A stretch of 64,000 nt of DNA from a bacterium (GTDB lineage Bacteria; Actinomycetota; Acidimicrobiia; Acidimicrobiales; Bin134). Below are positions 1 through 64,000 of the stretch, one piece after another; position 1 is the stretch's first letter, and each line of letters opens with the position of its first letter. The DNA lies in contig JAPOVT010000030.1 in assembly GCA_026708015.1 (NCBI GenBank), positions 1 to 64,000 on the forward strand. The letters run 5' to 3'. The notes below the pieces were generated by a model. The model searched no databases. It was not told where the DNA came from and was given only the letters and a program-made list of their open reading frames with translations. A program made the translations under genes and the position numbers.

Positions 1-57
1 CACCCGGCCGCGGACCCTCAGATCACGCCCGATACACAAAATTCCTGACAGACCCAT
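1..57. mobile_element. Possible terminus of a second insertion sequence
   Basis: The transposase frame loses family resemblance right after its HSDKG motif (about position 57-60). The sequence outward from there, read on the minus strand, begins GGGTCTGTCAGGAATTTTGT, which resembles the terminal repeats of some IS256-family elements. I infer that another element inserted here and cut off the transposase C-terminus. Only the edge lies in the window, so neither the element nor a target duplication can be confirmed. Confidence 0.3.
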
Positions 58-932
58 CCCTTGTCGGAGTGGAAAATCACGCCGTCGATGTTCCCGCCCC
101 TGGTGGCCACGGCGGTGTTGATCGCTGCTTTGGCCAGCTCCGCGGTCGGATAGTCATCGGAGGTGGCGAACCCGACCATGCGCCGCGAGCACAGGTCCAG
201 CACCGTCGCTGAGAACACCGGGCCCTCGGCGGTCTTGACCTCTTTGAAGTCCCCAAACTGCTTCTGGTCGATCCCATCAGCGCTGAAGTCGCGCCCCAGC
301 AGGTCCTCGGGGGCCGCAGGGGCGGGGTTCTGGCTGGTCAGGCCTTTCTTCTTTTTGGGGCGGGCGGACAGGCCCTGGCGGGCCATGGACGCCTCCACCG
401 TCTTCTTCGACACCGACAGGCCGTCCCGGCGCAGCTGGGCGCGCACCCTGGGGGACCCGTAGGTCCCCTGGGAGCGGTCGAACGCCCTCTTCACCTCGGC
501 GTCGGTCGCCCGGCGGCGGACCTGCATCTGGGTCAGCGGCCGGTCGAGGTGCTTGTAGAACGTCGAGGAAGCTGCATCCAGCGCCCGCAACGACACCGCG
601 TGAGGCACACCGTGGTCGGTCCTCTGGGATGCGATGAACCCTGCGGTCACCGCGTTGCCCCGCTCACCCAAACGACCGCGGATCGTTTGAGGACATCGCG
701 CTCCATCCCCCGACTCAGCCACCCTCTTGCGGAGCCTCGCCAGCTCGGCCCGCTCATCGGCCGACAGCCCGCCGGACCGCGCGGCCTGGTCCTGGCGAAC
801 CCAGTTCCCCAGCGTGCCCTCGTTCACACCCAGCTCCCGGGCCACACGGGCCACCGGCCGGCCGGCCTCCTTGACGATCCGAACAGCCCCATCACGGAAC
901 CCCCGGTCGAAACTCCTTCGCAGTCTGGACAC
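18..932 (-). pseudogene. IS3-family transposase (orfA/orfB), frameshifted and 3'-truncated
   Basis: The N-terminal part has an HTH_Tnp_1-like orfA (RELGVNEGTLGNWVRQD). The later part is an orfB-type DDE integrase core containing FSADGIDQKQFGDF and HSDKG. The GTG start at 932 follows an AGGAGGGG ribosome site. Near codon 75 the frame is shifted: after KRVAES the expected MERDVLKRSAVVWV sequence sits in the +1 frame and ends at a TGA overlapping a GTG start for orfB. This fits a one-base gain in the run of five C at 707-711. The C-terminus past HSDKG, including the last catalytic Glu, is replaced by unrelated residues. No active transposase is expected from this copy. Confidence 0.85.
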
Positions 933-978
933 AGCCCCTCCTCATAGAGCATGCCTCCACGAAAAGGGGGGAACCTCA
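58..978 (-). mobile_element. IS3-family element remnant
   Basis: The transposase plus its upstream leader form the remnant. The upstream end is placed near 978 because the minus strand there reads TGAGGTTCCCCCCTTTTCGT, typical in style of IS3-family termini, followed by the leader and ribosome site of the transposase. The other terminus is missing, so terminal repeats and target duplication cannot be compared. The boundary at 978 is an estimate. Confidence 0.5.
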
Positions 979-1604
979 AGGGCCTTATGTTCCTTAGCTG
1001 GTGTGAAACTGCGATGGTTGATCTTGTTGTGCTCTGCGAGGGCGATGAAGACATGCGATTCCGTTACACCAGCGCTTTTGGGCGGGGGCCGCACCCCCGC
1101 GACTTCTCCCGTCAGAGGATGGAGTTGGGTAAGCACGATTTCGCGACCATCAAGGAACGATTCCTGGCTGCCGTGCCACAACTGAATTTGGGTCAAGACA
1201 CCCAGGAAGCCGTTGAACGGGTCGTCATATGGCGCAACATGTTGGGGCACGCCAACGTGCAGCCCTTCCGGGGATATCTCTTGCATACCCCACCCCCAAA
1301 GAAATGGGAGCGCATCAGTAGGCACTTGAGATGCCCCCAGTGCCTCAAGTTCTATGCAGACTGTGGCTGCGAGACGCACGACCAGAGTGAACCACTGACC
1401 GTCAAGATCGAAGAGGAAGCGCTGCTGACGATACTTGAAGACGTTCGCACGGTTGATGCTCAGTGCCTTTACCCCGCGGCAGTATCAATAGACGTTCCCT
1501 ATAGGGGCTTAGCATGGCCGATCAGCGGGGATGAGTATGAGATAAATGAACACCGACCTGAGCGCAGGGCGGTACTCCCAAAGACTTCTCTGCGTGGACA
1601 CTGA
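951..1604 (+). CDS. Hypothetical protein with HEPN-like Rx4H motif and Cys cluster, probably 5'-truncated by the IS
   Basis: The open frame begins inside the IS end, so residues before about position 987 are probably IS-derived; ATG codons at 987 and 1014 are alternatives, none with a good ribosome site. The middle carries ERVVIWRNMLGHANVQPF, whose RNMLGH matches the R-x4-H spacing found in HEPN ribonuclease-type domains. It is followed by RCPQCLKFYADCGC, a likely zinc-binding knuckle. I do not recognise the family. The motif alone does not establish RNase activity. The gene may be the 3' remainder of a longer gene interrupted by the insertion. Confidence 0.5.
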   Translation: MPPRKGGNLKGLMFLSWCETAMVDLVVLCEGDEDMRFRYTSAFGRGPHPRDFSRQRMELGKHDFATIKERFLAAVPQLNLGQDTQEAVERVVIWRNMLGHANVQPFRGYLLHTPPPKKWERISRHLRCPQCLKFYADCGCETHDQSEPLTVKIEEEALLTILEDVRTVDAQCLYPAAVSIDVPYRGLAWPISGDEYEINEHRPERRAVLPKTSLRGH

Positions 1605-1795
1605 ACTGCCCTGGTATGGCCAAAGGGCCTTGAGCCTGGGAAGCGATTTTGTGAAGGCCTATCCTTAAGTGGAGACAGGCAGCACCTGGCTCTCAGGCGT
1701 GCCTGCGACAGCCCCAATACGCCCATGTTGTGAACGAGAAAACAGGTGGTACACTGCTTACACGCATGTGATTAAGCGGGACCAGAAAGGCGGTT

Positions 1796-2011
1796 ATGGT
1801 GCCGGAACGAGATACCTACAAGTACCAGTTTGTAGATCGAAATGACCGGATCATTCACTCGGGGATCACGAACGATCTTGATCGCAGAGAAGGCGAACTG
1901 CGTCGTCAGCACGGCAGCGGCAACATTCGACAGGTAGGACGGCGAACCACGCGAGAGGCGGCGAAGGAATGGGAGAAGGGTAGACCTTCGGCTGGTCGAT
2001 CTGGTCCGTGA
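1796..2011 (+). CDS. Small GIY-YIG-like protein
   Basis: This 71-residue protein starts at ATG 1796, five bases after an AAAGGCGG ribosome site. The core reads YKYQFVDRNDRIIHSGITND, then LDRRE and RQVGRRTTREAAKEWE. It matches the pattern of small actinobacterial proteins with a reduced GIY-YIG fold: the YxYxF strand stands in for GIY, SGITND for YIG, and DLDRRE supplies the conserved arginine. Whether these short proteins are active nucleases is not known to me. It stands alone between the IS-linked gene and the MmeI-like gene, and a role in a mobile or defence setting is only inferred from the neighbourhood. Confidence 0.6.
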   Translation: MVPERDTYKYQFVDRNDRIIHSGITNDLDRREGELRRQHGSGNIRQVGRRTTREAAKEWEKGRPSAGRSGP

Positions 2012-2317
2012 TCCTTGGTTTGGCCAGGCGAGGGTGTTCCACATCCAGCCGTACCTTGGGCTTGCCACGACTCCGTAACAAAGCAACCTGGATTTTGGGC
2101 GAGTGCCTCCAGTGTCACAATGGGTTGACCCGCTCCTAAGATCGCGCTTCATGCAGCAAGACGACTGCGGTGGCCACGGGATGCAGACATATGACCGAAG
2201 CTCCGGTGAAGGCATGCCATGTGTCGTTGGACGTATAGGCGGCCGCAGGCTGCTGGCTGCTCGTGATGGGAATGGTTTCCGCCGTTGCCACCACACGGAG
2301 TTGCTGAGGGCCTGACC
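2012..2317. other. Intergenic stretch without a convincing gene
   Basis: Only short out-of-frame ORFs on both strands are present, none with family resemblance. The last 16 bases contain GAGGG six bases before the GTG start of the MmeI-like gene. No repeat or terminator was seen. Confidence 0.5.
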
Positions 2318-5164
2318 GTGACGCCGCAGGACTTCATCACCAAGTGGGGGTCATCCACGCTCAAGGAGAGCTCAGGGTCGCAGGAGCATTTCATAGACCT
2401 GTGTGAACTGTTAGGCGAGTTGACTCCGGCAAAGGCTGACCCTACTGGCGAGGAGTACTGCTTTGAGCGGGGGGCGCGCAAGGAGACCGGCGGTGATGGC
2501 TGGGCCGACGTGTGGAAACGCCACCATTTCGCTTGGGAATACAAGGGGAAGAAGGCCAATCTCGACAAGGCCTTTGAGCAGTTGCGGCAGTATTCCTCCG
2601 CGTTGGAGAACCCGCCGCTATTGATCGTCTCCGATATGGAGAGCATCCGGATTCGCACCAATTGGACGAACAGCGTCAGCAAGACCTACGAGTTTGCCTT
2701 GGAGGACCTGAATGACGCAGGGACCCGTGACATCCTCAAATGGGCATTCACGGACCCTGAGCGGCTACGGCCGGGCCAATCCCGGCAGTCGTTGACAGAG
2801 GACGCTGCGGAATCGTTCGCCTCTCTGGCTCTTGCTCTGAGGGAACGTGGGCACGACCCAGAGGAAGTCGCCCATTTCGTCAATCGTCTGATCTTCTGCA
2901 TGTTCGCTGACGATGTCTCTTTGCTTCCGAACAACTTGTTTGAACGGATGTTGGAACAGGCCCGAAAGGAGCCCGAGAGCTTTACTGACCTTGCGGGCAA
3001 TCTCTTCCAAGAGATGGCTTCTGGTGGCCGGGTCGGCTTCGAGCAGGTTGCCTGCTTCAACGGAGGCCTGTTCGAGGACAATTCCGCGCTGCCATTGGAG
3101 AAGTCTGATATCGAGACGGTGTTGAAAGCCTCGAAGCTCGACTGGTCAGAAATCGACCCGTCGATCCTTGGGACGCTTTTCGAGCGCGGGCTCGACCCCG
3201 GCAAACGCGTGCAACTCGGGGCGCATTACACAGATCGCGACAAGATCATGCAGCTCATCGATCCGGTGGTGATCAGACCGTGGCTCGCTGAGTGGGAAAG
3301 AGAATTAGCTGAAATCGCCTCGGAATTGGAACGAGCCGAAGCGGCGAAGTCAGCTGGAGCCCGGACGACACAGCGCAATAGGGCCGAGCGGCGGTACCGG
3401 GAGTTTCTTAGCCGATTGCGTTCGTTCACAGTGCTGGATCCAGCTTGTGGCTCGGAGAACTTTCTCTATTTGGCCCTGCATGCGCTAAAGGACCTCGAGC
3501 ATCAAGTGCAGGTGGAAGCGGAGGCGCTGGGCTTTGAGCGCGATTTTCCCGAAGTCGATCCCGCGAACGTTAAGGGAATTGAGATCAATCCTTACGCCGC
3601 GGAACTGGCGCGCGTTTCGGTCTGGATTGGCCACATCCAGTGGATGCGCCGCAACGGCTTCACGGGAATCGAGGAGCCGATTCTGAAGCCCCTGGACACG
3701 ATCGAGTGTCGTGACGCGATCATGACAGCGGACGGCGCCGAGCCAGATTGGCCAGTGACTGACGTGGTGATAGGAAATCCGCCTTTTCTCGGTGGAAAGC
3801 TCCTCAAGACGCATCTTGGCGAGGACTATGTGGACCGCCTATTCGACGTCTTTTCAAACCGCGTCCCTGCAGAAGCGGATTTGGTCTGCTACTGGTTCGA
3901 GAAAGCCGGTAGGCAGATTGCAGAGGGAAAGGCGAAGCGCGCTGGGCTGGTAGCAACCAATTCGATTAGGGGTGGCGCGAACCGAAGGACTCTTCAGGCT
4001 GCTACCGAAAACAGGCCAATTTTCGACGCGTGGAGCGACGAACAGTGGACCATTGACGGAGCGTCTGTGCGAGTCTCTCTCATTTGCTTTTCGCGAGATG
4101 TCGACGCGGTTGGGCAAGTCCTACTCGATGGACGGGAAGTCGACGAGATTTACACCGATCTGACAGCACGGCACGGCAGCGAAGGTGTTGATCCCAAGAC
4201 AATCAGACGACTCCCGCAGAATGCCGATGTTGCCTACATGGGCGATACCAAAGGAGGAGCCTTCGATATCGGGGGAGACCTCGCCCTCGAATGGCTCCAA
4301 TTGCCTGCCAATCCGAACGGTCGCAACAACACCGACGTACTGAAGCCGTGGGTGAATGGCATGGACGTAACGCGACGGCCAGCTGGCAAATGGATCATCG
4401 ACTTCGGCTGGGTAATGTCTGAGTACGCAGCCGCTTTGTATGAAGAGCCGTTCGAATGGGTGGAGCAGCACGTCAAGCCGATGCGGCAAAACAACCGTCG
4501 AGCCACATATCGCGAGCACTGGTGGCGCCATGTGGAGCCGAGGCAGGGAATGTGGAATGCACTTGAGGGGGTATCGCGTTACATCGCAACACCCACTGTC
4601 GCCAAACACCGCGTCTTTGTCTGGTACGACACTCGAATCTGCCCTGATCACCAACTGATCGTCATAGCTCGGGACGATGACACGACCTTCGGGATCCTCC
4701 ACAGTCGGTTCCACGAGATTTGGTCGCTAAGGCTTGGCACAAGTTTGGAAGACCGACCGCGCTACACCCACACTACGACCTTTGCTACCTTCCCGTTTCC
4801 TAGCGGATTGACGCCGAATATTGCTCCTGATGAGTGCGCGTCCGACCCCAGGGCAGGAGCGATCGCCGAAGCTGCACGCGAACTTGTCGCACTTCGTGAC
4901 CGGTGGATCAACCCGCCTGAATGGGTCGAATGGGTGGAAGCTCCAGTTCCCGGATATCCAAGGTTGCCCCAACCCCGCAATGAGAATGCCGCGAAGGAAC
5001 TCAAGAAGCGCACCTTGACGAATCTCTACAACGACCGCCCGCAGTGGCTAGACAATGCACATGCTGCCCTAGATGCTGCCGTCGCTGGGGCCTACGGTTG
5101 GCCAACCGACATTTCGGATGATTCCGCCCTCCGGAACCTTCGAGACCTCAACGCCGCCCTCTGA
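2318..5164 (+). CDS. MmeI-like (type IIL) restriction endonuclease-methyltransferase
   Basis: A 948-residue single-chain enzyme of the MmeI family, which cuts and adenine-methylates DNA. GTG 2318 is preferred over TTG 2285 because the family begins with PQDFITKW and a GAGGG site lies upstream. The N-terminal nuclease motif is present as D64-x9-E74-x-K76 within GWADVWKRHHFAWEYK. The helical spacer follows, then methyltransferase motif I at about 374-382 and motif IV NPPF at about 487-490, then a C-terminal target-recognition region. Motif I reads DPACGSENF where the family has DPACGSGNF or similar; Glu380 replaces the second Gly of the SAM-binding loop and may weaken methylation. If methylation is lost but cleavage retained, the enzyme could be toxic, so the nuclease may also be inactive or the change tolerated. 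It appears monocistronic, with a hairpin after the stop. Confidence 0.88.
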   Translation: MTPQDFITKWGSSTLKESSGSQEHFIDLCELLGELTPAKADPTGEEYCFERGARKETGGDGWADVWKRHHFAWEYKGKKANLDKAFEQLRQYSSALENPPLLIVSDMESIRIRTNWTNSVSKTYEFALEDLNDAGTRDILKWAFTDPERLRPGQSRQSLTEDAAESFASLALALRERGHDPEEVAHFVNRLIFCMFADDVSLLPNNLFERMLEQARKEPESFTDLAGNLFQEMASGGRVGFEQVACFNGGLFEDNSALPLEKSDIETVLKASKLDWSEIDPSILGTLFERGLDPGKRVQLGAHYTDRDKIMQLIDPVVIRPWLAEWERELAEIASELERAEAAKSAGARTTQRNRAERRYREFLSRLRSFTVLDPACGSENFLYLALHALKDLEHQVQVEAEALGFERDFPEVDPANVKGIEINPYAAELARVSVWIGHIQWMRRNGFTGIEEPILKPLDTIECRDAIMTADGAEPDWPVTDVVIGNPPFLGGKLLKTHLGEDYVDRLFDVFSNRVPAEADLVCYWFEKAGRQIAEGKAKRAGLVATNSIRGGANRRTLQAATENRPIFDAWSDEQWTIDGASVRVSLICFSRDVDAVGQVLLDGREVDEIYTDLTARHGSEGVDPKTIRRLPQNADVAYMGDTKGGAFDIGGDLALEWLQLPANPNGRNNTDVLKPWVNGMDVTRRPAGKWIIDFGWVMSEYAAALYEEPFEWVEQHVKPMRQNNRRATYREHWWRHVEPRQGMWNALEGVSRYIATPTVAKHRVFVWYDTRICPDHQLIVIARDDDTTFGILHSRFHEIWSLRLGTSLEDRPRYTHTTTFATFPFPSGLTPNIAPDECASDPRAGAIAEAARELVALRDRWINPPEWVEWVEAPVPGYPRLPQPRNENAAKELKKRTLTNLYNDRPQWLDNAHAALDAAVAGAYGWPTDISDDSALRNLRDLNAAL

Positions 5165-5185
5165 ATTGGTTATGGCTTGAGTTGC

Positions 5186-5222
5186 GCTCTTCGCACACTT
5201 GCCAGGACTGTGTGAGAAGAGC
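5186..5222 (+). terminator. Hairpin after the MmeI-like gene
   Basis: GCTCTTC at 5186-5192 pairs with GAAGAGC at 5216-5222, and CACAC at 5194-5198 with GTGTG at 5210-5214, separated by one mismatch and closing an 11-base loop. No T tract follows, so it is either a non-canonical terminator or an mRNA-stabilising hairpin. Confidence 0.55.
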
Positions 5223-5334
5223 CCTACCTTGAGACCACGACCCAATCAAACCAGCTCGTGCGAACCTGGGGGAGCTTCACCCCGCCACTGAGTTGGGTTC
5301 GCCTCACGCACCACATCTTGCATGGGCTAAAGGG

Positions 5335-5787
5335 CTAGGCGGCCATCCTTAGAAGTCGGTTGCCGGTCTTGGTGTCGACGTAGGCGAAGCTCTGTGGAGG
5401 TCGGAAACCTCTTGGTTTTGCCCGGAGGTCTTGGAGGGGCACGATCCTGTCTAGGGGCTGCTGATGCGACAAGGCCAGCGCGGTGCCGATGTCCAGTCCC
5501 TCGAAGTAACGCTTGAACTCGTTGTGGGACAACTCGGATCTTGAGCCGTACTCGCGCCATAGGGCTGTGAGGTTGGCCGTTCTGACGTCTGTGATGATGC
5601 ATGTGCCAAGCAACGCCCGCACCGGTGTCGACGCATACAACAGCGCACGCGTCGGGACTTCGATCTTTGGTGTCGTGCGGCGCAGCTCGACAGTCTTTGT
5701 CCCGGCAAGGATGGCCTCAGCGAATCTCGGCTTGAGCGAGAGGACGATCATCCGGTTCTGATCGAGCGCTTCAATCTCCTCAGTCAT
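5335..5787 (-). CDS. ASCH (PUA-like) domain protein
   Basis: 150 residues. The N-terminal segment MIVLSLKPRFAEAILAGTKT, followed by VELRR, carries the G-x-K-x-x-E-x-R signature of the ASCH domain, a PUA-like fold associated with RNA binding and, in some members, with RNA or modified-base hydrolysis. YASTPVRALLGTC forms the central strand pair. It lies 20 bases downstream of a small HTH gene on the same strand, so the two are likely cotranscribed. A small DNA-binding protein followed by a PUA-like protein resembles a toxin-antitoxin or stress module, but this pairing is inference; nothing in the sequence proves toxicity. Confidence 0.7.
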   Translation of the reverse strand: MTEEIEALDQNRMIVLSLKPRFAEAILAGTKTVELRRTTPKIEVPTRALLYASTPVRALLGTCIITDVRTANLTALWREYGSRSELSHNEFKRYFEGLDIGTALALSHQQPLDRIVPLQDLRAKPRGFRPPQSFAYVDTKTGNRLLRMAA

Positions 5788-5807
5788 TTCGCCTCAACGT
5801 TGACGGG

Positions 5808-6095
5808 CTACTGCGACTGTGCCAGTTCGGCGGCGGCTGCGCCATACCTCTGCTGAGCTGCCTGGCGACTGACGCCGAGCATTATCCCGATCATTGCCCA
5901 TGACCAGCCGTCTTCTCGAGCGGAGACAACTGCTTGAGCCAGCTCAGTCTCAAGCCAGTCGCGTTGGTCGGCCAGCTTCTCCACCAGCTTCAGTGATGAT
6001 GAGTCAATGAACTTCAGATCAGCCGGGTCGACCTCGTCAGCCCATTTCTCAAAGGCAGCCAGCTTTTCGGCCAACCGCTTTTCTCGACTGTTCAT
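5808..6095 (-). CDS. Small helix-turn-helix protein
   Basis: 95 residues from ATG 6095, chosen because GGAG lies 10 bases upstream; GTG 6104 would sit against that site. The C-terminal half reads WSWAMIGIMLGVSRQAAQQR, a clear helix-turn-helix of the type seen in sigma-70 region 4-like and AsnC-like small regulators. The N-terminal half is charged and helical (EKRLAEKLAAFEKWADEVD), possibly a dimerisation helix. It is the first gene of a two-gene unit with the ASCH protein and probably regulates it. Confidence 0.65.
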   Translation of the reverse strand: MNSREKRLAEKLAAFEKWADEVDPADLKFIDSSSLKLVEKLADQRDWLETELAQAVVSAREDGWSWAMIGIMLGVSRQAAQQRYGAAAAELAQSQ

Positions 6096-6225
6096 CAGTT
6101 CCACACTCCGATGCCGTGTTTGCGAGCACTGGGCGCGATGACGGCCTGTTCAAGGTAACGGTCCATCAGGTTGATGTCAACAAAAGTTGACACTGAATCG
6201 TGGGGAATTGCAGTCTGTCATCTTT

Positions 6226-6240
6226 GTAGCTGTCTGCTAC
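6226..6240. promoter_or_regulatory. Inverted repeat upstream of the ParD-like/zeta operon
   Basis: GTAGC (6226-6230) and GCTAC (6236-6240) form a perfect 5-base inverted repeat around TGTCT, lying about 10 bases before an AAGGAGGT ribosome site. Its position suits an antitoxin operator, but no convincing -35/-10 pair could be assigned. Confidence 0.35.
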
Positions 6241-6262
6241 GATTGTGCAAGGAGGTCTTGGC

Positions 6263-6643
6263 ATGCCACTGAGCATTCCCATTCGCATCGACGACGGCGT
6301 GTACGCCTCGGCCAAGGCGGCGGCCCCGGCCATGGACCGCAGCGCTGCCCAGCAGATATCCCATTGGGCTCGGATCGGGCGCGAAATGGAGAGGTCGCGC
6401 GAAATCCCCCACAGCGATATTGCCGCCGTCCTCAACGGCGAAACCCACTACGACGACCTCGATGACCCCCGCGCCCAGGCGATAGTGCGGGCCGTGTGGG
6501 CCGAGGAGATGAAGCACTGGCGCGAATCGCTCGATTTGGAGGCGGAGTTCGTTGCCAAGGGCCTCCCATTCGCCGAGCTGGACGAGAGCGGTGAAGTTGT
6601 CGTCCGCGAGCCGGCTAGCTCAACAGCTGTGCCCAGTCGCTAA
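6263..6643 (+). CDS. ParD-like antitoxin
   Basis: 126 residues. ATG 6263 is chosen because a perfect AAGGAGGT site lies six bases upstream, which excludes the in-frame start at 6245. The N-terminus has the ribbon-like strand IPIRIDDGVYASAKAAA, then MDRSAAQQISHWARIGRE, the hallmark of ParD_like DNA-binding antitoxins. The C-terminal half is acidic (DDLDDPRAQAIV, ELDESGEV) and probably binds the toxin. It precedes the zeta-like kinase by 39 bases and likely autoregulates the operon through the upstream inverted repeat. Confidence 0.8.
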   Translation: MPLSIPIRIDDGVYASAKAAAPAMDRSAAQQISHWARIGREMERSREIPHSDIAAVLNGETHYDDLDDPRAQAIVRAVWAEEMKHWRESLDLEAEFVAKGLPFAELDESGEVVVREPASSTAVPSR

Positions 6644-6682
6644 TCATGGTAGCCGGGTCGTCTGCTGCGGCGGGCTGAGCAG

Positions 6683-7264
6683 GTGGATGGCGCCCGAACG
6701 CTGATCGTGGTCGCAGGGCCGAACGGCGCTGGCAAGACCCTGTTCGCCGGACGGTTCGCGGCCCAGTCCCGCCTTGAGTTCGTGAACGCCGACTTGATTG
6801 CCGCGGAGCGATGGCCCGGCGAAGAAGAGTCCCGTGCTTATGAGGCTGCCGCTGCTGCTGCAGAACGGCGCTTTGAGCTGATCGCCGCAGGGCGGTCGTT
6901 TGTAGCTGAGACTGTGTTCTCCCACCCGTCCAAAGTCGACTTCGTCCGCGCCACCATGGAAGTTGGCTACATCGTGGCCATGCACGTCGTCATGGTGCCG
7001 GAGGACCTCGCGGTCGCACGGGTTCGCACCCGCGTCCGCTCCGGAGGGCACCGGGTCCCCGAGGAGAAGATCCGGGGCCGGTACCGGCGTCTGTGGGGAC
7101 TGGTGGCAGAAGCGGCAGGTATGTGCGACGAAGCCTTCTTCTACGACAACACGTCAGCCCGCAACCCGTTCAGACTGGTGGCCGAGCTCGACAGGGGAGT
7201 ACCCGTCGGGATCCCTGCCTGGCCAGACTGGGTGCCTTCCGAACTGGAAGCCCTCGGACGCTGA
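6683..7264 (+). CDS. Zeta-toxin-like P-loop kinase
   Basis: 193 residues. GPNGAGKT at about 12-19 is the Walker A loop. FVNADLIA (about 33-40) matches the N/D-A-D segment of zeta-type kinases that phosphorylate UDP-N-acetylglucosamine. FVAETVFSHPSK provides the second conserved acidic segment, and GGHRVPEEKIRGRYRR the arginine-rich lid. It follows the ParD-like gene directly, the usual arrangement for this class of chromosomal toxin-antitoxin pair. The GTG start at 6683 lacks a clear ribosome site, which fits coupling to the antitoxin. The substrate is inferred from the family only. Confidence 0.78.
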   Translation: MDGARTLIVVAGPNGAGKTLFAGRFAAQSRLEFVNADLIAAERWPGEEESRAYEAAAAAAERRFELIAAGRSFVAETVFSHPSKVDFVRATMEVGYIVAMHVVMVPEDLAVARVRTRVRSGGHRVPEEKIRGRYRRLWGLVAEAAGMCDEAFFYDNTSARNPFRLVAELDRGVPVGIPAWPDWVPSELEALGR

Positions 7265-7314
7265 TCGCCTGGCAGCAATCCGAAAGACGAATTCGCCGCG
7301 TCCGCAAAATGACA

Positions 7315-7339
7315 GAGACCGCCGTCAGACGGCGGTCTC
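7315..7339 (+). terminator. Strong hairpin after the zeta-like gene
   Basis: GAGACCGCCG (7315-7324) and CGGCGGTCTC (7330-7339) form a perfect 10-bp stem with a five-base loop. It lies between the convergent zeta-like and vapC genes and could serve both strands. No T tract is present on either side. Confidence 0.6.
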
Positions 7340-7423
7340 GACCCTACCGGCGAAGCGATAGGGGTGGTATAGGAAACCTACCACGAGGCAGGTGGAATTT
7401 GGACGGTAACAGGTGCTGAATTC

Positions 7424-7810
7424 TCAGGGCCGGTGTACGTGGACTCCGTCGCTATGGCTGGCCAAGGCACGAAGGTCGGTGAGGTCGGTGGTGAGTACAG
7501 CACCGCCGGGTTCGGCTATGGCGACCACGAGGGCGTCGATGGCCGAGCCCTGACCCGCCACTGTACGCAAGGCGCCGGCTCGACGGGCGAGACCCTCAGA
7601 CACCTCTTCAACGATGTTGCAGGTCTTCAGGAAGCGGTTGATGTTTGCGTCATTGTGTTGTCGGCCAGTGACCGTTTCGGCGAGCACGACGGAGGGAACA
7701 AGAGGCGGCCACAGCCCATCGCGCTGGAACACTGCAATCAGAGCAACTGCCTTCTGGCGTCGCGTGGCGAGATGGCTGACGCCGCCCGAGTCGAGAACGA
7801 GCCTGGTCAA
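7424..7810 (-). CDS. vapC: VapC-type PIN-domain toxin
   Basis: 128 residues. LVLDSGGVSHLA gives the first PIN aspartate and VLAETVTG the conserved glutamate. GSAIDALVVAIAEP followed by VLTTDLTDLRAL provides the two late acidic residues of the active site. PIN toxins are Mg-dependent RNases, often cutting tRNA or rRNA. Its ATG overlaps the stop of the upstream antitoxin gene by four bases, so translation is probably coupled. The length is typical of the family and no defect is visible. Confidence 0.82.
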   Translation of the reverse strand: MTRLVLDSGGVSHLATRRQKAVALIAVFQRDGLWPPLVPSVVLAETVTGRQHNDANINRFLKTCNIVEEVSEGLARRAGALRTVAGQGSAIDALVVAIAEPGGAVLTTDLTDLRALASHSDGVHVHRP

Positions 7811-8058
7811 CGCGCCGCGGTTGCCGAGACATTGGCTCGGATGCGTTGCGACAGGGCCTCTGCCTTGGCGATGGCCTTCTCAGAGGGTTCGCCAACATCC
7901 TCGAGAAGCTCGCTGAGATATCGGACAGTCTCTTCAAGCAGCGCCTCGCGTCGAAGCTCAGCGCGTATCGATGCCTGAAGAAGCTCCGATGGCGAAAGCT
8001 CCCGTTCCTTGACTGCGTCGTAGAGTTCGACCGGCAGATATACCTGCATGCGCGGCAT
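7807..8058 (-). CDS. vapB: VapB-type ribbon-helix-helix antitoxin
   Basis: 83 residues from ATG 8058. The segment PRMQVYLPVELYDAVKE is a ribbon-helix-helix N-terminus, followed by LSPSELLQASIRAELRR, the second helix. The remaining part is acidic and helical and should bind the PIN toxin encoded immediately downstream. A GTG at 8097 would extend the frame by 13 residues that do not fit the fold, so the later start is preferred. The gene should autorepress the operon. Confidence 0.78.
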   Translation of the reverse strand: MPRMQVYLPVELYDAVKERELSPSELLQASIRAELRREALLEETVRYLSELLEDVGEPSEKAIAKAEALSQRIRANVSATAAR

Positions 8059-8125
8059 ACGCCTACTATACACACACTCTCGGACAACGAAGTTCACGTT
8101 TAACCCCGCAGAATGGAAGGCTTGG

Positions 8126-8788
8126 ATGTCCCTTCATCTGTATGGTTCGGCGATGGAGAAAGCGGCTTTGTTCGATGCTGTCACGGCGCAGCGCCATCGC
8201 TTGATCGGCGTTCTCGACGACTTGAGCGATAAGCAGTGGAACGCGCGGTCGTTGTGCGAGAAGTGGCGGGTGCGCGATGTGGTGGGTCACCTGGTCACCA
8301 TCTTGGACATTCCCGCTGGACGTTTCTTGTGGCGGTCGTTTCGGGCCCGGAGCTACGACGGTTACGCCGCCGACGTGGCTTGCGAATATGGCTCGCAAGA
8401 CCCCGGCCAGCTGCTGGCGAAGTATCGCCAGCAGCTGGCTGGCAAGCGGATTGCTCCGCCGATTGTCGGCCCCATAGCGCCTTTGACCGATGTCCTGATC
8501 CATACCCGCGACATCGAACGACCGCTCGGTATCTCAGCAACGCTGCACCCTGAGGGATTGCGTGCCGCTCTCGATTACTGCTGCGGTGGTCGCGCTATTG
8601 GCTTTGTGCCGGGAAAGCGGACCAAGGGCCTTCGATTCGAGGCATCCGATATGGATTGGTCGGTCGGTGACGGGGCGTTGGTGTCAGGACCGGCAGAGGC
8701 AATCTTGTTGGCGGTCACCAACCGGCCCATCGCACTGTCCGAATTGAGCGGAGACGGCGCCGAGATGTTGGGTAACCGCCTCGGCTGA
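8126..8788 (+). CDS. Maleylpyruvate isomerase family (MDMPI/DinB-like) protein
   Basis: 220 residues from ATG 8126, with GGAAGG six bases upstream. The N-terminal four-helix DinB-like domain has LIGVLDDLSDKQWNARSLC followed by KWRVRDVVGHLV. The motif RVRDVVGHL supplies the metal-binding His typical of mycothiol-dependent maleylpyruvate isomerase relatives, and LTDVLIHTRDIERPLG carries the second conserved His/Asp region. A C-terminal SCP2-like domain follows (FEASDMDWSVGDG). Most members use mycothiol, a thiol of Actinobacteria, but this gene's substrate is unknown. It stands alone between the vapBC module and a broken oxidoreductase. Confidence 0.75.
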   Translation: MSLHLYGSAMEKAALFDAVTAQRHRLIGVLDDLSDKQWNARSLCEKWRVRDVVGHLVTILDIPAGRFLWRSFRARSYDGYAADVACEYGSQDPGQLLAKYRQQLAGKRIAPPIVGPIAPLTDVLIHTRDIERPLGISATLHPEGLRAALDYCCGGRAIGFVPGKRTKGLRFEASDMDWSVGDGALVSGPAEAILLAVTNRPIALSELSGDGAEMLGNRLG

Positions 8789-8833
8789 AGCCTCTGTAGT
8801 CGGGGCGAGCGTCACCAGCGCCGGTCGCCCTGC

Positions 8834-9244
8834 CTAGCTGGCGCGAGACGCCAATAGGTCTGCGGCCTGGGTGGCGGCGCGATGGCCGCTGGAGAGAGCG
8901 CCGTTGACTGAGGGGATGCCCATGTAGTCGCCGGCTAAGAACAGGTTGTCGATGCGTCCGGCAAGCTGGCCCGGGATCTCGGCCATCTTGGCGAGCATTC
9001 CGGGCTTTCCCATGCACAGGGCCTCTTCCCAGCGGTAGACGCGGTAGAACAGGCCCTCTTCGTCGCCGGGAAGAGCGGAGCCGGGCGGGGCGTTTTGGCG
9101 AGCGGCGCCCAGCATTTGGCGCTTTACCTCTTCGTGGTCTTGGGGGATGAGCTCTTTGGCCCGGTCGAGGCCGATGAGCAGGTCGAGGATGCTCTTGCCC
9201 GGAGGCGCGCATGCGGGCAGAAAGGTGATCCGGATGATTCCCAA
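8834..9244 (-). pseudogene. C-terminal fragment of an FAD-dependent amine-oxidase-like enzyme
   Basis: The fragment ends in NLFLAGDYMGIPSVNGALSS, the conserved C-terminal FAD-contact segment of protoporphyrinogen oxidase/amine oxidase-like flavoproteins. The preceding part (MGIIRITFLPACAPPGKS, then YRWEEALCMGKPGM) also fits these enzymes. The N-terminal dinucleotide-binding domain is absent: upstream, all frames on this strand lose family resemblance by about 9245. It is a decayed remnant rather than a functional gene. Confidence 0.7.
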
Positions 9245-9545
9245 GGTTGTGGATGCGCCAAAGCCGGGTCTCTGGGGTGATTCGGATGGTCGGAAAGCTT
9301 GACCAATCGGTCATTGAGCCAGGCGTTCTGCCGTTCGTTGGGCTGCTTGGCGGAGTTCCTCTAGGTCTTTGACTAACCGCGACCACTTGGCGCTGGCGAT
9401 ATCCTATGGCCTCGCCCGTATCGGCGCACACAGCGATTTCATACGTGTCGAACAGGCCTTAGCCGAGTAGCTTCCTCTCCAATTCTTCATCTGTCACAGC
9501 ATCAGACCCAAACGTACCGTCGGCAATCTGTCTCTCCATTTCGGC
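9245..9545 (-). other. Degenerate stretch between hipA and the oxidoreductase remnant
   Basis: Reading away from hipA there is a tiny ORF at 9459-9539 (26 residues beginning MERQIADGTFGSD, stop TAA). Further on, another frame carries AKWSRLVKDLEELRQAAQ and stops near 9312. These look like pieces of one or two small broken genes. No family could be assigned and no intact ORF over 60 residues is convincing. Confidence 0.4.
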
Positions 9546-10838
9546 CTATTGGGCGGCTGTCTCTGCTATCTCTTTGCAATCGGAAGCGCGGACCGACAGG
9601 TCGTCGTGGAGGAGTCCGACTATAGGCAGTTTACCCATTTCCTGAGGCAGCGACTTGGCGGTCTCGCCTAGTGCCCAGGGGAGTTTGTCGGCGAGTTCAG
9701 CGGCCCGCTCAGCGGTCTCTTTCGGGTTGAGTCCGAGCCGTTCGGCGGTGAGTGTCATGGCCTCGGGAGAGTCGGCACTTTCGATTGTGAAATCGCTTCC
9801 GATTCTCATCGCCATGCGGAGCAGATGTGTTGGGGTGGTTTGCCGGTACGGAAGCCAGCTGTTGAGATCGTAGACGGGGGCCAGATGGGCTGTTCCCTGC
9901 CCAAGAAGCATCACAGAGTGGTTCTTTGCATGGCCGTCGATACTGGCCACAAGCCATTGGCAAAGCAGCGAGTCCCTGAACCTCCTCAGGTTCGCATCGG
10001 CGTTGCTGGGGTCAGCCTGCCGCAGCACGCGGGCGATCTCCTCGGGAGCAGGGCCTCCATCACCCTCGTATTTCCTGTCTGGCCTGTATCCGAGCGCCTG
10101 GCAGAAATCCTCCTGGTGGATGCGGGCCGTGCCATCGCCGGTACGGTCGAACCTCTCGACCACCAGCACCTCTGTCCCGCCGAATCGGGCGGGCTTGGTG
10201 CGGGCTGCTGCCACCCCCATGCGCCGAACCGTCTCCATGACCAGATGCTCGGTCACGGCCTCGTGGGCGAACGTGTCCTGTCTTGCCAATTTGATGATGT
10301 GGGTGGTGGGTATCGGCCCATCTGGCACAACCCAGCCGCCGTCAGGCGTGCGGCGCACCGCCACCTTCGGTTGCGCTCCGGCCAAGCTGAATCCGGAGTC
10401 GGCCCTTCCGACGCGAAAGGCCCGATTGCCGGGATCGACGCGTATCCGCTCCAGCCACGCTGCAATCTCATCCTCGGTGGTCGGCTCTGTTTCGCCGGCT
10501 TCCGAGAGCAGGTGATCGACCTTCTCGGGCGGACAGAACTGAACTGCTCCAGCGCAGTCCGCTCCCATCGGGGTGCCCAGAATCCGCAAGTAGTCCCCGC
10601 CCTGGAGGCCGTGCTCCCTTTTGAGGCTGCGAATCGTGTCGGTGTCGTCGGGCAAGAGCCCTTCAAGCCACCAGCGAAGCTCCGTTCCCTCGGCCCGCAG
10701 CCTCGACAGGGGAAACCGGATCGACAGGGGCGGACCCCCTGCCTGAATGTAGGCGGGCGCATACTCGAACGACGGATGACGGTCGGTGAGGTCTAGGGAA
10801 CCGGCGACCTTCCCGCCGATGAGCACGGAAAGCTCCAC
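9546..10838 (-). CDS. hipA: HipA-family serine/threonine kinase toxin
   Basis: 430 residues, full family length. The N-terminal HipA_N part (about 1-100) carries SIRFPLSRLRAEGTELRWW. SLAGAQPKVAVR is the HipA nucleotide-binding loop, IDGHAKNHSV holds the catalytic Asp and Asn, and LAPVYDLNS the metal-binding Asp (DFG-like). The E. coli relative phosphorylates glutamyl-tRNA synthetase and causes persistence; the target here is not known. GTG 10838 starts one base after the hipB stop, so the two are coupled. The active-site motifs are intact. Confidence 0.92.
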   Translation of the reverse strand: MELSVLIGGKVAGSLDLTDRHPSFEYAPAYIQAGGPPLSIRFPLSRLRAEGTELRWWLEGLLPDDTDTIRSLKREHGLQGGDYLRILGTPMGADCAGAVQFCPPEKVDHLLSEAGETEPTTEDEIAAWLERIRVDPGNRAFRVGRADSGFSLAGAQPKVAVRRTPDGGWVVPDGPIPTTHIIKLARQDTFAHEAVTEHLVMETVRRMGVAAARTKPARFGGTEVLVVERFDRTGDGTARIHQEDFCQALGYRPDRKYEGDGGPAPEEIARVLRQADPSNADANLRRFRDSLLCQWLVASIDGHAKNHSVMLLGQGTAHLAPVYDLNSWLPYRQTTPTHLLRMAMRIGSDFTIESADSPEAMTLTAERLGLNPKETAERAAELADKLPWALGETAKSLPQEMGKLPIVGLLHDDLSVRASDCKEIAETAAQ

Positions 10839-10839
10839 C

Positions 10840-11130
10840 CTAGAACTCCGTCAAAGACCGCAGGTGCGCTTCGAAGTCGAACTCCGGCTCGGCTCGCTTG
10901 ACCATCACGAGCATGTATCCCGCCTGCCGGAGGGCGTCGATGGCCAGCCCGACCTCGATGCTCGACTTGCCGTTCTCCGCCTCTGACACCCATTTGCGTG
11001 ACACGCCCATTTCGGCGGCGAACGCAGTCTGGGTCATGTTCTTGTCCTGGCGGGCGAATCTGATGGCGTGCCCCAAATCAGACGGCGTGAACACCGGCAC
11101 ACCGGTTGCGGATGCCTCGTCGGCTGGCAT
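10840..11130 (-). CDS. hipB: HipB-family Xre-type antitoxin and repressor
   Basis: 96 residues. The segment NMTQTAFAAEMGVSRKWVSE is an Xre/Cro helix-turn-helix, preceded by LGHAIRFARQDK. SSIEVGLAIDALRQAGYMLV and the C-terminal tail form the dimerisation/toxin-contact part typical of HipB. It is the first gene of the operon and should neutralise HipA and repress the promoter upstream of 11130. Three phased repeats at 11165-11245 lie in the expected operator region. Confidence 0.9.
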   Translation of the reverse strand: MPADEASATGVPVFTPSDLGHAIRFARQDKNMTQTAFAAEMGVSRKWVSEAENGKSSIEVGLAIDALRQAGYMLVMVKRAEPEFDFEAHLRSLTEF

Positions 11131-11164
11131 GGGCCAATCCTAGCTGCTCAACCCCTACGTGACA

Positions 11165-11245
11165 CCGAACGCTCACAACGAAATTACGCCTCCGAACGGT
11201 AACATAGCAACAGCGACACCGAACGGTAGCAGAGCAGCGACGAAC
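11165..11245. repeat. Three direct repeats with exact 27-base period upstream of hipBA
   Basis: CCGAACG occurs at 11165, 11192 and 11219, exactly 27 bases apart. The second and third units match at 16 of 18 positions (CCGAACGGTAACATAGCA and CCGAACGGTAGCAGAGCA). The first unit shares only the core but has the same GACA lead-in as the third. They lie between hipB (start 11130) and the divergent antiporter operon (start 11351). Likely HipB operators, though classical HipB sites are palindromic and these are not. Confidence 0.6.
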
Positions 11246-11350
11246 GTGACTTAACGCTAGCCGTTGCGAACACCCATCCAGGCCCCTTTAGCGGTGCTGT
11301 TCTGTCAATATGGCGGATGACGCCTCGACGACGACTGGAAGGAGAGACCG

Positions 11351-11839
11351 GTGGGAAAGGCAACCGAAACTGATTTGCCCGGTGTGGGGGTTCGCTTCGA
11401 CCTGGAAACGAGCGCGGGCCGTTGCGTCGGTGTGGTCGTCCACCAGACCGGTCGGCGCGATCTGGTGGTCTACGACGAACAGGACGTTGACCGCGCCTGC
11501 GAGAGCGTGGTGTTGACCGAGGACGAGGGCCACACCCTCGGCGAGCTGTTGGGGGGCAACCCGGTTCTGGAGCATCTAGACGACGTCGTGCACCGCCTCG
11601 AGGATCTCGTGATCTCGTGGGTAACGGTCGACCCGAAGTCGTCCCTCGCCGGGCTCACCCTGGCTGAGGCCGAGCTGAGGGCGCGAACCGGGGCGGGCGT
11701 GGTCGCGCTGGTCACCGATTCGGGCTCCATTCCCATCCCAGGCGGAGCTGACCGCCTCGAAGCCGGTGGCACGGCAGTGGTCGTTGGCGTTCCCGCCGCG
11801 GTGAAGGCGGCCACCAAGCTGCTGAACGAATCGGGCTAG
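11351..11839 (+). CDS. Cation:proton antiporter regulatory subunit (KhtT-like)
   Basis: 162 residues from GTG 11351, with AAGGAG seven bases upstream. The N-terminal half (LPGVGVRFDLETSAGRCVGV, with DEGHTLGELLGG) matches the regulatory N-domain of KhtT-type proteins. The C-terminal half (LAGLTLAEAELRARTGAGVV, then PGGADRLEAGGTAVVVG) is a TrkA-C (RCK_C) nucleotide-sensing domain. Such cytoplasmic subunits gate the partner antiporter in response to pH or cyclic dinucleotides. The antiporter gene follows after three bases, so they form a two-gene operon. Confidence 0.85.
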   Translation: MGKATETDLPGVGVRFDLETSAGRCVGVVVHQTGRRDLVVYDEQDVDRACESVVLTEDEGHTLGELLGGNPVLEHLDDVVHRLEDLVISWVTVDPKSSLAGLTLAEAELRARTGAGVVALVTDSGSIPIPGGADRLEAGGTAVVVGVPAAVKAATKLLNESG

Positions 11840-11842
11840 CCC

Positions 11843-13072
11843 ATGCACACGGGCGGCGATCTGTTTGTGATCGAGCTCGGGGCGGTGGTGTTGGTCTTGG
11901 CCATCGTCGCCCGCCTGGCTCGAAGGATCGGCCTGCCTGCGCTTCCGATGTACCTACTGGTGGGGCTGGCCCTGGGCGAGGGCAGTCTCGTCGAGTTGCC
12001 GGCGTCGGAGGAGTTCATCGAGGTGGGCGCCGAGATCGGCGTCATCTTGATGCTGCTCATGCTGGGGCTCGAGTTCTCCGCCCACGAGCTGATCGACAAC
12101 GTTCGGCGGTCGACGCTGGCCGGGACCGTCGACCTGGCCCTCAACTTCCCGCCCGGCTTCGTCGCGGGGCTGCTGCTCGGCTTCGACCCCATCGTTGCCG
12201 TCCTGCTCGGCGGCGTGACCTACATCTCCTCGTCGGGCATCGTGGCGAAGCTCGTCGCCGACCTCGACCGCATCGGCAACCACGAGACCTCGGTGATCCT
12301 GAGCGTGCTCGTCATCGAAGACCTGGCCATGGTGCTGTATCTGCCCATCGTGTCCGGGGTGCTCTTTGGCGGCTCGGCGCTGAGCACCACCGTCACCGTC
12401 ATAGTCTCTTTGCTCGTGGTGGTTGGCGTGCTCGGTGCCGCCTACCTGTTCGGCGACCGGCTGAGCGCCATTGCGTTGAGCCAATCCAGCGAAGCGCTGT
12501 TGTTGACGCTGCTCGGCGGCACTCTGCTCTTCGCCGGCATCGCCGGGCGCCTCAACCTGTCAACGGCGGTGGGGGCCTTCGTGGTGGGCGTGGCACTGTC
12601 GGGCGACATCGTTTCGCATGCCCGCGGGCTGCTGTTGCCACTGCGGAACCTCTTTGCCGCCGTCTTCTTCGTGTTCTTCGGCCTGCAAGTCGATCTTGAC
12701 CTTGTCCCCGATGTCGCCGTGGCCGCTGTCGTCATCGCCGCCGTGACCGTCGCCACCAAGTTCGCCACTGGCTGGGTCGCCGCGGGAAGAGTCGCCATTG
12801 GCAGGCCCGGTCGGGCCCGGGCCGGCGCCGCCCTCATCGCCCACGGAGAGTTCTCTATCGTCATCGCCGAGCTCGGCATTTCCCGCGAGAGCGACCTCGG
12901 CGCGCTCGCCGCCACATACGTCATCATCCTCACCCTTGTCGGCGCGGTTCTCTACCAGTACTCCGACTCCATAACCCTCCACACTCCGAGCGAGTCCTAC
13001 CGGGCCCGGTGGCAGCGAAAATCCCGCCTCGCCGAACGGCTCCGCAAGCGCCGCTGGTCCCCAACTCGCTAG
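11843..13072 (+). CDS. CPA2-family cation:proton antiporter (KhtU/KefB-like)
   Basis: 409 residues, mostly hydrophobic with about 11-12 membrane segments. Recognisable CPA2 features include LPALPMYLLVGLALGEGSL in the N-terminal region, IGVILMLLMLGLEFS with the conserved GLEF, VTYISSSGIVAKLV, LVIEDLAMVLYLP with the acidic pair used in exchange, and FFVFFGLQVDL. It lacks the C-terminal RCK domain of KefB, and the separate KhtT-like protein encoded just upstream supplies it. It probably exports K+ or NH4+ in exchange for H+ at the plasma membrane. The C-terminal tail is short and basic. Confidence 0.88.
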   Translation: MHTGGDLFVIELGAVVLVLAIVARLARRIGLPALPMYLLVGLALGEGSLVELPASEEFIEVGAEIGVILMLLMLGLEFSAHELIDNVRRSTLAGTVDLALNFPPGFVAGLLLGFDPIVAVLLGGVTYISSSGIVAKLVADLDRIGNHETSVILSVLVIEDLAMVLYLPIVSGVLFGGSALSTTVTVIVSLLVVVGVLGAAYLFGDRLSAIALSQSSEALLLTLLGGTLLFAGIAGRLNLSTAVGAFVVGVALSGDIVSHARGLLLPLRNLFAAVFFVFFGLQVDLDLVPDVAVAAVVIAAVTVATKFATGWVAAGRVAIGRPGRARAGAALIAHGEFSIVIAELGISRESDLGALAATYVIILTLVGAVLYQYSDSITLHTPSESYRARWQRKSRLAERLRKRRWSPTR

Positions 13073-13179
13073 CTCTTCTACCAGAGACGCCCAAGCGGTC
13101 TGAAAGCTCTGGCCTCTAGAGGTGGCGCGGGACGTACATGAGGCCGCCGTTGGTCCAGAGGTCGATGGCGCTCCCGTGC

Positions 13180-13491
13180 CTACACCATGCTGGTGACGTT
13201 GCCCCCGCCGATGGCGACGACTCCGGTGGCGTTCAGTCCGCCGATGGCGACGATGCCGATGGAGTTGACCCCTCCCAGGGTGACCAGGCCGATGGCGTTT
13301 ACCCCGCCGACGGTGACAATTCCCATCGAGTTGACTGCGCCGAATGTCACCAGGCCCATTGCGTTCAACAAGCCCAGTGCCGCGATCCCCAGGGCATTGA
13401 TGCCCGCCATGGCAGCAAGCCCGATCGCGTTGAAGCGATTGACAGCGACAAAGCCAACCGTGCACTTCTCCATTGTGGTTGCGTCTGACAT
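13180..13491 (-). CDS. Hydrophobic 11-residue-repeat protein
   Basis: 103 residues from ATG 13491, with AAGGAG five bases upstream, a strong site. After a short N-terminus (MSDATTMEKCTVGFVAVNRF) nearly the whole protein is a tandem repeat of 11 residues of the form G-x-x-N-A/S-x-G-hydrophobic-V-x-hydrophobic. Examples are GAVNSMGIVTV, GGVNAIGLVTL and GGVNSIGIVAI. At least six copies are in register, giving a 33-base DNA periodicity. Regular G-x-x-N turns with alternating hydrophobics suggest a beta-helix or stacked-strand solenoid. I do not recognise a characterised family. It is monocistronic and convergent with the antiporter gene. Confidence 0.75.
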   Translation of the reverse strand: MSDATTMEKCTVGFVAVNRFNAIGLAAMAGINALGIAALGLLNAMGLVTFGAVNSMGIVTVGGVNAIGLVTLGGVNSIGIVAIGGLNATGVVAIGGGNVTSMV

Positions 13492-13591
13492 CTTCGCTCC
13501 TTCAACCTGGTCCCACCGTGGGTGCGATACCTGGTTGTACCACAATTGCGTCGCTGTGCGTTGCGATGATCCTGCTAGCCTGACTCATTCC

Positions 13592-13665
13592 GGGCCGTTA
13601 GCTCAGTTGGCTAGAGCACCTGCATGACGCGCAGGGGGTCAGGGGTTCGAGTCCCTTACGGCCCA
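13592..13665 (+). tRNA. tRNA-Val (GAC)
   Basis: A complete cloverleaf is present. The acceptor GGGCCGT/ACGGCCC has discriminator A13665. The D arm is GCTC/GAGC with loop AGTTGGCTA, the anticodon arm CCTGC/GCAGG with loop ATGACGC, and the T arm has TTCGAGT. Anticodon GAC reads GUC valine codons. CCA is not encoded. Position 37 is G, where valine tRNAs usually have A. Confidence 0.9.
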
Positions 13666-13669
13666 CCGA

Positions 13670-14557
13670 ATGGATGTCGCCCAGTCCAGTGATCGAAGGC
13701 GGCTGGGCTGGTTGCTCGCCGGGGTGGGAATGCTCTCGGTTTCCACCGATTCGCTGTGGGTCCGGCTATCGGAGGCAGACGCCGTCGATGTCTCCTTCTG
13801 GGTGGCGTGCTGCTCGGTGCCCCTCTACACCTCACTGAGCCACCGGGTGGACGGCTGCTGGCCGCTGGAGGCGTTCCGCCGCCATCCTTGGCAGCAGCTG
13901 GTGATCGGGGCTCTCACCGGGGGAAGCCAGCTGTGCTTCGTCATTGCCGTGACCCAGACCCGAGTGGCCAACGTGGTGGCCATTGTGGCCGCGGTACCGC
14001 TGATGGCCGCGGTGTGTGCCTGGATATGGCTGAGGGAGCGCATCAGCCGAGCAACGGCCATCGCCATCGCCATCACCATGGCGGGCATCGGAGCGATTGT
14101 GTCCAGCTCGGTGGGGGAGCCCACCCTCACCGGCGATCTCTTGGGCGTCTTGGCCATCCTGGGCTTTGCGGTGAGCCTGACGATGTGGCGCCGGTATCCC
14201 GACATGAGCCGCCTGGTGGGGCTGTCCATCGGCGGGGTGATGACCGTGGTGGCCCTGGTGTACTGGGCAGCGCCGCTGTCACTCGACTTGCGGGCCTACC
14301 TGTCGATCGCCGCCATGGGCCTGTTGTTCAACCCTTTCGGTCGTCTGGCCCTGTCCAACGCCCCTCGCTTCGCCCCAGTAGCCGACGTGGCCCTGTTTGC
14401 CCCCATCGAGACCGTGGCCGGAACCATCTGGGCTGCCGCATTCTTCAACGAGCTGCCCCGCCCAGTCGCCGCCGTCGGCGCCGTCATCGTGCTAATCGGC
14501 GTCTTCTACGGCACCATCGCCACCACCCGGCCCGGAGCTCAAGCTGTTCCGAGCTAA
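13670..14557 (+). CDS. EamA-like drug/metabolite (DMT) family transporter
   Basis: 295 residues, about ten membrane helices in two repeats of the EamA/RhaT domain. Visible segments include LGWLLAGVGMLSVSTDSLWV, VANVVAIVAAVPLMAAV followed by WIWLRERISRATAIAIAI, and in the second half PVADVALFAPIETVAGTIWA then AAVGAVIVLIGVFYG. Substrates of this family (amino acids, nucleotides, drugs) cannot be predicted. The ATG at 13670 lies four bases after the tRNA-Val 3' end without a ribosome site, so it is either expressed by tRNA read-through and processing as a near-leaderless mRNA or starts later (for example ATG 13730). Confidence 0.82.
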   Translation: MDVAQSSDRRRLGWLLAGVGMLSVSTDSLWVRLSEADAVDVSFWVACCSVPLYTSLSHRVDGCWPLEAFRRHPWQQLVIGALTGGSQLCFVIAVTQTRVANVVAIVAAVPLMAAVCAWIWLRERISRATAIAIAITMAGIGAIVSSSVGEPTLTGDLLGVLAILGFAVSLTMWRRYPDMSRLVGLSIGGVMTVVALVYWAAPLSLDLRAYLSIAAMGLLFNPFGRLALSNAPRFAPVADVALFAPIETVAGTIWAAAFFNELPRPVAAVGAVIVLIGVFYGTIATTRPGAQAVPS

Positions 14558-14562
14558 CGGAA

Positions 14563-14585
14563 GAGTGATTGCATTGCAATCACTC
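14563..14585. promoter_or_regulatory. Perfect 23-base palindrome before fitAB
   Basis: GAGTGATTGCA (14563-14573) and TGCAATCACTC (14575-14585) are perfect reverse complements around a single T. It lies 5 bases after the transporter stop and 39 bases before the FitA-like start. The core TGATTGCA/TGCAATCA resembles the half-sites bound by FitA-type antitoxins, so an operator is favoured. It could alternatively act as a terminator for the upstream gene, but the one-base loop is too tight and no T tract follows. Confidence 0.55.
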
Positions 14586-14624
14586 AGCCAAGGTAGGCTC
14601 TTGGGGAGCCAGAGAGGGCAAGAA

Positions 14625-14867
14625 ATGGCGAGTATCACCATTCGCAATCTTGACGACGAAGTCAAGATCAGGCTTCGCATACGGGCTGCCAGTCACGGTC
14701 GGTCGATGGAAGAGGAGGCCCGGCTCATTTTGCGCGATGCCGTTGAGCAGGACGCGGGTCCTGCCGATCTAGCTGCTGCTATTCGCGAACGCTTCGCCCA
14801 TCTCGGTGGGGTGGAGTTGGAATTGCCCTCAAGAGAGGCCATGCCAGAGCCGCCTCGATTCGATTGA
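14625..14867 (+). CDS. FitA-like antitoxin
   Basis: 80 residues from ATG 14625, with AGAGGG seven bases upstream; the longer frame from 14565 would overlap the palindrome. The N-terminus MASITIRNLDDEVKIRLRIR is the classic FitA ribbon-helix-helix, and HGRSMEEEARLILRDAV is the following helix. The tail (LAAAIRERFAHLGGVELELP) should wrap the toxin. The gene is followed after 10 bases by the PIN toxin gene. It probably represses its own promoter at the palindrome. Confidence 0.85.
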   Translation: MASITIRNLDDEVKIRLRIRAASHGRSMEEEARLILRDAVEQDAGPADLAAAIRERFAHLGGVELELPSREAMPEPPRFD

Positions 14868-14877
14868 AGCAGGCACG

Positions 14878-15300
14878 GTGATTGTTCTCGACACCAATGT
14901 TGTCTCTGAATTGATGCGCCGGCTGCCGGATTCGGCTGTTGAAGCATGGGTGGCTAACCGTGCCGCGACCACCTTGTTTCTCTCCGCAGTGAGCGAGGCA
15001 GAGTTGCTCTACGGCGTCGCCATCATGCCAGCGGGCCAGCGTCGAGACGCTCTGGAGTCAGAGGTTGAGGCGATGCTGCGTGACGACTTTTCTGGTCGTG
15101 TGCTGCCTTTCGACCGTGACGCGGCGCGCGCCTATGCGGAAATTGCTGCTTCCTGCCGGGCCGCAGGACGACCTGTGTCCCAGTCCGACGGTCAAATCGC
15201 AGCTATCGCCCGTTCTCGCGGCATGGCGGTGGCAACACGCAATGTCCGGCACTATGAAGGCATGGCTGTCGACCTCGTCGACCCTTGGGCAGCAAGCTGA
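14878..15300 (+). CDS. FitB-like PIN-domain toxin
   Basis: 140 residues from GTG 14878. VIVLDTNVVSELMRR gives the first Asp, and FLSAVSEAELLYGVAIMPAG the conserved Glu, the FitB signature. SQSDGQIAAIARSRGMAVAT followed by RNVRHYEG supplies the final acidic cluster and the conserved asparagine. Predicted Mg-dependent RNase held inactive by the FitA-like partner. All active-site residues appear present. Confidence 0.86.
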   Translation: MIVLDTNVVSELMRRLPDSAVEAWVANRAATTLFLSAVSEAELLYGVAIMPAGQRRDALESEVEAMLRDDFSGRVLPFDRDAARAYAEIAASCRAAGRPVSQSDGQIAAIARSRGMAVATRNVRHYEGMAVDLVDPWAAS

Positions 15301-15470
15301 ACAGCCCGTTGGGAGGCTAACTGAGAGGTCTTGACCAGCAGTACGCTCGCGGGTTGTGGCCAAGCTCAACATATTTTATTGTGATGGCCGATCAGCTGGC
15401 GCCGCATTTCATCGGTGCCTTGCTGCCGACGGCGGCACCCGAGTCGAGCCGACCAGCCGGTTCTTCGCCG
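15301..15470. other. Intergenic, no gene seen
   Basis: This 170-base stretch lies between convergent fitB and the PQQ-type gene. It contains an AT-rich patch (CATATTTTATTGTG near 15370) unlike its GC-rich surroundings, but no convincing coding sequence or strong hairpin. Confidence 0.4.
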
Positions 15471-17159
15471 CTATTGCTTCAACCGCAGGGCCAGTAGGTG
15501 GGGGACTCCAGGTTCTTCGACCAGGCCGATGGGATAGATGATCATGTCGTCGGCCACCGCGGGCCACCCGTTGGTGGCGCCCTCGGCTTGATGGCGCCAC
15601 ACCACCTTGCCGGTGTGGCGGTCGAGGGCGAGCAGCTCGCCGAAGAAGGCGGAAGTGAACAGCAGATCGTTCACCACGGTCATGCCGCCAAGCACGTCGG
15701 CAGAGGGCACCTCCGGGTACTTGGAGATGATCTCCACGTCCCAGACGATGGTGCCGGTGGCGATGTCGATGGCCACCACATTGCTGGGGCGGGTGAACAG
15801 CTGGGTGCCCTCGCCGCCGCTGCTCACCTGGTCGGACTCGTAGTAGGAGGGGGCGTTCACCACCGCGGCGTAGAACACCCCTTCGGCAATAGCGACTGGA
15901 GTGACCATCCCCCCCTGGGCACCCGGCAAAACCTCGACGGGGGAATTGAAGGCCTCGAGGTTGTCGTTGCGGTGCAGGCCCACTGAGGTACGCCACAGCA
16001 CCTCGCCGGTGGCCGGATCGTGCCCGAACGCCACCCCGCCCTTGCCCGCCGACACCAGCACGTCGTGGTCGAGGCCGTGGTCCTCTGCTTTGGCCAGGGC
16101 CACCAGCACGTGATCCCGGTCGAAGATGTCGTGGGGGAAGGCCTGGAAGCCCCAGCGCAGCTCCCCGGTGTTCACGTCTAACGCCACGGTGCCGCTGGTC
16201 CAGCGGTTGTCGCCCGGGCGGCTCGACCCCGCGGGCCAGCTAGGAGCGCCGGGGAACGGATAGGGGTTGCCCACGCCGTAGAACAACGTGCCAGTGTCGG
16301 TGTCCAGAGCCGGGGGATACCACGCCCCGCCCCCGCTGTTGACGTCGGGGTTGCCCCAGAGGGTCTCGTCTTCCACGGTGGCAAACGTCCACACCACCTC
16401 GCCGGTGGCATGGTCCAAGGCGTAGATGGTGCCCCGAGCCCCGGCGGGGAACCCGCTGGTGGAGGCAAACACCATCCCGTCGTACACGAAGGGCTGCACG
16501 TTGAGCTCGCTGCCTCCCGCCGCGATCTCGGTGGCCCAGATCTCCTCGCCGGTCTCGGCGCTATAGGCCGCAATCATCTGACCTCGTTCTCGGTCGCCGA
16601 TCTTGATGGCGAAGACCTTTCCCCAACCCACTGCCACTCCCGATGGGCCGTACAGGCCGCCTCGGCGCCCGGCGGTCCACAGGTTCTCTCCGGTGCGGCG
16701 GTCGATGGCGTGGACCCCGCCGTCGAGACCGGCAACATAGACCCGGTCGCCCAGGATCAGCGGCGTGGTAGCCAGATTGCCCCAGGTGCTTCCGCCGGGG
16801 ACCTCCGCAGTCCAGGCCACCTCGAAGCGGTCGACGGTGGAGGATTCGATCGGGCTGTTGAACACGGCTCGAGTGGCGGCCGCATCTCTGTTGGGCAGCG
16901 GCCAGTCGTCGGCATGCTCGATGACCTCGGGCGGGCTGCCGGATAGGGCGGTCTCAGCGGTGTGCTCAGCAGTCGGCTGGGCCTCGGCGGTGGTCTCGGG
17001 CGTGGCCGGTGTGGGCGTGGGCTCAACAGACTCTTCGGGTGCTGGTGCGGGTGGCGTTGATTCTCCTGAATCTTCTGCCGAGGAGCAAGCCCCAAGAACC
17101 AACGCAGCGGCCAGAAGAACAGTCACCAGTTGCCGTGACACCCACCAGCCGCAGTCCAT
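15471..17159 (-). CDS. PQQ-binding-like beta-propeller lipoprotein
   Basis: 562 residues from ATG 17159, or 556 from GTG 17141, which gives a more typical signal VSRQLVTVLLAAALVLGAC. The lipobox LVLGAC predicts a membrane-anchored lipoprotein outside the plasma membrane. A Pro/Thr/Glu-rich linker follows (about 30-75). The rest is propeller blades with repeated AxDxxTGExxW motifs (HAIDRRTGENLW, YALDHATGEVVW, ALDVNTGELRW, LALDRHTGKVVW). The segment WGFQAFPHDIFDRD resembles the active-site region of PQQ alcohol dehydrogenases, so it could be a quinoprotein oxidoreductase without a cytochrome domain. It is divergent from the AhpD-like selenoprotein candidate, 67 bases apart; a redox link is speculative. 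Confidence 0.82.
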   Translation of the reverse strand: MDCGWWVSRQLVTVLLAAALVLGACSSAEDSGESTPPAPAPEESVEPTPTPATPETTAEAQPTAEHTAETALSGSPPEVIEHADDWPLPNRDAAATRAVFNSPIESSTVDRFEVAWTAEVPGGSTWGNLATTPLILGDRVYVAGLDGGVHAIDRRTGENLWTAGRRGGLYGPSGVAVGWGKVFAIKIGDRERGQMIAAYSAETGEEIWATEIAAGGSELNVQPFVYDGMVFASTSGFPAGARGTIYALDHATGEVVWTFATVEDETLWGNPDVNSGGGAWYPPALDTDTGTLFYGVGNPYPFPGAPSWPAGSSRPGDNRWTSGTVALDVNTGELRWGFQAFPHDIFDRDHVLVALAKAEDHGLDHDVLVSAGKGGVAFGHDPATGEVLWRTSVGLHRNDNLEAFNSPVEVLPGAQGGMVTPVAIAEGVFYAAVVNAPSYYESDQVSSGGEGTQLFTRPSNVVAIDIATGTIVWDVEIISKYPEVPSADVLGGMTVVNDLLFTSAFFGELLALDRHTGKVVWRHQAEGATNGWPAVADDMIIYPIGLVEEPGVPHLLALRLKQ

Positions 17160-17226
17160 GGAACGACTGTACGGGCTGGAGGCGACTGGGGCGGTATTGT
17201 GTTGGCACCCCAGCCAAGGAGGAGGC

Positions 17227-17796
17227 ATGGCCCGTATCAAGATCCCCGATGGCCCCGCGGAGGAGCTCCATCGGTTGTGGATGATGTGCCCGGAGCTCAC
17301 CGCTCCGGCATCGGCGTTCAGCGCGGCGGTGTACAACAAGAGCAAGCTGTCGGTGCGGCTGCGGGAGCTGCTGCGGATGAGGATTGCCCAGATCAACCAC
17401 TGCGTGGTTTGACTGGACACCCGGGTTGCGTCGTTGGCGCAACATGATCTGAGCGAAGACGACTACCTCCACGTCGGCAATAGAGACGAATACGACGGCT
17501 ACAGCCAGGCCGAACGGGACGCCCTGGAGTACTGCGAGAAGTACGCCACCGACCACTTGGCCATCGACCAGGCGTTCATGGACCGCATGGTGGAGCACTT
17601 CAGCGACGAGCTGATGGTGGACATGACCCTGTCCATCGGCTGCTGGATCGCCTTCGGCCGCATCAATCAGGTGATGGACGTGTCGGTCTCCTGCCCCCTG
17701 CGCATGAAGGGCCCCGAGCAAGCGCTTGAGGCAATGGAGGGCAACGGCCAGAGCGAAGACGACATCCTGGCCATGCGCTCCGCCCGATTCGCCTAG
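17227..17796 (+). CDS. AhpD/carboxymuconolactone decarboxylase-like protein, probable selenoprotein (in-frame TGA read as Sec)
   Basis: Read as one gene it encodes 189 residues from ATG 17227, preceded by AAGGAGGAGGC. The frame before the TGA at 17410-17412 ends LRMRIAQINHCVV and the same frame after it continues LDTRVASLAQHDLSED to a stop at 17796. Relatives I know in this family have an N-x-C-x-x-C-L-x-T-R core with a redox-active CxxC. Here the TGA is exactly at the second Cys, giving C59-V-V-U62. The downstream half is intact, with helices such as ERDALEYCEKYATDHLAID and IGCWIAFGRINQVMDV. A hairpin with bacterial SECIS-like placement follows. AhpD-like CxxU proteins would be thiol peroxidase-type redox enzymes. 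The alternative is a Cys-to-stop mutation. Confidence 0.72.
17410..17443 (+). promoter_or_regulatory. UGA codon and candidate bacterial SECIS hairpin
   Basis: Downstream of TGA 17410-17412, GTTGCG (17425-17430) pairs perfectly with CGCAAC (17438-17443). U31-G37 may add a wobble pair, leaving the apical loop CGUUG with G in the second position. The stem starts 12 bases and the loop about 18 bases after the UGA, within the 16-37 base window known for bacterial SECIS elements. The hairpin lies inside the coding frame, as required. Confidence 0.55.
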
Positions 17797-17814
17797 CCCG
17801 CTAAGGGAGACTGA

Positions 17815-19283
17815 TCAGGAGAATCGGATCTTTTGGACGTCTAGGGCATCTAGCCCCTCTTTGCCGTCCTGTCTGAGCCAATCCTCTTGACCCAACCACA
17901 TGGGGAGCAGTACCCCTTCGATGTCTGGAGTGAGTCGATCTCCAGCCAAGCACCTAACCAACGCAGGTGGCAGCTCTCCGAGTGCTCGAAGTGACCAAAG
18001 ACGGGCATTGCCACCGCCTAGGCAAGCATCCAATAGCGAGTCGACACAACTATGGCGCTGTAGAAGTTGAGTAGCAGCAGATGCTCGGATCGGGTCATCT
18101 CCTGCCATCCAGCCGACAAGTGTTCGCTGGATACCACTTGTTAGCTCGTCAACGGCCGAGATCGGGTGCAGTGCCACTAGGGGTTCTGCATCGACGATTC
18201 TGTCGAGGAGCAATTCCGGCTTTCGCGCTGCACCCTGACCCAATCCCCAGGCGGCAGCAGCTCTCAATTCTGTTGGCAGACTTGAATGAGCTGCTATCTC
18301 AGCAAGGGCCTCGGCAGCGGCATCAGATGAGAGCTCAGAGATTGCGAGAACCGCTTCCATCTGCTGATCAGCTTCGGCTTCAGGTTGGTCGATCTGCTCA
18401 TGATCTGGCCGATCCATGGCGTCGGTTCAAGTCGAGCCAGAGCTACCTGCGCTTCGAGTCGAATCCGCCAGTCCTCAAGGCTGGTTCCGCCTATATCAGA
18501 GAGAATGCCGACGAGCTCTCGATGCTCCGTAGCTCCCGCTGCTTTGATCGCCGCATATCGTTCCACGAGGTCTCTTGAGTGCAACGCAGTGACCAGATCC
18601 CAGGAGTCATCAGAGCACACCGGGCTCGATTCCTGTGCGACAACCCCTGCAAGAACCTTCTCGTCTCCTTGGAAGAAGTCGCCAGGGTTCGAATAGACGA
18701 ATCTCGGCTCTGTCCAGTTCCGCCAGTGCTAGTACCGCTGCACCTTGCCGTCTGCGCCTTCAAAGACGATCCGGTCCTCCTTGTCGACGTGGACAAACCG
18801 CCCTCTCTTGGCCGGCACCCAACAAGGCCATGTCAACGTGATCTCAGAACCCTCTGATGCAGCCTTAGGAGCAGACTGTTTCGCATTCGAAATGCTGGCT
18901 CGAAGAGCCGCGGTCGTGAAGAAGATCGGAGGACCGCAGTGAGGAGGGTCATGGTTGATGTCAGCTAGGAGGAAGGCGAACAGGTCTTCGTTCCGCATCC
19001 CACCGTCGTCCCATTTGCGGCCTGGTGATTCTGAATGCGACAGCATGATCTTAAACTTCGACTTCGCCCGAGATTCCACCCTCAGCCCGCACCGCACGCA
19101 CAAGAGATCGGGAAGGCGCAGCCTCTTGACCTTTGTCTGCCAGACCTTGTTGGCCATTGCGTAGCGCTCGAGTTCGATTAGTCGATGGCCGAACTGATTT
19201 TCCAGGTGGTTGGCTACTGCTGCTGTCCCGATCGCTCCGACGGACACGAACCGTGCGAAATCAGCGTCCTCCTTGAAGCCCAC
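17815..19283 (-). pseudogene. Broken gene: PD-(D/E)xK-like N-terminus plus HEAT-like repeats
   Basis: From GTG 19283 the frame encodes 184 residues ending at a TAG (18729-18731). The same frame continues sensibly after the TAG (HWRNWTEPRFVYSNPGDFFQ, then CSDDSWDLVTALHSRDLVER) with helical HEAT-like repeats. Near 18370-18420 the sensible reading moves to another frame and runs as HEAT-like helices (AAAEALAEIAAHSSLPTELR) to 17815. So one nonsense codon and one frameshift break a gene of about 490 codons. The N-terminal part has RLPDLLCVRCGLRVESRAKS, with D...E-x-x-K spacing reminiscent of PD-(D/E)xK nucleases. It is divergent from a DNA methyltransferase, 82 bases away, suggesting a decayed restriction partner. 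The family is not recognised and the function is inferred. Confidence 0.62.
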
Positions 19284-19365
19284 TATGCCCTACCTGCGCT
19301 CATGCCTGCTGGAGTGTACTGGTGCATTACCCGCAACTGTCACCCCTGCTAGGTAAGGTCGGAGT

Positions 19366-21096
19366 GTGAGCGATTGCGTGCTTCCAGTCCTGCCTTCGAT
19401 GGTGTCTGTCAAGCGCAGCGACCCCGTTTACATGGCTCATGCGTACCTCACAAAAGTGCCGGTAGCGGGAATTGTGCCCTTTATTGAGGCATTCACCAGC
19501 GAGGGTGAGATCGTGCTCGATCCATTTGCTGGGTCGGGGATGACTGGAGTGGCCGCGCTCATGACAGGTCGGCGAGCACGGCTTTTCGATGTGTCTGTAC
19601 TGGGACGCCACATTGGAACCAACTATGTCAATCGAGTACCGGAAGAGCACTTGCGCAAGCGGGCTGATGAGGTCATTGCGGAGGCGGGGGAGCGCATCGG
19701 ACAGGTATACGCAGTGCAGTGCGAACAGTGTGGCGACATGGCTCAAGTCGCAAAGACGGTCTGGTCGGCAGTCATGGAGTGCCCTGGCTGCGGGGAAGGG
19801 GTTATCTACTATCGAAGCTTGGAGGCTTCGGACTGGCAAAAGTCTCAGATGGCCTGCTCTCTGTGTGGTGCTCATGTGACCAGCAGGTGTCGGCGTCTGG
19901 GCGAGAGACCGGTGGTGGACTCGATCAGTTGTAGCTGTTCTCGCACCCAGATTGAGCAACCTCATCGGACTCCGCTCCAGGAGCCTGATTCGGCGGGACT
20001 GAGGTGGCCCGATGTGGCAATCGAGGAATTCCGGCAAATGTATGTCGCTTCAGCACTCGGTCGGCACGGCCTAACTTCTGTAGCGTCCTTTTACTCATAT
20101 CGCAATCTCTGTGCTCTTGCTGCAATACATGCCGCCATAGACGAGGTGAGTGAAGAGCCCCTGCGCGACAAGCTGCGGTTCGCATTCACGGCCATCCTGA
20201 CCAGGGCGAGCAAACGGTATCAGTGGTCTCGTCAGCGTCCGCTCAATGCGGCGAACGCCAACTATTACGTTGCTCCAGTGTTCTACGAGTGGAACGTCTT
20301 CGATCTCTTCAGCCGCAAAGTGGAAGCAGCGATCCGATCCGACCTGTGGATCAGTGACGAACGGCGAGCGCGATTCAAATGGTCTTGCGACGACGATCCC
20401 GGTGTCACTTATCTCCTTGCGAGCGCAGATAGCTTGCCCCTCGATGATCATTCAGTCGACTACGTGTTTACCGACCCTCCTTTTGGGGCCAACATCTTTT
20501 ACTCGGACATGAACCTCTTTCAGGAGGCCTGGTTGTCGGAGTTCACCGACCCACGCGAAGAGGCAGTCATCGACCGGGTCGATACGGGTGAACTCAGAAC
20601 GGTTGATCGCTACGAACGAATGATGACGGATGCACTTCGAGAGTGCCTTCGAGTCGTCAAGCCAGGAGGCTTCATCACCCTGCTGTTTGGCAACAGCTCA
20701 GGAAAGGTGTGGCAACTTCTTCAGCGCTCGATTGCAACTTCCGGCCTAGAGGTGGTTCCGGAGCTTATTGCCGTGCTGGACAAGGGGCAACGATCAGTGA
20801 AGGGCCTTGCGTCCGGCTTCGAGAACACAGCCACGCTCGACCTCATGCTCACTATGCGCGCTGCTAAAAGAACGTCGGTGGATCTGGTCGACCCTCCTGC
20901 ATCAGTCGTTGAGCCGATCGTCCAACGACACCTTGCCGAGCACGCCGATACCAGCCCCAGCCTGTTGTATCTGGAACTACTCCGGCATGGCTTCTGCTCT
21001 GAATGGGATCTCAGCAAACTCGATTTGGGCTATGTGACCGAGATCATCGAGATGAACCATCGAACGGTGGACCGTCGCAGCGCTCAAGTGATCTAG
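19366..21096 (+). CDS. DNA methyltransferase (N6-adenine or N4-cytosine type) with zinc-binding insert
   Basis: 576 residues from GTG 19366. Motif I DPFAGSGMTG is at about 52-61, and motif IV TDPPFGANIFYSD at about 369-381, separated by a long insert. The insert has CEQCGDMAQ, MECPGCGEG, MACSLCGAH and SCSCS, which probably form zinc ribbons, plus a helical region likely involved in target recognition. PGGFITLLFGNSSGKVW follows as the later catalytic-domain strand. The D-P-P-F form is used by amino-methyltransferases. The layout resembles large DUF1156-like methylases rather than classical small type II enzymes. The divergent broken gene next to it may have been its nuclease partner. Confidence 0.85.
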   Translation: MSDCVLPVLPSMVSVKRSDPVYMAHAYLTKVPVAGIVPFIEAFTSEGEIVLDPFAGSGMTGVAALMTGRRARLFDVSVLGRHIGTNYVNRVPEEHLRKRADEVIAEAGERIGQVYAVQCEQCGDMAQVAKTVWSAVMECPGCGEGVIYYRSLEASDWQKSQMACSLCGAHVTSRCRRLGERPVVDSISCSCSRTQIEQPHRTPLQEPDSAGLRWPDVAIEEFRQMYVASALGRHGLTSVASFYSYRNLCALAAIHAAIDEVSEEPLRDKLRFAFTAILTRASKRYQWSRQRPLNAANANYYVAPVFYEWNVFDLFSRKVEAAIRSDLWISDERRARFKWSCDDDPGVTYLLASADSLPLDDHSVDYVFTDPPFGANIFYSDMNLFQEAWLSEFTDPREEAVIDRVDTGELRTVDRYERMMTDALRECLRVVKPGGFITLLFGNSSGKVWQLLQRSIATSGLEVVPELIAVLDKGQRSVKGLASGFENTATLDLMLTMRAAKRTSVDLVDPPASVVEPIVQRHLAEHADTSPSLLYLELLRHGFCSEWDLSKLDLGYVTEIIEMNHRTVDRRSAQVI

Positions 21097-21178
21097 CGGA
21101 ACTGGCGGCCGAATTTCCGCAGGTCGTCGGTGAACAGCACGGGCTGCTCGAAGGGCCGAAGGGGCAGCCTATCCGACG

Positions 21179-22777
21179 CTAGTCGAAGTGATCTGCCCGG
21201 CGGACGATGAAGAGCCAGGTGAGCACCCCCGACAGCACCACGAGCACACCCGACCAGATGCCAGCCTCGGCCACGAAGGCCTCTTCGATGCTGTTGAACG
21301 CCTTGGTGGTGAGGGTGGGGAAGTCGAACGGGGCGATGAGCAGGGTGATGGGCAGTTCTTTCATCACCGAAAGCATCACCAGCCCGCCCCCGGCTAACAG
21401 CCCCGGGGCTATGAGCGGCAGCTCCAGCGACCGGAAGCGGCGCAACCATCGGGCTCCCAGGGTGCGGGCCGCGTCGGTCAGCCGAGAAGACACCGCAGCC
21501 ACCGCAACCTGGGAGGTGCGCATGGTTTGGCCGCCGAAGCGCACCATGTAGGCGAACACCAGTAACACCAGGGTGTTGCGGAGGTGGCTGCCGATGTCGG
21601 TCTTCAGGGTCCAGAACAGCAGCGCCAGTCCGATGAGGATTCCGGGAAGTGCGAATGCCGACACGATCACGGCGTTGGCAACCGTGCCGATCCGGGATCG
21701 GTGGCGGACGACGAGGTAGGCGGCGGGAAGCACCAGAGCCACCGAGACCACCGCGGCCAGAAGGCTCCCGTAGGCGGTGTGCCAGGTGGGCGCCCACACG
21801 TCATCCCATTCCACGAGAAGGTCTCGTCCGCCGGAGGCCTCCAGCCTGATGCCATCGATGGTCCAGTCGGCCAGCGATGCGATCGGCCCCAACAGGGCTA
21901 TCGCCACCGATCCGATCAGAAACGCCACCGCAATCGGTTTGGCGCGGCCCAGCCGATAGACAACCGGGCTCCGCGATCGCACTGGTGCGGCGTGCTCATA
22001 TCGCCGTGTTGCGCCCCGCTCAACCAGCACCACCACCGCAGCCAGCACCAGCAGGATCACGCTGAGGGCCATCGACACTGGTTGATTGTTCAGCCGAGTG
22101 GTGTAGATGGCCCGGCTCAGCGTGTCGTAACGCATGAGCTGCACCGCGCCGAAGTCGCTGATGGCGTAGAGGAACACCAGCAGGGTGCCGGCGCTGATGG
22201 CAGTCGCCGCTTGGGGCAAGACCACTCTGCGGATGACGGTTAGCGGGCTGTCGCCCAGCAGACGAGCGGTCTCCTCGGCCGACCCGGGCAGGCGCCGCAG
22301 CCGGGCGGCCACGGGCAGGTACACATAGGGATAGGTGAACAGCGTGAGCGCCAGCCACGCGCCGAATAGGCCCCGTATCTCCACGTCCCACACCAGGCCC
22401 AGGTTGTCCAGCCAGTCGGCCAGCAGTCCGCCGGGGTTGAGGGTCCGGATCAAGGCCGCGGCGCCGATGAACGTGGGGAACACCAGCGGAAGGGGCAGCA
22501 GCGCCTGCCACATGCGCTTGAGCGGGACGTCGCACCGGGTGGTCAGCCAGGCCAGAGCGGTGCCGAACACCGCGGTGGAGGCCGAGACCAGCACGGCCAG
22601 TCGCAGTGTGCGCAACAATGGCCCCTGGGTGCGCTGGGAGAACAGCACGCCCAGCGGATCGCTGTGGAAAGTGAAGTTGCGCCACACCAAGTAGCCGGCG
22701 GGAAAGGCGAATCCCACGGTTACCACGATGGCGAGCACCTTCAGCAGTGCCGGGGAGTGGATTGTCGGCGACCGCAC
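21179..22777 (-). CDS. Fused iron(III)-type ABC transporter permease (FbpB-like)
   Basis: 532 residues with about 12 membrane helices arranged as two BPD_transp_1 domains. The first has EETARLLGDSPLTVIRRVVL and the second LTDAARTLGARWLRRFRSLE, the EAA-loop motifs contacting the ATPase. Two-domain permeases of this type import Fe(III), thiamine or 2-aminoethylphosphonate; FbpB is the best guess given the partner ATPase. The ATPase gene lies 99 bases upstream on the same strand. No substrate-binding protein gene is present nearby, so it must be encoded elsewhere. Confidence 0.86.
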   Translation of the reverse strand: MRSPTIHSPALLKVLAIVVTVGFAFPAGYLVWRNFTFHSDPLGVLFSQRTQGPLLRTLRLAVLVSASTAVFGTALAWLTTRCDVPLKRMWQALLPLPLVFPTFIGAAALIRTLNPGGLLADWLDNLGLVWDVEIRGLFGAWLALTLFTYPYVYLPVAARLRRLPGSAEETARLLGDSPLTVIRRVVLPQAATAISAGTLLVFLYAISDFGAVQLMRYDTLSRAIYTTRLNNQPVSMALSVILLVLAAVVVLVERGATRRYEHAAPVRSRSPVVYRLGRAKPIAVAFLIGSVAIALLGPIASLADWTIDGIRLEASGGRDLLVEWDDVWAPTWHTAYGSLLAAVVSVALVLPAAYLVVRHRSRIGTVANAVIVSAFALPGILIGLALLFWTLKTDIGSHLRNTLVLLVFAYMVRFGGQTMRTSQVAVAAVSSRLTDAARTLGARWLRRFRSLELPLIAPGLLAGGGLVMLSVMKELPITLLIAPFDFPTLTTKAFNSIEEAFVAEAGIWSGVLVVLSGVLTWLFIVRRADHFD

Positions 22778-22810
22778 AAAGAGCGACTTTATCCACAGGA
22801 GTCCAAGAGG

Positions 22811-22826
22811 GTAAAGCTTGCTTTAC
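22811..22826. promoter_or_regulatory. Palindrome between ATPase and permease genes
   Basis: GTAAAG (22811-22816) and CTTTAC (22821-22826) surround CTTG, a perfect 6-base inverted repeat in an unusually AT-rich spot 33 bases before the permease start. It could be an operator or a small hairpin. It does not match the IdeR/DtxR consensus. Confidence 0.3.
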
Positions 22827-22876
22827 ATCTATTGCGAAGCGGGCTGGAGTTTGCTGTCGTCGATTGATGGTCGGGA

Positions 22877-23923
22877 TCAGCCGCGGTCGAAAGCTACCGC
22901 AGGCGGACCGATGTAGGAGGGGGCGACCCGGTCGCCGGGGGAGAAGCTCTGCGTGCCGCTGACTCGTACGTGGAGACGGATTCCGTCGGGGTTGGCCACG
23001 GTAACCACGGCATCAGCACCCTGGAACTCGAAGTTCTCCACGGTGTGGGCGGCAACCTCGCCCTCGACGGCGCGCAAGTCCACGTCCTCGGGCCTCACCG
23101 CCACTTCAACCGGGCCCTGACGAGGTTCGAGGAGGGGAACAGGCCCGAAATCGGTCTCGGCTGTGGAGCCCGCAGCCTCCGCGGGGTACATCGACACCGC
23201 GCCCACGAACGCCGCCACCCAGGGTGTGGCCGGGTGATGGTAGACCTCAGAGGGCGACCCGGTCTGCACGATGCGGCCCGCGTCCATCACCGCCACCTGA
23301 TCGCCCAGCACCAACGCCTCTTCTCGATCGTGGGTCACGAACACCGCGGTCATGTCGGCATCGCGCAGCAGCTCGCGCACCTCGGAGCGAACCTCGCGCC
23401 GCAGAGCGGCGTCCAGGTTGGAGAAGGGCTCGTCCAGCAAGAGCACTTTGGGCTTGGGGGCGATGGCCCGGGCCAGCGCCACCCGCTGCTGCTGGCCGCC
23501 CGAGAGGGTGTCGGGGGTGCGTTCCTGCATTCCCGGCAAGTTCACCAACTCCAGCGTTTTGGCCACCTCTGCGATTCGCTGACGTCGGGGGACCCCATAG
23601 CCCACGTTTCCGGCCACATCTAGGTGGGGGAACAGCGCCCAGTCTTGGAACACCATGCCCACCTGGCGGTCCTCAGGCCGGACCCAGGAGCGGTGGCCGT
23701 CCACAGGGTTCCCGTCCAATACCACCTTGCCCTTGTCGGCTTGCTCCAAACCGGCGATGAGCCGCAACAGGGTGGTCTTTCCGCATCCGCTCGGCCCCAG
23801 TAGAGACAGCATCTCCCCGGCATGCAGCGTCAGATTGAAGTCGATCAGCACCTTGGTGGCGCCGAACGACTTGTACACGCCCTCGACGGACAGCAGCGGA
23901 GCAGCGGAATCGGCGACTGACAC
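22877..23923 (-). CDS. ABC transporter ATP-binding protein (FbpC-like)
   Basis: 348 residues. Walker A GPSGCGKTT is at about 44-52, the Q-loop at VGMVFQDWALFPH, the signature LSGGQQQRVALARAI at about 140-154, Walker B VLLLDEPFSNLD, and the switch His in VTHDREEAL. A C-terminal TOBE domain (about 245-345, PVEVAVRPEDVDLRAVEGE) assigns it to the FbpC/PotA-like importers. It energises the two-domain permease encoded downstream. All catalytic motifs are intact. Confidence 0.9.
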   Translation of the reverse strand: MSVADSAAPLLSVEGVYKSFGATKVLIDFNLTLHAGEMLSLLGPSGCGKTTLLRLIAGLEQADKGKVVLDGNPVDGHRSWVRPEDRQVGMVFQDWALFPHLDVAGNVGYGVPRRQRIAEVAKTLELVNLPGMQERTPDTLSGGQQQRVALARAIAPKPKVLLLDEPFSNLDAALRREVRSEVRELLRDADMTAVFVTHDREEALVLGDQVAVMDAGRIVQTGSPSEVYHHPATPWVAAFVGAVSMYPAEAAGSTAETDFGPVPLLEPRQGPVEVAVRPEDVDLRAVEGEVAAHTVENFEFQGADAVVTVANPDGIRLHVRVSGTQSFSPGDRVAPSYIGPPAVAFDRG

Positions 23924-23952
23924 TTGGCCGACAGGCTAACCGGCGATATCAG

Positions 23953-23975
23953 AGGCCAGTCACATGTGCTGGCCT
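23953..23975. promoter_or_regulatory. Inverted repeat in the divergent ABC/hydrolase promoter region
   Basis: AGGCCAG (23953-23959) and CTGGCCT (23969-23975) are perfect arms around a 9-base spacer that itself contains the palindrome CACATGTG. It sits in the 89-base gap between divergent genes, 30 bases upstream of the ATPase start. Possible operator; regulator unknown. Confidence 0.35.
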
Positions 23976-24012
23976 GCTCGACCTCATTGCCTCTGGATTA
24001 CAGTCCCGGATT

Positions 24013-24798
24013 GTGATGGTGCCCACCGAATTCGGACCGATCGAAGTGCATGTCCAAGGTGAGGGGCCACTGGTGGTGATGCTGCCGTCGATGGGCCGGG
24101 GGGCGGCCGATTTCGACCGGTTGGCCGCCGATGTGGCTGCCGCCGGCTACCGGGTGGCCTGCCCTGAGCCTCGTGGCCTCGGGACCAGCGCGGTGCCCGA
24201 CCGAGAGGAGACCCTGGCCACGCTGGCCGACGATGTGGCCGCGGTGGTCGCCGAGCTCGGAGGGGGACCCGCGGTGATTGTGGGGCACGCCTACGGCAAT
24301 CGGATCGCCCGCATGACCGCCACCAACCACCCCGAGCTGGTGGAGAGCCTGGTGCTGTTGGCCTGCGGCGGGTTCATCCCGGTCACCGACGAGATGGCCG
24401 TGGCCATGCGGACGATCTTCGACCCCCGCAATCCTCCCGATGTCCGCCTCGATGCGGTAGGGCGAGCGTTTTTCGCGCCGGGCAACGACGCCAGCGTGTG
24501 GGTCGACGGCTGGTTCGGAAAACTGGCCCGAGCTCAAGAGCAGGCCACCGTGTCGACCCCGGTGGGCGACTGGTGGGCGGGAGGCCTCGCTCCCATGCTG
24601 GCGGTGCAGCCCGCGGACGACCGGCTAGCCGTGCCGGCCAACGCCGACGCTCTCGTCGAAGCCGTCGGCGACCGGGTTGAGGTGGTGGCCATCCCCAACG
24701 CCGGCCACGCCCTTTTGCCCGAGCAGCCCGAAGCGGTGGCCAAAACGGTGATCGACTGGCTCAACCGCCGCGCTGCGAGCCATGTGGCCTCGGCGTAG
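24013..24798 (+). CDS. Alpha/beta-hydrolase fold protein lacking the nucleophile serine
   Basis: 261 residues. GEGPLVVMLPSMGRGAADFD gives the oxyanion region and CPEPRGLGTS the strand-4 turn. The nucleophile elbow reads GHAYGN instead of G-x-S-x-G, so Ala replaces the catalytic Ser. The late His is present in NAGHALLPEQPEAVA. Similar GHAxGN variants are, to my recollection, seen in some actinobacterial relatives, so this is probably a subfamily trait rather than a recent mutation; a non-hydrolytic role or another nucleophile is possible. The 3' end is duplicated just downstream. It is divergent from the ABC ATPase gene. Confidence 0.78.
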   Translation: MMVPTEFGPIEVHVQGEGPLVVMLPSMGRGAADFDRLAADVAAAGYRVACPEPRGLGTSAVPDREETLATLADDVAAVVAELGGGPAVIVGHAYGNRIARMTATNHPELVESLVLLACGGFIPVTDEMAVAMRTIFDPRNPPDVRLDAVGRAFFAPGNDASVWVDGWFGKLARAQEQATVSTPVGDWWAGGLAPMLAVQPADDRLAVPANADALVEAVGDRVEVVAIPNAGHALLPEQPEAVAKTVIDWLNRRAASHVASA

Positions 24799-24844
24799 AC
24801 GTCCGCCTGTGGCCAAAACGGTTATCGACTGGCTCAACCGCCGC
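24736..24844. repeat. 73-base-offset duplication of the hydrolase 3' end
   Basis: A 36-base segment beginning GTGGCCAAAACGGT occurs at 24736-24771 and again at 24809-24844 with one mismatch (G to T). The first copy encodes VAKTVIDWLNRR at the protein C-terminus. The second lies after the stop, in a different frame relative to the gene, and would give an alternative C-terminus. It looks like a recent tandem duplication or a replaced gene end. Confidence 0.85.
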
Positions 24845-24891
24845 CGAATCGGAGCCGGCGTCTGATTGGATTCAGGCGCCCGGGCAGCGAG

Positions 24892-26091
24892 TTAGTTCCG
24901 GGGGACCTCGTTCCAGGGGATGGCCTTGTCCACCCGGGGCTCGCCGGGGAGGCCGAGAATCTGCTCGCCCAGGATGTTGCGCATGATCTCGGTGGTGCCG
25001 CCCTCGATGGAGTTGGCCCGGGACCGGAGGAAGGCGTGGCCGATCCCGTTCTCGGCCCCGGTTTCCGACACGATGTCGGGCCGACGGAAGGTGTAGTCGA
25101 ACTCCACTGAGCCAGCCGGTCCCTGGAGGTTCACGCATTCCTCGAAGATGTCCTTGTTCAGCTCGGCGTGGATGGCCTTGGCCACAGAGCCCTCGGGGCC
25201 GGGGTTGCCGGCCCGGCGGTTCTGAGAGGCCCGCATGTTGGTAAGCCGCAGGGTCTCCGCTTGGCTCCACAGCTTCATTACCCGGTCCAATCGTGTCGAA
25301 GTGCGCTGCTCATCGGGCAGCTCCGACCACACCTGCACCAGTTCTGCGATGCTGCCCGAGCCCCGCTTGGGCGAGTTCCCACCCCCGATCACCGTGCGCT
25401 CGTTCATCAGCGTGGTGAGCGACACCCTCCAGCCCTCGCCCTCGTCGCCGATACGGTCGGAATCGGGCACCCGAACGCTGGTCATATAGACCTCGTTGAA
25501 CTCGGCCTCGCCGGTGATCTGGCGCAGCGGGCGGACCTCTACCCCTTCAGCGTGCATGTCCAGCGCGAAGTAGGTCATGCCCTTGTGCTTGGGCGCGTCG
25601 GGATCGCTGCGGGTCACCAACATGCCCCGGTCGGCCAGGTGGGCGAGGGTGTTCCACACCTTCTGGCCGTCTACCGTCCAGATGTCGCCGTCTCGGACCG
25701 CTCGGGTTGCCAGGCCGGCGAAGTCGCTGCCTGCGCCCGGCTCGGAGAACAGCTGGCACCAGCGCTCTTCGCCGGTGAACATGGGTCGCAAGAACCTCCG
25801 CTTTTGCTCATCGGTTCCGTGCGTCACCACGGTGGGACCGGCCAAGGTGAAGAAAAAGGCGCCGGGATCGGCCGGTCCGGCTTCCGCGTCGCGCAGCCGC
25901 GCCTCGATGTGGCGTTGGTAGCGGGGGGCGAGTTCAAGGCCTCCAAATCCCACTGGGAAATGGACCCAGGCCAGCCCAGCGTCGTACTGATAGCCGCGGA
26001 ACTCCTCCACCGACATGGTGGTCGGATCGTGCTCGGCCAAAAGGGCGTCGATGGCGTCGTCGACTTCTTGGGGAATGGCGTCAGTGCTCAC
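24892..26091 (-). CDS. Acyl-CoA dehydrogenase
   Basis: 399 residues, the usual family length. FSEPGAGSDFAGLATRAV is the FAD/substrate loop, DGQKVWNTLAHLADRG the middle beta domain, and GGTTEIMRNILGEQILGLP the C-terminal FAD-binding helix. The usual catalytic Glu position of short-chain members is not clear in this subfamily (LNERTVIGGG), which resembles the long actinobacterial paralogues acting on sterol or aromatic acyl-CoA thioesters. Its start overlaps the upstream TIM-barrel gene stop by four bases, so they share an operon. Confidence 0.88.
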   Translation of the reverse strand: MSTDAIPQEVDDAIDALLAEHDPTTMSVEEFRGYQYDAGLAWVHFPVGFGGLELAPRYQRHIEARLRDAEAGPADPGAFFFTLAGPTVVTHGTDEQKRRFLRPMFTGEERWCQLFSEPGAGSDFAGLATRAVRDGDIWTVDGQKVWNTLAHLADRGMLVTRSDPDAPKHKGMTYFALDMHAEGVEVRPLRQITGEAEFNEVYMTSVRVPDSDRIGDEGEGWRVSLTTLMNERTVIGGGNSPKRGSGSIAELVQVWSELPDEQRTSTRLDRVMKLWSQAETLRLTNMRASQNRRAGNPGPEGSVAKAIHAELNKDIFEECVNLQGPAGSVEFDYTFRRPDIVSETGAENGIGHAFLRSRANSIEGGTTEIMRNILGEQILGLPGEPRVDKAIPWNEVPRN

Positions 26092-26909
26092 AGGGCCAAT
26101 CTAGCGTTCAATTTCTTGAAGCAGGCCATCGACTTGTGGGCAACTGCTTCGGGATCAAGGGCGTTCAACTCGTCGGAAAAAACCTCGATGGCAAGGGGGG
26201 CGTCGACGCCGCGGCCGACCAGATCAGCCAACAGGTCGGCGATGTTTCCGTGGCCCTCGCCGGGCATCAGGCGGTGATGGATGCACTCGTAGGCGATCTC
26301 TTCGGGGGGTGGCTGGCTCACAGGATCCGGGCCGGTGTCGCCGACTTGGATGGCCTTGATCATGGCCGGGTCGATTGAGGTATCCAACTGGCCCCGCTCC
26401 GGTCCTCGCCACAGATGCCACATGTCCATCAGCAACCCAGCGTTGGGCCGATCGGCCCGCCCGACAATCTCAGCGGCCACCCGATGGTCGTCCAGCGGCG
26501 ACCAGGCGAACGGCTCGATCAGGGCCAAAATGCCGTGTCCAGCGGCTTGGTCGGCGATCTCGGCCAGTGTGGCCGCGGCCTGGTCCAGGTGTTCGCCTGG
26601 CTGCCAGTCGGAGTGTTCCAACACGGTGATAGACCGAGCGCCCAGAGCGGCGGCCGCAGCAACCGCTTCCTTAGCGCCCTCGGGGGTCTGCATGGTCATC
26701 ACCACCCCGTCGTACTCGGCGACCCGAAGGTTCAATTCGTGCAACAGGCTCACGATGGCCGCGTCGTCCCATCCCCGCTCATGCAGCTTGCGGTGCTCCC
26801 ACCCGTAGATCGACAGGCGGGCAAAGCCGGCGGCCGACGCGGCCCGAGCCTTCTCATCCCATGGCACTCGCCCCAGCGTCCCTGTGCACAGGTAGGGGGG
26901 ATGAGACAT
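26088..26909 (-). CDS. Sugar-phosphate isomerase/epimerase-like TIM-barrel protein
   Basis: 273 residues of the xylose-isomerase-like AP_endonuc_2 family. Metal-ligand segments are visible: ITVLEHSDWQPGEHLD, ILALIEPFAWSP with the Glu, LLMDMWHLWRG with Asp and His, and IKAIQVGDTGPDPV. LAIEVFSDEL near the end provides the last Glu. It probably isomerises or epimerises a small hydroxyacid or sugar; the substrate is unknown. It is the first gene of a pair with the acyl-CoA dehydrogenase and divergent from the P450 gene, 36 bases away. Confidence 0.75.
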   Translation of the reverse strand: MSHPPYLCTGTLGRVPWDEKARAASAAGFARLSIYGWEHRKLHERGWDDAAIVSLLHELNLRVAEYDGVVMTMQTPEGAKEAVAAAAALGARSITVLEHSDWQPGEHLDQAAATLAEIADQAAGHGILALIEPFAWSPLDDHRVAAEIVGRADRPNAGLLMDMWHLWRGPERGQLDTSIDPAMIKAIQVGDTGPDPVSQPPPEEIAYECIHHRLMPGEGHGNIADLLADLVGRGVDAPLAIEVFSDELNALDPEAVAHKSMACFKKLNARLAL

Positions 26910-26945
26910 GGCCCGAGACTATGCCGGTTGCACTACCGTGCCCCC

Positions 26946-28136
26946 ATGGAGTTCGACGCCCGCGACCCTGCCCATGAGATCGATGGAGTCCCCTTTCACA
27001 CGCTGGCCCGCATCCGCGACGAGCAGCCCATCTGCCCATTGCCCAAGGGCGGCTGGTATCTCTCGACCCGACGCCACATCGATACCGCCCTCAAGGAGGT
27101 GGAGACCTTTGTGGCCGACTTGGCCCCGATGGCGGGACTGCCCGGCACCGAGGTGGTTCCGCCCGAGGAGCTCTTTCTGAGCGAGATTCCCGAGCCCCGG
27201 CACGGCCGCATCCGCCGGCTGTACAACTCCAACTTCGCCCCCCACCGGTTGCGCAACACCGAGGAATTCGTCACCGGAACCTGCCACCGCCTGCTCGACC
27301 CGATGCTGGCCGCCGGTGAGGGCGACCTGCACGCCGGTTATGCCATGCCCATCCCCAGCGCCACCCTGGCCGACCTGATGGGGCTGCCCTCCGAGGCAGG
27401 GGAGAAGTTCATGGGCTGGTCGTTCGACGGCACGCTGATGCAGCGCCCAGGCACGCCGGGGATCAAGCCGACCGGGCCGCCGATCCTCGACTACTTCCGA
27501 GAGGCGCTGGCCGAGCGCCGGATATCGGCAACCGCGGGGAAAGACCAGCCCCACGACGTGATCATCGGATTGATGAACGCCGAGATCGACGGGGTGCCGC
27601 TGAGCGACACCGAGATCGTCACGCAGCTCCAGTTCATGGTGATGGCCGGGGTCCACACCACCAGGGCGCTGCTGGTGCATTTGGCCCACCGGTTGCTGCG
27701 AGACAGGGAGCTGTTCGAGCGGGTGTCGGCTGATAGAGATCTTGTGGCTCCGCTGGTGGAGGAGTCACTGCGTCATGATGCTCCGGTGCAGGCCACCACC
27801 CGCCGTTGCACCCATAAGGTTGAGCTCGATGGGGTCGAGATGCAGGCTGGCGACTGGATGGAGGTAGGCATTGGCTCGGCCAACCGGGACGAGACGGTGT
27901 ACGACGATCCCGACGTGTTCCGATTGGACCGAGACGACCCCCGCGACCATTTGGGGTTCGGCGGCGGCCCCCACATCTGCCCAGGTGCCACCCTGGCCCG
28001 GATCGAGGCATCGTGCGCGGTCAATGTGCTGTGCGACCGGGTGGGGGAGATGTCAGTGATCGATGGGGCGACCTATCCGCCGCTGCCCGGCGGCATGTCG
28101 CATCTGCCTATCCCGGCCAAACTCAAGGCGAAGTAG
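26946..28136 (+). CDS. Cytochrome P450
   Basis: 396 residues from ATG 26946; upstream in-frame sequence is antisense to the isomerase and is excluded. The heme-binding loop FGGGPHICPGATLAR holds the thiolate Cys. The K-helix ExxR is EESLR. The I-helix oxygen-activating segment reads VMAGVHTTRAL, with His where Asp/Glu is common. Soluble actinobacterial type needing ferredoxin partners, none of which are adjacent. It is convergent with the LLM oxidoreductase gene, two bases between stops. Confidence 0.92.
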   Translation: MEFDARDPAHEIDGVPFHTLARIRDEQPICPLPKGGWYLSTRRHIDTALKEVETFVADLAPMAGLPGTEVVPPEELFLSEIPEPRHGRIRRLYNSNFAPHRLRNTEEFVTGTCHRLLDPMLAAGEGDLHAGYAMPIPSATLADLMGLPSEAGEKFMGWSFDGTLMQRPGTPGIKPTGPPILDYFREALAERRISATAGKDQPHDVIIGLMNAEIDGVPLSDTEIVTQLQFMVMAGVHTTRALLVHLAHRLLRDRELFERVSADRDLVAPLVEESLRHDAPVQATTRRCTHKVELDGVEMQAGDWMEVGIGSANRDETVYDDPDVFRLDRDDPRDHLGFGGGPHICPGATLARIEASCAVNVLCDRVGEMSVIDGATYPPLPGGMSHLPIPAKLKAK

Positions 28137-28138
28137 TC

Positions 28139-29200
28139 CTAGTCGGTCCGAGGCCTGGCCTCGGCCAGCTCAGCGATGTAGGCCAGTTCCTCGTCGGTGT
28201 TGGCCCGGATGGTCAGGCCGGTGGCCTTGGTGTCGCACCAGCGGCCAAAGCGCTCCTTGATGCGTTGGCGGGAGCCGATCAGCGCCCCATCGTCGATGTA
28301 CTCATCGGGCACCGCGGCCACCGCCTCTTCCCGGCGCTCGGCCATGAACAGCTCCTGGATGCGCTCGGCGGCCTCGCCGAATCCCCGCCGCATCATGGCG
28401 TCGCGGTGGAAGTTGTACTCCCGGGTGCCATAGCCCCCCACCAGGAAGGCGAACTGAGGCTTGGCCTCGTCGATGGCCCCTTGCACGTCGTCGGTGATCG
28501 ACACCCGGGCCCCGGCCTGGATCTCGATGTCATCCCAGGTGCGTCCGGCCCGGTCAAGTCCCTTCTGGATGGCCTCGGTGTAGAGGTGGGCGCTGCCCGG
28601 GGTGTAGCCCAGCGGCAGCCACCCGTCGGCCAACTCGGCCATCAGAGCGGTGTTGGCCGGCCCACCGGTGGCCAGAAATACGGGGATCTCGGGATTCATG
28701 TGCAAGATCGACTTCAGCGGCTTGCCAACCCCCAGCGATCCCTCGCCGGCATAGGGCAGGCTGATCTGCGATCCATCGTGGGCCAACGGCCCCTGGCGGG
28801 CGAACACCTTCTTGATGATGGACACGTAGTCGCGCAGCAGAGCATTGGGCTTGCCCCACGGCTGGCCGTACCACCCCTCCACGATCTGAGGGCCCGACAG
28901 TCCCAAACCGCAGATGGCCCGCCCCTCCCCGGCCAGGGCCTCTAGCGTGCCGAACTGCATGGCGGCGGTCACCGCCGGCCGGGCCGCCACCTGGCACACC
29001 GCGGTGCCCAGCCGGATGTGGCGGGTGTGGGCCGCGATCCAGGCCAGCGGGGTGATGGCGTCGATGCCGTAGATCTCCGCCGACCACACCGAGTCGTACC
29101 CCAGTCGCTCGGCCAGCTGCACTCTGGCCAACTGCTCTTGGGCTAGCGCAGTATCCAGCCTGGCCTGGTTCCAGATGTCCACCCCGATTCCCAGCTTCAT
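28139..29200 (-). CDS. LLM-class flavin/F420-dependent oxidoreductase
   Basis: 353 residues with a bacterial luciferase-like TIM barrel: MKLGIGVDIWNQARLDTALA at the N-terminus, LAERLGYDSVWSAEIYG, HIRLGTAVCQVAARPA for the third strand, and RAICGLGLSGPQIVEGWYG for the flavin pocket. It resembles the actinobacterial F420-dependent subset, but FMN cannot be excluded. No reductase partner is nearby. The ATG is divergent from the class III aminotransferase, 62 bases away. Confidence 0.86.
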   Translation of the reverse strand: MKLGIGVDIWNQARLDTALAQEQLARVQLAERLGYDSVWSAEIYGIDAITPLAWIAAHTRHIRLGTAVCQVAARPAVTAAMQFGTLEALAGEGRAICGLGLSGPQIVEGWYGQPWGKPNALLRDYVSIIKKVFARQGPLAHDGSQISLPYAGEGSLGVGKPLKSILHMNPEIPVFLATGGPANTALMAELADGWLPLGYTPGSAHLYTEAIQKGLDRAGRTWDDIEIQAGARVSITDDVQGAIDEAKPQFAFLVGGYGTREYNFHRDAMMRRGFGEAAERIQELFMAERREEAVAAVPDEYIDDGALIGSRQRIKERFGRWCDTKATGLTIRANTDEELAYIAELAEARPRTD

Positions 29201-29262
29201 AGGCCCTGACTATCTCATTCCCAGTGGTCGGTTAGTGAATTGACGGTGGGTAGAATTCGACG

Positions 29263-30474
29263 GTGCCTACGAAGTTCTTGCATGGGTTCGCTCCACCCGC
29301 GGCCGAAGACTTCATCACCATCGTGCGGGCTGAGGGCTGCACGCTCTGGGATGACCAGGGGAAGCGATACCTGGATGCTCTGGCCAGCCTGTGGTACTGC
29401 CAGGTGGGTCACGGCCGGGCCGAGATCATCGACGCGGTGGCCGATCAGATGCGGCTGTTGGACGCCTATCAGACGTTTGCACCGTTCACCAACGAACCCG
29501 CTGAAGAGCTGGCCTCGATGGTGGTCGAGCGGTCGCCGCATCCCGATGGACGGGTGTTCTTTTGCGGCTCGGGGTCGGAGGCGGTGGACTCCGCGCTGAA
29601 GATCGCCCGGGCGGTACACCAGCTCCAGGGCGATACCGATCGCCAAGTGATCATCCGGCGCACCGACGCCTACCACGGCACGAACTTCGGAGGTACCTCC
29701 GCCCAGGGCATCGCCGGCAACCGGGAAGGGTGGGGCGATTTGGTCCCCCACTTCATCGAGGTGCCCCGCGACGACATTGAGGCGGTGAGCACCACCATGG
29801 CCGCCAACGAGGGCCGGGTGGCAGCCGTCATCACCGAGCCGGTGCAGGGCGCCGGAGGCGTATATCCGCCGTCCGACGGCTACCTGGAGGGACTGCGGCG
29901 GCTGTGCGACCAGCACGGAGCTCTGCTGATCCTCGACGAGGTGATATGCGGATTCGGCCGCACCGGCTCGTGGTTCGGGGCCCAGCACTACGGCGTGATG
30001 CCCGACCTGATGACGTTTGCCAAAGGGGTCACCTCCGGCTACCAGCCGGTGGGCGGTGTCATTGCCAGCCGAGCGGTGTGCGATGTGTTGGAGCAGCCCG
30101 GATATACCCTGCGCACCGGCTACACCTACGCCGGGCACCCCACCGGTATGGCTGCTGGGGTGGCCAACCTGGCTCTGATGGAGAAAGAACAGCTCGTGGC
30201 GAGGGTGCCGCACCTGGCCGAGAAGCTCACCGAGGGTCTCGCCGCCCTTCAGGCCGACGGGATCATCCAGAGCTACCGGGGGACCGGGGCGGTGTACGCC
30301 GCTGAGCTGGGCTACGACGCCGCAGCCGCCCGGATGCGGCTGCTGGAGGCCGGGGTTGTGCTGCGGCCGGTGGGCACCGGGCTGGCCATCTGTCCGCCCT
30401 TGGTGATCACCGACCACGAGATCGGCATCCTGTTCGACACCATGGCCGACGTGTTGTCCAACGGACAGGCCTAG
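29263..30474 (+). CDS. Class III PLP-dependent aminotransferase
   Basis: 403 residues from GTG 29263. ALASLWYCQVGHGRAEI is the N-terminal substrate loop, FFCGSGSEAVDSALKIAR the phosphate-binding turn, LLILDEVICGFGRTGSWF the Asp contacting the pyridine nitrogen, and LMTFAKGVTSGYQPVGGV carries the Schiff-base Lys. TGYTYAGHPTGMAA is the family's late conserved segment. Resembles omega-amino acid:pyruvate aminotransferases. The neighbours (SDRs, P450, LLM) do not fix its substrate. Confidence 0.9.
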   Translation: MPTKFLHGFAPPAAEDFITIVRAEGCTLWDDQGKRYLDALASLWYCQVGHGRAEIIDAVADQMRLLDAYQTFAPFTNEPAEELASMVVERSPHPDGRVFFCGSGSEAVDSALKIARAVHQLQGDTDRQVIIRRTDAYHGTNFGGTSAQGIAGNREGWGDLVPHFIEVPRDDIEAVSTTMAANEGRVAAVITEPVQGAGGVYPPSDGYLEGLRRLCDQHGALLILDEVICGFGRTGSWFGAQHYGVMPDLMTFAKGVTSGYQPVGGVIASRAVCDVLEQPGYTLRTGYTYAGHPTGMAAGVANLALMEKEQLVARVPHLAEKLTEGLAALQADGIIQSYRGTGAVYAAELGYDAAAARMRLLEAGVVLRPVGTGLAICPPLVITDHEIGILFDTMADVLSNGQA

Positions 30475-30484
30475 GCCGGCTGGC

Positions 30485-31261
30485 TCAACCGATCACCTGA
30501 CCGGCGTCCACCCTGATCTCCTGGCCGGTCACCCCTCGGCCCCGCTCGGAGGCCAGAAACAGCACGGCCTCAGCGATGTCTTCGGGGTCGACGTGGCGAT
30601 TGAGGGCCGCGGCTCGGGCCGCCCGGTCGGAAACCTGTTGGGCGCTCTTGCCGGTTTGCTCGGCGATGTTGCCCCACAGCCGGTTTAGGTTGTCGCCGGT
30701 GATGTAGCCCGGAGTCACGATGTTCACCCGGATGTTGTGGGGCCCCAGCTCGCGGGCCATCACCATAGATGCAGTGTGCATGGCCGATTTGGTGGAGGTG
30801 TAGATGGCCATCTTCTCGGGCACTGAGTGGGTACTGAGAGTGCTGATCTGCACGATCGAACCGCCGCCGGCGGCCTTCATGTGCTCGGCGGCCCGGCGGC
30901 TCACCTCCAAGGTTCCGAGCACATTGATCTCGAAGGAATACCGGTATTCGCCCCAGTCGATGTCGGCCACGGCAGAGCGGGCACCACCGGCGGTGGCCAC
31001 GTTCACCACCGCATCCACCCGGCCCAACTCCTCGGCCGTGGTGTCGGCCAGCGCCGCGGCCGATGCGAGGTCGGAAATGTCAGTGGGCACCGCGATCACC
31101 CGCCGCCCGGTGGCGTCGGCAATCTCAGCGGCCAGCGCCTGAAGTGGTTCCGCGCGGCGGGCCGCAAGAGCGATGTCGGCCCCGTCGGCAGCCATGGCCA
31201 GCGCACTAGCCCGACCCACCCCCGGCCCCGCCCCGGTGACAATGGCCACCTTGCCAGCCAT
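30485..31261 (-). CDS. Short-chain dehydrogenase/reductase (SDR)
   Basis: 258 residues from ATG 31261, chosen for AAGGAC seven bases upstream; GTG 31279 would add MNKDIS. The Rossmann glycine motif is TGAGPGVGRASALA. The active site reads SIVQISTLSTHSVPEKMAIY then TSTKSAM: Ser in the first part and the Y-x-x-x-K catalytic pair as YTSTK. C-terminal VTGQEIRVDAGQV is typical. It follows another SDR and a zinc alcohol dehydrogenase on the same strand, apparently one operon for oxidation or reduction of hydroxy compounds. Confidence 0.88.
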   Translation of the reverse strand: MAGKVAIVTGAGPGVGRASALAMAADGADIALAARRAEPLQALAAEIADATGRRVIAVPTDISDLASAAALADTTAEELGRVDAVVNVATAGGARSAVADIDWGEYRYSFEINVLGTLEVSRRAAEHMKAAGGGSIVQISTLSTHSVPEKMAIYTSTKSAMHTASMVMARELGPHNIRVNIVTPGYITGDNLNRLWGNIAEQTGKSAQQVSDRAARAAALNRHVDPEDIAEAVLFLASERGRGVTGQEIRVDAGQVIG

Positions 31262-31314
31262 TGATATGTCCTTGTTCACTTCGGTCCTTCGGTCCGACGC
31301 TTGCGGCGTCGGCG

Positions 31315-32112
31315 TTACTCAGTCTCGGGCATGTCGGGAGCCCAGTTGGCGCCGTTGATGTGGCTGCCGCCGTCCACATACAGCGTGTTGCCGGTGACGT
31401 ATTGGGCATCTTCCGAAGACAAGAACAAGGCCACCGGGGCGATGTCACCCTCGGGGTCACCCATGCGGCCCATGGGGTTGGCCGCCTCGGCGTTGCGGAT
31501 GAGATCGGGCATCATCTGCTCCACCCGGCGGGCCGACGCGGTCTTGGCGCCTGGGCAGATCACGTTCACCACGATGCCGTACGGGGCCCACTCTCGAGCC
31601 GCGGTGCGGCTCAATGTCCGCAACGCCTCTTTGGCGCAGTTGTACTCCAGCGTGCCCATGTGGGCATTCACCCCGTTGAGCGAGCACAGGTTCACGATCC
31701 GGCCGTACTGCTGATCCCGCATGACCCGAAAGGCGGCCTGCATGGCCCACAGCGGGCCGTACAGCCCCACGTGCATGGCGTCGTTCATGAGCTGGTCGGT
31801 CTTGACCTCCACCCGGCACAGCTCCCCTCCGCCCCAGGCGTTGTTGATGAGCACGTCCAGACGGCCCCACTGGTCGACCGCAGCGTCCACCATGGCCAGC
31901 ACCTCGTCCTTGTCGGCCACGTCCACCCGCATCGGACGGGCGTCGACATTGAACTCGTCGCGCAGTTCGCCAGCCACCCGCTCGGCAGCCGCATTGTCGA
32001 TGTCGGTGACCAACAGCGTGGCCCCTTCGGCCGCGAACCGTCGGCAGATGCCGTGTCCGATGCCGTCGCCTCCGCCGGTGACCACCGCCACCCGGTCGTC
32101 CAGTTGTCCCAT
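31315..32112 (-). CDS. Short-chain dehydrogenase/reductase (SDR)
   Basis: 265 residues from ATG 32112, with AAGGAG eight bases upstream; the in-frame start at 32130 is disfavoured. TGGGDGIGHGICRRFA is the cofactor loop and NNAWGGGELC the NAG-like segment. GRIVNLCSLNGVNAHMGTLE then YNCAKEAL contains the catalytic Ser, Tyr and Lys. C-terminal YVTGNTLYVDGGSHINGANW is family-typical. It is the second gene of the adh-SDR-SDR set. Confidence 0.88.
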   Translation of the reverse strand: MGQLDDRVAVVTGGGDGIGHGICRRFAAEGATLLVTDIDNAAAERVAGELRDEFNVDARPMRVDVADKDEVLAMVDAAVDQWGRLDVLINNAWGGGELCRVEVKTDQLMNDAMHVGLYGPLWAMQAAFRVMRDQQYGRIVNLCSLNGVNAHMGTLEYNCAKEALRTLSRTAAREWAPYGIVVNVICPGAKTASARRVEQMMPDLIRNAEAANPMGRMGDPEGDIAPVALFLSSEDAQYVTGNTLYVDGGSHINGANWAPDMPETE

Positions 32113-32153
32113 TGTGGTGCTCCTTCTCAATGTTGCAGCAGGGGAGAGGTTGC

Positions 32154-33239
32154 TCAGAAGGCGATCACCGAGCGCAGGGTCTCGCCCGCCTTCATGGCGG
32201 CGTAGCCGTCGTTTACCTCAGTGATATCGATGGTGGCCGACACCATCTCGTCTAGCTTGAGCCGCCCGTCCAGGTAGAGGTCGATGAACTTGGGCATGTC
32301 CAGGCGGAAGCGGTTGCCGCCCATCAGCGACCCCTGGAGCTTTTTCTCGCTCAAGATGATTTCCCCGCCGGGGATGGTCACCTGGCTGGTCATGGGCAGC
32401 ATCCCGATGACCGTGGCCGTTCCGCCGATGCCGATCATGGCCCAGGCTTGCTCGGCGGTAGCCGACAGGCCGATGGCCTCGAACGAGTAGTCGGCGCCGC
32501 CCCCGGTGATCTCGTGGACCGCGGCCACCGGATCGGTCTCCGATGCGTTCACAGTGTGGGTGGCGCCCAGGGTGCGGGCCATCTCCAGCTTGGAGGCCAC
32601 CAGATCCACCGCGATGATCGGCGTGGCCCCCACAATGCGGGCCCCCTGCACGGCCGACAGCCCGATGCCCCCGCAGCCGATCACCACCACACTCGAACCA
32701 GCGGGAACCGCCGCGGTGCGCATGACCGCGCCCAGCCCGGTGGTAACCCCGCAGCCGATAAGCGCGGCCCGGTCCAATGGCATGTCGTCGCGGATTTTGG
32801 CCACCGCCCGCTCATGCACCAGGAGCTCTTCGGCGAACGAGCCCAACCCGGCAAAGGCAGCACAGCCCCGGCCGTCGTCGAACCGCAGCGAGGGGTTTGG
32901 GCGGCCCGAGCGCATGGAGTCGGCGTCGAGACACAGGTAGGGCTTGCCCTGAAGGCAGGTCCGGCACACCCCGCACCACATCGACACGCAGGTGATGACG
33001 TGGTCGCCGGGCTTCACATAAGTCACGTCCTCGCCCACTGCGGCCACCACTCCGGCCGACTCGTGGCCCATCACCATCGACTCTGCCACCGGCCAATGAC
33101 CGTCCATGAAGTGCAGGTCGGAGTGGCACAGCCCCGCGTGGGTAGTGCTGATGAGCACCTCGTTGGGGTTGGGCTTGTCGACAGTGAGATTCTCAACGGC
33201 AAGTTCGCCAGGGCTGGTGTGCAAAACGGCGCCGCGCAT
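32154..33239 (-). CDS. Zinc-dependent alcohol dehydrogenase (MDR superfamily)
   Basis: 361 residues from ATG 33239, preceded by AAGGAGAACCCC. Catalytic zinc ligands are visible in HAGLCHSDLHFMDG and MGHESAGVVAAVGEDV. The structural zinc lobe is SMWCGVCRTCLQGKPYLC, with four Cys. SVVVIGCGGIGLSAVQGARI is the NAD-binding turn, followed by AVDLVASKLEMA with Asp favouring NAD. Resembles NDMA/mycothiol-linked class III-like enzymes of Actinobacteria. First gene of the operon that continues with the two SDRs; the DegT-family gene ends 24 bases upstream on the same strand. Confidence 0.9.
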   Translation of the reverse strand: MRGAVLHTSPGELAVENLTVDKPNPNEVLISTTHAGLCHSDLHFMDGHWPVAESMVMGHESAGVVAAVGEDVTYVKPGDHVITCVSMWCGVCRTCLQGKPYLCLDADSMRSGRPNPSLRFDDGRGCAAFAGLGSFAEELLVHERAVAKIRDDMPLDRAALIGCGVTTGLGAVMRTAAVPAGSSVVVIGCGGIGLSAVQGARIVGATPIIAVDLVASKLEMARTLGATHTVNASETDPVAAVHEITGGGADYSFEAIGLSATAEQAWAMIGIGGTATVIGMLPMTSQVTIPGGEIILSEKKLQGSLMGGNRFRLDMPKFIDLYLDGRLKLDEMVSATIDITEVNDGYAAMKAGETLRSVIAF

Positions 33240-33262
33240 GGGGTTCTCCTTGATGGTGGGGT

Positions 33263-34045
33263 TCAGGTAGTGGTCAAGAAAGTTTCTATCAGGCTGATCA
33301 CGTAGCCGATGTCGTCGTCATCCAGGGAATGGTTCATGGGCAGTACTACGCCTCGTTCCATGATGGCATCGGCATTGGGCAGCCTGCCGGGGGGTTGGCG
33401 GAAGTCAACTCCGGACAAGAACGGCTGGCGGGTGGCGTTGCCGGTCCACACCGTGCGGGTGTCCACCCCGTTGCCGTCCAGGTGGGCTTGCAGGTCGGCC
33501 CGCACGAAGCCGGCGTCGTGGGCGATGGTGAGCGGGTAGCACAGCCAGGCGGTGTCCAGCCCCTCGGTCTGGCGGGGGAGGCGGAAGCGGTCTGCGTGGG
33601 CGGAGAAGAAATCGGTGTACAGGTCGAAGCTGCGGGTGCGCCGGGCGAAGTTGGCCGGCACCTTGTCGAGTTGCTGGCGACCGAAGGCGGCACCGATCTC
33701 GGAGGGCTCGAAGTTCCAGGCCAGCTCGTCGAATATGAACTGGTTGTCGTAATGGATGCCGTCGAGGTCTTCCCAGAAGTTCCGGTCCCGGCGCTTGGAG
33801 CCGTAGAAGTGCAGCTCGGAGCGTCGCCCCCAACGGCGCAGCAGCAGACCTCGATCTCGCAGATCCTCGTCGTCGAGCAGCACCATACCACCGTTGCCCG
33901 CGCAGGTGATGATGTGAGAGGAGGCGAAGCTGGTGACGGTCAGGTCGCTGCGGGTGCCAGCTGGGGTGCCCCGCAGCACCTCCACCACTGCTTCGATCTC
34001 GGCCTCGTCATGCACGCTGGCCGCATAGAAGATCCGCTCGCCCAT
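33263..34045 (-). pseudogene. DegT/DnrJ-family (ColD/RfbH-like) gene with large internal in-frame deletion
   Basis: 260 residues, whereas relatives have about 390-440. The N-terminus MGERIFYAASVHDEAEIEAV matches the family start. It then jumps straight from VVEVLRG to TPAGTRSDLTVTSFASSHII, residues normally near position 180. So about 140 residues carrying much of the PLP-binding large domain are missing, probably lost between two similar LRG-encoding sites. SFASSHIITCAGNGG has His where aminotransferases have Lys, as in GDP-4-keto-6-deoxymannose 3-dehydratase (ColD). The remaining C-terminal part (RRWGRRSELHFYGSKRRDRN) is intact. A functional enzyme is unlikely. Confidence 0.72.
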
Positions 34046-34131
34046 CAGACCTCAGTCTGCCCCACTCCCGCCAACGGGACGCGATCAGGGCGTAGGGTCA
34101 CAGCCAGCGGCGATCGAGATTTCCGAGGGGT

Positions 34132-34779
34132 TCAGACGGTGTGGCAGGGGTCGGAGTGGCCGGCCGACATGGCTTCCAAGAAGCCCGAGGCTCGCTCTTG
34201 GCGGGGGTAGCGGTTGGCCAGTTCCCAGAAGGCGGGGCTGTGGTTGGGCACGGAGAGATGGGCCAGTTCGTGGACGATGACCGCGTCGAGCACCCAGGAG
34301 GGCACTCGGGCCAGCCGGGTGGAGATACGGATGGTGCCTCGGGAAGAGGTGCATGACGCCCAGCGGTCGTTCTGCTCGGCCCAGGTGACCGACTCCGGAT
34401 GGGGCAGTCCGTAGCGGCGGGCCAGCTTCATGGCCCGCTCGGCCAAGTTGACCCCGCCAGCCTCGGCGGCTCGCTTGCGCTCGAGGCGGGTGACCAGGCT
34501 GGCCACCATCTCAGCCTCGGCGTCGGGAGTCATTCCCGCGGGAACCCGAACCTCAATGCAGTCGGGCTGGACCTTGGCCGCAGCCGTCTTGCGGCGCCTC
34601 GGGCTGCGGATCACGCGGATCGGAAGCTGGGGCGGCGCCAGGGAGGCCGAGGCCGAATCGGCGTCAAATGCCGTGTCCACGAGGGCTGAACTCACGGTGC
34701 GACCATATCTACGGAGGGTGACGGTTTGGTGGATGGTGGCGGGTTGAGGCTGCTGCGATATCGTCCCGGCGAAAACCAA
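34132..34779 (-). CDS. YgjP-like metallopeptidase domain protein (DUF45/WLM type)
   Basis: Up to 215 residues; GTG 34695 would give 188 and neither start has a ribosome site. The C-terminal part has VIVHELAHLSVPNHSPAFWE: HELAH is the zinc motif, with the third His in NHSPAFW. WASCTSSRGTIRISTRLARV is the conserved strand before it. YgjP proteins are small, probably zinc-dependent peptidases of uncertain substrate. The preceding region (about 70-110) is helical and basic. Divergent from the DUF1214-type gene, 13 bases apart. Confidence 0.8.
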   Translation of the reverse strand: MVFAGTISQQPQPATIHQTVTLRRYGRTVSSALVDTAFDADSASASLAPPQLPIRVIRSPRRRKTAAAKVQPDCIEVRVPAGMTPDAEAEMVASLVTRLERKRAAEAGGVNLAERAMKLARRYGLPHPESVTWAEQNDRWASCTSSRGTIRISTRLARVPSWVLDAVIVHELAHLSVPNHSPAFWELANRYPRQERASGFLEAMSAGHSDPCHTV

Positions 34780-34792
34780 GGGGGAGATCGTT

Positions 34793-35905
34793 ATGGCAGA
34801 TCAGACCAAGACCCAAGCCGCGTGGGCCGACATGGTTGACGCTCTGGGGCAGGTGAGCGAACGGTTCTGCGGCGAGGAGTGGGGGGTGTCCGGTGAACAG
34901 AACATTGCCGACAGCCATCGGCTGGTGCTGCACATCCTCCAGTCGGCGCTGTTCGCCCACGCCGAATTCGACCCGGAACGGCCGGTTTGGCGCCGCATCG
35001 TGTCGCCCACCCGCAAGTTCACCGGCGACAACGCCGATGCGGTGTATTTCGAGGCCCCGGTAAGAGGCGACCTGGCCTATCGGATTACCGGCAATCTGGC
35101 CGGAGCGGTCTACACGTCGTTCACCGTGGAGCTGGGCACATCCGAGGGGCGATATGCCACCGGCACCGGCGGGGTGCTCAACGATGACGACATCGACGTG
35201 GACGCCGACGGTAACTACGAGGTGTTCCTCGGCGGCGAGCCCCGGGATCGGAACTGGCTGGACCTTCCCCCCGAATCGGGCCGGATCACCACCCGGCACT
35301 ACTTCGAGGTTCCCAAGCCCGCGGCAGCCGATGAGTCCCTCCACATTCCCCTGGCCATCGAGTGCCTGTCGCCGGTGGGTCCGGCCACGCTGTGGACCGA
35401 CGAGACGGTGGCTGCGGCCATTGGCCGGGTGTCCAACCATGTGCTGGGCAAGACTCTTCAGCAGCCCATTCCCGGCACATATCCCATGCCCTCGTGGGTC
35501 AGCCGCGAGCCCAACGTTCTGCCCGACCCACAGCCGCCCGGCACCATGGGCTTCGCGGCATTCGACGCCTACTACACCCTGGGCCGTTACGTGCTCGCCC
35601 CCGACGAGGCCCTGGTGATGACTGGACGGTGGCCGGATTGCAAGTTCGGCAACGTGTGCCTGTGGACCGCGTCCGGCCAGACCTACGACTACGGCAACCG
35701 CACCACCAGCCGCAATCGGGCCAACACCACCCTGGAGGCCGACGGCACCTTCAAGATGGTCATCGCCCATGAGGACCCCGGCGTGTACAACTGGCTGGAC
35801 ACCGAGGGCCGCCCCTCCGGCAGCATCTTCTGGCGGTTCTTCCTGCCCACCGGATCGGTGGAGCGCATCGAGCCCAAACTGGTCAAGCTCGCCGATTTGC
35901 GCTGA
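34793..35905 (+). CDS. DUF1214-domain protein
   Basis: 370 residues from ATG 34793, with GGGGGAG before it. The N-terminal half has DNADAVYFEAPVRGDLAYRI and NYEVFLGGEPRDRNWLDLP. The C-terminal part (YGNRTTSRNRANTTLEADGT) matches the beta-rich DUF1214 fold, often paired with DUF1254. Such proteins are frequent in actinobacteria and some proteobacteria near steroid or aromatic degradation genes; no biochemical activity is established. It has no signal peptide. It stands alone, convergent with the amidohydrolase. Confidence 0.72.
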   Translation: MADQTKTQAAWADMVDALGQVSERFCGEEWGVSGEQNIADSHRLVLHILQSALFAHAEFDPERPVWRRIVSPTRKFTGDNADAVYFEAPVRGDLAYRITGNLAGAVYTSFTVELGTSEGRYATGTGGVLNDDDIDVDADGNYEVFLGGEPRDRNWLDLPPESGRITTRHYFEVPKPAAADESLHIPLAIECLSPVGPATLWTDETVAAAIGRVSNHVLGKTLQQPIPGTYPMPSWVSREPNVLPDPQPPGTMGFAAFDAYYTLGRYVLAPDEALVMTGRWPDCKFGNVCLWTASGQTYDYGNRTTSRNRANTTLEADGTFKMVIAHEDPGVYNWLDTEGRPSGSIFWRFFLPTGSVERIEPKLVKLADLR

Positions 35906-35921
35906 GTCCTTCAGGCTCCGA

Positions 35922-37082
35922 TTAGGCCAGGCCAGCGCTGAGTTCGGTGAGAGCGTCTTGGTCGAATCCGTAGAGATCGGCGGCGTTGCCCCCGACTAGC
36001 CGGGCAACCTCTTGGTCGGACCGTCCGGCAAACTGCTGGCTCAGCATCTCTTGGGAGTTTGGCCAAGTGCCCTCGATGTGGGGATAGTCGGAGCCCCACA
36101 TGAGATGGTCGGCGCCGAGTCGGTCTACGACGCCGACCTCGTCGGCATCGGTGAACCCCGCGCCAAGGAACACCTGGCGGCGGAAGTACTCGCTGGGCTT
36201 GAGCGGCAGATCCCGGCGCAGCTGGTCGAACATCCGCAGCTCGTAGAAATGGTCCAGTTCGTCGAGCGTCGCCGGAGCCCAAGTGGCACCCTGCTCGTTC
36301 ATCACCATGCGCAGCCCGGGGTGGCGCTCGAATGCCCCCGACCACATGAGCAGCCAGAACGGGCGGTGGGCGTACCAAGAGATCTCGGTGAGGAAGATGC
36401 CCAGCGAGCCGGTGAAGTCGCCGTAGTTGGGGGTCCAGCCCGAATGGGTGTGAACCGGCAGGCCCTCATCAGCACAGGCCGCCCACACCGGGTCGTAGCG
36501 GGGGTGGTTGTACAGGGGGTTGTCGCCCGTGCCGCTGCACAGCAGAACGCCGCCGAACAGTCCCAAATCACGCATCTGCTGAATCTCGCCCACGGTGGTG
36601 TCGATGTCGTCGACGGTGATCAGGCCCACCCCGGCGCGGCGCCCGGGAGCGTCATTGCAGAAATCGCCCAGCCAGCGGTTGTAGGCCCGGCAACCGGCTA
36701 GCCACAGGGCTGGGTCTTGTTCGTACTGGTAGGTCATCAACCCCACGTCGAAGGGGGTGACGGTCGGGCCGCCCGCGCCGGGATACAACACCTCGGCCAC
36801 GGTGCCGTCGGCTTCGAGCTCCCGCAGCCTTCGGGTTGAGTCCCAGCCCCCGTCGACCCCGCCGGCGGCCACTTCCTCGATTTCGCTGAACTCCTCGAGA
36901 GCCTGGTCGCTGTAGATGGCGGCTCCGGTGTGCTCGGCCTTGCGCTTGTTCTTCATCTCGGTGTCGCCCAGCCACTGGCCGTAGGCATCGTCGTAGCCGG
37001 GATCTAGGTACTGCCGGTAGGTGTCGGGCAGAGCGCTGGCATGGCAGTCGGCGGAGATCATCAGCTGGACTTGCATCTCCAT
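35922..37082 (-). CDS. Amidohydrolase (ACMS-decarboxylase-like TIM barrel)
   Basis: 386 residues from ATG 37082 (or 384 from ATG 37076). SADCHASALP is the N-terminal metal motif, with D-x-H in place of H-x-H. GLPVHTHSGWTPNYGDF provides the mid-barrel His. HLMWGSDYPHIEGTWPNS has the conserved Asp and His that close the site. This amidohydrolase-2 type covers decarboxylases and hydrolases of muconate-like acids. No partner gene is obvious. The C-terminal helix (EVARLVGGNAADLYGFD) is typical of the family. Confidence 0.86.
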   Translation of the reverse strand: MEMQVQLMISADCHASALPDTYRQYLDPGYDDAYGQWLGDTEMKNKRKAEHTGAAIYSDQALEEFSEIEEVAAGGVDGGWDSTRRLRELEADGTVAEVLYPGAGGPTVTPFDVGLMTYQYEQDPALWLAGCRAYNRWLGDFCNDAPGRRAGVGLITVDDIDTTVGEIQQMRDLGLFGGVLLCSGTGDNPLYNHPRYDPVWAACADEGLPVHTHSGWTPNYGDFTGSLGIFLTEISWYAHRPFWLLMWSGAFERHPGLRMVMNEQGATWAPATLDELDHFYELRMFDQLRRDLPLKPSEYFRRQVFLGAGFTDADEVGVVDRLGADHLMWGSDYPHIEGTWPNSQEMLSQQFAGRSDQEVARLVGGNAADLYGFDQDALTELSAGLA

Positions 37083-37142
37083 ACTTTGCCTGCTGCCGGA
37101 GGGGTGCGCGGAATCAGCCCGTCGGCGGGCGAGAATGGCAGG

Positions 37143-37478
37143 ATGCAACTGCTGGGTCAGACCGAGGTGCTGCCCGATGGGCTGGACTGCGTCGATCCCG
37201 AGCTACTGGAAGATCTACGCGGCGGGGTGATCGACAAGCTCCCCGAGAGCGCCCTCGACTGCGTGCCGCCCAACGTGCGCGACGACATCCCTCCCGAACT
37301 GATCGATCTCGCCACCGCCAACCCTCAAATCGCCGTCTTGGCAGTGGTAGTTGCCGTGCTGGCCACGTTGGTGTTTCTGTACAAGCTGGCCAAGCGGGCC
37401 TTCATTGTCTCCTTGGTCGCGGGAGCGGTCGCCATCGCGGGATGGTGGTGGTGGCTGACGGAGCCCAATATCTTCTGA
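37143..37478 (+). CDS. Small membrane protein of unknown function
   Basis: 111 residues. An acidic N-terminal half (DGLDCVDPELLEDLRGGVID, LPESALDCVPPNVRDDIP) with two Cys is followed by two closely spaced membrane helices (IAVLAVVVAVLATLVFLYKL and FIVSLVAGAVAIAGWWWWL). The short basic loop between them (KLAKRAF) suggests the N-terminus lies outside. No family recognised. The ribosome site is weak. Confidence 0.6.
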   Translation: MQLLGQTEVLPDGLDCVDPELLEDLRGGVIDKLPESALDCVPPNVRDDIPPELIDLATANPQIAVLAVVVAVLATLVFLYKLAKRAFIVSLVAGAVAIAGWWWWLTEPNIF

Positions 37479-37617
37479 CCATGGTCAATCGGCCGCATTG
37501 GACGATTTCCGCATCCAACCGGAGCCGGCATGGCTGAAACATCCCATCTCCAAGATCCGCTCCCGAGCACTATTGGACGAATGACCGCCTCGCCAGGTGG
37601 TGTGAGAAGCTGAGCGC

Positions 37618-38082
37618 ATGGCTAAGAGACGCGACAAGATCCGCCTGACCCCCGAAGAGCTCGAAGTCTTCATCGAGGAGCAGAAGAGCCTCCAAGTGGC
37701 CACCATCAACCAGGATGGGACACCCCACCTGAGCACCTTGTGGTTTGCGGTGGTCGACGGCGACATCGTGTTCGAGACCTACACCAAGTCGCAGAAGATC
37801 AAGAACCTGGAGCGGGACAGCCGCATCGCCCTTCTTCTGGAGGACGGCCTGGAGTACGACAAGCTCCGCGGGGTGGCGATCAACGGCCATGCCGAGCTGC
37901 ACACCGATCCCGAGGTGGTCCACCGCTATGCCTTGGAGGTGATGGACCGCAACAACCCCGACATCGACCGGGAGATGCTGTCCAAGGCGGCTGAGAGCAT
38001 GGCCTTGAAGCGCACCGCGGTGGTGATAAAGGCCGAGAAGGTCATCAGCTGGGACCACACCAAGCTGGGCGGCAGCTACTGA
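37618..38082 (+). CDS. PPOX-class (pyridoxamine 5'-phosphate oxidase-like) flavin/F420 protein
   Basis: 154 residues. LQVATINQDGTPHLSTLWFA is the split-barrel N-terminal core. IVFETYTKSQKIKNLERDSR matches the F420/FMN-binding strand pair, with the conserved T-x-x-S-x-K-x-x-N-L motif. ALLLEDGLEYDKLRGVAING follows. Members are F420-dependent reductases or FMN oxidases; the actinobacterial context favours F420, without proof. It is upstream of the penicillin-binding protein gene by 107 bases. Confidence 0.85.
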   Translation: MAKRRDKIRLTPEELEVFIEEQKSLQVATINQDGTPHLSTLWFAVVDGDIVFETYTKSQKIKNLERDSRIALLLEDGLEYDKLRGVAINGHAELHTDPEVVHRYALEVMDRNNPDIDREMLSKAAESMALKRTAVVIKAEKVISWDHTKLGGSY

Positions 38083-38189
38083 GCGCGCACCTGCCCCCGC
38101 CCCACAGCCGGTAGCGTTGGGGGTCTGGGTACACATGCGGACCGCGTGAGTCCAATGTTTGTAGCGAGACCGGTAAACCTAGGGGTCTG

Positions 38190-40553
38190 GTGAAGGACTT
38201 GTTGAGGTGGCTGTCCCACCTGTTCCGTTTGGCCGTGCTCATGCCCATGCTGGCACTGGCCCTGGCCGCCACCTTGTTCGTGGTCTGGCCCCCGACCGCC
38301 GACGTGCTGAAATCTTGGGAGTCCACCCCGGTGGAGGTGAACCTGACCGAGGACGTGAGCCTGGACGAGCTTGCCATCCGGTCGTACGTCTACGACGCCA
38401 ACCGCCAGATCATAGATGTCTTCAGCTACGTGGAGAACCGAGTGCTGGTCGACCTCGACGACATCTCCGAGGAGGTGAAGCACTCGGTGATCGCCATCGA
38501 GGACGAGAACTTCTACCTGCACACCGGCATCGACCTCAGCGCGGTGTTCCGGGCCGGTCTCGAGAATGTGGGGGCTGGGGGCATCACCCAGGGTGGCTCC
38601 ACCATCACCCAGCAGCTGATCAAGAACCTGGTGGTGGGCAACAAGGTTGAGGCCGAGCGCAAGCTCCAGGAGATGGCGATGGCCAAGCGCCTGGAGCAGG
38701 AGATGGAGAAGGACGATATTCTCAACCTGTATCTGAACACGGTGTATTTCGGCCAGGGCGCCTACGGGGTCCAGGCCGCGGCCGAGGTGTACTGGGGGCT
38801 GGACGCCGCTGACCTGGGATGGGGGGAGGCGGCCCTTCTCGCCGCTCTCATCAGCAATCCCAGCAGCAACGAGCCCATCAACAACCCGGTGCGGGCCCTG
38901 CGCCAGCGGCGCATCGTGCTGAACCGTCTGGCCGAGCTGGGCTACCTCACCGAGGAGCAGGCCGACGCGTACCACCTCCAGCCGCTGCCCAAGGAGGTCA
39001 ACGAGATCGAGCTGCCTCCCAAGAGCTACTTCGTGGAGGAGGTCAAACAGCAGCTCTTGGACGATCCCCGGTATCTAGGCGGCAGCCCCGAAGATCGCTT
39101 CAACCTGGTCTTCAACGGCGGCCTCAGCATCTACACCACCTTCGATCCCGTTTCACAGCAACAAGCCGAGGCCGCGGTGGCCGCCACCTTGGCCGAATAC
39201 AACCAGGGCGAACACGGCGGGGTCGAGGCCACCATGGCCCTGGCCGCCCTCCAGCCCGACACCGGAGCGGTGCGGGCGGTGGTGGGCGGACCGGGATTCG
39301 CCCAAGACGAGGAGGAGTTCAACCTGGCCACCCAAGGCTCCCGTCAGCCAGGGTCGGCGTTCAAGACCTTCGTGATGGTGACCCTGTTCGAGCAGGGGTA
39401 CCAGCCCGGCGACCGGATCAGCGGCCGGGGTCCCTGCCAGATCCCCAATCCCGGGGGCGTGCCCGATCCCTATGTGGCCAACAATTTCGCCAGCTCGCCC
39501 GGAGGGGTGGACACCATTACCAACCAGATCCGGGTGTCCTCCAACTGCGCGTTTCTGCGGCTGGGCCGGGTGGCGGGGATTCAGCCGGTTGTCGAAACCG
39601 CATCCAAGATGGGCATCACCACCGAACTGGAGCCGGTGGCGTCGTTGCCGCTGGGCTCAGAGGAGGTTCACCCCATAGACATGGCGTCGGCCTACGGAGT
39701 TATCGGTACGGGGGGCATCCGCTACGAGCCCTACTTCATCGAGCGGATTGTCGACCGGGAGGGCAACGTGCTTTACCGCCATGAGCTGTCGGGCCAGCGG
39801 GTGGTGTCGGAACGCTCGGCGTGCTGGGCCAGCGACGTTTTGGAGAACAACATGGTCAACGGCACCGGGCGCCGGGCCCAGCTGCCCCAGCAGGTCGCGG
39901 CGGGCAAGACCGGCACCACCGAGGAGTCGGCCGACGCCTGGTTCGTCGGCTTCACCCCCCATCTGGCCACCGCGGTGTGGCTGGGGAACCCCAACGAGCG
40001 CATTCCCATGCGCAAAGTGACCGGCAGCTCCTATCCGGCGGTGGCCTGGGGCCGATTCATGGCCAGCTATCACGAGGGTCTAGAAGTGGCGGACTTCCCG
40101 GGTTGCCCCCGAGAGCCCCGGATCAGCGACCTGATTGAACTGGAGGATGTGTTCACCGTGGGCGTCCCGTGTGCCACGCCGCTGTTGCCTGAGGACCCAT
40201 CGGTGGTGGTGCCGATCATCGTGCCGCTGGACACCGACGGCGACGGGACTCACGACGCGTGCGTGGACTTGTTGGTAACAGAGGGTGTCGAGCCCTGCGG
40301 TTTCAGCGAGTTCGCGGTGGAGGGCGGGGATCCCATCCCGCTCTACTGCGGTACGCCCTCTCCCATCGAGGTGGAGTGTCTCGAGGGCCAGTTCCCCCTG
40401 GACTCCGACGATGACGGCGTTGCCGACACCTGCGTGGGGCAGGGGACCGGTACAGATCTTCCGGCCGACGACGGCGTCGAGCCCGAATCTGGCGTCGGGC
40501 CTGAATCCGTAGACGGACCTGATCCGGGCACGGTGTCTGATCCCGAAGCTTGA
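38190..40553 (+). CDS. Class A penicillin-binding protein (transglycosylase/transpeptidase) with Ca-binding-type tail
   Basis: 787 residues from GTG 38190, with AGGGG close before it. One N-terminal membrane helix (about 10-35), then a GT51 transglycosylase: AIEDENFYLHTGID holds the catalytic Glu at about 105 and GGSTITQQLIKNL the second motif. The transpeptidase carries S-x-x-K at about 389 (PGSAFKTF), S-x-N as SSN, and KTG at about 572 (AAGKTGTTE). The last 130 residues are unusual: two D-x-D-x-D-G segments (LDTDGDGTHDAC near 680, LDSDDDGVADTC near 737) with Cys resemble thrombospondin type 3 repeats, then an acidic Pro/Gly-rich end. It builds peptidoglycan outside the membrane. Confidence 0.93.
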   Translation: MKDLLRWLSHLFRLAVLMPMLALALAATLFVVWPPTADVLKSWESTPVEVNLTEDVSLDELAIRSYVYDANRQIIDVFSYVENRVLVDLDDISEEVKHSVIAIEDENFYLHTGIDLSAVFRAGLENVGAGGITQGGSTITQQLIKNLVVGNKVEAERKLQEMAMAKRLEQEMEKDDILNLYLNTVYFGQGAYGVQAAAEVYWGLDAADLGWGEAALLAALISNPSSNEPINNPVRALRQRRIVLNRLAELGYLTEEQADAYHLQPLPKEVNEIELPPKSYFVEEVKQQLLDDPRYLGGSPEDRFNLVFNGGLSIYTTFDPVSQQQAEAAVAATLAEYNQGEHGGVEATMALAALQPDTGAVRAVVGGPGFAQDEEEFNLATQGSRQPGSAFKTFVMVTLFEQGYQPGDRISGRGPCQIPNPGGVPDPYVANNFASSPGGVDTITNQIRVSSNCAFLRLGRVAGIQPVVETASKMGITTELEPVASLPLGSEEVHPIDMASAYGVIGTGGIRYEPYFIERIVDREGNVLYRHELSGQRVVSERSACWASDVLENNMVNGTGRRAQLPQQVAAGKTGTTEESADAWFVGFTPHLATAVWLGNPNERIPMRKVTGSSYPAVAWGRFMASYHEGLEVADFPGCPREPRISDLIELEDVFTVGVPCATPLLPEDPSVVVPIIVPLDTDGDGTHDACVDLLVTEGVEPCGFSEFAVEGGDPIPLYCGTPSPIEVECLEGQFPLDSDDDGVADTCVGQGTGTDLPADDGVEPESGVGPESVDGPDPGTVSDPEA

Positions 40554-40569
40554 CCCCTAAGATCGCACC

Positions 40570-41292
40570 GTGAGCGACGATCATTTCCAACGCCTGCTGT
40601 CGGTGCAGGACCACGATACCCGGATCGACCAACTCCGCCACCGCATCGACACACTGCCCGAGCGGGCCGCCCTGGCCGCCCGACAACAAGACTGCAAGAG
40701 GATCGTGAACCAGCGGGAGGCCTTGCAGATGAGGCAGCTGGAGCTTCAACGGAACCTCAAGCGGAACGAGGACGAGTTGGCCGCCCTGGAAGGCCGGACC
40801 AAGCGAGAGCACGACCGGCTCTATTCCGGAGAGGTCACCGGAACCCGGGAGCTGCTGACCCTCCAGGAAGAAGTGGACGGATTGCGGGCCCGCTGCTCGG
40901 ACATGGAGAGCGACGCATTGGAACTGATGGAGGCGCTCGAGGGAATCGAGTCCGACGTGGTGACCCTGGGATCCAGCCTTGAGGCCGCCGACGCCGAGGT
41001 GGTCTCCGCTCAACAGCAGCTGGCCGAGGCCGAGGCCACCGTGCAGGCCGAGATCGACCAGGAGACCGCCGCCCGCTCAACTGAGACCGCTGAAATTCCC
41101 GAGGCGGCCTTGGCCAGTTACGAGGCCCTGCGGTCTCGCATGGGCGGCGTGGCAGTGGCCCGACTCCGCAACGGCACCTGTGAGGGCTGCCATCTGGCGC
41201 TGTCGGCCATGGAGCTCGACCGCATCCGCCACGCACCCGCCGATGAGCTGTGCCACTGCGAGGAGTGCGGCCGCATCCTGGTGCGGACCTGA
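40570..41292 (+). CDS. Coiled-coil C4 zinc-ribbon protein (CdsZ/DUF164 type)
   Basis: 240 residues. A long antiparallel coiled coil runs from about 5 to 180 (DTRIDQLRHRIDTLPERAAL and similar heptads). A C-terminal zinc ribbon has CEGCHLALSAMELDRIR followed by CHCEECGRILVR, with four Cys. This is the widespread actinobacterial zinc-ribbon protein often found near RNase H or NIF3-like genes; its function is uncertain but it likely binds nucleic acid or acts in secretion. The gene follows the PBP gene after 16 bases and rnpB lies beyond the next gene. Confidence 0.85.
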   Translation: MSDDHFQRLLSVQDHDTRIDQLRHRIDTLPERAALAARQQDCKRIVNQREALQMRQLELQRNLKRNEDELAALEGRTKREHDRLYSGEVTGTRELLTLQEEVDGLRARCSDMESDALELMEALEGIESDVVTLGSSLEAADAEVVSAQQQLAEAEATVQAEIDQETAARSTETAEIPEAALASYEALRSRMGGVAVARLRNGTCEGCHLALSAMELDRIRHAPADELCHCEECGRILVRT

Positions 41293-41307
41293 CCATACGG
41301 TCAACCG

Positions 41308-41811
41308 GTGTTCTTCTGGTTTCTGGCCCTCAGCTTCGTGCTGGTGGCCTTGGTGTTCGACAGCCCGGCGCTGGACTACCGCATGGTGATGCTCGGCTCG
41401 GTGCTGCCCATGGTCGAGCTGCTGGCCGGGGGCCCGTGGGCGCTGCACACCCTGTTGGCGCCGCTGGTGGTACTGGTGGCGGTGATGCTGGCCACCCGGG
41501 GTCGGCGGCTGGCCCGCCGCCGCTGGCTGGGGCTGCCCATCGGGCTGTTTTTGTACTTGGTGTTGGATGGAGCTTGGCTGCGCACCGACCTGTTTTGGTG
41601 GCCGGTGTTCGGGGTGGATGTGGCCAGCGGTGACCTCCCCGAATTCAAGCCGGTGGCCATGCTGATCACGCTGGAGCTGATCGGTCTGGCTGTGGGTGCC
41701 TGGGCGTTTCGCCGTTACGGCTTGGCTGATCGGGATCGCCTGCGCCTGTTCGCCGTCCAGGGCCGGCTGGATAGGGCCCGTATGGGCCGGGATCGGCCGC
41801 GACGGCGCTGA
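41308..41811 (+). CDS. Multi-pass membrane protein of unknown function
   Basis: 167 residues, GTG start 15 bases after the zinc-ribbon gene stop. Four to five membrane helices (MFFWFLALSFVLVALVF, WALHTLLAPLVVLVAVML, LGLPIGLFLYLVLDGAWL, VAMLITLELIGLAVGAWAF). The pair GSVLPMVE followed by HTLLAPL faintly recalls YdjM-type membrane-bound metal-dependent hydrolases, but no metal motif is sure. C-terminus strongly basic (RARMGRDRPRRR). Likely cotranscribed with the upstream gene. Confidence 0.65.
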   Translation: MFFWFLALSFVLVALVFDSPALDYRMVMLGSVLPMVELLAGGPWALHTLLAPLVVLVAVMLATRGRRLARRRWLGLPIGLFLYLVLDGAWLRTDLFWWPVFGVDVASGDLPEFKPVAMLITLELIGLAVGAWAFRRYGLADRDRLRLFAVQGRLDRARMGRDRPRRR

Positions 41812-41837
41812 TTTCCACGGTCTTCCAACATGCTGGA

Positions 41838-42205
<368 letters not shown>

Positions 42206-42264
42206 TCTCCTCCAGTCTGTCAGCCTCTCTTATCGCAAGGCGAGAGGATTTTCGAGGCCGATGC

Positions 42265-43704
42265 CTAAAGGCCGATATCGGAGAGCTCGGGGTACCAGCG
42301 GGTAGCCCGCTGTACCGCTTCTTGCCAGCGGCCGCGGTCTACCTCGCCCTGCGGCTCCACCACCGCCCGGGGTGTCCAGGAGTCGGCCACCTCCTGCCAG
42401 CTCGACCACTGGCCCAGGGCCCGCCCGGCCAGTACCGCCGCACCTAGCGCCGTACCCTCCGGCACCGGGCACAACTCCACCGTCCGGCCCAGGGTATCGG
42501 CGAGAATCTGGTTGAACACCGGATTCTGCGACATCCCGCCGTCCACTCGGATCCGCTCGAATCGATAGCCGCTGTCAGCCTCGGCCGCTTCGAGCAGATC
42601 AGCGGCCCGGTGGGCCACACCCTCGAACACCGCCCGCACGATGTGGGCTGCGGTGGTACCTCCGGTGATGCCGAACAGCGCGGCCCGGGCCCCAAAGTCC
42701 CAGTAGGGGGTGCCCAGCCCGTACAAGGCCGGCACATAAACCACGCCGCCGGTGTCGTCCACGCTGCCGGCCATCTCGGTCGACTCGGAGGCATCGGCCA
42801 GCAGGCCAACATCGTCGATCAGCCAACTCATGTTCGACCCGGCGGCAATCATAAAGGCCTCCACACCCCATACGATGGCCCCGTCCTCCTGCCAGGCCAC
42901 GATGGGGAACGTCCCCCGGTCGCTGCGCTTGTCGGCAATGGGCCTCCCCGGGCCGGTACACACGTCCAAGAAGGCGCCGGTGCCGAAGGTGAGCTTGGCC
43001 AGTCCCTCAAGCACGCAGCGCTGTCCGATCAGCGATGACTGCTGATCGCCGATGATCCCGGCAATTGGCGGCGACCCCGGCAGGGCAGTAGCCGCGCCCA
43101 CCACTCCGGTGGAGTCCACTATCTCGGGCAGGCAGGCGGGGGGAACCCCGAGCCGGTCGACGATCTCGTCTGACCAGTGAGTCCCGTCGTCGCTCAGCAT
43201 TCCGCTCATGGCCGCGTTAGAGGGGTCCACCACATGATGGGCGCCTTGCGAGAGGCACCACACCGTCCAGGTGTCTACCGTGCCAAAGCACAGGTCGCGA
43301 CTTCTATCGGGGTCGTGGTGGTCGAGCAGGTAGACCAGCTTGGTGGCCGATTCGTTGGGCACCATCTCCAGGCCCTTGGCCTGCCACGCCAGGCACTCGC
43401 CCACCGTGCGAAGGTCCTGCCACCCCAGCGCCGGACCCACCGGCTCGCCGGTCTTGCGGTCCCACACCATTGCGGTGCCCCGTTGGTTGGTCACGGCTAC
43501 GGCATCCACACCACCCACCTCGTCGATCACTTCAGTGGCCGATTGGAGAATGACCGCGGCCATCTCATTGGCGTCGAACTCCACCAGCCCGGGCTCGGGC
43601 ATGTCGGGCGGGGTGCGCTCTTGGCGGAAGCAGATCACCCGGTGTCCGTCGGTCACCGCCGAGCGGATGCTGCTGGTGCCCACGTCAATGACGCAGATGT
43701 TCAT
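42265..43704 (-). CDS. FGGY-family carbohydrate kinase (glycerol kinase-like)
   Basis: 479 residues from ATG 43704; longer in-frame sequence upstream is antisense to trpD. MNICVIDVGTSSIRSAV is the phosphate-1 loop, TNQRGTAMVWDRKTGEPVGP the early GlpK-like substrate segment, IAGIIGDQQSSLIGQRC the central motif, TFGTGAFLDVCTG the Gly-rich loop, and VDGGMSQNPVFNQILADTLG with EGTALGAAVLAG the C-terminal nucleotide pocket. It is closest to glycerol kinase but shorter, so glycerol is likely, not sure. Divergent from trpD with only 21 bases between starts. Confidence 0.86.
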   Translation of the reverse strand: MNICVIDVGTSSIRSAVTDGHRVICFRQERTPPDMPEPGLVEFDANEMAAVILQSATEVIDEVGGVDAVAVTNQRGTAMVWDRKTGEPVGPALGWQDLRTVGECLAWQAKGLEMVPNESATKLVYLLDHHDPDRSRDLCFGTVDTWTVWCLSQGAHHVVDPSNAAMSGMLSDDGTHWSDEIVDRLGVPPACLPEIVDSTGVVGAATALPGSPPIAGIIGDQQSSLIGQRCVLEGLAKLTFGTGAFLDVCTGPGRPIADKRSDRGTFPIVAWQEDGAIVWGVEAFMIAAGSNMSWLIDDVGLLADASESTEMAGSVDDTGGVVYVPALYGLGTPYWDFGARAALFGITGGTTAAHIVRAVFEGVAHRAADLLEAAEADSGYRFERIRVDGGMSQNPVFNQILADTLGRTVELCPVPEGTALGAAVLAGRALGQWSSWQEVADSWTPRAVVEPQGEVDRGRWQEAVQRATRWYPELSDIGL

Positions 43705-43725
43705 GAAAGAGATTGTGGCAGGCTG

Positions 43726-44808
43726 ATGACGATGGTCCACACTATGACGATGAGCCTGGGCCAATACGGGGGATGGGCTGGGATATTCCGGCAACTGACC
43801 GGAGGAGGCAGCTTGACGACCGATGCTGCCAACGCGGCCATGACCGAGATATTGAACGGCGAGGCCACTCCAGCCCAGATCGGTGGTTTTGTGATGGCCC
43901 TGCGGACCAAGGGTGAGACCGCAAAGGAGCTGGTAGGGCTCCTGTCGGCTATGCGGGTGGCTGCGGAGACGGTCCCCGTGGACGTCGCAGACCTTGGACT
44001 CATCGACACTTGCGGCACCGGCGGCGACAACAGCGGGAGCATCAACGTGTCCACCGCGGCGGCGTTGGTGGCCGTGGGCGCGGGGGCCAGAGTGTGCAAG
44101 CACGGCAATCGGTCGGCCTCTTCTCAATGTGGCTCTGCCGATGTGCTGGAGGCGTTGGGCGCGGTCATCGACCTCGGTCCCGAAGGTGTAGCCCGGTGTG
44201 TGACCGAGGCTGGTTTTGGCTTCTGTATGGCCCCCCGCTTTCACCCCGCCATGCGCCACGCGGGGCCCGCCCGCCGCGAACTGGCCGTGGCCACGGTGTT
44301 CAATTTTCTCGGCCCCCTAGCTAACCCAGCCGGGGTCAAGCGGCAGTTAGTGGGCGTCAGCGACCGGGCGATGGCCGAGACCATGCTGGAGGTTCTGGCC
44401 GCCACCGGGTCGGAGCGGGCCATGATCGTGCACGGCCACGATGGATTGGACGAGCTGTCGACCACCGGGCCGACCGACGTGTGGGAGTTGCGGGATGGAG
44501 ACCTGCATCGCCACACTGTGGATCCCGCGGATCTCTCCTTGACGCTGGCCAGTGCGGAAGACCTGGTGGGCGGGGATGCAGCCGTCAATGCCGATTGCCT
44601 GCGGCGGGTGCTCGACGGCCAGCCGGGTGCCCACCGAGACATCGTGGTTCTCAACTCCGCTGCCGCGCTGGTGGTAGCCGAGGTGTCCAGCTCGCTGGAA
44701 GACGGGCTGGAAGCAGCCGCCACGTCCATAGACAGCGGCTGGGCCGGCCAAGCTCTCGATGCCTTTGTCGCCGCCTCGAATGCGGCCGCGGCCGAGGAGC
44801 AGCGATGA
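43726..44808 (+). CDS. trpD: Anthranilate phosphoribosyltransferase
   Basis: 360 residues from ATG 43726; the family core begins MSLGQYGGWAGIFRQLTGGG. The PRPP-binding glycine loop is DTCGTGGDNSGSINVSTAAA. KHGNRSASSQCGSADVLEAL is the second conserved block and APRFHPAMRHAGPARREL the anthranilate site, with the conserved R. VFNFLGPLANPA follows. It catalyses the second step of tryptophan synthesis. Other trp genes are not in the window. Its stop overlaps the next gene by four bases (ATGA). Confidence 0.95.
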   Translation: MTMVHTMTMSLGQYGGWAGIFRQLTGGGSLTTDAANAAMTEILNGEATPAQIGGFVMALRTKGETAKELVGLLSAMRVAAETVPVDVADLGLIDTCGTGGDNSGSINVSTAAALVAVGAGARVCKHGNRSASSQCGSADVLEALGAVIDLGPEGVARCVTEAGFGFCMAPRFHPAMRHAGPARRELAVATVFNFLGPLANPAGVKRQLVGVSDRAMAETMLEVLAATGSERAMIVHGHDGLDELSTTGPTDVWELRDGDLHRHTVDPADLSLTLASAEDLVGGDAAVNADCLRRVLDGQPGAHRDIVVLNSAAALVVAEVSSSLEDGLEAAATSIDSGWAGQALDAFVAASNAAAAEEQR

Positions 44809-46103
44809 AACCGGGAGATAGTCCTACGACTGAACAACTGAGAGATGTGCTCATGCAGTCGGTAGAGGTCGCTCGGGATGGGCAGAAGGAGAAACCCCCG
44901 ATAGACCCGCCCCCCCGATTGAAGAAGGTCTTGATGTTCAAGAAGTTCACCGAGCGGGCCATGGACCAAGTACGCGAGGTGGTGGAGTCCGACGATGAGT
45001 TCCGAGATCGGGTGATTGACGCCATCACCGAAGAGGAGGTGGGCCGGTTCGGCTGGCTTTGGCTGACCCGGCCAGACGGCTGGCAGCAGGAGTCCACCGA
45101 GCTGGCGGCGGAAGCCCAGCGCAAATCGGAAGCGGCTGCTGATGCCCAGAGAACCCAAGAGCTGGTGCAGCGGCTCCAGCGGGCTGAGGCCGCCCAGAAG
45201 AAGGCTGACAGTCAGCGGGACAAGGCCAGCCGAGAGCGGGACGAGGCCCGGATTCAGGCTGCCCAGGCCCGTACCGAGGTGCGTCGGGCCGAAGAAGAGG
45301 CTCAGAGACTGGTCACCGAATTGGATAAGGCAAAGGCCGCCCTCGATGCCGCCGAGAGCAACTCAGCCCGGGCGCAGCGAAAGCAGAACCGCACCGACGA
45401 GAAGCTCAGGAGCGCTGTCGCCCAAGTTGACGGGTTGAACAAGCAGCTGAAGGACTCCCGCGAGCAGCATGGCGAGGAGGTCAGCAGCCTCAAGACTCGC
45501 TTAGCCGCCGCCGAGGACGAGGTGGCCATGGCCCGGGCGGCCGGATTCGAGCTCCCCCCAGAGGCTGAGCCCAAGCCTGAGCCGCCCCCGTTGACCAAGC
45601 GCATGCCTGTCCCGATGCCCGGTGGGTTGCTCAACGACACCCCGGAAGCCGCGGAGTTTCTGCTTCGACAGGTGCCTGAAGTTGTGGTGTTGGTCGACGG
45701 CTACAACGTGACCTTCAAGAACTGGGAAAAACTGCCCGTACAAGAGCAACGGCACCGGTTTCTCCAAAAGATGGAGGAGTTGAGCGCCCGGTACACGGGG
45801 GCGAAATTCGTGGTGGTATTCGACGGCACCGAGACCGACTACGACTACATCTCCACCACCGCCCGCTCTCTCGGGGTAACCGTCCGCTTTTCCCAGCCAG
45901 GGGTGACCGCCGACGACTACATCATCAACCAGTGCGATTCCTATCCGCTGTCGCGGCAGCTTGTGGTGGTCTCCGAGGACGGCGAGGTCCGCGAGCGGGC
46001 CCGAGACCGAGGGGCCAACCTCGTCCACCCCCGCAAGTTGCTGAAGATCATGGGCCTCGAGGTGGAATACCCCGATAGCTGGACGGGATTTGGAGACCGG
46101 TGA
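44805..46103 (+). CDS. Coiled-coil protein with C-terminal NYN (YacP-like) RNase domain
   Basis: 432 residues. N-terminal helical region (about 25-100), then a long coiled coil from about 105 to 245 (EAAQKKADSQRDKASRERDE and similar). A Pro-rich linker (PPEAEPKPEPPPL) precedes the NYN/PIN-like domain from about 280: VVLVDGYNVTFKNWEKLPVQ with the first Asp and Asn, FVVVFDGTETDYDYISTTA with the second Asp, GVTADDYIINQCDS with the third, and LVVVSEDGEVRERARDRGAN. The acidic residues of a metal-dependent RNase are present. It lies in a tight operon with trpD and queG through four-base overlaps at both ends. Confidence 0.85.
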   Translation: MKPGDSPTTEQLRDVLMQSVEVARDGQKEKPPIDPPPRLKKVLMFKKFTERAMDQVREVVESDDEFRDRVIDAITEEEVGRFGWLWLTRPDGWQQESTELAAEAQRKSEAAADAQRTQELVQRLQRAEAAQKKADSQRDKASRERDEARIQAAQARTEVRRAEEEAQRLVTELDKAKAALDAAESNSARAQRKQNRTDEKLRSAVAQVDGLNKQLKDSREQHGEEVSSLKTRLAAAEDEVAMARAAGFELPPEAEPKPEPPPLTKRMPVPMPGGLLNDTPEAAEFLLRQVPEVVVLVDGYNVTFKNWEKLPVQEQRHRFLQKMEELSARYTGAKFVVVFDGTETDYDYISTTARSLGVTVRFSQPGVTADDYIINQCDSYPLSRQLVVVSEDGEVRERARDRGANLVHPRKLLKIMGLEVEYPDSWTGFGDR

Positions 46104-47146
46104 GCGCCATCAGCGCCGATGAGGTGATCACCGCAGGCTTGGACGCTGGGCTCGACGCCGTCGGGATAGCCCCGGCCGAGCCGTTCGAGTCCACCCGAGC
46201 GACGTTGGTTGAGCGGCGGGATCAAGGTCTGCACGGAGGCATGGCCTTCACCTACCGCAACCCCGACCGCTCCACCGACCCCAGCCGCACGGTAGGCGGG
46301 GCCCGATCCCTGGTGGTCGGCGCGCTCGGCTACCGCAACTCTGCTTCTCCGCCACCCGACCGGGCTGTGGGCCGGGTGGCCGCCTACGCCCAGCAAGACC
46401 ACTACGCCAAGCTGCGAGATGCGCTGGGCCAGATAGCCGACATGCTGCGGGACGCCGGGCACAAAGCCGTGGTGGTGGCCGACGACAACGCGCTGGTGGA
46501 TCGAGAGGCAGCCCGGCGGGCGGGGCTGGGGTGGTATGGCAAGAACAGCAATATCCTGCTGCCTGGTCGGGGGAGTTGGTTCGTGCTGGGCTCGGTGATC
46601 ACCACCGCCGTGCTTGAGCCATCGACACCGGTTCCCGATCAGTGCGGACCGTGCCGACGCTGCTTGGACGGCTGTCCAACCAGCGCCATTGTGGCCCCCG
46701 GTGTGGTTGACGCCCGGCGGTGCTTGGCGTGGCTGGTGCAGGCCGACGGTGATTTTCCTCTGGAATTCCGAGAGGTGCTGGGCAACCGACTCTACGGATG
46801 CGACGACTGCCAGGAGGTGTGCCCACCCAACAGAATGGCTGAGTCGGACAGCAGCGGTGCGGGGGAAGGGCACGAGGAAGGCATCGCCTGGGTGGACCTA
46901 GTGGAACTGCTGAAATCCGACGACGAGGACCTGATGGCCCGCTACGGCCGCTGGTATATCCCCCGGCGGGAGCCTCGCTATGTACGGCGCAACGCGCTGG
47001 TGGCGCTGGGAAACTCCGGACGGGGAGCCGATCCTGAAGTGATCAAAATCGTGCATCGCTATCTGGCGGACTCCGACCCCATGCTGGAGCGCCACGCCGA
47101 TTGGGCTGCCCGCCAGCTGGGCGTGCCCGCAGTGGAGCTGGTTTGA
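46100..47146 (+). CDS. queG: Epoxyqueuosine reductase
   Basis: 348 residues from GTG 46100, overlapping the previous stop by four bases. The cobalamin-binding half has GLDAVGIAPAEPFESTRATL and QDHYAKLRDALGQIADMLRD. The first [4Fe-4S] site is CGPCRRCLDGCPTSAI and the second CDDCQEVCPPN. A HEAT-like end (RYVRRNALVALGNSG, RHADWAARQLGV) completes the family architecture. It performs the last step of queuosine synthesis in the anticodon of certain tRNAs, using cobalamin. tRNA-guanine transglycosylase is not in the window. Confidence 0.95.
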   Translation: MSAISADEVITAGLDAGLDAVGIAPAEPFESTRATLVERRDQGLHGGMAFTYRNPDRSTDPSRTVGGARSLVVGALGYRNSASPPPDRAVGRVAAYAQQDHYAKLRDALGQIADMLRDAGHKAVVVADDNALVDREAARRAGLGWYGKNSNILLPGRGSWFVLGSVITTAVLEPSTPVPDQCGPCRRCLDGCPTSAIVAPGVVDARRCLAWLVQADGDFPLEFREVLGNRLYGCDDCQEVCPPNRMAESDSSGAGEGHEEGIAWVDLVELLKSDDEDLMARYGRWYIPRREPRYVRRNALVALGNSGRGADPEVIKIVHRYLADSDPMLERHADWAARQLGVPAVELV

Positions 47147-47149
47147 GCT

Positions 47150-48292
47150 ATGCCTCGGCACCTGTTGGTAACCAACGACTATCCCCCCAAATTGGGGGGC
47201 ATCCAGAACTATCTGTGGGAGCTGTGGCGCCGACTGCCGCCTGCCGACGTCTGCGTGTTGACCCGCTCTCATCCGGGAGATGCCGAGTGGGATGCTCGCC
47301 AAGACCACCGGGTGGTCCGGTCGCCTCGCCAATTCCTTCTGCCAACCCAGGAGATGGCCGAAGAGATCACCGATCTGGGGGAAGAGATCGGCGCAGAATT
47401 GGTGCTCTACGACCCTGCGATTCCACTGGGAGCGCTTGCTCCCCGCCTGCCCCATCCCTACGGCGTGATTCTTCACGGTGCCGAGGTGACCGTTCCCGGT
47501 CGCCTTCCAGGCACCAAGCAGGTGCTGGGCAAAGTGCTGCGGGGTGCCGAGGTGGTTATCACTGCCGGACGGTATTCGGTGATTGAGGCCGAGAGGGCCG
47601 CCGGTGGGCCGCTACCCGCGGTGATCGTGCCGCCGGGGGTCGATGTCGACCGATTCAAGCCGTTGGACGCGGCCCAGCGGCGGGCGGCCCGCCTGCGGTT
47701 CGGGCTTCCGGTCGACGCTCCGGTGGTGGTCTCGATCAGCCGGCTGGTGCCCCGTAAGGGCATGGATGTGCTGATTGCGTCATCGGCCCGGCTGGCCGAC
47801 CGCCATCCGGGGCTCACCCTGGCCGTGGCCGGGGCCGGTCGGGACCGGGCCCGATTGGATCGGATCATCGGGAGCACGGGCGCACCGGCCCGCCTGCTGG
47901 ATCGGGTGGCCGATTCGGATCTGCCCGACCTCTATGGCTGTGCCGACGTGTTCGCCATGGTGTGCCGTCAGCGCTGGGGAGGCCTGGAGCAGGAGGGGTT
48001 CGGCATCGTGTTCTTGGAGGCCGCGGCCGCCGGCGTGCCGCAACTTGCCGGAGACAGCGGGGGAGCGGCTGAGGCGGTGGAGCATGGCCGAACCGGACTG
48101 GTGGTGCAGAAGCCCAGTCAACTGGACGCAGTGACTGCGTGTCTAGACACCCTGCTGTCGGATCGGGTTCGCCTTCAGCGGATGGGCTTGGAGAGCCGGC
48201 TGAGGGCAGTGGCCGAGTTCTCCTATGACCACATGGCCGAGCGGCTTCGGACCGTGATAGCCGAGGTCATCGCCCGCCGAAGGAAACGTTGA
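47150..48292 (+). CDS. GT4 glycosyltransferase, PimB-like mannosyltransferase
   Basis: 380 residues from ATG 47150, three bases after queG. N-terminal acceptor loop LVTNDYPPKLGGIQNYLWEL is characteristic of PimB-type enzymes. VVSISRLVPRKGMDVLIASS and RLLDRVADSDLPDLYGCADV form the donor-domain core. EQEGFGIVFLEAAAAGVP is the E-x7-E signature of retaining GT-B enzymes. In Actinobacteria this family transfers mannose to phosphatidylinositol mono-mannoside on the cytoplasmic face of the membrane. The precise product here is inferred. Confidence 0.86.
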   Translation: MPRHLLVTNDYPPKLGGIQNYLWELWRRLPPADVCVLTRSHPGDAEWDARQDHRVVRSPRQFLLPTQEMAEEITDLGEEIGAELVLYDPAIPLGALAPRLPHPYGVILHGAEVTVPGRLPGTKQVLGKVLRGAEVVITAGRYSVIEAERAAGGPLPAVIVPPGVDVDRFKPLDAAQRRAARLRFGLPVDAPVVVSISRLVPRKGMDVLIASSARLADRHPGLTLAVAGAGRDRARLDRIIGSTGAPARLLDRVADSDLPDLYGCADVFAMVCRQRWGGLEQEGFGIVFLEAAAAGVPQLAGDSGGAAEAVEHGRTGLVVQKPSQLDAVTACLDTLLSDRVRLQRMGLESRLRAVAEFSYDHMAERLRTVIAEVIARRRKR

Positions 48293-48321
48293 TGGCGCGG
48301 CGCGGTCGCCTCGCGGGGTGA

Positions 48322-48831
48322 GTGATTCCATTGTCTTGGCGAGATCGGTTGGTGCCACGGGAAGTCGAGGGCCCGGCCTTCCTCCAAGCCTGCTGGGCGG
48401 GTACCTGGGTGTTCACAGCCATTGCCATACTCACCACCGCCTTTCCCGATCCGATGGCGGTGCCCATAGCAGTGGTGTCGCTCGGGCTGCTGGCAATCGG
48501 GTGCTGGGCCATGCTCTGGGCTTTCCAGCGGGCCGTGCAGCGCAGCCGATACGAATTGATCGGGGTGGGGGGCCTCTATTTCCTGGCCGGCTGCGCCCCC
48601 CGCTCAGTGCGCCTCTCGATGATGGCGGCTCTGGCTGTGCAATTGGTGGTGGCCTTGGCCGCAGCCTCGGTGCGCCCGTTTACCGCGTCCGCGTTCGGTA
48701 TCCTGGTACCTGTCTATGCGCTGGGCTTGTCCGGCGCATGGGGTGCCAGACACGGGACATTCCCACCGCGGCTCCCTGACGGCGAAACTTCAGAACGCGG
48801 CGATCCCAGCAGGAACGGTGACGATGTTTGA
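48322..48831 (+). CDS. Membrane protein of unknown function
   Basis: 169 residues, GTG start. Three to four hydrophobic segments (FLQACWAGTWVFTAIAILTT, VPIAVVSLGLLAIGCWAML, MAALAVQLVVALAAASV, FGILVPVYALGLSGAWGA). The hydrophilic C-terminal tail PPRLPDGETSERGDPSRNGD is cytoplasmic or external. Similar short proteins accompany SRPBCC genes in actinobacteria, but I cannot name a family. Its stop overlaps the SRPBCC start by eight bases. Confidence 0.7.
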   Translation: MIPLSWRDRLVPREVEGPAFLQACWAGTWVFTAIAILTTAFPDPMAVPIAVVSLGLLAIGCWAMLWAFQRAVQRSRYELIGVGGLYFLAGCAPRSVRLSMMAALAVQLVVALAAASVRPFTASAFGILVPVYALGLSGAWGARHGTFPPRLPDGETSERGDPSRNGDDV

Positions 48832-49285
48832 CCAGGCCACCAAGAGCATCACCATTGAGGCGTCGCCCGCGCGCTGCTTCGAGGTGGTGTGCGATTTCGA
48901 GTCTTATCCCGAGTGGGCCACCGAGGTGAAGCAGGTCGAGATAGTCCGACGGGACGACGACGGCCGGGGCGGCTTGGTGTCGTTTCGGGCCGCGGCCATG
49001 GGCCGCAGCACCAACTACTTGCTGGAGTACTACTACGGATCCAACCCCCTGCGGGTGTCCTGGCGATTGGTGCAAGGGGACTTGACCCGGCGCCTCGACG
49101 GGGAATACTGCTTCAATGCGGTGCCCGGCGAGCCGGAACGCACCGAGGTCTCCTATCACCTCGCCGTCCAGATGGTGATGCCGCTGCCCGGTTTCGTAAA
49201 GCGCAGGGCCGAGGCGCGAATCATGGAGACCGCGTTGGAGAACCTGCGCCTCCGAGCCGAATTGGGCGCCGGGAAACTCCTCTGA
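48824..49285 (+). CDS. SRPBCC-fold (polyketide cyclase/START-like) protein
   Basis: 153 residues from ATG 48824, inside the end of the preceding gene. SITIEASPARCFEVVCDFES followed by YPEWATEVKQVEI is the N-terminal cyclase pattern. SNPLRVSWRLVQGDLTRRLD gives the beta sheet, and PGFVKRRAEARIMETALENL the long C-terminal helix. These proteins bind hydrophobic ligands or act in CoQ/lipid metabolism, and the ligand is unknown. It precedes the aminotransferase gene by 30 bases and may be cotranscribed. Confidence 0.82.
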   Translation: MFDQATKSITIEASPARCFEVVCDFESYPEWATEVKQVEIVRRDDDGRGGLVSFRAAAMGRSTNYLLEYYYGSNPLRVSWRLVQGDLTRRLDGEYCFNAVPGEPERTEVSYHLAVQMVMPLPGFVKRRAEARIMETALENLRLRAELGAGKLL

Positions 49286-49315
49286 ATTTGCCCCCTCAGA
49301 AAGTAGATTGGACCC

Positions 49316-50491
49316 GTGGAGTTCCGCCGGATCAACAACCTGCCCCCCTATGTCTTCACCATTATCAACGAACTGAAGGTGGAGGGCCGCCGGGCCGGCC
49401 ACGACATCATCGACCTGGGATTCGGCAACCCCGACCTCCCGTCGCCGGACATCGCGGTGGAGAAGCTGGCGGAAGCCACCCGCAACCCCCGCAACCACCG
49501 TTACTCGGCCAGCCGGGGCATCCCCAAGCTGCGTGAGGCAATCGCCGGGTACTACGCCCGGCGGTTCGGGGTGTATCTCGATCCCGATACCGAGGTGATC
49601 AATACCATCGGGGCCAAAGAGGGGTTTTCCCATCTCATGTGGACCCTGCTCCAGCCCGGCGACGCCGCCCTGGTTCCTTCGCCCTCCTATCCGATCCACC
49701 TGTATGCCCCGCTGTTTGCCGGAGCAGAGGTGCGGGAGATCCCGTTGAGCACCGGCACCGACTTCTTCGGGACGATGCAGGAGCGCTGGCGCTACTCCTG
49801 GCCGAAGCCCCGCATCATCGTGCTCTCGTTTCCCCACAACCCCACCACCGCCTGCGTTGACTTGGAGTTCATGGCTGGCGTGGTGGCTTTCGCCAAAGAG
49901 CACGATGTGCTGTTGGTCCACGATTTCGCCTACGCCGACTTGGGCTACGACGGCTACCTGCCGCCGTCCATCATGCAGGTGGAAGGCGCCAAAGACGTGG
50001 CGGTCGAACTCTATTCCATGACCAAGTCGTTCTCCATGGCCGGTTGGCGGGTGGCGTTCATGGTGGGCAATCCCCAGGTAGTGGCGGCGCTGGGCAAGCT
50101 CAAGTCTTACTTGGACTACGGCACCTTCCAGCCCATCCAGATCGCGGCCACCGTGACCCTCAACGAGGCGCCCGGCCATCCCAAGGAGGTATGTGACATC
50201 TACCAGAGTCGCCGCGATGCCTTGTGCTCGGGGCTGAACCGCATGGGGTGGGAGGTGGAGCCGCCCAAAGGGACCATGTTCGTGTGGGCCAAGATCCCCG
50301 AGTCCTATCGGGAGATGGGGTCGGTGGAGTTCGCCTCCTGGTTGGTCAAAGACGCCCGGGTGGCGGTGTCTCCTGGGGTGGGGTTCGGCCCCGGCGGGGA
50401 GGGCCACGTGAGGTTTGCGCTGATCGAGAATGAGCAGCGCACGGCGCAGGCCGTCCGCCAGCTGCGCCAATCGCTGGCCAAGCTGGATTAG
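49316..50491 (+). CDS. Class I/II aminotransferase (AlaC-like alanine/aspartate type)
   Basis: 391 residues from GTG 49316. [19 protein letters not shown] and [17 protein letters not shown] are the N-terminal AlaC-like region. [16 protein letters not shown] holds the conserved Asn, [17 protein letters not shown] the Asp and Tyr, and [19 protein letters not shown] the Schiff-base Lys and phosphate-binding Arg. [19 protein letters not shown] contains the substrate carboxylate Arg. It should make alanine or a related amino acid from its keto acid. Followed after 13 bases by phosphofructokinase. Confidence 0.9.
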
Positions 50492-50504
50492 GAGCAAGCT
50501 TCCC

Positions 50505-51536
50505 ATGAGAGTTGGCCTTTTGACCGGGGGAGGTGACTGCCCGGGTTTGAACGCCGTGATCCGGGCCATCGTGCGCAAGGCCGAGCGCTACTACGGCGAC
50601 TCCGTGATCGGCTTTCTGGACGGCTGGCGGGGGGTGCTCGAGGGCGAATTCATCGAAGTGGACGTGGAGTACATGCGGGGAACCCTGCCCCGGGGCGGCA
50701 CGGTGTTGGGCACATCCCGGATGTCTCCCCGAATGTATGACGACGGGATCGAACGAGTGCGGGCCACCATGGAGTCCACCGGCACCGAGGCGCTGATCGT
50801 CATCGGTGGCGAGGGAACCCTGTCGGCGGGTGTGGGGGTGTACGAGGCAGGCGCAGCCAAAGTGGTCGGCGTGCCCAAGACCATCGACAACGACATCGGG
50901 CTCACTGAGCTCACCTTCGGTTTCGACACCGCGGTGGAGATCGCCACCGGGGCCATCGACCGGCTGCACACCACCGCGGAATCGCACGACCGGGTGATGG
51001 TGGTAGAGGTAATGGGCCGCAATGTGGGGCATATCGCCACCTGGGCCGGCATCGCCGGAGGGGCCACCCTCACCTTGATTCCCGAAGAGCCCTTCGACAT
51101 CGACTCGGTAGCAGAAGCCATCACTCGGCGCCACCAGCGGGGCCGGTGGGCGTCCATCGTGGTGATAGCCGAGGGAGCTCGGCCCAAAGAGGGCACTCTG
51201 AAGCTGCCCGAGCCGGAAATCGATGAATTCGGCCATGTCCGGCTGGGGGGAATCGGCCAGCTAGTGGCCGCGGAGATCGAAGCCCGAACCGGATTCGACA
51301 CCAGAGTCACCGTGCTGGGCCACATCCAACGGGGTGGCACCCCCTCTGCATTCGACCGAGTTCTGTGCTCTTGGTACGGCATCGCGGCCATCGACGCGGT
51401 CCACGACAGCGACTGGGGGTCGATGGTGGCCTTCCAAAACGGCGAGATGGCCCGAGTGCGGCTGGCCGACGCGGTGGCCGAGCTGAAGCCGGTCAGCCCC
51501 GCTCTCTATGAGGTGGCCCGAGCCTTCTTCCCCTAA
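50505..51536 (+). CDS. pfkA: 6-phosphofructokinase
   Basis: 343 residues from ATG 50505, with AGGAG 11 bases upstream. LLTGGGDCPGLNAVIRAIV is the N-terminal nucleotide-binding turn, PRGGTVLGTSRMSPR the next, and VIGGEGTLSAGVGVY the position equivalent to GGDG/S-T, here with Glu. PKTIDNDIGLTELTFGFDTA has the catalytic Asp. VEVMGRNVGHIATWAGIAGG binds fructose 6-phosphate and GHIQRGGTPSAFDR is the family signature. ATP versus pyrophosphate use is unsure: GGEGT differs from both the ATP (GGDGS) and PPi (GGDDT) patterns, and the GGEGT form is, to my knowledge, common in actinobacterial PFKs. Glycolytic enzyme. Confidence 0.92.
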   Translation: MRVGLLTGGGDCPGLNAVIRAIVRKAERYYGDSVIGFLDGWRGVLEGEFIEVDVEYMRGTLPRGGTVLGTSRMSPRMYDDGIERVRATMESTGTEALIVIGGEGTLSAGVGVYEAGAAKVVGVPKTIDNDIGLTELTFGFDTAVEIATGAIDRLHTTAESHDRVMVVEVMGRNVGHIATWAGIAGGATLTLIPEEPFDIDSVAEAITRRHQRGRWASIVVIAEGARPKEGTLKLPEPEIDEFGHVRLGGIGQLVAAEIEARTGFDTRVTVLGHIQRGGTPSAFDRVLCSWYGIAAIDAVHDSDWGSMVAFQNGEMARVRLADAVAELKPVSPALYEVARAFFP

Positions 51537-51575
51537 CTGCACTGACCGCTAGGCGCCGACGACCGCCACCGGCGG

Positions 51576-52394
51576 CTAGTTGTTGCCGAAATCCAGTCTG
51601 AAGTCTGGGGGTAGTCCGGGCGGCAGGGTCGGGGTGGGTTCAGGGGTCGGGGTCGCCACGGCTATGGGCGTGGTTGTCGGTGTGGGCGCCGGAGTCGCTG
51701 GCGGCGCAGTGGGAGTCTCGGGCGGTGGCGTCGGCGCAAGGGTCTCGGTCGGCGTGGGCTCGGGAGTGGGCTCCGGCTGGTATTCAGGATCCAGCGAGTA
51801 GAAGTCGTCCCGGGTAACGGGCAAGTCGCTCTCCCCGCTGTCGGTGGGAAGCGGCACAGGATTGTCGTTCAATAGCAGCGAGAATCGGGTCGAGCTGGTG
51901 TTCTCGGTGGCGGTGAACACCAGCTGGGCTACCGCGAGCTGGCGATTCTCGCCCTCTAGGCGCTCTTCGAATACCTCGGACTCCAACGCCACGGTCACCA
52001 GGTCGCTGGACTGGTCAACGTTCACCGCCGCCACCTCGACGTCGGCCGGCAGGGCAGTGGACAGGGCCTGTTCGGACTCAGCTTCGTTGGGGGCAGAGAA
52101 CAGGGCGTCCAACACTGCTATGGGCCGGGCCGGGCTGGCCACATTGCGCACGACGGGTGACAGCAGGTTGTTCTCGTCGATCAGGTAGATGAGCACTTCT
52201 TGGGTGATGAGCGGCGTCGGCTCAGGCGATTCGGTTGGCGCGGCCAGTACATCGGGAAGCCGCGAGTAATCCACGGTGCGGGGACGACTGTCCTCGGGCA
52301 CCGAGCAGGCAGTGGCCACCAGTAGAGCAATGGCCAGCAGGGGAATTGCACCCCAAGGTGCTCGCCGGCGTAGGAAGGTGATTGGCCTGGTCAT
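51576..52394 (-). CDS. GerMN-domain lipoprotein in LpqB position
   Basis: 272 residues from ATG 52394, overlapping the histidine kinase stop by four bases. Signal peptide with lipobox (IPLLAIALLVATAC) gives a membrane-anchored lipoprotein. The middle (about 65-195) is a GerMN domain (PIAVLDALFSAPNEAESEQA, VAQLVFTATENTSSTRFSL). The end is a Pro/Thr-rich tail (PEPTPEPTPTETLAPTPP). In mycobacteria LpqB sits after mtrAB and has GerMN plus a propeller, about 580 residues. Here the propeller is missing and replaced by the low-complexity tail. Position and domain suggest an MtrB modulator. Confidence 0.82.
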   Translation of the reverse strand: MTRPITFLRRRAPWGAIPLLAIALLVATACSVPEDSRPRTVDYSRLPDVLAAPTESPEPTPLITQEVLIYLIDENNLLSPVVRNVASPARPIAVLDALFSAPNEAESEQALSTALPADVEVAAVNVDQSSDLVTVALESEVFEERLEGENRQLAVAQLVFTATENTSSTRFSLLLNDNPVPLPTDSGESDLPVTRDDFYSLDPEYQPEPTPEPTPTETLAPTPPPETPTAPPATPAPTPTTTPIAVATPTPEPTPTLPPGLPPDFRLDFGNN

Positions 52395-53848
52395 GGCACG
52401 GCTATGGGAAGTTGGACAACGAATCTGGTTCCCGGCTGACCGTCGGGACGATCCTCGCACCAGACGCGGCCTTCATGGAGCCGAACGTGCTCGGCGACTA
52501 GCGCCAGTCCCAGGCCCACCCCGGTGGTGGTTCCCCGCTCGACGGTCTGGCGGCCCCGGGAGAAGCGGTCGAAGATGTGCTCCTTCTCATCGTCGGCCAC
52601 ACCGGGACCGGAGTCGTCTACCGCGATCACTACCTCCCTCATCTGGTGGCCGAGCGTGATTCTGGTGGCTCCTCCGGCGTATTTCTGCGCGTTGCTCAAC
52701 AGGTTGTCGATGACCTGCATCAAGCGCCGCTTATCGGCCCGTACTCTGGTTCGAGCGGTGACCAGGTCGCAGACAATGGGAATCTCTACTTGGCTGGTGG
52801 CCGACACCGCATTCTCCACGAACTCAAGCAAGTTGAACGCGTCCAGATCGAGCTCTGCGGTACCCACATCGAATCGGGAGATCTCCAACAAGTCCTCCAC
52901 CAGGTGCTCGAAGCGGTCGACGTCCTCAGTCAGCAGGTCAAGGGCAGTCCGAGCTCGCTCCGGCAGTTCGGCCCGGCGGGTGTTCATGACTTCCAATGAG
53001 GCGGTCAGAGTCATCAGTGGCGACCGCAGCTCGTGGCTCACCTCGGAAGCGAATCGCTCATCGCGGGCAATCCGGTCTTGGAGTGCGCCCACCATTTCGT
53101 TGAATGAGTCGGTGAGCGCAACCAGCTCCCGGGCGGCCCCAGCCTCCAGCCGGGTGCTGAGGTCGCCCCGGGCGATGGACTGGGCCGCCTCGCCGATGTC
53201 TACCAGCGGCCGCAGCAGACGGCGGCTGGCCCAGAAGCCCACCCCGGCGGAGGCCAAGGTCACACCCCCGCCCGCGCTGGCCAGGATCAGCCCCAGAGAG
53301 CCCAGTGTGTCTTCGATCTCATCCAGCGGTGTGGCCTCGTAGTAGGAGGCGTTGTGGCCTGGGATGGGGATGCCGATCACCAAGAAGGGCTTGTCCCTGA
53401 CCCGGTAGCGCATGCGCGCTGGCGTTCCGCCCTCTACCGTTCGGCGGAGCCGCTCGTCGATGTCGCCCTGCTCAAACTCGAAGGACGGCTGGAACCAGTC
53501 GCTGCCCACCCGCAGGACTGGGCGAGAACCCTCGGGGGTGGCCAGCGTGCTGACCAGGTTCTGGAGGGCCTCGGACTCGATGTCGGGGCTGAGGCGGCGG
53601 TTCACCACCGAGGCGTTGAAGCCCACCGTGGCCAGGGCGTCATTCTCTCGTCCGTTGAGCAGGTTCTGGCGGGTCAGCGCGAACACCGTCACGCTGAGCA
53701 GCGCCGACAGCAGCAGGGTGGTCAGCACCAGAGCCAGGATGATGCGAGTGCGGAGCCGCAGCCGGCGAGCCCGCGAGCCCGTCCGGTGCCAGATGCGGGA
53801 GAAAAACCCCAGATTGCGGGCCGCGGCACCCCCTTCGAGCCAGGACAT
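52391..53848 (-). CDS. mtrB: MtrB-like sensor histidine kinase
   Basis: 485 residues from ATG 53848. Two membrane helices (IILALVLTTLLLSALLSVTV and LGLILASAGGGVTLASAGVG) flank an extracellular sensor of about 130 residues. A HAMP domain (RRLLRPLVDIGEAAQSIARG) follows. The H-box is FASEVSHELRSPLMTLTASL, the N-box LMQVIDNLLSNAQKYAGG, and the G boxes are VDDSGPGV and GVGLGLALVAEHV. All catalytic elements are intact. It lies 20 bases after the response regulator gene and before the GerMN lipoprotein, the mtrA-mtrB-lpqB order. It is predicted to link wall synthesis or osmotic stress to gene expression. Confidence 0.9.
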   Translation of the reverse strand: MSWLEGGAAARNLGFFSRIWHRTGSRARRLRLRTRIILALVLTTLLLSALLSVTVFALTRQNLLNGRENDALATVGFNASVVNRRLSPDIESEALQNLVSTLATPEGSRPVLRVGSDWFQPSFEFEQGDIDERLRRTVEGGTPARMRYRVRDKPFLVIGIPIPGHNASYYEATPLDEIEDTLGSLGLILASAGGGVTLASAGVGFWASRRLLRPLVDIGEAAQSIARGDLSTRLEAGAARELVALTDSFNEMVGALQDRIARDERFASEVSHELRSPLMTLTASLEVMNTRRAELPERARTALDLLTEDVDRFEHLVEDLLEISRFDVGTAELDLDAFNLLEFVENAVSATSQVEIPIVCDLVTARTRVRADKRRLMQVIDNLLSNAQKYAGGATRITLGHQMREVVIAVDDSGPGVADDEKEHIFDRFSRGRQTVERGTTTGVGLGLALVAEHVRLHEGRVWCEDRPDGQPGTRFVVQLPIAVP

Positions 53849-53868
53849 CGACGCGCTGCCCCTAGCCT

Positions 53869-54549
53869 CTAAGCCTGGAGCTTGTACCCCAGGCCGCGAA
53901 CGGTGACCACGTAACGCGGGTTGGCCGGGTCGGTCTCGATCTTGGTGCGCAGCCGTCGGATGTGTACGTCCACTAGTCGGCCGTCGCCGAAGTACCCGAG
54001 GTCCCACACCCGCTCGAGAAGCACTTCTCGGCTGAGCACTTTGCCGGAGTTGCTGGCCAGCTCGACCAGAAGGCGGAACTCCGTCTTGGTGAGGTGGGCC
54101 TCTTCGCCGTTGATGGTCACCACCCCTTGTTCGGGCATGATCTCCAGCCGTCCGAAGCGCATCTCGGTCATGGTGGTGTCGGTGGTTCGGACTCGGCGCA
54201 ACAGGGCGCGGATGCGGGCGGAGAGCTCTTTGGGAGCGAAGGGCTTGGTCAGGTAGTCGTCCGCCCCCGCTTCAAGGCCAGCTACCACATCATGGGTGTC
54301 GGCTCGGGCCGTGACCATGATTATGGGAACGTCGCTGGAGCGGCGAATGGTGCGGCATACCTCGAAGCCGTCGATATCAGGGAGCATGATGTCGATGAGG
54401 ACGACGTCGGCTGGCGACTCCGAGAACGCGTCGAAGGCATCCTGCCCGTTGGCCGCCTCCAGAACGTCCCAACCCTCGTCTTCGAGGGCAAGGCGGACCG
54501 CAGTTCGGATCCTCTCGTCGTCCTCAATGGCCAGGATGCGAGTTCCCAC
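53869..54549 (-). CDS. mtrA: MtrA-like OmpR-family response regulator
   Basis: 226 residues if GTG 54549 is used, where VGTRILAIEDDERIRTAVRL begins as usual for the family; the in-frame start at 54618 would overlap the inositol phosphatase gene by 23 bases. VVLIDIMLPDIDGFEVC contains the phosphoacceptor Asp, IIMVTARADTHDVVAGLEAG the switch Thr, and DDYLTKPFAPKELSARIRAL the conserved Lys. The C-terminal winged helix has TKTEFRLLVELASNSGKVLS and RLVDVHIRRLRTKIE. It is followed by the cognate kinase gene. Confidence 0.9.
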   Translation of the reverse strand: MGTRILAIEDDERIRTAVRLALEDEGWDVLEAANGQDAFDAFSESPADVVLIDIMLPDIDGFEVCRTIRRSSDVPIIMVTARADTHDVVAGLEAGADDYLTKPFAPKELSARIRALLRRVRTTDTTMTEMRFGRLEIMPEQGVVTINGEEAHLTKTEFRLLVELASNSGKVLSREVLLERVWDLGYFGDGRLVDVHIRRLRTKIETDPANPRYVVTVRGLGYKLQA

Positions 54550-54595
54550 CCTGAAATGGTGCCTGATTTTCAGCTCAAATGCGTGGCGGGGGAGC

Positions 54596-55420
54596 TCATA
54601 GTCGGTCGGCTTCGGCATCTTGCAGCAGTTTCAGCAGGGTCTCGGCCACCGCGGGGGCGGCAGCGAACACAAACTCGCTGCTGGGTGGACCGCCGTTGAG
54701 GTCTTGGACGATTGCGCCGGCCTCTTCGCAGATCAGCACTCCCGCGGCATAGTCCCACGGATTCAGCCCCACTTCGAAGAAGGCATCCACCCGGCCGCAG
54801 GCCACCGAGCACAAATCGACAGCGGCCCCGCCCACTCGGCGGATGTCGCCGATGAGCGGAAGCAGCTCTTTGAGCACTTCGGCCTGGCGCGGCCGCCGGT
54901 CGTGAGCGTACGAGAACCCGGTGGCCACTAGGGCCAGTGCGGGGTCTCCGTCGGGGCGGACAAAGGTCGGCCGTCCGTTGAGCCGAGCACCGCCGCCCCG
55001 GTGCGCGGTGAACGTCTCGCCCAATACCGGGTCGACCACCGCGCCGGCGACGATCTGGCCGTCGGCCTCCGCAGCCACCGACACCCCGAAACCGACATGG
55101 CCGTAGACGAAGTTCACCGTGCCGTCGATGGGGTCGATGATCCAGCGCACGCCGCTGGTGCCGTCGCGGCCCGTGCCCTCCTCGCCCATCACTGCGTCGT
55201 CGGGCCGGCGGGAGGTCAGGAATTCCACAATTGCGGCCTCGCAGGCCACGTCCATGTCGGTCACCAGGTCGGTACGCGACGACTTGGCTGAAATCTGGAG
55301 CTCGGCTCTGGATTCGGCCCGCAGCAGCGAAGCCGCCACTTCAGCGGCCTCAGCCGCCAGCTTCTCCAGATGGTCCCACGCAGGAATTGACGGCGTGGGC
55401 GATGCTTCAGGTTCTGGCAC
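54596..55420 (-). CDS. Inositol-1-monophosphatase family phosphatase
   Basis: 274 residues. Metal-binding motifs are [21 protein letters not shown] and [36 protein letters not shown] matches the N-terminal family segment. It dephosphorylates myo-inositol 1-phosphate or related sugar phosphates, needed in Actinobacteria for phosphatidylinositol and mycothiol. Histidinol phosphatase activity is an alternative for this family. Upstream of mtrA, possibly cotranscribed. Confidence 0.9.
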
Positions 55421-55443
55421 ACAGAGACTCTACGCTGGTCGCC

Positions 55444-56481
55444 GTGACAAATAGCGGCGTGGTGGACCTTAGATCGGACACGCTCACCCAGCCCACCGAG
55501 GCCATGAGGCAGGCCATGGCTTCGGCGCCGGTGGGCGACGACCGCTACGGAGAAGATCCCACGGTCAACCGCTTGGAAGAGCGGTTTGCCGAACTGACGG
55601 GCAAACCGGCTGCGGTATACGTGCCGTCGGGCACGATGGGCAACCAGATCGCCCTGCGGCTGCACGGAACGGCGGGCAGCAACGTGGTGGTGGGCCGCCG
55701 CCAGCACTTGATGTCCTACGAGAGCGGTGCGGCCGGGCTGAACAACGCCTTTCAGATCTACGCTGTTGATGACGCCGGCGGTGTGGTCGACACCGAGGCT
55801 GCCGCCGAGGCGGCGGCGGCCGGAAGCGGAGGATTTTGGCCCCCGGTGTCGCTGATCTGCCTGGAGAACACCCATCTGTCCTCCGGTGGTCTGGCCATCG
55901 GCAGCAGTGAACTGGCCAGGGCTGCCGCATTGGGGCCGCCCGTGCATCTGGACGGCGCCCGCCTGTTCAACGCCGCCGTGGCCTTGGGGACCACTGCCGA
56001 GGATTTGGCCAGCCCTGCGACCACGGTCATGTCGTGTGTATCCAAGGGGCTGGGGGCACCGGTGGGCTCGCTTCTGGCCGGGCCCGGTGATCTGATGGCT
56101 GAGGCCCGACTGCACCGGCGGAGGTTGGGCGGGGCCATGCGCCAGGCCGGGGTCATTGCCGCCGGGGGGCTGTACGCCCTGAACCATCACATCGATCGAC
56201 TGGCCGACGACCACGCCCGGGCCCAGCGACTCGGCGAGGTGGTGGCTGAGCGGTGGCCGGGCGCTCGCCTGGGAGAGGCCGAGGCCACCTGCGGGCGCCC
56301 GTTCACCAACGTCGTGGCCTTCCGCCATTCGGATTCCCTCGGCCTGCTGGATCACCTGCAGCAGGCTGGAGTACGAGCCGGGCTGCTGGCACCGGGCATC
56401 GTTCGCTTCGTGGCCCATTTGGACGTGGACGACGCTGACATTGACCGAGCCGTCGCGGCCGTTGCCTCTGCTCCCGCTTAA
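55444..56481 (+). CDS. Low-specificity threonine aldolase
   Basis: 345 residues from GTG 55444; the in-frame extension to 55231 is antisense to the phosphatase gene. [19 protein letters not shown] and [20 protein letters not shown] are the N-terminal signatures, [16 protein letters not shown] the PLP phosphate loop, [15 protein letters not shown] the Asp/Arg pair, and [20 protein letters not shown] the Schiff-base Lys. It cleaves threonine to glycine and acetaldehyde. Divergent from the phosphatase gene, 23 bases apart. Confidence 0.9.
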
Positions 56482-56493
56482 TTGGGATTTTGC

Positions 56494-56781
56494 CTAGTAG
56501 TCACCCCGGTCTTGGCGGCGGCCGCCGAAGCGGTGCCACTCGTCCATGGCCCGTAGCGTCAAAATCGCCACTACGGCCAATCCCACCGCTCCCGCTACTG
56601 CACCCACCAAAGCACCAAGCCCGGTCCACAACCCGCAATTGCCCTCGCACTGGAGGTCGATATAGGCGAATCCGATCAGCCCCCCGCACAGCCCCCCGAC
56701 CAAAATCGCGGCAAACGCCAACCAGCGTGCCTCCTTCGGGGGCAGCGCCGAGCGCTCCTCGGGCGAAGCCGGATCGACCAT
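56494..56781 (-). CDS. Small membrane protein of unknown function
   Basis: 95 residues with two membrane helices (LAFAAILVGGLCGGLIGFAY and LGALVGAVAGAVGLAVVAIL), separated by a short loop with two Cys (LQCEGNCGLW) that may face outside and form a disulfide. N-terminal and C-terminal ends are charged and cytoplasmic by the positive-inside rule. No family recognised. Convergent with the threonine aldolase gene. Confidence 0.65.
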   Translation of the reverse strand: MVDPASPEERSALPPKEARWLAFAAILVGGLCGGLIGFAYIDLQCEGNCGLWTGLGALVGAVAGAVGLAVVAILTLRAMDEWHRFGGRRQDRGDY

Positions 56782-56860
56782 CCGCCCATGTTATGGGGGC
56801 GATCAGCCAGTATTCGTGTTGGGGCTGGGCCGTGAAATAGGTGGCTCGACATCCTCGCCT

Positions 56861-57343
56861 CTATGAGGGGCGACGCCTGCTGTGTGCCTGCAATTCATCG
56901 TCGAGCGTCCACACCTCGACACTTGTGTTGGCCGTCTTCTGCTGCAATCGATCCCGTTCGACAAGTATTGCCACATCTCCGGAACCCAGCCGCCCATCGC
57001 CAACGAGGGTAACGAGATCGGATCCCGTCGAATTGCCCTCTAACAGCTCGTCGACAAACCCCCTGTCCAATGTGGTTTCAGGGACGATCCATGGAGCATC
57101 TGGCCTATTCGCAGCCTTGATGAGCTTCGCCAACTGCACAGCAAGACTGCGTCGACCGGTCTTCTGTTGGGCGATGTGGTTTCCAGCTTCGATAAGAGCG
57201 GTCACGGTAAGGACTAACCGCTGGCCTTGAGAGCGCCGTGCGTCAAACTCGTCAGCTGCTTCTCTGGCGTGATCATCACCGTCCTTGCCTATGAGTCGGA
57301 GAATGACCGATGTATCGACGAGCCCTATGTGCAGACGGGCCAT
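56861..57343 (-). CDS. PIN-domain-like protein paired with an AAA ATPase
   Basis: 160 residues. LHIGLVDTSVILRLIGK has the first Asp, LTVTALIEAGNHIAQQKTGR the conserved Glu, and GDGRLGSGDVAILVERDRLQ later acidic residues, a PIN-like arrangement. It lies three bases after the ATPase gene on the same strand. A PIN nuclease tied to an ABC/RecF-type ATPase differs from VapC, which pairs with a small antitoxin. Its place beside a type I restriction operon suggests a two-gene defence module. The nuclease role is inferred from the fold. Confidence 0.7.
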   Translation of the reverse strand: MARLHIGLVDTSVILRLIGKDGDDHAREAADEFDARRSQGQRLVLTVTALIEAGNHIAQQKTGRRSLAVQLAKLIKAANRPDAPWIVPETTLDRGFVDELLEGNSTGSDLVTLVGDGRLGSGDVAILVERDRLQQKTANTSVEVWTLDDELQAHSRRRPS

Positions 57344-57346
57344 GCT

Positions 57347-58657
57347 CTAGCGGAGCCCTAAAACGTCTACCAGCGAATGGCTGTCTTCGGAAGCGCCGTC
57401 ACCAGGGCGAAGTTGGTCCCGAACCACCGCAGTGCCCAGCGGCGAGCGTCCCACGACCTCGAAATAGTCGGGGAAGTCGGTGAGGGTCGTTGCTTTGCCC
57501 CATCCATCGGAACCGAGGCTGCAAACGACAACGCTTGAGTGGTCTGATCCATCCAGCGCATCGAGGATTGCAGGGCTATGAGTAGTGGCTAGGGTGCGAA
57601 CGCCGCCTTTTGTTGCTGCCTTGAGCTGGTTGAGGAGCACCGCGGCTTGGGATGGGTGCAGGCCGCTCTCGATCTCCTCGATGACAAGCGTTCGTCCTCC
57701 GCTGCTAGCTGCTTCTGAATCACCGTTCTGTTGTGAGAGGTCGAGAAGCGCTGCGGCAATTGCGAGAAAGCGCAAAGTGCCGTCGCTCATCAGCCGAGCC
57801 GGGGTCTGTTGTTCTTTTGATCCGACCCGCTCCTGGATTGTGACCATCACGTCCCCGAGATCGCTGGTCACAGCATTCATCTCTGAGACTTGGGCTTCAT
57901 AGAGCGAGCCGATCATGTCGAGCAGTACCGAGCGGGTCGCGTCATCTTTGAGAAGATTTGCCAGCACTGGCGATAGGTTTTCTGCATTCCTTCGAAGGTG
58001 TACGTCCTTCTCAGGGTGGTACTCACGCATCTGGTGTGGCACTGGGTCGAGAATAAAGACGCTTGAAAGCGCCGCAACCATATCTTCGGCGATCCTTCGA
58101 ACATGGCGACCCGCTTGCGATTTCTCAGGCACACGAGTCGCCACCTGCGCGGTCAGCATCTGTGAGGCCCTAAAAGTGATTGCTGGATTCCGGCCCTGCT
58201 TACCGTTATCCCATCGCGCCTCGATGTCGCCCGAGTCGGGTCGGGGTGGATCTGTTTTCAACAAGTCCTGGGGTTCGCCGCGTCGAGGACCGCCGCGGCG
58301 AATGGTCCACAGCCTCTCGCTGAGGATCTGCACTGACGGACGTACCGAGATCTTCAGATCCAAGTAATAGGGGACTCGGTTGATGACCACTGAACAACCG
58401 ACCGAAAACGAATCGCTGCCAATCGGCGCGCACCCCTCGGATCCACCGCGTACCAGGGGTCCTGAGCGGCCTCCGTCGAGGGCATCCCGAAGCGTGGCAC
58501 CGCTGGCCAGCGCGGACAAGACAGCAAGAGCGTCAAGGATGTTCGACTTGCCGCTGCCGTTGCGCCCCACGAGTAGGGTGAGAGGACTGAGCGGAATGCT
58601 CGTCTTCCTCATGTTCTTGAATGCGGGGAGGCGCAGTTCCCTCAAGGTGGCTGGCAC
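57347..58657 (-). CDS. AAA ATPase (AAA_21/RecF-like ABC-type)
   Basis: 436 residues. Walker A GRNGSGKSNILDALA is at about 31-45. A long insert with several helices follows. Walker B is LVIEEIESGLHPSQ with the double Glu, and TTHSPAILDALDGSDH has the switch His. MSDGTLRFLAIAAALLDLSQ is the signature-like helix. The protein lacks a Toprim domain, unlike OLD nucleases. Such ATPases act as sensors in defence systems (for example the ATPases of Septu, PARIS or Abi pairs). The partner is the PIN-like protein immediately downstream. All motifs look intact. The specific trigger is unknown. Confidence 0.85.
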   Translation of the reverse strand: MPATLRELRLPAFKNMRKTSIPLSPLTLLVGRNGSGKSNILDALAVLSALASGATLRDALDGGRSGPLVRGGSEGCAPIGSDSFSVGCSVVINRVPYYLDLKISVRPSVQILSERLWTIRRGGPRRGEPQDLLKTDPPRPDSGDIEARWDNGKQGRNPAITFRASQMLTAQVATRVPEKSQAGRHVRRIAEDMVAALSSVFILDPVPHQMREYHPEKDVHLRRNAENLSPVLANLLKDDATRSVLLDMIGSLYEAQVSEMNAVTSDLGDVMVTIQERVGSKEQQTPARLMSDGTLRFLAIAAALLDLSQQNGDSEAASSGGRTLVIEEIESGLHPSQAAVLLNQLKAATKGGVRTLATTHSPAILDALDGSDHSSVVVCSLGSDGWGKATTLTDFPDYFEVVGRSPLGTAVVRDQLRPGDGASEDSHSLVDVLGLR

Positions 58658-58710
58658 GCGGGCCAGCCTACCCGCGGAGCCTCGGTCTCCTGCCCACGCT
58701 ACGGGTGCGG

Positions 58711-61700
58711 TCAGCTATACACCGACTCCCCGTTGTTGTGATAGCTGGTGTAGATGTGTTCGTAGACGGCGTTGACTTTGCGGTCGAAGAGTTCCCGCTC
58801 GTAGACGTCGGGGAGTTCGTTGTCGAGCACATTGCGCACGGTAACTCTGACGGCTGAGCGGGTTTGCTGTTTGCGTTTCCAGTCGAGGACGAGTTTCTCC
58901 TCGACATGCTTCAGCAGCTTTCGGGCTGCACCCTTGACCGTGCGGGCCTCAGCTTTGGTCAAGTCCGGTTCGGGTTTGGTGAGCAGGTCGTAGATCGCCA
59001 ACTCGGCCTCGCTCAAGTCCTCCCGAACGGCGCGTTGCTCTTCGGCGGTGAGCTCGTCGTTGATGGCCTTGAGCCGTCGGAGGAGTTCTTCGAGGTTGTA
59101 GGTTCCGGCGTTGTACTCGTCGATGAGTTGTCGGAACTGTTCGGCGAGGTCGAGGCGGGTGGGGTTCTTGCGCACGGCTTCGTCAAGGCGCGCTTCGATG
59201 TTCTTCTCGATAGCTTTGGCGGCGGTCCGCCTGCGCCCGCCGAAGCTCAAGATGAGCTGTTCGAAGTCGAGCTGGTTCAAGTCGATGAGCGGGTCGGCGT
59301 CGCCGGTACCGATGATGTACTCGTTGGCGGCTACGGAACGATCAAGCAGTTCTGACACTGACTCCATCACTCCGGAGATGTCGGGGGCCTCGGTGGATGA
59401 CTCGATCTTGGAGGCGATGGTGCGGATCACTGCCACCTTGTGGGCCACGGCCATGGCCTCGGGGTCGGGCAGCAGGGCCTTGAAGGTTTTTCGGGCTCGC
59501 CGGGCCAGCGCTACGTAGGTGCGGCGGGTCTGTTCGTCGACCAGCAGCGCCTCGACGGCGGCCTGTTGCAGGGCGATGAACTCGAAGCCCTGAGCGACCT
59601 CCAGTTCGGCGAGGCCGATGTCGTGGTTGTCGCAGAAATCGTCGACTTCGCCCAGCGCGGCTTGCAGTTCGGCGATCAGGTCGGTCTTGGGCCGGATGGG
59701 CGGGTCGACTTCGAGTCCGTCGTTGTCGAGGCTTGTTCCGGCGTGGTCGGCGCCGTAGATGGCGAGGGCTTTCTCCAGGTTTCGGAACACGCCCACGTAG
59801 TCGACGATGAGGCCGTTGTCCTTGTCGGGGAACACCCGGTTGGCCCGTGCGATGGTCTGCATCAGGGCGTGGTTGCGCATCGGCTTGTCGAGGTACACCG
59901 TGGAGGTTGACGGCGAGTCGAATCCGGTGAGCCACATGGCACAGACGAACACCAGGCGGAACGGGTCGTCGGGGTCTTTGAACTTGGAGTCGAGGTCTTC
60001 TTGGACCATGCGTTTGCGATGTTTTGCGATGCCGAGCCCGGCGGCGGCCATGTCGGCCACCTCGTTTTGGGCCTGTGACACGACCATGGCCATGTCGGTG
60101 GTGGCCATGAACTCGATGAGCGACTCCAAATGGGCGCGCCCCGGCTCGGGCGTGTCGGCCAGCTCGGCCTCGAGCTCGACCTGGTAGCGGGCCCATTCGG
60201 CTTCGACCAGGTCGTACATCCTTACCGCGGTGGCCTTGCCGATGGCCACGTACATCGCCTTGCCTCGAAATCCCCGGTTGACGAAGTGGCGGACCAAGTC
60301 CGCCGCGATCTCTTCGAGGCGCTGCGGGCGGGTGATCAGCTGGTATTGCCGGGAAAACTGGCGGGCCACCGCCTTCTCTTGGGCATTGTCGAGCGCGGCG
60401 GCTTCCAGGAGGTCTTCAAGCTCTTCGTCGAAGTCGTCGTTGACCAACTGGAGTTCGGGAATGCGATTCTCATAGAACAGCGGAACGGTGGCGCCATCGG
60501 CGATGGAGTCGCGGAAGTTGTAGATCGACACATAGTCGCCGAACACCCGCCGAGTCTCCTCCTCCCCGGCGATCAGCGGTGTGCCGGTGAACCCGATGAA
60601 CGACGCGCTGGGCAGCGCCAAGCGCATGTTGGCCGCCAGCGTGTCGTATTGGGAGCGATGCGCCTCGTCGGTGATAACCACGATGTCGTCCCGCTCCGAC
60701 AGCACCGGCATCTGCTGGCCCCGCTCCGGCGGGATGAACTTGTGGATCAGCGTGAACACATACCGGTGATCTTGGCCTAAAAGCTCGCGCAGATGAGCCG
60801 ACGTCTCGGCGTGGACCCGCTGGCCGGCGGTGATCACTCCGCAATCGGCGAAATCCCCGTAAAGTTGATCGTCGAGCTCGGCGCGGTCGGTGACCATCAC
60901 AAACGTCCAGTTGCCGGACTCTTTTCGCAGCACCTTCTGGGTGAACCACAACATCGACAACGACTTGCCCGACCCCTGCGTGTGCCAAAACACCCCCAAC
61001 CGGCCCTCCCGCCGGCCCACCTCCCTCAGCGCCTCCAGTGAGTTGTTCACCCCGAGAAACTGGTGGTTCTTGGCCAACGCCTTCACCAATCCGCCCGGCC
61101 GCTCCATGAACGCGATGAAGTTCCCCACCAGATCCAACAAACGCTGCGGCTGACAAGTCCCCCGCAGAGCGGTCTCCAGCGACACGATTCCCTGCTCGCC
61201 CTCCGAGTCGATCTTCTTCCATTCGGCGAAATGCCCCCAATCGGCGAACGTGGACCCGACCAGCGTGTCCGCCCCGTTCGAGAGCATCACGAACGCGTTG
61301 AACCAGAACAAGTGCGGAACCGCGTCCCGATAGTCCCGCAAATTCCCGTCGAAGGCGTCGCGGACGTTCTTGTGCGACACCTTCAACTCCACCAGCACCA
61401 GCGGAATGCCGTTGACGAACAACACCACATCGGCCCGACGGTTGTACATGTCACCAGAGATCCAGAACTGCGAAACCGCCAACCAGTCATTGGCCGAAAC
61501 GCGATCCCAATCAACCAACCGCACCGTCACCATCTGGCGTTCACCATCGTCGTCGGCGACCTCCACTTTCGCCCCCTCCCGCAACAGGCCATAGACCTCC
61601 CGATTGGCTCGAACCCGATCCATCGCCGAACGGTCCTGTTTCAACTGCTCGGCCGCTTTGTCCAACGCCGACTGTGGCACACCAGGATTCAAAACAAGCA

Positions 61701-61875
61701 GCGCATCACTGAGCCGATAGCCCAGCACCGGCTCAGACTGGGAGTCTCGCCCCAGCGTCCCCGCCGGTCCAAGGTTCTCGTCGAACCCGTCCACCACCTC
61801 CCAACCCAACTCCGACAACAACCGCATCGCCGGCCGCTCCACCAAGGCGTCCTCACTCAGCCGCCCAGGACTCAC
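58711..61875 (-). CDS. hsdR: Type I restriction enzyme R subunit
   Basis: 1054 residues. The N-terminal PD-(D/E)xK nuclease has RADVVLFVNGIPLVLVELK, with Asp149 and E163-x-K165. The SF2 translocase has Walker A HTQGSGKS at about 298-305, MVTDRAELDDQL, DEAH in ITDEAHRSQ, FIGFTGTPLIAGEEE, and LTGFDSPSTSTVYLDKPMRN. The C-terminal helical part contacts the methylase core. It cleaves unmethylated DNA at a distance after ATP-driven translocation. Last gene of the hsdM-hsdS-hsdR operon; start overlaps the hsdS stop by four bases. Confidence 0.95.
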   Translation of the reverse strand: MSPGRLSEDALVERPAMRLLSELGWEVVDGFDENLGPAGTLGRDSQSEPVLGYRLSDALLVLNPGVPQSALDKAAEQLKQDRSAMDRVRANREVYGLLREGAKVEVADDDGERQMVTVRLVDWDRVSANDWLAVSQFWISGDMYNRRADVVLFVNGIPLVLVELKVSHKNVRDAFDGNLRDYRDAVPHLFWFNAFVMLSNGADTLVGSTFADWGHFAEWKKIDSEGEQGIVSLETALRGTCQPQRLLDLVGNFIAFMERPGGLVKALAKNHQFLGVNNSLEALREVGRREGRLGVFWHTQGSGKSLSMLWFTQKVLRKESGNWTFVMVTDRAELDDQLYGDFADCGVITAGQRVHAETSAHLRELLGQDHRYVFTLIHKFIPPERGQQMPVLSERDDIVVITDEAHRSQYDTLAANMRLALPSASFIGFTGTPLIAGEEETRRVFGDYVSIYNFRDSIADGATVPLFYENRIPELQLVNDDFDEELEDLLEAAALDNAQEKAVARQFSRQYQLITRPQRLEEIAADLVRHFVNRGFRGKAMYVAIGKATAVRMYDLVEAEWARYQVELEAELADTPEPGRAHLESLIEFMATTDMAMVVSQAQNEVADMAAAGLGIAKHRKRMVQEDLDSKFKDPDDPFRLVFVCAMWLTGFDSPSTSTVYLDKPMRNHALMQTIARANRVFPDKDNGLIVDYVGVFRNLEKALAIYGADHAGTSLDNDGLEVDPPIRPKTDLIAELQAALGEVDDFCDNHDIGLAELEVAQGFEFIALQQAAVEALLVDEQTRRTYVALARRARKTFKALLPDPEAMAVAHKVAVIRTIASKIESSTEAPDISGVMESVSELLDRSVAANEYIIGTGDADPLIDLNQLDFEQLILSFGGRRRTAAKAIEKNIEARLDEAVRKNPTRLDLAEQFRQLIDEYNAGTYNLEELLRRLKAINDELTAEEQRAVREDLSEAELAIYDLLTKPEPDLTKAEARTVKGAARKLLKHVEEKLVLDWKRKQQTRSAVRVTVRNVLDNELPDVYERELFDRKVNAVYEHIYTSYHNNGESVYS

Positions 61876-63095
61876 GCCCCCACAGCCTCCAACCCCAAAT
61901 CAAACTCCGACACATCCAGCTCCCCGGACACCAAGCGCGGTAACAGCAGATCACGGGCCTCGCGCAAAATGACGTTCTGTTGAGAGAGATTCGCTATCAA
62001 GTCGGCCATCGGAGCAGCCACAGCCTCAAAGGCTACGATGACGGAGCAGGGCGGCTTCAGCAGCTGGATCAACTCCATGTCACTCTTGGTGACGGCGTTG
62101 AAGATTGTCCCACCCCCAATCGAATCCTCGACGGCGAACTTGTCCTTCAACTGCAACAGCAGGAAGTTCTGGTTGCCATCCAGGGCTCGGATAGCGCTGA
62201 GGCCTCGGCCGACGACGAGACGGTCAGAAGCCACATTGATGCGGCCGACAGGAGCCCTGACGCTGAACAAGATGTCCCCGGCCTCGGCCACCCGATTGTC
62301 CACTGTCGTCCATTTGGAGTGAGTTGGGAACCGCTGTCCGAAGTCCGTCACGCCCTGATGGAATGGGAGTCCTTCTCCAGTCTCGTTGTAGTACTCAGAC
62401 TTTGGTGACTGGCCCATGACGAGTGAACAAGCCTCGGCCAGCAGAGACACCTCCCACCCCTCGGGGATCGGGCCGAGGTCGGAGTCAACCAGCACGACAT
62501 CCTCATGCCCCGGAAACCGGAAGTACACAAACCACTCCCGATACAACAACCGAGCCATCTCCTCCAAAATCTCAATCCGCCGCCGATTGTTCTCAATCAG
62601 ATCGTCAAATGCCGACAGCCTCGCCCCTATGTGTCTTTGCGCCTGCAACGGAGGCAGTTCCGGAATAGGTAGTGCTCGGATGTCTTCCATGTTTAGGTGT
62701 GGAACCGTTGCTCCATTTGCTACCCCGCTCATCCAATGTTGGATGTCATGCGCCAAGAGTCGATAAGTCAGAAATTGAGGATCTACCTTCTCCTCGTCAG
62801 GTCTGATCAAGACCGTTCGCTGCCCTAGCACTGGCTCCATCCCTGGTGTGATCAGACCCACATTTCCCACAGGCGCCTCTCGTGCGAGTATGAGATCACC
62901 TGGTTGGGGTTCGGCACGACGAGTCCACTCCGCGTAAATCACTGCATCGACTCGGTGTGCGCCTGTCAGGTCAATACGACCCCGTCCGATGTCTGTTGTT
63001 CGAACCAGGGGATAGCTGACTAAATCGTCTGTCTTTGGAGCTGTCTTGTGTTCGCAATCCACGATTTCGGTGCACAACTCGGACAACGGCGTCAT
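61872..63095 (-). CDS. hsdS: Type I restriction enzyme specificity subunit
   Basis: 407 residues with two target-recognition domains and central and C-terminal conserved helices. The first domain (about 5-150) has [20 protein letters not shown], then the helix [20 protein letters not shown]. The second (about 215-350) has [20 protein letters not shown], with the helix [20 protein letters not shown] after it. Each recognises half of a bipartite site. Complete length, no break. The ATG overlaps the hsdM stop by four bases. Confidence 0.92.
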
Positions 63096-64000
63096 GTTGA
63101 TAGTTCAAGTGATCGTCGGACGCCCTCTGAAAGCTCTTCCGCCTCAGCTGAGAGCCGGGCGAATTCCTGCGATAGAGCGGGCAACACTTGATCCAGTTTC
63201 ACCTGGTCAATCAGGCTCGGGGCGGCGATGTATCTTCCCGGGTTCAAGCTCCACCCCTGTTCTTCGATCTCCTCAAGCGAAGCGGTCGCGCAGAGACCGG
63301 CCACGTCGACATAAGGGCCTTCGGGGAACCTCTCGTCAAGCGATTCCTCGCTTCCTGCGTCGAACTCTGGCTCTTGGCCTCGCCAGAGCCGGACGATGTT
63401 GGCAAGGAATTCGATTTGCTGGGGTGTCCAGTCGCGGTGGGCCCGGTCGATCTGGTTGTAGATGTCTCGGGCATCGATGAACAGCACTTGGTCGGCTTGG
63501 TCGGTGTATTGCTTGCCGCGGTCGAGGAACCACAGCGTCACGGGCAAGGTGACGGTGTAGAACATGTTGGTGCCGACGGCGATGATCACGTCGACGCTGC
63601 GGTCCTCGATCAGCTTGCGGCGAATCTCAAGTTCACTGCCCCTGGCATCCGACGCGGAGTTGGCCATGACGAACCCGGCCCGACCGTCTCGGTTGAGGGC
63701 GGAGTAGAAGGTCTGGATCCACAGGTAGTTGCCGTTGTCAGGCTTGGGTAGCCCGAACGGGAACCGGGGATCGTCTTCGAGCTTGGCCTTGTCGATCTTG
63801 TTGACGTTGAACGGGGGATTGGCCATCACGAAGTCGAACTCGCCAACCGAATCGTGAAGATCCTCGTAGTAGGTGTTGCCCTCCCGGATATCGCCAGCAA
63901 GCCCATGGACGGCGAGGTTCATCTTGGCCAGCTTGACGGTGTCGCCGGTCTTCTCCTGCCCGTAAATCGACAGCTCCGCGCTGGGATCGCGGCGATGCCG
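63092..64000 (-). CDS. hsdM: Type I restriction enzyme methyltransferase subunit (5' part outside window)
   Basis: 302 C-terminal codons; the frame is open to the right edge (reading in from [20 protein letters not shown]). [16 protein letters not shown] is motif IV (NPPF) for N6-adenine methylation. [20 protein letters not shown] and [20 protein letters not shown] are family-typical. The C-terminal helix ([20 protein letters not shown]) binds HsdS. Motif I lies beyond the window. First gene of the operon. Confidence 0.95.

Follow-up and report, generated by a model that had tools for sequence, protein, structure and literature searches.

A predicted selenoprotein of the CMD/AhpD fold with a Cys-x-x-Sec centre and an invariant arginine in Acidimicrobiia

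Selenoproteins of the AhpD/CMD group that carry selenocysteine (Sec) in a CxxU motif were reported in 2005 from the Sargasso Sea and in 2008 from the GOS data (PMC1088965, PMC2398784), and CMD-domain-containing and AhpD-like 2 selenoproteins (pfam02627, CxxU) appear in the current table of known families (Table 1, PMC13188914). In Mycobacterium tuberculosis AhpD a relay of five residues has been described, Glu118, Cys130, His132, Cys133 and His137, and the protein PA0269 shows weak, thiol-dependent reduction of H2O2 (PMC3141380). Regarding Sec in Acidimicrobiia, our literature search returned three passing mentions only. Here we describe a locus in a window of 64,000 nucleotides, the whole stretch of Acidimicrobiia DNA that was analysed (contig JAPOVT010000030.1). 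We conclude from its sequence, with a probability of about 0.95, that the gene at 17227-17796 codes for Sec in a redox protein of the CMD/AhpD fold.

The gene lies on the forward strand, as do all of its features given below, and a preliminary description of this DNA had placed its start, TGA and end exactly. The ribosome-binding site, AAGGAGGAGGC, is read at 17216-17226, 5' of the ATG, and a single frame runs from the ATG at 17227 through a TGA at 17410-17412 to a TAG at 17794-17796. Translated with TGA as U, it gives 189 amino acids with U62 and no further stop, and residues 22-103 match the Pfam CMD domain (PF02627) with 39.1 bits against a cut-off of 23. Standard ORF calling yields two pieces, 16765-17412 and 17434-17796, the split that the preliminary description had expected. 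The motif around the TGA reads N57-H-C59-V-V-U62-L-D-T-R66, and the active-site pattern is E47...C59xxU62xxxR66. Glu47 (codon at 17365-17367), Cys59 (17401-17403), which is the first residue of CxxU and probably the resolving Cys, and Arg66 (17422-17424) are invariant in a 21-row alignment of homologues (A1).

At codon 62 the 119 homologues of the class, read by profile, have TGA (48), TGC (53) or TGT (18) and no other codon, that is, 48 Sec forms against 71 Cys forms. This strict Sec/Cys column agrees with the earlier proposal that C59-V-V-U62 is a CxxU redox centre with the TGA at its second redox Cys. The TGA is present in the window's genome and in 15 others of the genus, all from separate assemblies, which makes up all same-genus loci spanning the codon (one of those counted, L025 of genome G010, is a contig-end fragment with the gene split at contig ends). 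The aligned frame of these loci has no stop besides the TGA. Its placement is therefore beyond chance, as had been argued, and TGA is not a peculiarity of this strain alone, the outcome named beforehand as damaging to the proposal. The column is likewise TGA, TGC or TGT in further families within the order and the class, and the Cys homologues are single proteins; the Sec/Cys alternation foreseen for this column is thus found, but the Cys relatives are more distant families of the class and not close homologues. Between members of the genus, dN is well below dS in codons 1-61 and in codons 63-163 alike (for the pair L009-L016, dN 0.068 and dS 0.42 before the TGA, dN 0.103 and dS 0.48 after it), and therefore the part 3' of the TGA is translated and is under selection at the protein level; constraint is looser over the final 26 codons than over codons 1-163.

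A bSECIS upper hairpin, GUUGCGUCGUUGGCGCAAC, follows at 17425-17443, within the stretch that the preliminary description had proposed to check for one, with a stem of 7-8 bp, an apical CGUUG at 17432-17436, a loop about 20 nt after the UGA and the layout GUUGCG-U-CGUUG-G-CGCAAC. Published bSECIS limits are a stem of 4-16 bp, a loop of 3-9 nt with G in the first two loop positions, a distance of 16-37 nt after the UGA and an energy of <= -7.5 kcal/mol (PMC13188914). With 8 bp, a GUU loop about 20 nt after the UGA and -9.6 kcal/mol, the window hairpin falls within them, as do 30 of the 35 distinct TGA loci but only 11 of the 70 Cys loci. Taken by itself, the stability of the hairpin does not exceed that of shuffled sequence (z 0.05) and is therefore uninformative, so covariation was used as evidence. 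Among 13 distinct TGA loci, 93% of the cells are paired, both-side (compensatory) changes occur in five of seven pairs and covariation reaches 0.527, against 0.241 +/- 0.039 in shuffles, none of 500 attaining the observed value; sliding the hairpin partner destroys the signal (at most 0.125). The same columns in eight Cys loci are 39% paired, with no covariation excess. With the U of UGA numbered 1, a G occupies position 24 in all but one of the 35 TGA loci (34 of 35). These alignments indicate that pairing is kept by compensatory changes in the TGA genes and is not kept in the Cys genes.

A quick tree of 108 proteins gives 10 Sec/Cys changes by parsimony, compared with 32 when the labels are shuffled, and well supported branches force at least three. 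On this tree the Sec and Cys forms have been exchanged several times; exchange of a like sort is known in other selenoprotein families (PMC1794560). Among sister forms, the Cys copies L074 and L079 hold GCAGCCTCTGCAATGGCAC where the Sec copies L083 and L088 have a hairpin such as GCTGCATCGGCGATGCAGC, and GCAGCCTCTGCAATGGCAC has the look of a SECIS that eroded once Sec had been replaced by Cys.

The genome of the window (3.5 Mb, 96% complete, 67 contigs) contains all four of selA, selB, selC and selD, the genes by which the Sec reading was to be checked. The tRNA-Sec has the anticodon TCA and scores 67.5 bits (cut-off 47), selA (398.7 bits) stands directly before selB (272.5 bits, cut-off 242), and selD scores 353 bits. 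The selD gene (L061, G000:C61:35848-36792) has an in-frame TGA of its own (GAGUAGK) and a downstream hairpin, a Sec-containing SelD. In a set of 99 genomes of relatives, all 22 with the TGA form have selA and/or tRNA-Sec, although these are not independent points because 16 of the 22 belong to one genus; a tRNA-Sec match is absent in three of them and a selA match in one, which fits gaps in metagenome-assembled genomes (MAGs). Six of the 12 Cys-only genomes in the set have neither. By these searches, TGA forms in the 99-genome set are confined to genomes with Sec machinery. A wider contig search by peptide patterns returned six close relatives only. In named collections the close relatives are Acidimicrobiia MAGs; Candidatus Poriferisocius aerobius, a name suggestive of sponges, is one of them.

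Regarding the fold, an AlphaFold2 model built from 21 sequences has a pLDDT of 82 and is weak after residue 150. Its best structural matches are PA0269 (2IJC, 2O4D), Atu0492 (2GMY) and Pseudomonas aeruginosa AhpD (7XW1); the debrominase Bmp8 and M. tuberculosis AhpD match less well. By spacing, the equivalents of the AhpD relay are Glu47, Cys59, Val61, Sec62 and Arg66, Glu47 being equated with Glu118 because it lies 12 residues ahead of the first Cys, and Arg66 standing at the position of His137. The relay pattern Glu-Cys-His/Tyr-Cys-His is thus incomplete, with Glu47, Cys59 and Sec62 in place but Val61 and Arg66 instead of His/Tyr and His, and the match to TIGR00778 (ahpD_dom), 20.6 bits, is below the cut-off of 27.8. 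Since both relay His positions are lost, the protein is better kept apart from AhpD proper; the label "AhpD-like" in the preliminary description holds for the fold and fails for the relay His.

Other explanations of the in-frame TGA have to be weighed against this evidence. It could be a nonsense codon at a Cys position, caused by a pseudogene or a sequencing error, and a single error could indeed produce it, TGA being one base from TGC and TGT. This is very improbable: the same TGA recurs in the 15 other genomes of the genus and in other families, the aligned frame has no other stop or frameshift, purifying selection continues 3' of the codon and the covarying SECIS is kept in TGA copies only. 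Conservation elsewhere, downstream selection and SECIS covariation together rule it out. The TGA could instead be in part a true stop, with two overlapping products, a 61-residue peptide and a protein starting from the TTG at 17434. Some termination at Sec codons is normal and the ORF with that TTG start exists, but the junction would fall inside the CxxC/U motif, the column there holds nothing but Sec or Cys and the Cys homologues are single proteins, so we regard two products as highly unlikely. Remoter than either is a genome-wide reading of TGA as an ordinary sense codon, in favour of which we found nothing: the tRNA with the TCA anticodon is tRNA-Sec, selA, selB and selD are present, and only one TGA in the window looks recoded. 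The identity of the tRNA and the codon scan of the window rule out such a reassignment.

Sec insertion at codon 62 therefore remains our reading of the gene. SelB with Sec-tRNA(UCA) would decode UGA62, controlled by the hairpin with its stem starting 12 nt downstream of the UGA, and the product would be a one-domain CMD/AhpD fold with the Cys59-Val-Val-Sec62 centre at a helix start and Glu47 and Arg66 a short way off in the sequence. The sequence shows that Sec is coded and also shows the SECIS, the machinery, the conservation and the fold class; that Sec attacks, that the substrate is a peroxide and what the reductant is, we infer. In the AhpD family the second Cys meets peroxide, so Sec62 would most likely be the attacking nucleophile, reducing a peroxide (alternatively a disulfide or some other electrophile), and Cys59, as the resolving thiol, would then close a selenenylsulfide. 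A cellular thiol system would reset the Cys59-Sec62 centre, and the protein probably works in a redox cycle similar to that of AhpD. A role as a peroxide or disulfide redox enzyme is likely, and of the substrates we somewhat favour peroxide. Elsewhere in the genome there is a gene with a 1-Cys/AhpC-type peroxiredoxin C-terminal domain. Even so, the chemistry of a peroxidase may not apply here, because Arg66 and Val61 stand where AhpD has its relay His and, between its two Cys, His/Tyr. The enzyme might be a CMD-fold reductase of disulfides or other electrophiles, or a CMD-fold reductive dehalogenase; 21 of 21 aligned homologues have Arg66 in place of the relay His, and the fold matches include Bmp8 (6ohj/6ohi, with E from 8e-4 to 3e-3). 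This is a tentative second choice, given that the Bmp8 match has a high rmsd (7-8 A) and 16% identity, and that AhpD-like proteins in which weak peroxidase activity has been demonstrated (PA0269) match better. It is unlikely in turn, and clearly more so, that the CxxU...Arg subfamily forms a distinct, non-peroxidase class of CMD-fold selenoenzymes, for example for Sec-based reductive dehalogenation in sponge-associated bacteria; if it did, its repeated Sec/Cys exchange and its SECIS-less Cys forms would offer a natural experiment on the circumstances in which selenium is worth having.

The neighbourhood does not point to a partner for the protein, because the gene is preceded by a ribosome-binding site of its own, the genes around it differ between species and the nearest constant one is a convergent ABC-transporter permease gene. 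Among the relatives compared there is no conserved redox neighbour or operon partner, the flanking genes being variable or a transporter. A divergent gene for a PQQ beta-propeller lipoprotein (15471-17159, reverse strand) is a variable neighbour that does not belong to the system, and a FitA-like antitoxin and PIN-domain toxin pair (14565-15300, forward strand) occurs in some relatives and is absent from others. Between the selenoprotein gene and the permease, 17815-21096 holds a HEAT-like ORF, an ORF of unknown kind and an N6/N4 DNA methylase gene; this block is missing in several relatives and so is a variable cassette. The lipoprotein, FitA/PIN, HEAT-like and methylase genes, which come and go, were all rejected as partners.

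A codon-usage scan of the window for in-frame TGA with coding on both sides gave eight sites, of which only 17410 looks recoded, and no other convincing selenoprotein. One frame, ending in TGA at 41290 (forward strand), is zinc-ribbon-like with coding sequence in the same frame after it; this TGA is probably a normal stop, with a different gene beginning after it. Elsewhere in the same genome, a second CMD/AhpD-like gene (G000:C3:104964-105386, reverse strand; locus L060:3965-4387) carries a TGA in frame (VNDC-NI-U-KNLRF) together with a strong hairpin, GCTTCGCAGGTGCGAAGC, has similar TGA-bearing matches in other genomes of the genus, and is probably another CxxU selenoprotein. A further CMD selenoprotein paralogue, 39% identical and with the motif INECDIU, occurs in a same-genus genome (L056, G002:C8:103607-104080); its type was not found in the genome of the window at the search threshold used. 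The window also contains a class A RNase P RNA (41837-42202, reverse strand) and an ORF of about 120 amino acids with short repeats such as GLVTFGAVNSMGIVTVGGVNAIG (13180-13545, reverse strand).

The locus is a clear example of one gene cut in two by standard annotation, and the Sec/Cys exchanges at one fixed redox position are useful for understanding why lineages keep or drop selenium. It also marks a class-wide subfamily of Acidimicrobiia that no NCBIfam model covers at its own cut-off, as none reaches it with the window protein. The best of these models, NF053654 (YciW-related (seleno)protein, GroundWater_YciW), aligns with residues 22-150, is matched by all 21 aligned members and is the best model for the relatives too, but the window protein scores 42.7 bits against a cut-off of 310 and is not a member. 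The GSU3128 family (NF041047), a selenoprotein distantly homologous to AhpD, shares CxxU and the AhpD core; in contrast, it is short, with 84 positions, and the match has 13 bits against a cut-off of 110. Like PA0269 (PDB 2O4D/2IJC), the protein has an all-helical fold and a helix hairpin with Glu and Cys-x-x-Cys, but at 22-24% identity it has Sec, Arg66 and Val61 where PA0269 has Cys, His55 and Tyr50. With the selenoproteins of the Sargasso Sea and GOS surveys, compared by description, it shares PF02627, Sec as the second residue of CxxU, a downstream bSECIS and Cys homologues; those entries are mostly metagenome reads, whereas here a genus, orthologues and Sec machinery are attached. Judged by their sequences, the Acidimicrobiia orthologues are an unnamed, class-wide subfamily of this known CMD/AhpD CxxU kind, and what is new in it is an invariant Arg at the position of AhpD's relay His.
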